A stretch of 24,846 nt of DNA from positions 1 to 24,846 of IMG/VR virus record IMGVR_UViG_3300030109_003025. One strand, 5' to 3'. Shown here one piece after another: positions 1 through 24,846 of this stretch; the stretch's first letter is position 1, and every line of letters starts with the position of its first letter. The stretch comes from a virus. The position numbers and the translations under genes are program-made. Under the pieces are notes generated by a model. That model saw nothing but the letters and a program-made list of their open reading frames with translations, was not told the origin of the DNA and ran no database searches.

Positions 1-123
1 CCAACCTGCTATGAGTGATGATAATACCGTAACGATAGCTACTATGTTTTGTATTGATAATCCAAACTTTGCGTTTTGTAGATTATCTACTAATTGTTCT
101 GCGTCTACTTGTTTCTTTGCCAT
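1..123 (-). CDS. Partial small membrane protein (3' end off the window)
   Basis: The first 41 codons of a minus-strand gene are visible, beginning at the ATG at 123-121. That ATG overlaps the TAA of the upstream 86-residue gene as TAATG, so translation is probably coupled. The N-terminus (MAKKQVDAEQLVDNLQNAKF) looks like an amphipathic helix. It is followed by a hydrophobic stretch (about residues 23-40) that reads as a membrane helix. The stop codon lies beyond the left edge. I do not recognise the family. A small membrane protein near the end of a late phage operon could be a holin or a membrane anchor, but nothing here proves either. Confidence 0.6.
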   Translation of the reverse strand, partial: MAKKQVDAEQLVDNLQNAKFGLSIQNIVAIVTVLSSLIAGW

Positions 124-383
124 TATTCTACCTCTTCTACTACTTCTTCTACTACTTCTTCTACTATTTCAATTGTTTTGATTGTTTCATTTAAAGAATC
201 TATCATTTCTGATGTCTCTAATGATGAATCTAAACTAATATCTAACTTTTCACCTAATTGAACTAATTCCTCTTTGTGTTCATCTGAAAAATCTTCCTTA
301 GCTAAAAGATTTCCTGAGTGTAAATTTGCGTAATCTACCTCTACTGAACCAAAGTCCTCTGCTACTGAATCCCAGTTTGCCAT
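123..383 (-). CDS. Small acidic protein with a Glu-Val repeat tail
   Basis: This 86-residue, strongly acidic protein has no visible signal peptide or membrane helix. An AAGGAG Shine-Dalgarno sequence lies just before the ATG (about 388-394), supporting the start. The middle is predicted helical, and the last 15 or so residues are an E-V-V-E repeat encoded by a 12-bp tandem DNA repeat at 135-170. The stop overlaps the next start as TAATG. It sits in a run of very small genes after the secreted-protein pair. The function is unknown; the acidic repeat tail suggests a binding or solubility role, which is a guess. Confidence 0.65.
   Translation of the reverse strand: MANWDSVAEDFGSVEVDYANLHSGNLLAKEDFSDEHKEELVQLGEKLDISLDSSLETSEMIDSLNETIKTIEIVEEVVEEVVEEVE
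135..170. repeat. 12-bp tandem repeat, three copies, inside a coding tail
   Basis: Three head-to-tail copies of TTCTACTACTTC (plus strand) occur here, the third with one mismatch, and a degenerate partial copy lies at 123-134. On the coding strand the repeat encodes Glu-Val-Val-Glu units. Because the unit is a multiple of three, copy-number change would alter length without shifting frame. Confidence 0.85.
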
Positions 384-398
384 TTTTTTTCTCCTTAA

Positions 399-434
399 TT
401 AACAACAAGTGCAATTACAACAATCACATTTCAT
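399..434 (-). CDS. 11-residue cysteine-rich micro-peptide
   Basis: A minus-strand ORF of 11 codons plus TAA encodes MKCDCCNCTCC, with six cysteines spaced C-x-CC-x-C-x-CC. An AGGAG Shine-Dalgarno sequence sits seven bases before the ATG (about 442-446). The downstream 86-residue gene has its own separate AAGGAG, so this upstream site is not needed for that gene and is best explained by translation of the short ORF. The cysteine density resembles metallothionein-type or other thiol metal-binding peptides. No database family can be asserted at this length. It could be a coincidental ORF, but the ribosome-binding site and composition argue against that. Confidence 0.5.
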   Translation of the reverse strand: MKCDCCNCTCC

Positions 435-444
435 TGTATTTCTC

Positions 445-558
445 CTATTTAAATTTGTTGTCTATCCAACATTTTCCATAATACATTAAACCTAACCAAA
501 TGGTAATTATAATACCATCAAAATAACTTAGGTTATTTAATTCTGCTAAACCTTCCAT
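445..558 (-). CDS. 37-residue single-helix membrane micro-protein
   Basis: This ORF begins at the ATG at 558-556, which overlaps the TAA of the PorV-like gene as TAATG, and ends at TAG (447-445). It encodes 37 residues: a short polar N-terminus (MEGLAELNNLSYFDG), a hydrophobic segment (about residues 15-27) that could cross the membrane once, and a basic C-terminal tail ending in DNKFK. No strong Shine-Dalgarno sequence precedes it, so coupling to the upstream stop is the likely initiation route. The product is unknown. Its place just after an outer-membrane protein gene suggests an envelope role, which is inference. Confidence 0.5.
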   Translation of the reverse strand: MEGLAELNNLSYFDGIIITIWLGLMYYGKCWIDNKFK

Positions 559-1412
559 TATAAGTCAAACCCAAATGAAATCAATAAAGTTTCGTTGTGG
601 AAACTATCTGTATTGTAATAATATGCTAATGATAAATCTACAATACCTGCGTCAATACTACCACCTAATGTGATGTAATCAACTTCAAATTCTGATTCTG
701 TGTAGTATCCTAATTTAAAACTTGCGATACCTAAGTCGTATTGTCCACCTAATCCGATTGAATTATAATCTTCAAACACTTTAACATCTGATGCTAATGT
801 GAAGTTTCCGAACTTCTGTCCAACACCAATACCTACTGACATAGGTAAATTAAGTGATTGGTCTAAGAATTTAGTTTCACCACCGACATCTTTCAATACA
901 ATACCTAATGATGTATTACCGAACTCTTTGTAAGCACCTAAGTCAAATCCATAATTCATATCAATATCAAAGTCATCAATAAAACTATGATTGTATAGAT
1001 TTAATCTTGCTCCAAACATCCAATCTTTAATTTGAAAACCATAACCACCACTTAATCTAAATGATGCGGATTCAAAATCTCCAAGTATAATACCACCTTG
1101 GTCTGCTTGTGTTTGTTCACCATAGTTAAAGTAAAATAGTTCACTTGACCAACCTATATCTGATGTATATAGAATACTTTGGTATCCCATATCGTCTGTT
1201 AGGTTTGGTAACCAATCTACATATGATATTTCTTGGTGTGATTCTCTTAGTCCTGCAAACGCTGGATTGTGAAATACATTTTTCACATCTGCGTGTGCTA
1301 TACCGACATTACCCATACCGGCACTATTCACACTTGGATTAAGTGTAAAGATACTATTTGCTTGTGCAAATAATGTTCCTGTTAATACTAATAAACTTAA
1401 TAATTTTTTCAT
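558..1412 (-). CDS. PorV/PorQ-family outer-membrane beta-barrel protein
   Basis: The 284-residue product starts with a signal peptide (MKKLLSLLVLTGTLFAQA) and continues with a conserved N-terminal block of the PorV/PorQ (UPF0164-like) family: N-P-S-x-x-S-A-G-M-G-N-V-G-I-A, then V-F-H-N-P-A at about residues 46-51. The rest is alternating strands rich in Gly, Tyr and Phe, ending SFGFDL, as expected for an outer-membrane barrel. In known type IX secretion systems PorV binds the C-terminal sorting domain of cargo and delivers it to the attachment complex; PorQ and other relatives have related roles. The protein is shorter than typical PorV. A GAGGG ribosome-binding site precedes the ATG. It lies 11 bases downstream of a gene whose product carries a T9SS sorting domain, so a dedicated partner role is likely. 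It could instead be a generic family member with another function. Confidence 0.72.
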   Translation of the reverse strand: MKKLLSLLVLTGTLFAQANSIFTLNPSVNSAGMGNVGIAHADVKNVFHNPAFAGLRESHQEISYVDWLPNLTDDMGYQSILYTSDIGWSSELFYFNYGEQTQADQGGIILGDFESASFRLSGGYGFQIKDWMFGARLNLYNHSFIDDFDIDMNYGFDLGAYKEFGNTSLGIVLKDVGGETKFLDQSLNLPMSVGIGVGQKFGNFTLASDVKVFEDYNSIGLGGQYDLGIASFKLGYYTESEFEVDYITLGGSIDAGIVDLSLAYYYNTDSFHNETLLISFGFDL

Positions 1413-1423
1413 CTTTATCCCTC

Positions 1424-4400
1424 TTATTTAATTATTGTAAATTTCTTAGACTTAATTTTGTTTTCAGTTTCCATTACGAATAAGTAAATACCTGCGTCTA
1501 ATTTTTGGTATCCACCATATCCTTCACCGAAGGCATCTGGTAAATCTGAAAAAGTGTAAGTGTGCATTCCGTCATTAACGACTTCATCTAATAAAGTTCC
1601 AACCTTTTGACCATTAGCGTTAAAAATACTAATCATCACATTACCTGATTGTTCCATATAGAATTGGAAGTTAATTGAACTATGTTCACTATCGTTATAT
1701 GGATTTGGGTAAACATAAGTCATCTCATCTTCTGATGGTTGTCCACCACCGAATGCCCAAAACTTATTCCATATATTTATTTTACCACTTTGTCTTTCCA
1801 TTAATAAGTCATCTCCGTTTGGATTACCAGCGTTAGCTTTTCCTACAAATTGTAAGTCTGCTTCTGTCCATTCTTGATTGTTATTTTCATTTAGTGTTGA
1901 ATTAAATACTAATTCCAAACCAACCATTTCTTCTGTAATGTAGTAATCTTGTGGTGCATTATTTGGTGAATTTTCTAATGCTCCGAATGATATTGTTTTG
2001 TATCCATAATCATCAATCTCACTTTCATTTAAATAAGTCATCCAAGGACCTGGTAAAGTTCCTGTTTGAGCGTCTGCAAATGTTAATTGGTTAGTATCGA
2101 ATCTAACTTCAAATTCAAATCCTGCAATCTTTGTAGGTTCTCCTGTTATCGCATCTACACTTGGTGTAATTGTCAATGGAACTACAACTTGATTACCCAT
2201 TTGAACTTTAACACTTCCGTCATCTGGTAATGATAAACTTACATCTACTGAGTTTGTAGCGATAACTTTACTTGCTCCGTCATACTCACCATTTGAATTT
2301 GTGTATGTCCAAGCTGTTGGTGCGTCATCACAAGTTGCATTTACACAATCTTGATTCCAAGATGTTGTTCCACCATTATCACTTTGAACCGTGTGTGTAT
2401 CCCAACGATAGTATGTTGCTCCTGCATATGCGTCTTGATATCCGTCTCCATTTTGTTCTTGAACTTTTGTTCCTGTTAGATTTATATCACCTGTAAAGTA
2501 GTATGCTATTTCATCTTCGGTATAATCTGGATTTACATCTCCGTCAGTATCTACATCAGGGTCATCAAATGTTGATGTTCCTGCTCCAACTTGAATTCGT
2601 AATGTATCTTGTCCTGTTTGAACTTCGTCCATCATATCTGGATTTGTCCAAACAATTCCACCAGCGTCTTTTTCAAGTTGCTCTGTTTCTTGGTCTAAAT
2701 TATCGTCCCAAAATACACTAAACTCTCTTCTTTGTTTTGTATCACCACCTCTAAGTGCTTGGTAGTAATTTATAGCTGGGTCTTCGTCAGAACCATTTGC
2801 TTTTAAGTTATCAATACTTGACCATTGTTGATATGTGTTTCCGTTAATGTGTGTATATGATGTTTCAAATACTCCACTTACATATGCCCATAAGAAATAT
2901 GTATCGTTTAATTGGAATACATCATCTCCATCTACATCACCAATCAAGTATCCACTTGGTGATTCTACTTTAATATCACTTGTGGTTTCAAATTTATTTG
3001 ATTGGAAATTAAATGATGCGATTGCGTCATTAATGTTTGTAATCGCTCCTCTATCTAATTCTAATTGTGTGTGAGAACCAATGTCATCAGCTGCGTCTGG
3101 TGGCCAGAACGATACTCTATAATTATTATTTCTTGGTAATTGAATATTGTAATATCCATTTTTATCTGTGTATGTATAATCAAAGTAAGATACACCTAAG
3201 AAACCATTACCAGGTAATGTTTGGTCTGCTAATGTTGTTGTTCCATTAGTATCTGTCATTTTTAGATAATAGTATGTTCCACTATCATCACCAATAACAT
3301 CGTCAGATAAATCCTCGTCTGCTGTATTTGAATCATCTGCTACATCTTCAATGTCATACCAATTAGTGTATGTTGGGTCGTCTGTTGTGTTTACGTCATC
3401 ATTGTTTTCATCTAACTCAAATACAACTTTCCAATAAGGATAAGTCTTTTGTTCAAAGTCATCACCATTATCTTTTACTCCATCTCCATTTACATCAACC
3501 CATTCACCAATGTATCTACCGAAACCTTCAACATCAACAAGTTTTGGATGTAGAGTAATGTCTCCTCTTGCACCTCCATTGTCTGTTCCATCTGTTCCCC
3601 AATTACCATCAATGTAAACTTTATAATCTAATAGGTAATCATCAGATACATAAGTGTAGTATCCATTACCACCCTCATAAAGTGTTGGTATTCTAAATGA
3701 GTGTGGTTCATAATTATCCACTACATCATTAATTCTAAATTGTAATTTTAATACTTGTGCTTGGTTTCCGTTTCCATTACCAAATGTAAAATCTGGCACT
3801 CCATCGCCTGCTCCATCATTTTCAGCAATATCAACTCCGTGACTTACCATAGTAATTCTTAACCAATCATAACTCGCATCTACTACTGATTCTTCATTAC
3901 CATTGTCTTGAATACCATCTTTATATCCTATATTTTCAAAGTGAACTACTTCGAAAGAATAGTCTGTATCGTTGTTTGATGTTTCATCACCTTCAGTCCA
4001 ACCTGATATGTGACTACCTTTAATTACTCGTGAGTTTCCTTGATTCCAAGCATTGACTGATGTTTCTGCTGCAATATCATTTCCTTGAGCATCCACATCG
4101 TTTGTATTCGGTTCAACCCAAGTAATTAGGTCGTTATCGAATGCGATGTCAAATCTGAATGTAGTAATATCTGCACCATTGTCATCTAAAGTTACTTCTA
4201 ATTCTAAGATATCATCTCTCCAAGAATCAAAATTGTTGTTTTTTAAAGCTGGTGTTGTTGTGTCGTCTGCTAAGAAAGTCTGTAATTGTACAGTCTCTTG
4301 ATTTTTCCACCAGTATTCTGGTGTTTTCCATTCACCGATTTGTTTTACTCGGATAATAGGGGTTTGTGCGAAAATTGTTCCAAACATCACCGCTGTCATA

Positions 4401-4426
4401 ACCATATTCTTCATAAAATGAAACAT
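1424..4426 (-). CDS. Secreted cohesin/dockerin-like protein with T9SS C-terminal sorting domain
   Basis: This 1000-residue product has a signal peptide (about residues 1-21, ending GTIFAQ). Residues about 70-110 look like a cohesin-like beta sandwich. Calcium-loop-like motifs occur at 311-323 (DVNGDGVKDNGDD) and 496-508 (GDVDGDDVFQLND). With the stretch at about 460-476, the second forms a two-repeat dockerin-like region. About 411-443 resembles a carboxypeptidase-regulatory-like fold. A clear cohesin-like domain spans about 727-886. Residues 904-1000 match a T9SS type A sorting domain: YPNPYN start, ISIFNANGQKV, then LDAGIYLF and KKFTIIK. The ATG follows GGAG with normal spacing. The gene lies 59 bases downstream of a tail gene with no terminator visible between, so late co-transcription is likely. 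It is probably exported and anchored on the host surface; incorporation into the virion is less likely given the signal peptide. Confidence 0.75.
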   Translation of the reverse strand: MFHFMKNMVMTAVMFGTIFAQTPIIRVKQIGEWKTPEYWWKNQETVQLQTFLADDTTTPALKNNNFDSWRDDILELEVTLDDNGADITTFRFDIAFDNDLITWVEPNTNDVDAQGNDIAAETSVNAWNQGNSRVIKGSHISGWTEGDETSNNDTDYSFEVVHFENIGYKDGIQDNGNEESVVDASYDWLRITMVSHGVDIAENDGAGDGVPDFTFGNGNGNQAQVLKLQFRINDVVDNYEPHSFRIPTLYEGGNGYYTYVSDDYLLDYKVYIDGNWGTDGTDNGGARGDITLHPKLVDVEGFGRYIGEWVDVNGDGVKDNGDDFEQKTYPYWKVVFELDENNDDVNTTDDPTYTNWYDIEDVADDSNTADEDLSDDVIGDDSGTYYYLKMTDTNGTTTLADQTLPGNGFLGVSYFDYTYTDKNGYYNIQLPRNNNYRVSFWPPDAADDIGSHTQLELDRGAITNINDAIASFNFQSNKFETTSDIKVESPSGYLIGDVDGDDVFQLNDTYFLWAYVSGVFETSYTHINGNTYQQWSSIDNLKANGSDEDPAINYYQALRGGDTKQRREFSVFWDDNLDQETEQLEKDAGGIVWTNPDMMDEVQTGQDTLRIQVGAGTSTFDDPDVDTDGDVNPDYTEDEIAYYFTGDINLTGTKVQEQNGDGYQDAYAGATYYRWDTHTVQSDNGGTTSWNQDCVNATCDDAPTAWTYTNSNGEYDGASKVIATNSVDVSLSLPDDGSVKVQMGNQVVVPLTITPSVDAITGEPTKIAGFEFEVRFDTNQLTFADAQTGTLPGPWMTYLNESEIDDYGYKTISFGALENSPNNAPQDYYITEEMVGLELVFNSTLNENNNQEWTEADLQFVGKANAGNPNGDDLLMERQSGKINIWNKFWAFGGGQPSEDEMTYVYPNPYNDSEHSSINFQFYMEQSGNVMISIFNANGQKVGTLLDEVVNDGMHTYTFSDLPDAFGEGYGGYQKLDAGIYLFVMETENKIKSKKFTIIK

Positions 4427-4485
4427 TGTTTTCTCCGTTGGTTGTATACACTAATAAATATCAATTAAGGAAAAATTATAATAAA

Positions 4486-5469
4486 TTAGACATCAAATCT
4501 TACTACAAATGTAGTGTCGATATCTTTACTCATTTTGACTGGTTTTGCTAACTTTCCGTGAGCTAATAGTTCGTTGTCTTCACTATAAAGACCGACATTA
4601 GTCACATAAGGATTAAAGTCAGAACCCGTTGTTATGTCTATTGATTCAGTTGCTGCATTATAAAACAAAGCATAACTACCTGTTCCTTGACCTGTTGGTT
4701 TATGACTTGGCGGGAAGAAGTTGGACATTGAAACTGCCCCTTCTTTTACTGTGACACTACCACTTCTACCAGGTGTTAAACTGATATTTGTTGATGTGTT
4801 AAATTCAAATGGTTTACATCTTACACGATATTCATATTCATAAATTGTATGTGTTGATTTATACTTTAGAGTAAATGGTGATGTTGCTGCATCAGCGTAA
4901 GAACCCGTATCGGTAAATGCTAATAGTCCGTGTTTATAAAATATGTTTCCTACTTCACTACCACTACCTACTGCATTTGTAGTAGTTGTACTACCACTTA
5001 AAAAATTATTTGTTTTGAATGTTGAGAAACTTGCAGAGTGTGCATTATCATAAAGATTACCATCTCCGTCATCTCTAATATCATAGGTTACTCCACCAAT
5101 AGTTACTGATAAATCAAGTGTGCCGGGTTGTATTTCTTCTCCAAATAAATCCCTTGGAACACTAATAATTGATGCTGATAAATTTAATTCCCTATTGGTT
5201 ACTCCAGGATTCATACTACCGGTAATGTGGTCAGCATAAAATGTTTGATTTAACATATGCCAAGTTGGTAATCCATAATAGTTTGTTGTTACTGAACCTG
5301 ATGTTATTGATGTGATTGCGTCTGATGCGCTTGAGTAATTATATTGAGAACCACTACGAGCCTTAACACCAAAAACTCCACTTCCACTATCGTTATTAGT
5401 AAATGTAAAGTTCTTGTTGGCCTTAAAAGGCTTTATAGATTTGTCTTGTGGGTCAAGATTTTTGAACAT
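4486..5469 (-). CDS. Phage tail/baseplate structural protein (paralogue of the next gene)
   Basis: The 327-residue product is rich in Ser, Thr, Gly and Asn and has the strand-rich look of phage fibre or baseplate proteins. Its last 45 or so residues (VGLYSEDNELLAHGKLAKP onward) align with the C-terminus of the 347-residue protein encoded just upstream, so the two are paralogues in that region. I associate the VGLY-x-x-x-NELLA-x-x-KL pattern with structural proteins of marine T4-like phages, from memory. An AGGAC ribosome-binding site precedes the ATG by a few bases. A host-contact role is plausible because it is the last tail-type gene before the secreted-protein cassette, but a specific T4 equivalent (such as gp10 or gp11) cannot be assigned. 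Confidence 0.6.
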   Translation of the reverse strand: MFKNLDPQDKSIKPFKANKNFTFTNNDSGSGVFGVKARSGSQYNYSSASDAITSITSGSVTTNYYGLPTWHMLNQTFYADHITGSMNPGVTNRELNLSASIISVPRDLFGEEIQPGTLDLSVTIGGVTYDIRDDGDGNLYDNAHSASFSTFKTNNFLSGSTTTTNAVGSGSEVGNIFYKHGLLAFTDTGSYADAATSPFTLKYKSTHTIYEYEYRVRCKPFEFNTSTNISLTPGRSGSVTVKEGAVSMSNFFPPSHKPTGQGTGSYALFYNAATESIDITTGSDFNPYVTNVGLYSEDNELLAHGKLAKPVKMSKDIDTTFVVRFDV

Positions 5470-5478
5470 TAGTTTGTC

Positions 5479-6522
5479 CTAAAAATCAAGTTTCACTTTA
5501 ATAATAGCTTCCCTTGAATATGAATTTAGTAAAGGTTGAGATAGTTTAGCAATAGCTAATAGTTCGTTCTCATCATTGTAAAGACCAACTTGTGTAATAA
5601 AAGTTTTTGGGTCTTTATAGAAAGTTGCTTGTGTTAATGAACCATCTGATGCCGTAGCAAAAGTTGGATTAGAACTAAAGTTAAACTTCTTGTTGTTTAC
5701 ACGAACAAAGTAATTTGTTGAACTAATTTCTTCTTCTCTTCTTGCTTGGAAACTTGAGCCAGATTTAATTGAATTATAAAATGCCTGTGGTCTGTTGTTA
5801 AATGCGTCAGCTGCTCTTGGATTTACTGCTAATCCACCACTCGCTTCAACTTTTGGTGCATTCAATAATATCAAACCTAAGTCAGGATAAAACAATCCAA
5901 ATGAGCCGTGGTCAGTAGTTTCTGCGGCTGCTGTTGTTGCGACTCCATCAGATATTGTTCCACTAACAACATTAAACACTCTACCACCTTGATTAACGGT
6001 AACATCTGTTGTTGCTCCACTATCATCGATTAAGTGTGTTTTAGAATTTTTTGCGTAAAGTGGCATCAAACCAGTTAAAGTTAATTGCCAATTACCTGGG
6101 TCAATCTTTTCTCTTTGTCTTGCTCTTTGGAAAGAAACAAAATAAAAGTCTTTATCACCTGATGCTGTTGGTGAAGAAGTAAATTCAAATCTATCTGTAT
6201 TAGGTGCTAATAATACATTTCTAAATTGTCTATACATTGCTGCAGTATTTCTACCACCACTTGTTAATTTGGTTGTATTACCTGCTGAACCAGTTCCCTC
6301 AACGTGTGCATATCCGACTGCGAACTGAACTTCTGCAGAAGAATCTGAGTTTGGGTCTGCGTTGTATATATCTAAAAATGAACCTGTAATAGCTCCATTG
6401 AGTGATTGTGTAAAGAAAGTTGTAAGTGTACCTGAACCACCTGTCCATAATCCACTTGAGATTGTAGTTCTTTGATTTTCAACTACATCATTTTCTTTAT
6501 CAAATATTTGAAATGTCGACAT
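5479..6522 (-). CDS. Phage tail/baseplate structural protein with VGLY-NELLA C-terminus
   Basis: This 347-residue protein begins MSTFQIFDKEND and is dominated by Ser/Thr/Gly-rich segments, consistent with a virion surface or baseplate component. The C-terminal motif VGLYNDENELLAIAKLSQP is shared with the downstream 327-residue protein, which suggests an old duplication with diverged N-terminal parts. An AGGAG Shine-Dalgarno sequence lies before the ATG (about 6533-6539). The gene sits between the 237-residue structural gene and its paralogue, in the late module. The exact T4 equivalent is not identifiable by eye. Confidence 0.62.
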   Translation of the reverse strand: MSTFQIFDKENDVVENQRTTISSGLWTGGSGTLTTFFTQSLNGAITGSFLDIYNADPNSDSSAEVQFAVGYAHVEGTGSAGNTTKLTSGGRNTAAMYRQFRNVLLAPNTDRFEFTSSPTASGDKDFYFVSFQRARQREKIDPGNWQLTLTGLMPLYAKNSKTHLIDDSGATTDVTVNQGGRVFNVVSGTISDGVATTAAAETTDHGSFGLFYPDLGLILLNAPKVEASGGLAVNPRAADAFNNRPQAFYNSIKSGSSFQARREEEISSTNYFVRVNNKKFNFSSNPTFATASDGSLTQATFYKDPKTFITQVGLYNDENELLAIAKLSQPLLNSYSREAIIKVKLDF

Positions 6523-6532
6523 TATTTACTCC

Positions 6533-7246
6533 TTATAATTTACTTGGGTCTGCTTTTACAGTTATTGGTAAGGTGAATTGTGCACCTGATTGATTACCTA
6601 CTACCGTAACATTAGTTGATGTTAGTGAAGTAATCGACCTTGATATCAAGTTTACTGACTTAGCAGTAACCGTAATAGAACGTTTTCTTTCACCCTCGTT
6701 TAAAAATACTGGAGTGGTTGCTCCTCTACCTTTTGGCATTAGGTCGAAATCTTCTTGAAGAACTCCGCCTCTACCTCCAGCTACTCGTCTTCGAATAGCT
6801 CCTGCATTTCCACCACCACCAATTCCGGCTGGTGTTATGTTTGCTATTGAAGCATTTTGTAATACAAATGTGTAAGATGTATCAACACCATTTCTTGTGT
6901 TTGGTGTGATAGCTTGGATTTGTCCTGCTCCATTGAAAGTCAATGATGGACTTGGTAATTCCAATATAGGAAGTTTTGCTGTTTCCTTTGGAAGTGTTGT
7001 TAACTTATATCTCATAAGTTGGTTTTCATCTACGAACGCCTCTAACAAAGGCATATTTTCAATCACCGCTCCATAATAGTTTGAACCATTTGGATGTGTT
7101 GTGTCGTAAAGACTATAATCGATTTCATCATCTGCTAATGCAAATTTTGTTATCTTAAATTCATTCTGCCCTCTTGCCAAAAGTTCACGACCTTTTTTTG
7201 TCAAGATTGCGTCTACTGTTATACTTGTATTATCTAAAAATCCCAT
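6533..7246 (-). CDS. Conserved structural protein of marine T4-like phages
   Basis: The 237-residue product begins MGFLDNTSITVDAILTKKGR and continues through GRELLARGQNEFKITKFALADD. I recognise this N-terminal block (about residues 1-85) as one that recurs in structural proteins of marine T4-like phages, though I cannot name a T4 counterpart. A glycine- and arginine-rich linker lies at about 140-162, followed by a beta-rich C-terminal segment with Thr/Val-rich strands. An AGGAG ribosome-binding site lies just upstream of the ATG, within the 77-base gap after the preceding gene. A baseplate or fibre-attachment role is inferred from position. Confidence 0.62.
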   Translation of the reverse strand: MGFLDNTSITVDAILTKKGRELLARGQNEFKITKFALADDEIDYSLYDTTHPNGSNYYGAVIENMPLLEAFVDENQLMRYKLTTLPKETAKLPILELPSPSLTFNGAGQIQAITPNTRNGVDTSYTFVLQNASIANITPAGIGGGGNAGAIRRRVAGGRGGVLQEDFDLMPKGRGATTPVFLNEGERKRSITVTAKSVNLISRSITSLTSTNVTVVGNQSGAQFTLPITVKADPSKL

Positions 7247-7323
7247 TTATTTTGCTCCTGTGGAAGTTATATAACTATTCTTAATCATTAATAAATATAA
7301 GAAAGTTAAATTTTCCATTAGTT

Positions 7324-10300
7324 TTATTCAGTTCTTAACTTGGTTATATCTGAATCTTGTGTTACTATTGTTGTTGGTGATACCTGATTAACTTCAATAG
7401 GTTCTTTACCATCTATTGTGTTATCTCTTGTTAAACTTACTCCTTGATAAAAAGTTCTAAATAATGATGAATCGTATGCTACACTTTGAACATCACTATT
7501 AATAAATGATGAACTATATGCCACCGGCGTTCCGATTGAAGCACTTAGTGAACTTGAATAAAAGTATCGTTTTTCTTGATTGTGTTCTGCAGTTCTTGAA
7601 GCAGTTACATTTGGTTGTAATACTTCTGTAAATATTTTGTTACTTGTTCCTGGCCCATCCTCAACACTTGCTGTTGCATATGTTGTTCCATATTCGCCTC
7701 TTTTGTCTATACCATCCAATATCATTATAGAACGATTGTTTAAGAATCCTAATGATGAACCTGTATCAAAGAATGCTAAATTAATTTCACCATCGTATGT
7801 ATTATATTCACCACCTATCTCAACCATATTATTATCAGAACCACTTATAATTCTTGTTACTTGGATTCCCATATCAAAGTGTCCTGCATTTTCATAATAA
7901 CGATTATCAAATTCTGGTCTATCTCCAACAACTTGCTTTGAACGCTCTAATATATTTGGTTCAATCAATACTCCAAGTGAAGCGTTTGCTCTTGCAGGAA
8001 TTAAGTTAGTTACTTGTGTAAATACACTTGAGTCATAATACTTTAATATTCTTAAGTAATCCCAAAAATTATTTGAATTTGAATATCGTTTAAAATATTC
8101 TGTGCGAATATCTCTTAAGTCAGGATAGTTCTTTTTAAATTCATCTCTTGGGTCACCGATATAATCATCAAAGTTAAAATCTGCTATACTATAAATAATA
8201 TCTTCATTAACTACATCAGTTGGTGAGAAGTAAATTCCTAATCTATTACTATCTATTGGTGCAAAGTCGTCTGATGATTTTTCTTTTCTTTCATTAACCA
8301 CTAATGGTTGTTTAATTGTTGTGTCTTCAATTCTAATCTTTGTTGCATTTCTTCTTGCTGGCCCAACATCAGGAACTCTCATTTGTTCTTTGTCTACTAA
8401 TGTTCTTGAAAAATTACCTGTAAATCCACTAACTTGAACACTATGTTTTTCATAACTTGTAACATGCGCTGAACTCGTTACACCAAATGTTGTAATGTTT
8501 TTATTGTCGTTCAATTCATAACGAATTAGTAGATTATCATATGATGATGAATATGTATTTCCATTATATGCTTTTGGTGTTCTAACGTGATTATCAAACA
8601 CACTTGCTGTTAATGGTTCTGACCATAAACGATATTCCATCAAAGAACCTGTAAACATATTTGTTCCAAATCTACTACCACTACCACCTAAGTATATGTG
8701 TCCACTTGAAGTGTATGAAGCGTTCATATTTGATGCCGTGACTATCATAGCTTCACTTGATTCGTATAGAATTTTTTCTCTTGAAGCTTCGTAATACTTT
8801 GTTGTCAGTTCATAAGAAGCACTTGTATAAATATTTTCTGAAGTAAATTCTGCTCCACTACCTGACATTGTTCTTTTTAACATTACTGACCAAAACTCAT
8901 CATTATAAAATGGTTGTTCTGATGAAGTGATATAATTTACAACTCCGTCTGAACCACTAATGGTAAATCTTAAATGTCCATAATCATCTGTCTTACCATT
9001 ATCTTCCAATGAGATAGCGAAGTCACCATCTTTTTGTAGTATGACTTGGTCTTGTGATTTAGGACTTCTAAATCTAAATTCTAAAGTATCTGGTAGTAAA
9101 TTACTACTTGTCCCCCATTTAGTTTTAATGTATTGTGATGCTTTAAAATCTGTTGCTCTTGTAAACTTTCTTTTAATTTCATAATTAACACCTGTTCCTT
9201 TGTCTGGTCCACCATACTCACGAACCCTTAACATTGAACTTGGAATACCATAACAATTTAGTAAACCCGTTAATGCTCTTCTTGTTCCTTTTGCTTTAAT
9301 AAAGAAAGGTAAGTTTGCTAATATCCTTTTCCATATTTCTTCTGTAACTTCTTCTTGTGGTGTTTCATATAAATCTCCACCATCAGCGTCTTTACCCAAT
9401 AAATACTCAGGTAAAATCATCAAATCATTTCCAGTTACTAAATCTAATCCAAGTGCAGCTGCATAGTGCTTTGCTACATCCTTAGATATACCCTCAGATA
9501 TTTTTTCTACTCGTTTGTTTAAATCGGTTATAGACTTTGTATATGTCCATACTTCATCAAATTGTTGTCCAACCATATCCATAAATTCTAAAAATACATT
9601 ATTGGTTGGGTCTGCATTAATATGTTCTGGTAAAGAATTTCTTAAAGAGTTCATATTTCGTTGGTCATAAGCAGAAGAACTTGCTATCATCGCATTATAC
9701 CAAGTAGAAGCATCTGAACCTGTTGTGTGAGCTAATGTAAATGGTGAAGATGAATTTTCTTTTGGCCAAGCTGTATCGTGAAATTGTCCGTCTGATGAAC
9801 TAACATAAGATGAACTTTCAAAATATAAATAATGCTCATATGGGTCAAATGAATTAATCACTCTTTGTTTTTGTAATTCTACCTTTTCTTGTTGTGCAGC
9901 TGAATCTGCTATTAATACAAAAGAAGCACTCGCTGCACTATGACTTTCAATCAATAATAATTTTTTTCTAAAGTTTTTAAGTCTTCTTTCTGCACTTGAA
10001 AAGTTTACAAAGTTTCCAAAACCTGTATCATCATTTTCAAATTCTAAATCAGTTGTAGTTTTTTGATAATCAATATTTGGTTGAACCTCTAATAAACTTT
10101 GAGATACCAATAATCTTTCTATATCTCTTTTATCATTATCTTTGTTACTTGTTAGATTATCGTGTGATGAATAGTTTGTTCCTTGAAAATTAATTGGATT
10201 ATCAACTGAATTCATATTTGGAATTCTTAAGAATATTCCATTATCCTCTTTATCGATAAATGGTTCTAAACGAACTACATCTTTATAATCCGGCAATCTT

Positions 10301-11457
10301 TTTTCTACAAAATAAACTTTATCTTGAAGTCCTGCTTGATTTAAAGGTTGTTTTAATTTAAGATATCTTTCATCACCAGAATCATCAAGTTGTTCGTTTA
10401 TGACCAAATAATATTGGTTATCTTTAACCATATAGGTTTTGTATCGTTGGATATTATTCTTGATATAATTAACTCTAAAGTTTTTAAACTTTTTCGCTAC
10501 TTCGTCATCACCTTTATGGTTATAAATATTTACACCATCATTGTAAGATAATGAAACTCTAACACGATTACTATCCAATACTTCTTCGATGGTTGCTACA
10601 AAGTCTCTTGGTGTTAATTTGTTTTGTGCTTCTACATTAGTTACAATTTTTTCTTTTGCTTTACCTGATGTGCCACCACTTTCAGTTTCACCAATTGGAT
10701 TAATAACTTTTTTTATTTTCTTAGGAATAAATCTACCTAACCCTTGAGATGTTAATTCTACTTCTACCTCTTTTGAAGCTTCAAATGGAATATTACTTTC
10801 ATCTTTTCCTGTAAGAACATGCTCTCTAAATTCTTCTCTTAATTTCTTTAAACTTGATGGTGGGTCTTTTGGGTCAAATCCAGCGTCTTTGATTGGGTCG
10901 TGTATGACTTTTCCGTCTTCACCGATTTCTTCTAATACTACTCCACCTGGTCCGAGAACTTCTGTTACTCCGTCAGGTCTTAAAATTGTTTGTCCTGTTT
11001 TTATTTTTGAAGGAACTTGAACACCAATATCTTTATTCGAATATCTATCACCCGTCGGCACTGATTCATACTTAGCAGTTGTTACATTTGGTGGTGGTAT
11101 TGTTAATGATTGAACTGGTGAAGGTTCTGGTTTAGCTTTTGTTGTATTTTTAGTTTCTTCAACAAACTCAGCTACTGTATTTAAAAATGAGTCCTTTGGT
11201 TTAAACATCGCTCTGATGTTTTCTGCTGCATTACCTTTGTTCGAAGTGTTTTTTTGTTCTACAATTTCAGATAGTTTTGGTCTCGTTGGTAATGATGGTG
11301 GTGCTGTAACCTTTTGTCTAAAGAATCCTTTTTTTCTTCTTGCTCGTTGAACGGCGTCTTTAGCAGCAGATTTTGGTGCTGATGGTCTACCACCTCCAGC
11401 AGATGCTCTATTGTTTTCGGAAATTAATCCTCTATCATATCCTTTTTCTTGTGCCAT
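7324..11457 (-). CDS. Large baseplate wedge/tail protein with tail-protein-I-like and LamG-like domains
   Basis: At 1377 residues this is the largest protein in the window. The first 220 or so residues are Lys/Pro/Ser-rich and probably disordered. Around residues 615-760 is a helical segment containing LPFFIKAKGTRRALTGLLN, which resembles P2 gpI-type tail proteins and the matching part of marine gp7-like wedge proteins. Residues about 785-965 look like a LamG/concanavalin A-like sandwich, including FWSVMLKRT and FTGSLMEYRLWSEPLT, a fold often used to bind glycans. The remaining C-terminal part is beta-rich. The ATG overlaps the previous stop as TAATG. By position it is the gp7-like wedge component, possibly with a host-glycan-binding domain; gp7 identity is inference. 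Confidence 0.6.
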   Translation of the reverse strand: MAQEKGYDRGLISENNRASAGGGRPSAPKSAAKDAVQRARRKKGFFRQKVTAPPSLPTRPKLSEIVEQKNTSNKGNAAENIRAMFKPKDSFLNTVAEFVEETKNTTKAKPEPSPVQSLTIPPPNVTTAKYESVPTGDRYSNKDIGVQVPSKIKTGQTILRPDGVTEVLGPGGVVLEEIGEDGKVIHDPIKDAGFDPKDPPSSLKKLREEFREHVLTGKDESNIPFEASKEVEVELTSQGLGRFIPKKIKKVINPIGETESGGTSGKAKEKIVTNVEAQNKLTPRDFVATIEEVLDSNRVRVSLSYNDGVNIYNHKGDDEVAKKFKNFRVNYIKNNIQRYKTYMVKDNQYYLVINEQLDDSGDERYLKLKQPLNQAGLQDKVYFVEKRLPDYKDVVRLEPFIDKEDNGIFLRIPNMNSVDNPINFQGTNYSSHDNLTSNKDNDKRDIERLLVSQSLLEVQPNIDYQKTTTDLEFENDDTGFGNFVNFSSAERRLKNFRKKLLLIESHSAASASFVLIADSAAQQEKVELQKQRVINSFDPYEHYLYFESSSYVSSSDGQFHDTAWPKENSSSPFTLAHTTGSDASTWYNAMIASSSAYDQRNMNSLRNSLPEHINADPTNNVFLEFMDMVGQQFDEVWTYTKSITDLNKRVEKISEGISKDVAKHYAAALGLDLVTGNDLMILPEYLLGKDADGGDLYETPQEEVTEEIWKRILANLPFFIKAKGTRRALTGLLNCYGIPSSMLRVREYGGPDKGTGVNYEIKRKFTRATDFKASQYIKTKWGTSSNLLPDTLEFRFRSPKSQDQVILQKDGDFAISLEDNGKTDDYGHLRFTISGSDGVVNYITSSEQPFYNDEFWSVMLKRTMSGSGAEFTSENIYTSASYELTTKYYEASREKILYESSEAMIVTASNMNASYTSSGHIYLGGSGSRFGTNMFTGSLMEYRLWSEPLTASVFDNHVRTPKAYNGNTYSSSYDNLLIRYELNDNKNITTFGVTSSAHVTSYEKHSVQVSGFTGNFSRTLVDKEQMRVPDVGPARRNATKIRIEDTTIKQPLVVNERKEKSSDDFAPIDSNRLGIYFSPTDVVNEDIIYSIADFNFDDYIGDPRDEFKKNYPDLRDIRTEYFKRYSNSNNFWDYLRILKYYDSSVFTQVTNLIPARANASLGVLIEPNILERSKQVVGDRPEFDNRYYENAGHFDMGIQVTRIISGSDNNMVEIGGEYNTYDGEINLAFFDTGSSLGFLNNRSIMILDGIDKRGEYGTTYATASVEDGPGTSNKIFTEVLQPNVTASRTAEHNQEKRYFYSSSLSASIGTPVAYSSSFINSDVQSVAYDSSLFRTFYQGVSLTRDNTIDGKEPIEVNQVSPTTIVTQDSDITKLRTE

Positions 11458-12329
11458 TAGTAATCTCTGTCTGCTGCTCGTTCTTGTAATTCATTATCAG
11501 CGTCTTCGTCACCTTGTCGTGCTAACTCAATTAAATCTTGTTGTGTTAACTTGTTGTAATTTTCCTCTACGCCTTCATCTTCTATTTCTTCTAAATCTTC
11601 GTTTGTGGTGTCTTCTTCACCTGTAACTTTATACATACTTGGTATGACAATTTGTCCACCTATCATATTTTGTGTAAATCCCCTATCTTGTGGGTCGATG
11701 TCAAATTCTAAAACATTTCCATCTTTGCTATCGAACTTGATTAGTCCACTATTATTTGACGAAATTGGTGAGTATTCAATTAAGGAATTCATTTCTTTAA
11801 AATCGTTCACATATTCTTGTGTGTTTACCATCGAATCAAGTTCTACTTTACACTCCATTCTATCAGGAGCCACATCAGAAATAACATACTTTTGCTCTTT
11901 TATGTATACTTCAACTGGTTCTGCATTTCCCTTTTCTTCATCAGATATAAATTGAAAGTGTCTTATTTCACCATTGACAACTTTTCTTTCAGTAGGACCA
12001 GTATATAATTGCCCACTTGCTGTAACAAATATAGTTCTTGGTCTACCTGCCAACCTTCTTAAAAACTTGTAAGTAACTTTGTAATCACCTTGACGAAATC
12101 CCAAATCTCTCAAATGTTGTCCGATATCTAAATCAGTAAAGTTTCCACTTGAATCGATTTCAACTTCGTTTAGAGCTAATATCTTTGTTGCTAATAAGTT
12201 ATCATTTAAACCATAAACATATAATGCAACAAAATCATTAGTAGTATCTTTACCAAAGCTACTATAAACTTTATCTTGTTGATAGTAGGTCAGCTTTTCA
12301 TTATCTGTAAATCCATATTCTAATGCCAT
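11457..12329 (-). CDS. Unidentified structural-module protein with acidic C-terminus
   Basis: This 290-residue protein of unrecognised family starts MALEYGFTDNEKLTYYQQDK. The first 230 or so residues appear as mixed beta structure with a segment FLRRLAGRPRTIFVTASGQL. The last 55 or so residues are strongly acidic and helical, probably a flexible tail or docking region. It is coupled on both sides by TAATG overlaps, between the 254-residue unknown and the large wedge protein, so a baseplate assembly role is likely. No catalytic motif is visible. Confidence 0.5.
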   Translation of the reverse strand: MALEYGFTDNEKLTYYQQDKVYSSFGKDTTNDFVALYVYGLNDNLLATKILALNEVEIDSSGNFTDLDIGQHLRDLGFRQGDYKVTYKFLRRLAGRPRTIFVTASGQLYTGPTERKVVNGEIRHFQFISDEEKGNAEPVEVYIKEQKYVISDVAPDRMECKVELDSMVNTQEYVNDFKEMNSLIEYSPISSNNSGLIKFDSKDGNVLEFDIDPQDRGFTQNMIGGQIVIPSMYKVTGEEDTTNEDLEEIEDEGVEENYNKLTQQDLIELARQGDEDADNELQERAADRDY

Positions 12330-13093
12330 TAGTTGTCCTCATCTCTCACATATGGTAAATCAAGTTTTAACCATATTTCTTGTCCTCTTCTCGTAAAATA
12401 TAAGTGTTCATTAATTACATCATCATAACGAAAAGTACCTATGTCTTTTTTTAAAGAGCTATAATTATGTCTATCACTTCTCTTTTTCTTTTTATACCAC
12501 TTACCTTTCTTTTTACCTTTAAGAGTAAATTTTTTAACTGGCCTTTCTTCTTTTGGGTCATTTGATTGTATAAAGCTTACCCAACCATCTGGATTATCTC
12601 CACCAGCTGTGCCCTCTTGTTTAAAGAATTTATTCAATCTTTCGTGTAGTAAGTCTGTTGACATATCGGGTGTGTTTTCTTCTTGAAAATATTCGTTAAT
12701 AAATTGAATTAAAAAATCTCTATTTGTCATTTGAAATTGAACTGTATCTTCGGTAGTATTTGTATCATCATCTTCATCATCATCCTCAATGTCTGAATCA
12801 GTAAAGTAATGAGTAAAAGAGTTATCAATATCTCCTACAAAAAATTGTTGTTTGTTTTCTAATCTAACTTGTTGATTATCTTCTTCTAAAGAAATTCCAT
12901 CAATAGAACTTTCAAACGAAACAAGTCTTCCTTGTTCATCTCTTAATGGTTGTTTAGAATCAACAACCGAACCTGATACATTTAGTTTAGCTTTTAAATC
13001 GTCGATTTCATTTTGATATTCTTCAACATCACCATTTAATATATTATTGTAATGTTCCGATTTTAATCTTACATCTTTAATTCTATATGGCAT
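12329..13093 (-). CDS. Unidentified baseplate-module protein with separate acidic and basic blocks
   Basis: The 254-residue product has an N-terminal helical part (about 11-37), a run of Asp/Glu at about 99-116, a globular-looking centre (about 117-180) and a lysine-rich block at about 187-209 (KKFTLKGKKKGKWYKKKKR). The C-terminal 35 or so residues look strand-rich. I do not recognise the family. The alternating charge blocks could mediate binding between baseplate subunits or keep the protein unassembled until its partner arrives, but this is speculation. It starts four bases after the DNRLRE-like gene and overlaps the next gene as TAATG. Confidence 0.5.
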   Translation of the reverse strand: MPYRIKDVRLKSEHYNNILNGDVEEYQNEIDDLKAKLNVSGSVVDSKQPLRDEQGRLVSFESSIDGISLEEDNQQVRLENKQQFFVGDIDNSFTHYFTDSDIEDDDEDDDTNTTEDTVQFQMTNRDFLIQFINEYFQEENTPDMSTDLLHERLNKFFKQEGTAGGDNPDGWVSFIQSNDPKEERPVKKFTLKGKKKGKWYKKKKRSDRHNYSSLKKDIGTFRYDDVINEHLYFTRRGQEIWLKLDLPYVRDEDN

Positions 13094-13097
13094 TGTT

Positions 13098-14261
13098 TTA
13101 TCTCACTACTCTAAATTCATATTCATCATCATAGTAATTAATTTGTTCATCATTTCCACTACCACTAACTACCTTGAAACAAAATCTATAATTTCTTTCT
13201 GCTTGCAATCCGTCCATTTGTATGTTGAAAAAATTACCTGTTGAATCACAACTAATTTTAGAACCTGTTCCAAATGGAATTATTTCTTCCTCAGTATCAG
13301 CGTCTTTTACTTGATAGAAAGCAGATGCGCTTGGTAAATATTTTACATCTAATTCTGCGGGTGTTGTTGCAAAAGCGGTTGTTGGATATAGTTCTCTACC
13401 AACTACTCTTAGTTTTACTTTTGACTTTTCCTTGTATTCAGGTCTTAAATTTTTAAAATAAACTTTTAGTCTTTCTAAGTCTGTTGCTGTTAATGCAGAC
13501 AAACTTCCTGTTGACCAACTTGAATCATCCCACACTGCTTCTAATTTAGGTGGATAGATTGTATGTGTTTCTCTTGAAAAGTATTTTAGATTTCCTAATC
13601 GAGTTGAGTCACCTTCTTGTCCTGAAGAAAAATTAAACATTGATGATGATGGGTGTTCTCCGTAAGAACCACTATCTTCTCTTTTAACAATGAAGCCGTT
13701 GTTCGGGTAAATAGAACTCGAATGAATCCAATTGTTTACTAAGTCAGTTACATCTGCCCTAACATCTTTATCATCAAAAGTTAAGTTGTATGAAGAACTG
13801 ATATTGTATTCTTGTCCAGAAGCGTAACTTGATGTAAACCAAGTTCCTCCGTCAGTCAATACTGAACCCGTTACCCAAGGTGTTTTTGCCTCGTGGTCAC
13901 GATATTGAAAACTTGCTCCGTCATCGGTTACTGGATTGTGGTCAAGTTTTCCTGTTCCTTGTTTCCAACTACCACTAACCATATAGATGTGTAGTGGTTG
14001 TTCTGCTTCAACCTCTTCTGAAGTTGCGTCGAATAAATTTAAATAATATTTTGTAGTAGAAGGCATCAGACCACTTTGAACTGACTCAGAAATATAACTT
14101 AAGTCAAAGTCAATCAAGATTCTTGATACATTTCCAATTGTTCCACTTTGTTGAACAACTTTATTAATTTCTAATATCTCATCTAATCCAGTATTAATTG
14201 AAGATGTTGTTCCACCTGAATAGATTGTTGTATCTCTTTTTCCAAATTCAAAATAATGCAT
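13098..14261 (-). CDS. Baseplate-module protein with DNRLRE/CBM-like beta sandwich
   Basis: Residues about 20-248 of this 387-residue protein follow the DNRLRE-type pattern: an IDFDLS strand, YYLNLFDA, HIYMVSGSWKQGTG, a VTDLVNNWI segment near residue 170, NNGFIVKRED, and closing PPKLEAVWDD. DNRLRE domains are found in extracellular and surface proteins and are related to some carbohydrate-binding modules. The remaining 140 residues form further beta-rich structure. The start overlaps the gp6-like stop as TAATG. Position directly after gp6 suggests a wedge component; a glycan-binding role is possible but not shown. Confidence 0.6.
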   Translation of the reverse strand: MHYFEFGKRDTTIYSGGTTSSINTGLDEILEINKVVQQSGTIGNVSRILIDFDLSYISESVQSGLMPSTTKYYLNLFDATSEEVEAEQPLHIYMVSGSWKQGTGKLDHNPVTDDGASFQYRDHEAKTPWVTGSVLTDGGTWFTSSYASGQEYNISSSYNLTFDDKDVRADVTDLVNNWIHSSSIYPNNGFIVKREDSGSYGEHPSSSMFNFSSGQEGDSTRLGNLKYFSRETHTIYPPKLEAVWDDSSWSTGSLSALTATDLERLKVYFKNLRPEYKEKSKVKLRVVGRELYPTTAFATTPAELDVKYLPSASAFYQVKDADTEEEIIPFGTGSKISCDSTGNFFNIQMDGLQAERNYRFCFKVVSGSGNDEQINYYDDEYEFRVVR

Positions 14262-16228
14262 TATTTGTCTCCTATGACCATACCCTCGATATCAGCATCA
14301 GGGAATTTCAGTTCAAATATACTTGGGTCTAATGAAGGATATATAATTCCATCTTTTGATGCGGAATCAATATCATAAACATTACCGCTATATCCATCAC
14401 TGGCTTTATATTTATTTTCTATTACAATTAAATTCTTTTGTGGATTGTTTGTTTCTGGTGCAACAATAGAAACAACTCCGTCAACTAACGATAGTTGATA
14501 TGCTAAATCACTCAACACAATTGGTTGATTAATTTGCCACTTTTCTGTTGCGAAGAAGTTTTTAACTTGTTGTATTGCTCTAAACAATACATCATTTTTA
14601 TTATATCCTCTACGAGTTATAATATTAAATTTTACACCGATGTTTATAACATATGCGTCTTTAAGATTAATCGCATCTGTCAATACTCTATATTGGGATA
14701 GATATGTTTTTAAATTTTGCTTTACTGCTTGATTGACTGCAGCTAATTTTTTAGTTCCTGTATATCCTAATAAATACATATTTAATGCTAATGGGTTAGA
14801 TTTTTCTGATGTTATAGTTTCAACCTGCCCATTGTTCACTTGTAGTTGAGTTTCTTCTAATTGTTCATCTTGAACAATAAATGCTTTTGCAATATTACCA
14901 TACTTTTGTGGTAATGAATAAACTCTTGTAATGTAATCTGCTTTTGTAACTGCTCTGTTTTGTGCATTGAAATATGCTGCAGCATTTTCTTTAATCTCTC
15001 TTAGTGTCTCTTCACTTGCTCCACCCGATGAAGGTAGTTGATTGTAAACTCTTAGACTTGAATCAGCTGTGAGTGCCGTGTCACTATTTAAACCTGTTGT
15101 GCTATTTGTATAGACTTTTCTATTGAATCTATTAATTGTGTTGGATGGAACATTATGTTCTACCGCTCCACCATAATTGTAAGTTATGGTTAGTGTTGTA
15201 TTCGCTGGTGATAATCCAAATGTTTGTGTTTTTAAAAAGTTAGTTGGGTCAAATGACTCATCTAATCTCGATACACCCGTTCCTAATGATGAACCAACAT
15301 TATCAGGATTTGGAATTAGTTCTTCGTCTGCGTCCGAACTAATACCACTACCGAATCTTAGTTCCATTCTATCATCTTCACGAACATAAGTTGTAAATCT
15401 TTTTGCTGTTTTAATTAGTTTTAATAAGTATGGCGCATCGTTTTGGTATTGAGATAAATTTGGGTCATTCAATGTTGTATTTTCTTCTGATTCAAAAATT
15501 GTATCTTGTGCTAAGAAAGGAACTTGATACCAATCATTTCCTTCACTATCAACACAAGAGACTACTTCAGTTACTTTCTTTTCTGACAATACTATCTTGT
15601 CAAACTTTTTAGCGCCAGTAAATACGAATTCTTCACTTGTTCTTGTTCCAGATTTTGCTATTCCTTTTTTAGTTAATCTGTAATTTGTAGGATTTGTTCC
15701 AGAAGATGGTTGTAACATTTCAACATCCATCGTATCTAATGAACTTGATACCTTAAAGTTTACATCATCTAATAAAGTAAATTCTGTTCCGTTACTTGAA
15801 ACAACGGTAGAATTAGCTTCTATCTTTCCTGCATAATCTAAGTCTGCTTTAAATTTTCCACCACCCAAAGCTTTAGCAGGAACATCTACTTGAAATGATA
15901 ATTCTACTGTTGAAGGTGCTGCTAATCTTGGTTTGTATCCATATGATTGTGCGATTGCCAATACATTTTTTCTTTCTTCTGCAAATTGTAAAAGTGTTTC
16001 TCTGAATTGATTATCAACATAGTAATTCAATACATCACCGACATATGCTGCCATTTCAACAAACATCATACCTGGTGATGCTTCATTGAAATCATTGTAT
16101 TGATTTGGGAAATATGATTTCGCAAATTCAATTAAATTTTGTCTGATATCACGGAAATCTCTACCGAGATAATTTACCTCTTTCTTTACTAACTTCTTAT
16201 TTGTTCCGTAATCTAACCTTGCTGGCAT
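14261..16228 (-). CDS. 6: Baseplate wedge protein, gp6/J-like
   Basis: This 655-residue protein starts MPARLDYGTNKKLVKKEVNY with the segment DFRDIRQNLIEFAKSYFPNQ, then SPGMMFVEMAAYVGDVLNYY, a signature of gp6/baseplate J-like wedge proteins. The C-terminal half contains ENAAAYFNAQNRAVTKADYI and a segment around VKNFFATEKWQINQPIVLSD, both usual for the J-like domain. In T4, gp6 dimers form the inner ring that joins the wedges around the hub. It lies immediately after gp25, the conserved partner order in contractile injection systems. Length is close to T4 gp6 (660 residues). Confidence 0.88.
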   Translation of the reverse strand: MPARLDYGTNKKLVKKEVNYLGRDFRDIRQNLIEFAKSYFPNQYNDFNEASPGMMFVEMAAYVGDVLNYYVDNQFRETLLQFAEERKNVLAIAQSYGYKPRLAAPSTVELSFQVDVPAKALGGGKFKADLDYAGKIEANSTVVSSNGTEFTLLDDVNFKVSSSLDTMDVEMLQPSSGTNPTNYRLTKKGIAKSGTRTSEEFVFTGAKKFDKIVLSEKKVTEVVSCVDSEGNDWYQVPFLAQDTIFESEENTTLNDPNLSQYQNDAPYLLKLIKTAKRFTTYVREDDRMELRFGSGISSDADEELIPNPDNVGSSLGTGVSRLDESFDPTNFLKTQTFGLSPANTTLTITYNYGGAVEHNVPSNTINRFNRKVYTNSTTGLNSDTALTADSSLRVYNQLPSSGGASEETLREIKENAAAYFNAQNRAVTKADYITRVYSLPQKYGNIAKAFIVQDEQLEETQLQVNNGQVETITSEKSNPLALNMYLLGYTGTKKLAAVNQAVKQNLKTYLSQYRVLTDAINLKDAYVINIGVKFNIITRRGYNKNDVLFRAIQQVKNFFATEKWQINQPIVLSDLAYQLSLVDGVVSIVAPETNNPQKNLIVIENKYKASDGYSGNVYDIDSASKDGIIYPSLDPSIFELKFPDADIEGMVIGDK

Positions 16229-16230
16229 TT

Positions 16231-16638
16231 CTATTCTCCGATATTAAAATTAAATGTTATAGTTTCGAATGAGTCGGGTTCTAATGATACTGAAAACTCT
16301 AATGACACATTAACTTCATTGGTATCACTGGTTTCAAGAACTTGTATATCGATTATGTTTATATAAGGTAACCAAGAAGAAGTAGCATCTCTAATAGCTT
16401 CATCAATTCTATCTCGTAAACCTGGACCTTGTTCAAAAATAAGTTCTTTTAATCTTGAACCAAATTCTGGTTGCATTACCCTTTCACCCTTTGATGTTAA
16501 TAGTAAGTTTCTTAAATTAGATTTTGCCTGTTCGAGTATAGTTTTTGTTTTATAAAAAAACCCCTCTGGACTATGGTCTAATGGAAACCTAATACCAACA
16601 TACTTGTCGTCATTTTTATCTATTTCTCTTACACTCAT
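16231..16638 (-). CDS. 25: Baseplate wedge protein gp25 (lysozyme-like fold family)
   Basis: The 135-residue product matches the gp25/GPW family in length and pattern. It has RFPLDHSPEGFF near the N-terminus, the conserved core motif QPEFGS at residues 56-61, and a C-terminal strand LEFSVSLEP. In T4-like tails gp25 sits at the junction of wedge and sheath and helps start sheath polymerisation. Despite the family name it is structural, and no catalytic claim is made. It is two bases upstream of gp6. Confidence 0.9.
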   Translation of the reverse strand: MSVREIDKNDDKYVGIRFPLDHSPEGFFYKTKTILEQAKSNLRNLLLTSKGERVMQPEFGSRLKELIFEQGPGLRDRIDEAIRDATSSWLPYINIIDIQVLETSDTNEVNVSLEFSVSLEPDSFETITFNFNIGE

Positions 16639-16645
16639 CTATGTT

Positions 16646-17128
16646 TTATGGTCTATGACCTTCTTTCTTTTTATTAATTGCTTTCATTAATCCAGAATAA
16701 TCACGAGTCAATGCATTTTGAACATCTTCAGGAACTGAATCTACACTAACACCTGCTTTTTTGATTGTGTCAACTGCTGCCATTTCTCTTGCTCGCTCTT
16801 TGTTTTGGACTCCACCTAAGTTTCCGTAACCCAATACTTCTGCCATATTGTCAGAACCTAACACTCCTCCGCCTAAAGACGGATATTCATCAGTTTGAGT
16901 TTCTTGTGCTTTCAAACTCTTAGTCTGATTCAATACTTCATTTAACGCTTTGTTTTTAGTGTATTGTTTTTTAGGTTGTTTTTTAACCACTGGCTTTGGT
17001 TTAGGTTTAGAAATAGTTTCTGATAAACTGATTTCTTTATCCTCGTTAATAAATATCTCTGTCATCTGTTTTTTGACTTCCTTACGGACAACTAATTCAA
17101 TTATCTTTACTAACTCATTCTTCTTCAT
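16646..17128 (-). CDS. Small structural-module protein between hub and gp25
   Basis: The 160-residue product has an N-terminal helical segment (MKKNELVKIIELVVRKEVKK), a Lys/Pro-rich linker (about residues 42-60), and a C-terminal region with VPEDVQNALTRDYSGLMKAI. An AAGGAG Shine-Dalgarno sequence lies before the ATG. From memory, proteins with this layout occupy the same place between the gp5-like and gp25 genes in marine T4-like phages, but none has a name I can give. The N-terminal helix plus linker suggests an assembly factor or a flexible structural connector. Confidence 0.55.
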   Translation of the reverse strand: MKKNELVKIIELVVRKEVKKQMTEIFINEDKEISLSETISKPKPKPVVKKQPKKQYTKNKALNEVLNQTKSLKAQETQTDEYPSLGGGVLGSDNMAEVLGYGNLGGVQNKERAREMAAVDTIKKAGVSVDSVPEDVQNALTRDYSGLMKAINKKKEGHRP

Positions 17129-17140
17129 TATTACTCCTTG

Positions 17141-18808
17141 TTATATATTCTCACCCATTTTTACCAATTCAACAACTTGTGTTATTTGGTCTAACTTTGG
17201 TAAATCTTGCTGTGCTTGTTGTGCGTCCAACAATGCTTCTCTAACTTGTGGCGAACCACCTTGGTCAAGATATCTTTTTAAATCATCATTAGAAGCTCCG
17301 TCTGAAATCACATCTCTGATATCAGTTGTATCAATCGGTGGATTGTTTGGGTCTGCTTCGTAAGCATCAAGTGCTTCTATAATTGTTTGTGTTGAACCAC
17401 CACCATTTTGTATAGCATTAAATGCTGCATTAAGTGCTTCAACTGCAGCTAATGTTCCTAATACTTGTGCTTGAGATTTAGCTATATTATCTTTTAGCTT
17501 ATCTACATCATCTAAAAAAGTATCCCACTCTACTGGAAAATCAATAGACATATTATCTAATCCCAATGCTTTTTTCACATCATTTAAAGATACGGTTTTC
17601 CATTTCTTTTTATCTAACCAATCCATACTAAAGAAGTCATCAATCTCTGGCAACTTCTTTTGGAAAAATTTTAAATCTGATAAGTGACCTAATAAATTTA
17701 ATGGGTTTGGAATACCAGGTCCCACAACTGGTGGTAATATCTTATTTGCTGCAGATTGAAGTTGTTGTTGTATATTCTCTACCTTTGGTCTTACCGCTTC
17801 CGCATATGATATAATGTTCTCTGGTAATAACTTTGTATCACCATCTAATTCTTGAGTAAATTCTTTTTTTACTCCTCTTGTATAATTATCAACCTTTTGA
17901 TTAAAAACCATATTGATAGCATTTGCATTTTCAATATTGATATTCTTTCCTTTGATGTGAATGTCACCCTCTGCAAATATACCTATATCATCTTGTTTAG
18001 CATTCAATACAATTCTATCAGAATCAAAAACAATTTGTGGTTTACTATAATCAGTATTTAATAAATATTCATACTTTCTTGTTGGTAATGAATATTGAAT
18101 TCTTTCTGCTGTTGTTATGTAAACTGATGACATATCAACTGATAAGTTTTCTTCACCGGCTTGTAAGCCAGAAACCAACTTAATGTGTGGTGAATTTTCT
18201 TCACCTAAAACTTGATTACTACCTAAGTGAATTGAGTTTCCAAATCTACCTTGAATAATAGTAGAACCTTCTCTACCAAAAAGTTTTTGTGCAAAAGTAT
18301 CTTTAAAATATTCTCCCGACTTGTAGTCTCCTATTGTCTTGTCACTATTCAATACTGGAATTCTCTGATTTTCTGCACTAATACTTTTTGTATTACCAAC
18401 TCCACTCTGATTAAAGTTACGAAGAAAATCTGGATTTACCAACAAGTCAGTATGACTTAATTGTCCAAGATAATAATGATTACCTTTAAAAGTCATAGCA
18501 ACTAACAAATCACCCACAACTGGAAACTGAAGCACATTAGAATTTATTGGATAAAATATATTCATCTCGTCAATAGACTTTCCTTGTTGGGAAATTACAT
18601 ATCTACCTTTGACAACTCCAGGTACTGTAATTCCATTTTGTGCATTAGCACGATAGATATCCATTACTTCAAGAGCTTCTAATTCATAGAACTCATTTTC
18701 TTTTGCAAGACTTTTTAACATTACTTGCAATTCATTTGTAGTGACTACATCATTCCTTAACGGATTCTTTAAACCACCGCCGGTAGACTTAGTCTTTTTA
18801 TAGGCCAT
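17141..18808 (-). CDS. 5: Baseplate hub/spike protein, gp5-like, without a lysozyme domain
   Basis: This 555-residue protein has an OB-fold-like segment at about 44-120 (YRANAQNGITVPGVVKGRY through HYYLGQLSH). It is followed by GREGSTIIQGRFGNSIHLGS at about 178-197 and repeated short strands at about 258-296 (IVFDSDRIVLNAKQDDIGIF, then EGDIHIKGKNINIENANAI) that resemble the spike beta-helix of gp5. The C-terminal 250 residues are mainly helical and not recognised. No T4 lysozyme-type catalytic segment is seen between the OB and helix parts, as in many marine relatives. It overlaps the preceding gene by TAATG. Confidence 0.72.
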   Translation of the reverse strand: MAYKKTKSTGGGLKNPLRNDVVTTNELQVMLKSLAKENEFYELEALEVMDIYRANAQNGITVPGVVKGRYVISQQGKSIDEMNIFYPINSNVLQFPVVGDLLVAMTFKGNHYYLGQLSHTDLLVNPDFLRNFNQSGVGNTKSISAENQRIPVLNSDKTIGDYKSGEYFKDTFAQKLFGREGSTIIQGRFGNSIHLGSNQVLGEENSPHIKLVSGLQAGEENLSVDMSSVYITTAERIQYSLPTRKYEYLLNTDYSKPQIVFDSDRIVLNAKQDDIGIFAEGDIHIKGKNINIENANAINMVFNQKVDNYTRGVKKEFTQELDGDTKLLPENIISYAEAVRPKVENIQQQLQSAANKILPPVVGPGIPNPLNLLGHLSDLKFFQKKLPEIDDFFSMDWLDKKKWKTVSLNDVKKALGLDNMSIDFPVEWDTFLDDVDKLKDNIAKSQAQVLGTLAAVEALNAAFNAIQNGGGSTQTIIEALDAYEADPNNPPIDTTDIRDVISDGASNDDLKRYLDQGGSPQVREALLDAQQAQQDLPKLDQITQVVELVKMGENI

Positions 18809-19200
18809 TAGTTTCCTTTTTTATTAATCGATTCCAAGACTTCGTCTTGTTTTGTTTGTAACTCTTGAACATTCTCTTCTATAGCGTCCATCAATTGTTC
18901 TTTTTCTGCTTCTGTTAATCCGAACTCATCTCCACTATCTGATACTCGGTTTTCAGCTGCTGTAATTCTTTGAACGATAGTTGCCAACTTAACAAGTTGT
19001 TCATCGTTCTTTACATTGATTTCTAAATACTCTTTTAACATAGGAATTATTTGCACGGCTGTATCTCCGTCTTTGATAAACCCAACCACCTCTTTCATCA
19101 ATACTTCTAATTGTTGTTTATTGGTTTTGGAATTATCATAGATGTCTTTGAACACATCTGATAGTGTTTTCCCTTTGAATATTTCGTAATCTGTTGACAT
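18808..19200 (-). CDS. Small helical protein opening the late baseplate operon
   Basis: The 130-residue product begins MSTDYEIFKGKTLSDVFKDI and is helical throughout, with a possible coiled coil at the C-terminus (about residues 99-125). From memory, similar proteins (FKGKTL-x-D-x-F-x-D-I-Y start, EQLVKLATIVQRI middle) precede the hub gene in marine T4-like phages. Function is not known; a tail assembly or scaffold role is likely from context. It is the first gene after the TATAAATA promoter. No clear Shine-Dalgarno sequence precedes its ATG, unlike several downstream genes. Confidence 0.6.
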   Translation of the reverse strand: MSTDYEIFKGKTLSDVFKDIYDNSKTNKQQLEVLMKEVVGFIKDGDTAVQIIPMLKEYLEINVKNDEQLVKLATIVQRITAAENRVSDSGDEFGLTEAEKEQLMDAIEENVQELQTKQDEVLESINKKGN

Positions 19201-19224
19201 AATTTTGTGCGTATTTTATCTAAT

Positions 19225-19232
19225 AATAAATA
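19225..19232 (+). promoter_or_regulatory. Possible late promoter element facing right (AATAAATA)
   Basis: AATAAATA on the plus strand differs by one base from the T4 late consensus TATAAATA, at a position that tolerates change in T4. It would transcribe toward the 73-residue membrane gene with a leader of about 118 bases. Such AT-rich octamers are common by chance here, so this is tentative. Confidence 0.25.
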
Positions 19233-19258
19233 GTAAAATGTTAAAAAATAGGGATATA

Positions 19259-19266
19259 TATTTATA
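19259..19266 (-). promoter_or_regulatory. Late promoter of the baseplate operon (TATAAATA)
   Basis: A perfect T4-type late promoter element, TATAAATA, reads leftward 59 bases before the first gene of the tail module. It is intergenic and correctly oriented, and the window also encodes a gp55-like late sigma factor that would recognise it. No -35 element is required for this class. One other exact copy on this strand lies inside the 686-residue gene (about 20607-20614) and is probably chance. Confidence 0.6.
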
Positions 19267-19307
19267 TACCATCTAATTTTTTGTGGATTTACATATAGTT
19301 ATTATAC

Positions 19308-19327
19308 GAGTCGAATAAAAGCGACTC
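19308..19327 (+). other. Leader hairpin before the plus-strand membrane gene
   Basis: The arms GAGTCG and CGACTC form a perfect 6-bp stem around an 8-base loop, 30 bases before the ATG of the 73-residue gene. It could stabilise the mRNA or influence initiation. The short run of T after it is also compatible with a weak terminator. Confidence 0.4.
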
Positions 19328-19356
19328 TTTTAGATGAATAAAAAGGGGAAACTAAA

Positions 19357-19578
19357 ATGAAAAATACTATGGCAATGGTAGTAGATGTAGTGGCAGGTCT
19401 TAAAGATGTATTACTATCTATTATCGGTCTTGGGGTTCTCGTTCAACTTATATTTGTTGGCGGGTTCTTCGGTATGGACATTATTGGTAATCTAATTAGT
19501 TTAGTGAATTTGTTTGCAACAAGTGGATTCGCTGGATTTATATCACTATTGGTGATATTAGGATTACTGAATAAGTAA
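19357..19578 (+). CDS. Small two-helix membrane protein on the plus strand
   Basis: This 73-residue product is highly hydrophobic, with one probable membrane helix at about residues 16-40 (LLSIIGLGVLVQLIFVGGFF) and another at about 53-71 (ATSGFAGFISLLVILGLL), joined by MDIIGNLISLVNL. An AAGGGG ribosome-binding site lies about eight bases before the ATG. It is the only convincing plus-strand gene, flanked by a divergent late operon and a bidirectional terminator. I have a sense that small GNLISL-containing membrane proteins occur in marine phages, but cannot name a family. Size and topology would suit a holin or another membrane-active late protein; this is not demonstrated. Confidence 0.7.
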   Translation: MKNTMAMVVDVVAGLKDVLLSIIGLGVLVQLIFVGGFFGMDIIGNLISLVNLFATSGFAGFISLLVILGLLNK

Positions 19579-19597
19579 CAATAATAAAGGTGGAATT

Positions 19598-19629
19598 AAA
19601 AAGGGGAATAGAAATATTCCCCTTTTTTT
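19598..19629. terminator. Bidirectional intrinsic terminator
   Basis: A perfect 13-bp stem (AAAAAGGGGAATA paired with TATTCCCCTTTTT) closes on a GAAA tetraloop, with T runs on the 3' side in both directions. It lies between convergent genes, ending the plus-strand 73-residue gene and the minus-strand 63-residue gene. Confidence 0.92.
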
Positions 19630-19632
19630 GTT

Positions 19633-19824
19633 TTAGTTTATAGGAAGAGTCATATGATGATACGGGTGATTTGGATTATTCTTGGCCAATTCCAAGAAGT
19701 CCAATTCTACCTCAATAGTTTCATCATAATTTTTCCATTCATCTACAATCTGTTGAAGTTCTTCATCAGTAGGAAATATTCCCTCAATGTTGAATCTGTT
19801 TAATATATCTAATAGTATTTTCAT
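19633..19824 (-). CDS. Small acidic protein of unknown function
   Basis: The 63-residue product starts MKILLDILNRFNIEGIFPTD and is acidic and probably helical, with no signal or membrane segment. An AAGGATAT ribosome-binding site precedes the ATG. It is transcribed from the promoter near 19981-20009 and ends at the bidirectional terminator. Being under an early-type promoter and separate from the late operon, it may act on host functions early in infection, which is inference. The family is not recognised. Confidence 0.55.
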   Translation of the reverse strand: MKILLDILNRFNIEGIFPTDEELQQIVDEWKNYDETIEVELDFLELAKNNPNHPYHHMTLPIN

Positions 19825-19844
19825 TTTATATCCTTTTATGTTTC

Positions 19845-19863
19845 AGTATACCTTTATTGGTAT
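19845..19863 (-). other. Short hairpin in the leader of the 63-residue gene
   Basis: TATACC and GGTATA pair around a 6-base AATAAA loop about 20 bases before the start codon. There is no T run, so it is not a terminator. It could affect mRNA stability or initiation, or be incidental. Confidence 0.3.
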
Positions 19864-19900
19864 AGTGCAAACTTAAAGCAAATCTAATATAAATTATTTA

Positions 19901-19972
19901 TTAAGAATAACCAAGAAACTTATGATTTTTAATCATCTGTTTAATAGTAATGTGTTCTTTTATTATTATCAT
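19901..19972 (-). CDS. Possible 23-residue leader ORF right after an early promoter
   Basis: An ATG (19972-19970) lies eight bases after the -10 element at 19981-19986 and opens a 23-codon frame ending in TAA (19903-19901). The peptide is basic with isoleucines (starts MIIIKEHITIKQ). The expected transcription start falls within about two bases of the ATG, so translation would be practically leaderless. It may be a tiny real gene, a leader peptide, or chance in AT-rich DNA; no ribosome-binding site is visible. Confidence 0.3.
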   Translation of the reverse strand: MIIIKEHITIKQMIKNHKFLGYS

Positions 19973-19980
19973 AACACTAT

Positions 19981-20019
19981 AATATAATAATACTATTTGT
20001 AAAAGTCAAGCTTTTTTTT
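19981..20019 (-). promoter_or_regulatory. Early-type sigma-70 promoter with A-tract
   Basis: TTGACT (20009-20004) and TATATT (19986-19981) are separated by exactly 17 bases. Upstream lies a run of eight A, forming with the -35 region the 18-base string AAAAAAAAGCTTGACTTT (20019-20002). The same string occurs in the promoter before the 686-residue gene. It reads left toward the 63-residue gene. The A-tract overlaps the stop codon of the upstream gene and may act as an UP element. Confidence 0.8.
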
Positions 20020-22078
20020 AGAATTTATAGACATCATTGAAATTAGCCATAAATTCTGAATATTCTTGTAATTCATCTAACTCATCTTCATTCAATAAGT
20101 CACGACTAAATTTCTTTAAGAGTTTTTTAGCGTCCACCCATACTTCTAAGTAGTCATCATTTGAATTGAATTTTTCTGCTAATTTATAATTCCACTCTGC
20201 CCACCAAGTCCAATGAACTGCAGATGATACTTCTTGGTCTAACTTAAGAATACTCTTGTTGAAATACTTTGATTGTAATAGAGTGTTTTCAGTAGTATAT
20301 TTTAGACCTGCGTGTTTTCTACCTAACTCGATTTTGGATTCTTCTGGATTTGACTCAACAAGATTGAAGTCTAAGTATTTAATAGTTGGTGCTTTTGAAC
20401 TCCAAGACTCCAATGTTAATGGAATAATAGAGTATCTTAGATTTGGATTACTTGAACCTATCCAATATCTATCATACATCTCTGACCAATGATTTCCTAC
20501 CATTTGTGGTTTTGTTTCTGTTGAACCAGAATTTAAAACTTGCGTATAAGTTGGAAGTATAACTTCACTAAAACGAGTTTCCATACCATTTTGTTGGTAA
20601 AATTCTTTATTTATATTACTCAAGTCATTAGTAAATTCTTCAAGACGATTATACATTTCGTCTAAAAAGTTTTTTGTAATTCTTCTAACTTGTGGTTCGT
20701 GATACTTACCAACACTACCTTTTTGATTCAGACTAATCTGTGCGATTGCTACGACACACGCAGAACCAAAACTTTCACTTAAAACATTACAATTATATAA
20801 GTTTAGATAAGCGTCTTTCATAGTAGGATTGTTATCTCTAAATTCTTTTGCTAACTTCTTAACTTTCTCATTGAAAGTATTCCAAGGTGTTGCATAATCA
20901 ATAATATATTCAAACAACTTTGTATACCAAACTATTGTTTTATAATCAACATTATTGTCAATCATACCCTTTAATAGTTCAGTCCACATTTTTACACTTT
21001 GGTCACCACTTCTCAAATACCAATCTGATTTAGTTTGAGTAAAGTCTTTTGACATATGGGTAGATAAAAACAATGGAATAATATGAGTTGATTCTGCAAC
21101 TCTTTTGTCGTATGAACCGATAGGTGTTGATAAACATTTTGAATTTGACGAACCCAACCAAACATCTTGTTCTTCACAATCATCTATGAATTCGTGTAAC
21201 TTTAAAGTTTCGTTTAAATACTTTTCATATCCATTTTTTTGTCTATCATAGGTACTTAATCTCATCATAGACAATTGAAACTCAATCCAAGCATTAAGGA
21301 TATTATTTAAAGCTTCAATTTCTTTACAATGTGTTTCTACAGTTTCTTTTGTACCTTCAAGTGCAAATGGTTCTTCATTTATATAATGATTAAATTCTGG
21401 AACTTTTTGACAAAGTACATTCAAAGAAAATCTTCTATCTATTTTGGAAACTGCTTTGTCAAATGAGTTATCTAAATCTTCCAAATAAGATTCTACATTT
21501 TCTAAAATTCTTCTTGCTCTAATATTATCTTCATTAGGGTATAGTTTGTTTTCTGGTATTTCAGCTATAAGATTTTTAATCATTTGTTTAGCTTCTGAAA
21601 CTACCCAAACATCTGATTCATATTCAACACACAATATTTCTAATATGTGTCCTCTATCTTTAATATAAAATACATTAGCTTCTTGGTTTTTATCGATAAA
21701 CTTTGAAGTAGGAACAACATTGATAGATGCCAATCCAGTTCCAAGTTTAAGCACATACTTTAATTTTTTTATCCTAACATCTTTTTTCTGTAAGTTAGGT
21801 TTTCTGTTAAAAGATGAATTGTATATTTTAATTTGTTTCTTCTGCCAAGTATTCAACTTTTTCTTTGATTTAGGTTTTTGGTTCTTTAGGCCCTTTTCTA
21901 CAAAATGATATGCAAATCCCTTGTATAGTTTTCTAAGGTCATTTCCGTTTGTTCTAATAATTAACTTTCGGTAATCCTCAGTTCCAAGTTTGTATAACAT
22001 ATTTACCAAATTATCAGTAACATCTGAATATTCCGGTAAACCATTTACATACTTTCTAATACTATAACTATTTTTCAT
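20018..22078 (-). CDS. Large orphan protein (686 residues) under its own early-type promoter
   Basis: I do not recognise this protein. It has a Lys-rich segment at about residues 63-113 (PKSKKKLNTWQKKQIKIYN within it), a predicted helical middle (about 170-300), several Trp-rich stretches, and near the C-terminus AVHWTWWAEWNYKLAEKF followed by an acidic helical end. No signal peptide, membrane helix or clear nuclease, ATPase or methylase motif is visible. The ATG lies only five bases after the -10 element of a strong promoter, so the mRNA is probably leaderless or nearly so. It stands between the sigma-factor operon and the late module. Early expression suggests host takeover or anti-defence, but that is inference from the promoter alone. 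Confidence 0.75.
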   Translation of the reverse strand: MKNSYSIRKYVNGLPEYSDVTDNLVNMLYKLGTEDYRKLIIRTNGNDLRKLYKGFAYHFVEKGLKNQKPKSKKKLNTWQKKQIKIYNSSFNRKPNLQKKDVRIKKLKYVLKLGTGLASINVVPTSKFIDKNQEANVFYIKDRGHILEILCVEYESDVWVVSEAKQMIKNLIAEIPENKLYPNEDNIRARRILENVESYLEDLDNSFDKAVSKIDRRFSLNVLCQKVPEFNHYINEEPFALEGTKETVETHCKEIEALNNILNAWIEFQLSMMRLSTYDRQKNGYEKYLNETLKLHEFIDDCEEQDVWLGSSNSKCLSTPIGSYDKRVAESTHIIPLFLSTHMSKDFTQTKSDWYLRSGDQSVKMWTELLKGMIDNNVDYKTIVWYTKLFEYIIDYATPWNTFNEKVKKLAKEFRDNNPTMKDAYLNLYNCNVLSESFGSACVVAIAQISLNQKGSVGKYHEPQVRRITKNFLDEMYNRLEEFTNDLSNINKEFYQQNGMETRFSEVILPTYTQVLNSGSTETKPQMVGNHWSEMYDRYWIGSSNPNLRYSIIPLTLESWSSKAPTIKYLDFNLVESNPEESKIELGRKHAGLKYTTENTLLQSKYFNKSILKLDQEVSSAVHWTWWAEWNYKLAEKFNSNDDYLEVWVDAKKLLKKFSRDLLNEDELDELQEYSEFMANFNDVYKF

Positions 22079-22083
22079 ACTCT

Positions 22084-22122
22084 AATATATAACCTATTTT
22101 TGACAAAGTCAAGCTTTTTTTT
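22084..22122 (-). promoter_or_regulatory. Early-type sigma-70 promoter directly abutting a start codon
   Basis: TTGACT (22112-22107) and TATATT (22089-22084) are 17 bases apart, preceded by the same 18-base string as the promoter at 19981-20019 (here 22122-22105), with more A-runs further upstream. The ATG of the 686-residue gene (22078) is five bases past the -10, so the predicted transcription start coincides with the start codon. Confidence 0.82.
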
Positions 22123-22129
22123 ATTTTTT

Positions 22130-22855
22130 TTATAAATTATCCCAACTACCTGTCCATTTGGTTTCAATCGAACCAGTGGTTAAGTAATTCTTTTGTAAAT
22201 TAGTATGATGCTTTTTCATCACATTCACTACTCTTGTAATGTGTTGTGTATTTGAATTGGTCATCTCTCTAATCATAATGTAGAGAGCTTTCTTATTAAA
22301 GTTCTCAATGTTTTGACGATTCTCCATTAGATACAATACTGCGTTAGCAACATCCATATCTTGTTTTCTTTTGAAAACAGTAGTCAAATTGTTTGACCAA
22401 TACTCAATGAATAAGTCAACATACTCTTTCTTTGCTTGAAGTAAATCATCCCTTGATGCTTCTGATAAAGGATTACGCTTGTAATCAGTTACTTCCTCAC
22501 TATCGTGTTGTTTTAGTTTTTTGTAATTATTGTTGTTGTGTAGAATCAAATAGTTCTTAGCAACAATACTAAAATAACTAAATGCCTTACCCTTACCTTC
22601 AGTAAATTTATGCATATTCATATATAAGAATGAAACCACTTCGTGTTTAACATCCTCACTTGGAACATCAAAGTAATAAAACTTAAATGTGTGAATGATA
22701 TTTTCAGCCAACTTTTCAAATGGTGTTCTGATATGTTCATTATAAATTCGTTCCCTCATATGTGGACGAGTTTCTTTGTTATGTCTAATAACTGCCTGTT
22801 CTGTTGAATCTGTAAAGTAATATCTTGTTGAACCTTTTTTAGCTTTTCTTGGCAT
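22130..22855 (-). CDS. 55: gp55-like late sigma factor
   Basis: The 241-residue product has a sigma region 2-like core at about residues 46-104: FEKLAENIIHTFKFYYFDVP, then EDVKHEVVSFLYMNMHKF, then GKGKAFSYFSIVAKNYLIL. This is the pattern of gp55 homologues in marine T4-like phages. T4 gp55 replaces the host sigma on RNA polymerase, directs it to TATAAATA late promoters, and connects to the sliding clamp. It is longer than T4 gp55 (185 residues), with an extra C-terminal helical part. It overlaps the upstream 76-residue gene as TAATG. A late promoter that it should read lies at 19259-19266. Confidence 0.78.
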   Translation of the reverse strand: MPRKAKKGSTRYYFTDSTEQAVIRHNKETRPHMRERIYNEHIRTPFEKLAENIIHTFKFYYFDVPSEDVKHEVVSFLYMNMHKFTEGKGKAFSYFSIVAKNYLILHNNNNYKKLKQHDSEEVTDYKRNPLSEASRDDLLQAKKEYVDLFIEYWSNNLTTVFKRKQDMDVANAVLYLMENRQNIENFNKKALYIMIREMTNSNTQHITRVVNVMKKHHTNLQKNYLTTGSIETKWTGSWDNL

Positions 22856-23085
22856 TATTTAACCTCCAATTCTTTAGAAGTTTCAGCAACAAATCTTAGT
22901 CCTTCATCTGAAAAAAATAGATAATCATATAAGGTGCTCATACCAGAAGTAATCCATTTTAAATTCATCTTATGTTCTACCTTTGGCATTATACTTTTAA
23001 ATGTATTGTAACTTACCTTATTATCAAGATAGTTTTCTAATGCAATTTTTAGTGGATGCTTTTCATCATAGTTTCTTTCAATCAT
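22855..23085 (-). CDS. Small protein upstream of the late sigma factor
   Basis: The 76-residue product starts MIERNYDEKHPLKIALENYL and is mostly helical. A hydrophobic, aromatic stretch (LYDYLFFSDEGLRF, about residues 52-65) is followed by a polar end. Its stop overlaps the gp55-like start, so the two are translationally coupled. Position and size would fit a gp33-like late transcription co-activator, which in T4 works with gp55, but sequence support for that is weak. It could equally be an unrelated small protein. Confidence 0.5.
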   Translation of the reverse strand: MIERNYDEKHPLKIALENYLDNKVSYNTFKSIMPKVEHKMNLKWITSGMSTLYDYLFFSDEGLRFVAETSKELEVK

Positions 23086-23340
23086 TTATAATTCCTTTTC
23101 TGTTATTTGGTTTAATTCATCTACGGTAGATTTGATTGATTGGAATACAATCCCAACTTCATCATCGGCTTCAAAGTTTCCTTTGTCGTCAATTTCTTTT
23201 AACACTTGTTGAGTATCGATTATTCTTTGTGCATAATCCTCCACCCAAGTTTCTAATCTTTCAACTTTTCTTGTAAGGTTAAATATAACATAACCTTCAA
23301 CTAAAGTCAAGAGAATAAATAAAATTAAAAAATAAATCAT
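23086..23340 (-). CDS. Small membrane-anchored coiled-coil protein
   Basis: This 84-residue product has an N-terminal membrane helix (about residues 2-22), a probable coiled coil (about 25-48), and a conserved-looking block GNFEADDEVGIVFQSIKSTV near the C-terminus. From memory, small proteins with an FEADDEVG block recur near transcription and replication genes in marine T4-like phages; no function is known to me. The ATG overlaps the previous stop as ATGA, and its own stop directly abuts the next ATG. Confidence 0.6.
   Translation of the reverse strand: MIYFLILFILLTLVEGYVIFNLTRKVERLETWVEDYAQRIIDTQQVLKEIDDKGNFEADDEVGIVFQSIKSTVDELNQITEKEL
23282..23310 (-). promoter_or_regulatory. Possible internal sigma-70 promoter for the gp55 gene
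   Basis: Inside the 84-residue gene, TTGACT (23310-23305) and TATATT (23287-23282) are again exactly 17 bases apart, the same hexamers and spacing as the two intergenic promoters. The A8 tract is missing. It would transcribe the 76-residue gene and the late sigma gene. A chance match is possible because the region is coding. Confidence 0.4.
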
Positions 23341-24122
23341 TTCTTTGCCTCCCCAAATAGTTCGTTAAATATGTCCTTTGCGTCTGATGATTCCGTATTA
23401 AACTTCTCTTTAACTTCAGTATCAACTGCTTGTTTTATATTCGTTACTGACTTCTGAACCTTTTCTGATTCAACCTTATCTCCTCGTTTCCATTGGTCTC
23501 CCTCAATGTGAGTTGCCATCATATCTGCTTGGTGTAAGATATAAGCGATATTACTTTTTAAAGTAAAGTCCTTGTTGTATCCTTTAAGGTATTTTTCATT
23601 ACCTTCTTCATATAGTCCGTCTGTTAATCTTAGTCCAATATATTCCCATTCAGTCATTGGTATTTCAAAGTGTCCTAATATCCAACAAGCCCTATCAGTT
23701 ACAGTCATATATTGTAATTCTGGATTGTGTGTAAATAACTCTCCACGATTTTTTACAAACCAATCATTTTCTTGTGGTAAATAATAATCGTGTTCTAAGT
23801 TTCCGACTTTACCTAAGTCGTGATGAAGAGCTGCAAATACTAATTCCTCATTAGTAAAATTAATTGTTGCTCCATTCTTTTCCCACATATCTCTGAGTTC
23901 TTGTGAGAACTTTACAATATGTAATATGTGTTCTACATATCCACCCACCATAGCATTATGGAAATGTTCTTTACCACTTGCTGGCGCTACTATCATTCTG
24001 TCTTCAAAAAAATCATACATCTTATTTAGCTTTTCTAATCTTTCACCACTAAATGTATTGTTAACAATTGTTCGTAAGTCTGTCCAATTGTTTGTAATTT
24101 GTTGTTCTGTTAATTGTTTCAT
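23337..24122 (-). CDS. HD-domain metal-dependent phosphohydrolase
   Basis: The start chosen is the ATG at 24122, which overlaps the preceding stop as TAATG and has AGGAAG upstream; this gives 261 residues. A longer reading to 24167 would need a TTG codon and a 46-base overlap. The HD motifs are complete: H53/H55 in KEHFHNAMVGGYVEHILHIV, H100-H101-D102 in ALHHDLGKVG, H151 in LGHFEIP, and D200 in LHQADMMATH. The pattern resembles the HD domain of YhaM-type 3'-5' exoribonucleases, without their OB-fold. It probably hydrolyses a nucleotide or nucleic acid during infection; the substrate is not shown. Confidence 0.75.
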   Translation of the reverse strand: MKQLTEQQITNNWTDLRTIVNNTFSGERLEKLNKMYDFFEDRMIVAPASGKEHFHNAMVGGYVEHILHIVKFSQELRDMWEKNGATINFTNEELVFAALHHDLGKVGNLEHDYYLPQENDWFVKNRGELFTHNPELQYMTVTDRACWILGHFEIPMTEWEYIGLRLTDGLYEEGNEKYLKGYNKDFTLKSNIAYILHQADMMATHIEGDQWKRGDKVESEKVQKSVTNIKQAVDTEVKEKFNTESSDAKDIFNELFGEAKK

Positions 24123-24846
24123 TATCTTCCTATATCCTTCAGGTACTTTTCTTTTGCTTCTTCCCAAGAGATGTTAATCATACCTGAATAAAATAACTTC
24201 TCGGGTTTAATTCTGTTTTGTTCTAATAGGTTTTCATATCGTTTGATTGCTTTACGCTTCCACCAACTATCAATGTATTCAATATCTCTATCGAACATAT
24301 TTCTAATTACCAATTGGTCTTCATTGATTTCACTTCTTAGAAATTCTTTTCCATTTTGATATATGTTAGCAAAGTAACAACCTCGTTTGAATCCGTGTTC
24401 ATACTTTGCTCTCTTAATATCTAATTCTTTATATATCAATTGAATAATCTTTTGTTTGATACCCGTTACTGGCTGACCTGTTTTGGATGTTGTAACTCTT
24501 TTGTAATCCTCGGTTTTGTTTTCTTTTAACCATTGATGCCAAGTATCATAAAATGAATCATCTGGTTTTAAACTAATCTTACCTTTAGTTTCACCTAATG
24601 TTTTCCATTGTGGTATTCCATTATACATTGAATGAATACCATACAACGCTGTTGTTGATATACCGACTAATGTTTGTCCGTATAGTTTCTTCCAAGTATC
24701 ACGAACAACCTTCGAAGTAACCATTTGTGCTACCAACTTACCACCCAACATATTGAAACCTAATGGTTGAACACAACATATAGTTGTTCCGATTGCAGTG
24801 TGATTTAGTTTTCCGTCTTGGAATTTGTTTTCTTTAGACCAACCAA
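24122..24846 (-). CDS. DruA/DUF4338-like protein (5' end off the window)
   Basis: The frame is open from the right edge, so the first in-window ATG (24751) is probably internal. At least 240 residues are visible. GWSKENKF, then LNHTAIGTTICCVQPLGFNM, WKKLYGQTLVGISTTALYG and WKTLGETKGKI follow the DUF4338 layout, in which an IGW segment, a conserved N-x-T region, a W-x-x-x-Y-G motif and a TKG motif appear in this order. DruA is a component of the Druantia anti-phage system, but phages also carry family members of unknown role. The C-terminal half is helical and basic. It begins the coupled block that ends with the late sigma factor. Confidence 0.55.
   Translation of the reverse strand, partial: GWSKENKFQDGKLNHTAIGTTICCVQPLGFNMLGGKLVAQMVTSKVVRDTWKKLYGQTLVGISTTALYGIHSMYNGIPQWKTLGETKGKISLKPDDSFYDTWHQWLKENKTEDYKRVTTSKTGQPVTGIKQKIIQLIYKELDIKRAKYEHGFKRGCYFANIYQNGKEFLRSEINEDQLVIRNMFDRDIEYIDSWWKRKAIKRYENLLEQNRIKPEKLFYSGMINISWEEAKEKYLKDIGR

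Follow-up and report, generated by a model that had tools for sequence, protein, structure and literature searches.

A phage gene pair coding for a sorting-domain protein and a PorV-family barrel is a candidate type IX secretion module

Proteins of the type IX secretion system (T9SS) that carry type A sorting domains need PorV in Flavobacterium johnsoniae, and in the same organism low abundance of a shuttle limits the secretion of overproduced type B cargo (PMC12618676). Phages are already known to carry sorting-domain cargo. Specifically, Cryophage (PMC7468147) and crAss-like phages (PMC6949934) contain genes with type A sorting domains whose products presumably use the T9SS of the host. Viral genes of the curli type are also known, as pelagimyophages have a curli (type VIII) operon for which a role in cell aggregation was proposed (PMC7029224). 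Finally, a glutamine directly after the signal peptide (the Q-rule) is a feature of Bacteroidetes exported proteins that Porphyromonas phages are said to follow as well (PMC10653852).

We analyzed a stretch of 24,846 nucleotides from a viral record (IMGVR_UViG_3300030109_003025), here called the window, in which a sorting-domain cargo gene is followed by a gene for a PorV-like outer membrane barrel (Table 1). The baseplate wedge genes indicate that the window derives from a contractile-tail phage, and its gene order is repeated in independent contigs, in agreement with the T4-like setting given in the preliminary description. The pair is typical of a family of marine T4-like phages that are uncultured. 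The recurrence of the same order across many independent contigs also led us to reject a chimeric assembly. In the clade to which the window belongs, the pair is preceded by two genes that have no family match and whose tail role is inferred from their position. The gene that follows the pair is cut by the contig end and has full-length homologues in two related contigs (L006:10979-11389 and L007:10996-11409). Late-promoter-like ATAAATA sites are no more frequent than expected by chance (17 versus 16).

Table 1. Features of the window discussed in the text, with the evidence for each.
Feature	Position	Strand	Basis
Baseplate wedge genes (14261-16228 and 16231-16638), marking the phage context	14261..16638	-	phrog_219, phrog_6, phrog_261 and phrog_43 matches
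Two genes upstream of the pair (products of 327 and 347 aa), tail-associated or fibre-like by position	4486..6522	-	Order conserved in relatives
Cargo gene, 1000 aa	1424..4426	-	TIGR04183 and Cohesin over cut-off; 53 viral loci
Cargo sorting domain (C-terminal 97 residues), YPNP ... GQK ... GIYLF ... KKFTIIK	1427..1717	-	TIGR04183, profile comparison
11-base gap GAGGGATAAAG, Shine-Dalgarno site for the barrel gene	1413..1423	-	Sequence
PorV/PorQ-family outer membrane barrel, 284 aa, signal peptide	558..1412	-	NF033709, PDB profile, Foldseek
Next cassette gene (start), single-TM coiled coil, MAKKQVDAEQLVDNLQNAKFG..., cut by contig end	1..123	-	Sequence and full-length homologues

The first gene of the pair, described earlier as cargo-like, codes for a protein with a signal peptide, CarboxypepD_reg-like and dockerin-like stretches, a cohesin-like domain and, at the C-terminus, a T9SS sorting domain of type A. 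TIGR04183 matches residues 905-998 of the 1000 at 31.5 bits (cut-off 23) and scores 38.6-39.4 bits on the cargo of three related phage contigs. The Pfam Cohesin model is also over its cut-off (24.9 bits against 24.1, residues 737-791), Por_Secre_tail is just below its cut-off (23.6 bits against 27), the CarboxypepD_reg match is weak and below cut-off, and the dockerin-like stretch, GDVDGDDVFQLND, was read by eye. When the sorting-domain profile was compared with solved structures, the first and third hits were T9SS sorting domains, both weak (E 0.032 and 0.17). The AF2 model of the cargo had a pLDDT of only 38, too low for a fold search, and no match to the protein was found among named phages. 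The full sorting domain is kept by the cargo in every member, and a hydrophobic N-terminus followed by an [AG]-Q site, read from the sequence as a Sec signal peptide, is present in 15/15 relatives. By family cut-off and predicted Sec signal peptide, the protein is thus classed as a putative T9SS type A cargo.

The second gene codes for a member of the PorV/PorQ family, as had been proposed for it. The NF033709 (PorV_fam) model matches the window barrel with an E-value of 8.7e-25 and 88 bits, just below the cut-off of 90 that is passed by four of its relatives (90.2, 101.5, 113.1 and 102.1 bits). Neither equivalog model is reached. Specifically, PorV (NF033710, cut-off 250) gives 45.5 bits for the window barrel and at most 69.3 bits for relatives, and PorQ (NF033711, cut-off 220) gives 66.8 bits for the window barrel, so that the protein is a member of the family and not a certified PorV. 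A profile built from nine phage barrels finds a single significant relative in the PDB, which is PorV (7.9e-10). The AF2 model of the barrel (m62c77b415205; pLDDT 79, pTM 0.78) is predicted to form a 14-strand FadL-type barrel, as counted on the model, and its best Foldseek matches are two PorV chains (8gl6_F, 4.4e-11; 6h3i_F, 1.9e-10) followed by FadL homologues. Thus both sequence and fold place the barrel next to PorV, and a grouping among unrelated porins, which would have spoken against the preliminary description, is not seen. Named phages contain no match to the barrel and the viral structure library holds nothing like it, the best query TM-score among the matches listed being 0.43. In a tree with 15 barrels from the Marinimicrobia phylum, the 16 phage barrels form one clade apart on a stem of 1.82 changes per site, which points to a long-standing phage lineage and against a recent acquisition; as Bacteroidota barrels are absent from this tree, its wider placing is limited.

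Searches of viral contigs yielded 18 barrel loci and 53 cargo loci. Counting contigs that have a complete cargo gene and at least 890 bases beyond it, the barrel gene comes next after the cargo gene in 16/16 distinct contigs, three of which have one small ORF inserted. The pair occurs together in all 20 contigs that are able to show it (these 16 plus L198, L199, L208 and the window), confirming the expected recurrence of the pair across related contigs. The remaining cargo contigs end within or just past the cargo gene and are uninformative on pairing. The reported spacing of 11 bases between the two minus-strand genes is also correct, and in relatives the short gap before the barrel gene usually contains a Shine-Dalgarno site. 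Both genes are under purifying selection, with dN/dS values of 0.10-0.25 for the barrel and 0.15-0.34 for the cargo. The suggestion of a dedicated module did not hold in the sense of matched alleles, since sorting-domain distances do not correlate with barrel distances (Mantel r 0.06, p 0.33); sorting-domain and passenger distances do correlate (r 0.78). The pairing is therefore strict at the gene level, without tuning at the allele level. This absence of tuning is expected if any barrel accepts a conserved core motif, and would also be seen if the two proteins never touch.

The GT(I/L)FAQ string at the end of both signal peptides, which the preliminary description had singled out, is real in the window. 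Its reading as a tag of the pair was not borne out, as all that relatives keep of it (15/15 cargo proteins and 16/16 barrels) is [AG]-Q around the site of cleavage, and other exported proteins of the same locus also have a glutamine after the signal peptide. As judged from these sites, the shared string represents ordinary signal-peptidase and Q-rule usage.

We consider it probable, at roughly 60%, that these two phage genes form a type IX secretion module in which a sorting-domain cargo is supplied along with its own PorV-type shuttle and is displayed on the infected cell via SprA of the host. In this mechanism, both proteins would cross the inner membrane by the Sec pathway, after which the cargo would cross the outer membrane through the host SprA translocon. 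The phage barrel would then receive the sorting domain in the manner of PorV, leaving the cargo on the surface of the infected cell. Having its own shuttle may allow the phage to offset a limited host shuttle capacity during a burst of phage cargo. With its cohesin-like and dockerin-like parts, the cargo is most likely an adhesin or a coat at the cell surface, and its purpose could be to exclude competing phages or to hold cells together; both the function and the purpose are conjecture.

Regarding the host, a genome scan with the barrel alignment as query gave no match and a scan with a phage ferredoxin gave a lead to Candidatus Neomarinimicrobiota. In the ferredoxin tree the phage sequences group with this phylum with a support of 97/94, and the two genomes fall among the phage sequences. 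The phage barrel profile matches 183/199 genomes of the Marinimicrobia phylum, with the best-matching genomes being 0.7-1.0 Mb in size and having a single match each. Among 20 small genomes of this phylum, 17 have a SprA match that passes the TIGR04189 cut-off, and 18 encode between two and four sorting-domain proteins. The phage cargo resembles these small genomes in the sorting domain only. Sorting-domain proteins are few in such a streamlined host, and the best-matching genomes have only one barrel that the phage profile detects, which may be why the phage carries a shuttle. Delivery of the cargo to an attachment complex, the route envisaged in the preliminary description, is unsupported, since the PorU sortase (NF033707) is over cut-off in none of the 20 candidate host genomes and almost all matches to it cover just its sorting-domain part. 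The GldM/PorM profile has no match in the candidate hosts; note that the control genomes are likewise silent. Shine-Dalgarno sites precede 60-64% of the phage genes versus 0/19 in the Flavobacterium phage immuto, which makes a Flavobacteriia host unlikely, and a Marinimicrobia sample has a weak enrichment of such sites (11% versus 3%). tRNA genes were of no help in pointing to a host. A pelagic member of the Marinimicrobia is thus the likely host, a reasonable assignment that is based on indirect evidence.

The pair itself belongs to a larger envelope cassette, which is conserved and has the same gene order in two genomic locations. In longer contigs, the pair is followed by a coiled coil with one TM segment, in many cases by an FdxA-like ferredoxin, and then by a protein with a CsgG-like motif, a second barrel-type protein, a further exported protein and finally a TM coiled coil. 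In the first clade, the block follows the tail-associated genes and precedes a resolvase-like gene and primase. In the second clade, it is located between portal and head genes. Since the order of the block is kept in both places, it is likely one functional unit. Kinship of the CsgG-like protein with CsgG, for which we used four approaches, is only suggestive: PF03783 matches one of eight members (E 0.018), hhalign against E. coli CsgG gives a probability of 2%, and there is no PDB hit. A broader proposal, which is tentative and falls somewhat short of even odds, is that the cargo, the PorV-like barrel, the TM coiled coil, the CsgG-like protein, the second barrel and the spanin-like protein constitute a portable trans-envelope cassette of a lytic phage family that would remodel the infected surface via the type IX translocon of the host, using its own shuttle for its own displayed protein.

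Given the spanin-like and holin neighbours, the main rival explanation is that the barrel and its neighbours are an outer membrane module of lysis or envelope weakening, with PorV likeness reflecting ancestry only and with the cargo marking or loading the outer membrane as infection ends. In all four members tested, the last cassette gene, coding for the TM coiled coil, has Rz-like spanin matches with E-values of 4e-5 to 1e-3; the second clade also has a holin gene (E 1e-30) directly upstream of the cargo gene. However, the spanin matches are weak and fall in coiled-coil regions, and the clade of the window has no holin beside the pair. Lysis alone also does not explain why every cargo keeps a full sorting domain, and we therefore regard this explanation as unlikely.

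Slightly less likely still is that the barrel serves as a decoy, occupying SprA or the cargo of the host and thereby blocking or redirecting host type IX secretion, with the phage cargo being a competitor or a secondary passenger. The barrel is indeed shorter than the solved PorV chain (284 aa versus 402 residues), it has diverged far from host barrels as judged by the long stem of its clade, and its alleles are not matched to those of the cargo. On the other hand, both proteins are conserved as intact exported proteins, and transport explains the obligate linkage to a sorting-domain cargo better than a blockade does. The least probable explanation is that the cargo belongs to the virion or the tail fibres and has a generic Ig-like fold resembling a sorting domain. 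It does directly follow tail-associated genes in the clade of the window, and 36/53 cargo contigs break off within this gene, which can happen with variable fibre genes. However, every member has a signal peptide with a conserved cleavage glutamine, the whole block of the second clade sits away from tail genes and an outer membrane barrel cannot form part of a virion.

A related cassette is present in a phage cultured on Flavobacterium sp. LMO8, vB_FspM_immuto_2-6A (NC_055915), where gp013-gp019 have the shared parts in the same order as in the marine cassette. The immuto homologue of the CsgG-like protein is 38% identical to the marine one, and gp015, like the marine cargo, has a cohesin and a sorting domain, which in gp015 are both over their Pfam cut-offs. 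The immuto cassette also includes a TM protein, a protein that shares the TDPC region of the marine second barrel, and gp019, which has a homologue in the marine cassette. Unlike the single marine cargo, the cargo parts of immuto are separate proteins; similarity of the marine cargo to gp013 and gp014 is not significant, and no PorV-family gene was found in the immuto genome. Sorting-domain cargo thus belongs to the cassette in two groups of phages and the PorV-like barrel in the marine group only. As immuto is in culture, the cargo side of the cassette is directly testable.

No phage-borne T9SS shuttle of the PorV type was found in open-access papers, among named phages or in the viral structure library. 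Thus, against the known background of phage sorting-domain cargo and viral curli-type genes, the putative PorV-type shuttle is the new element, with the caveat that these searches do not prove absence elsewhere. The reports on Cryophage and crAss-like phages mention cargo only, to which the present locus adds a PorV-family barrel and a conserved cassette. Like the pelagimyophage curli operon, the cassette is an envelope operon of marine T4-like phages that is related to secretion, with replication genes on one side and structural genes on the other. That operon is based on CsgG and CsgF, whereas here one cassette gene may be related to CsgG and the predicted route of the cargo is T9SS-like. 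The PorP/SprF-like shuttles of F. johnsoniae are encoded directly downstream of their type B cargo (PMC12618676), which is the same order of cargo gene and then shuttle gene; the phage pair differs in having a type A sorting domain, a barrel of the PorV/PorQ family and no visible allele specificity. Among solved structures, PorV, the Bacteroidota T9SS shuttle (PDB 6h3i, 8gl6), is the best match to the phage barrel in sequence and fold, and the two have in common a FadL-type barrel with 14 strands as counted on the model, the glutamine after the signal peptide and occurrence with a sorting-domain protein. The phage barrel differs from PorV in being shorter, below the equivalog cut-off, phage-encoded and paired with one cargo. 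If it works as proposed, the phage brings machine parts to run a secretion system of its host, which would offer a starting point for studying how the surface of the probable Marinimicrobia hosts is remodelled by phages. If true, a phage would be known for the first time to supply a component of the T9SS machine, beyond the cargo alone.

Among the 53 contigs that bear the cargo gene, which encodes the protein with the C-terminal T9SS sorting domain, 36 have a contig end falling within this gene. This suggests that strain-level variation at the cargo gene interrupts assemblies there. Furthermore, when the window is compared with the viral relative L002, dS is 0.60 for the cargo gene versus 0.11 for the adjoining PorV/PorQ-family barrel gene, and this difference is a sign of recombination. 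In three larger genomes of the Marinimicrobia phylum (L153, L154 and L156) a PorV-family gene is closely followed by a gene for an exported protein, so cells too may have shuttle and cargo genes as neighbours.

Features in the window and in related phages
Feature	Location	Strand	Remark
Sigma-factor-like gene	window 22130-22855	minus	sequence judged by eye only
Phosphohydrolase-like gene	window 23337-24167	minus	matches phage metal-dependent phosphohydrolase families
Holin-family gene	L208:2322-2738; L024:5104-5511		family match, E about 1e-31
FdxA-like 4Fe-4S ferredoxin gene	L007:11409-11693; L006:11517-11801; others too		within envelope cassette
immuto gp013-gp019	L214:8704-14583		consecutive genes, cultured Flavobacterium phage

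In the second clade of related phages the cargo gene has a holin-family gene directly or nearly upstream (L208 and L024). Many members of the phage family as a whole carry an FdxA-like ferredoxin gene in the envelope cassette, with Neomarinimicrobiota as the closest cellular kin of its product. In the window, the product of the sigma-factor-like gene looks, by eye, similar to the late sigma factors of phages.

The row in Flavobacterium phage immuto codes for a C-type lectin protein, a protein with cohesin and T9SS sorting domains, and CsgG-like and barrel-like proteins, a set that could possibly form a surface complex held together by cohesin-dockerin contacts.
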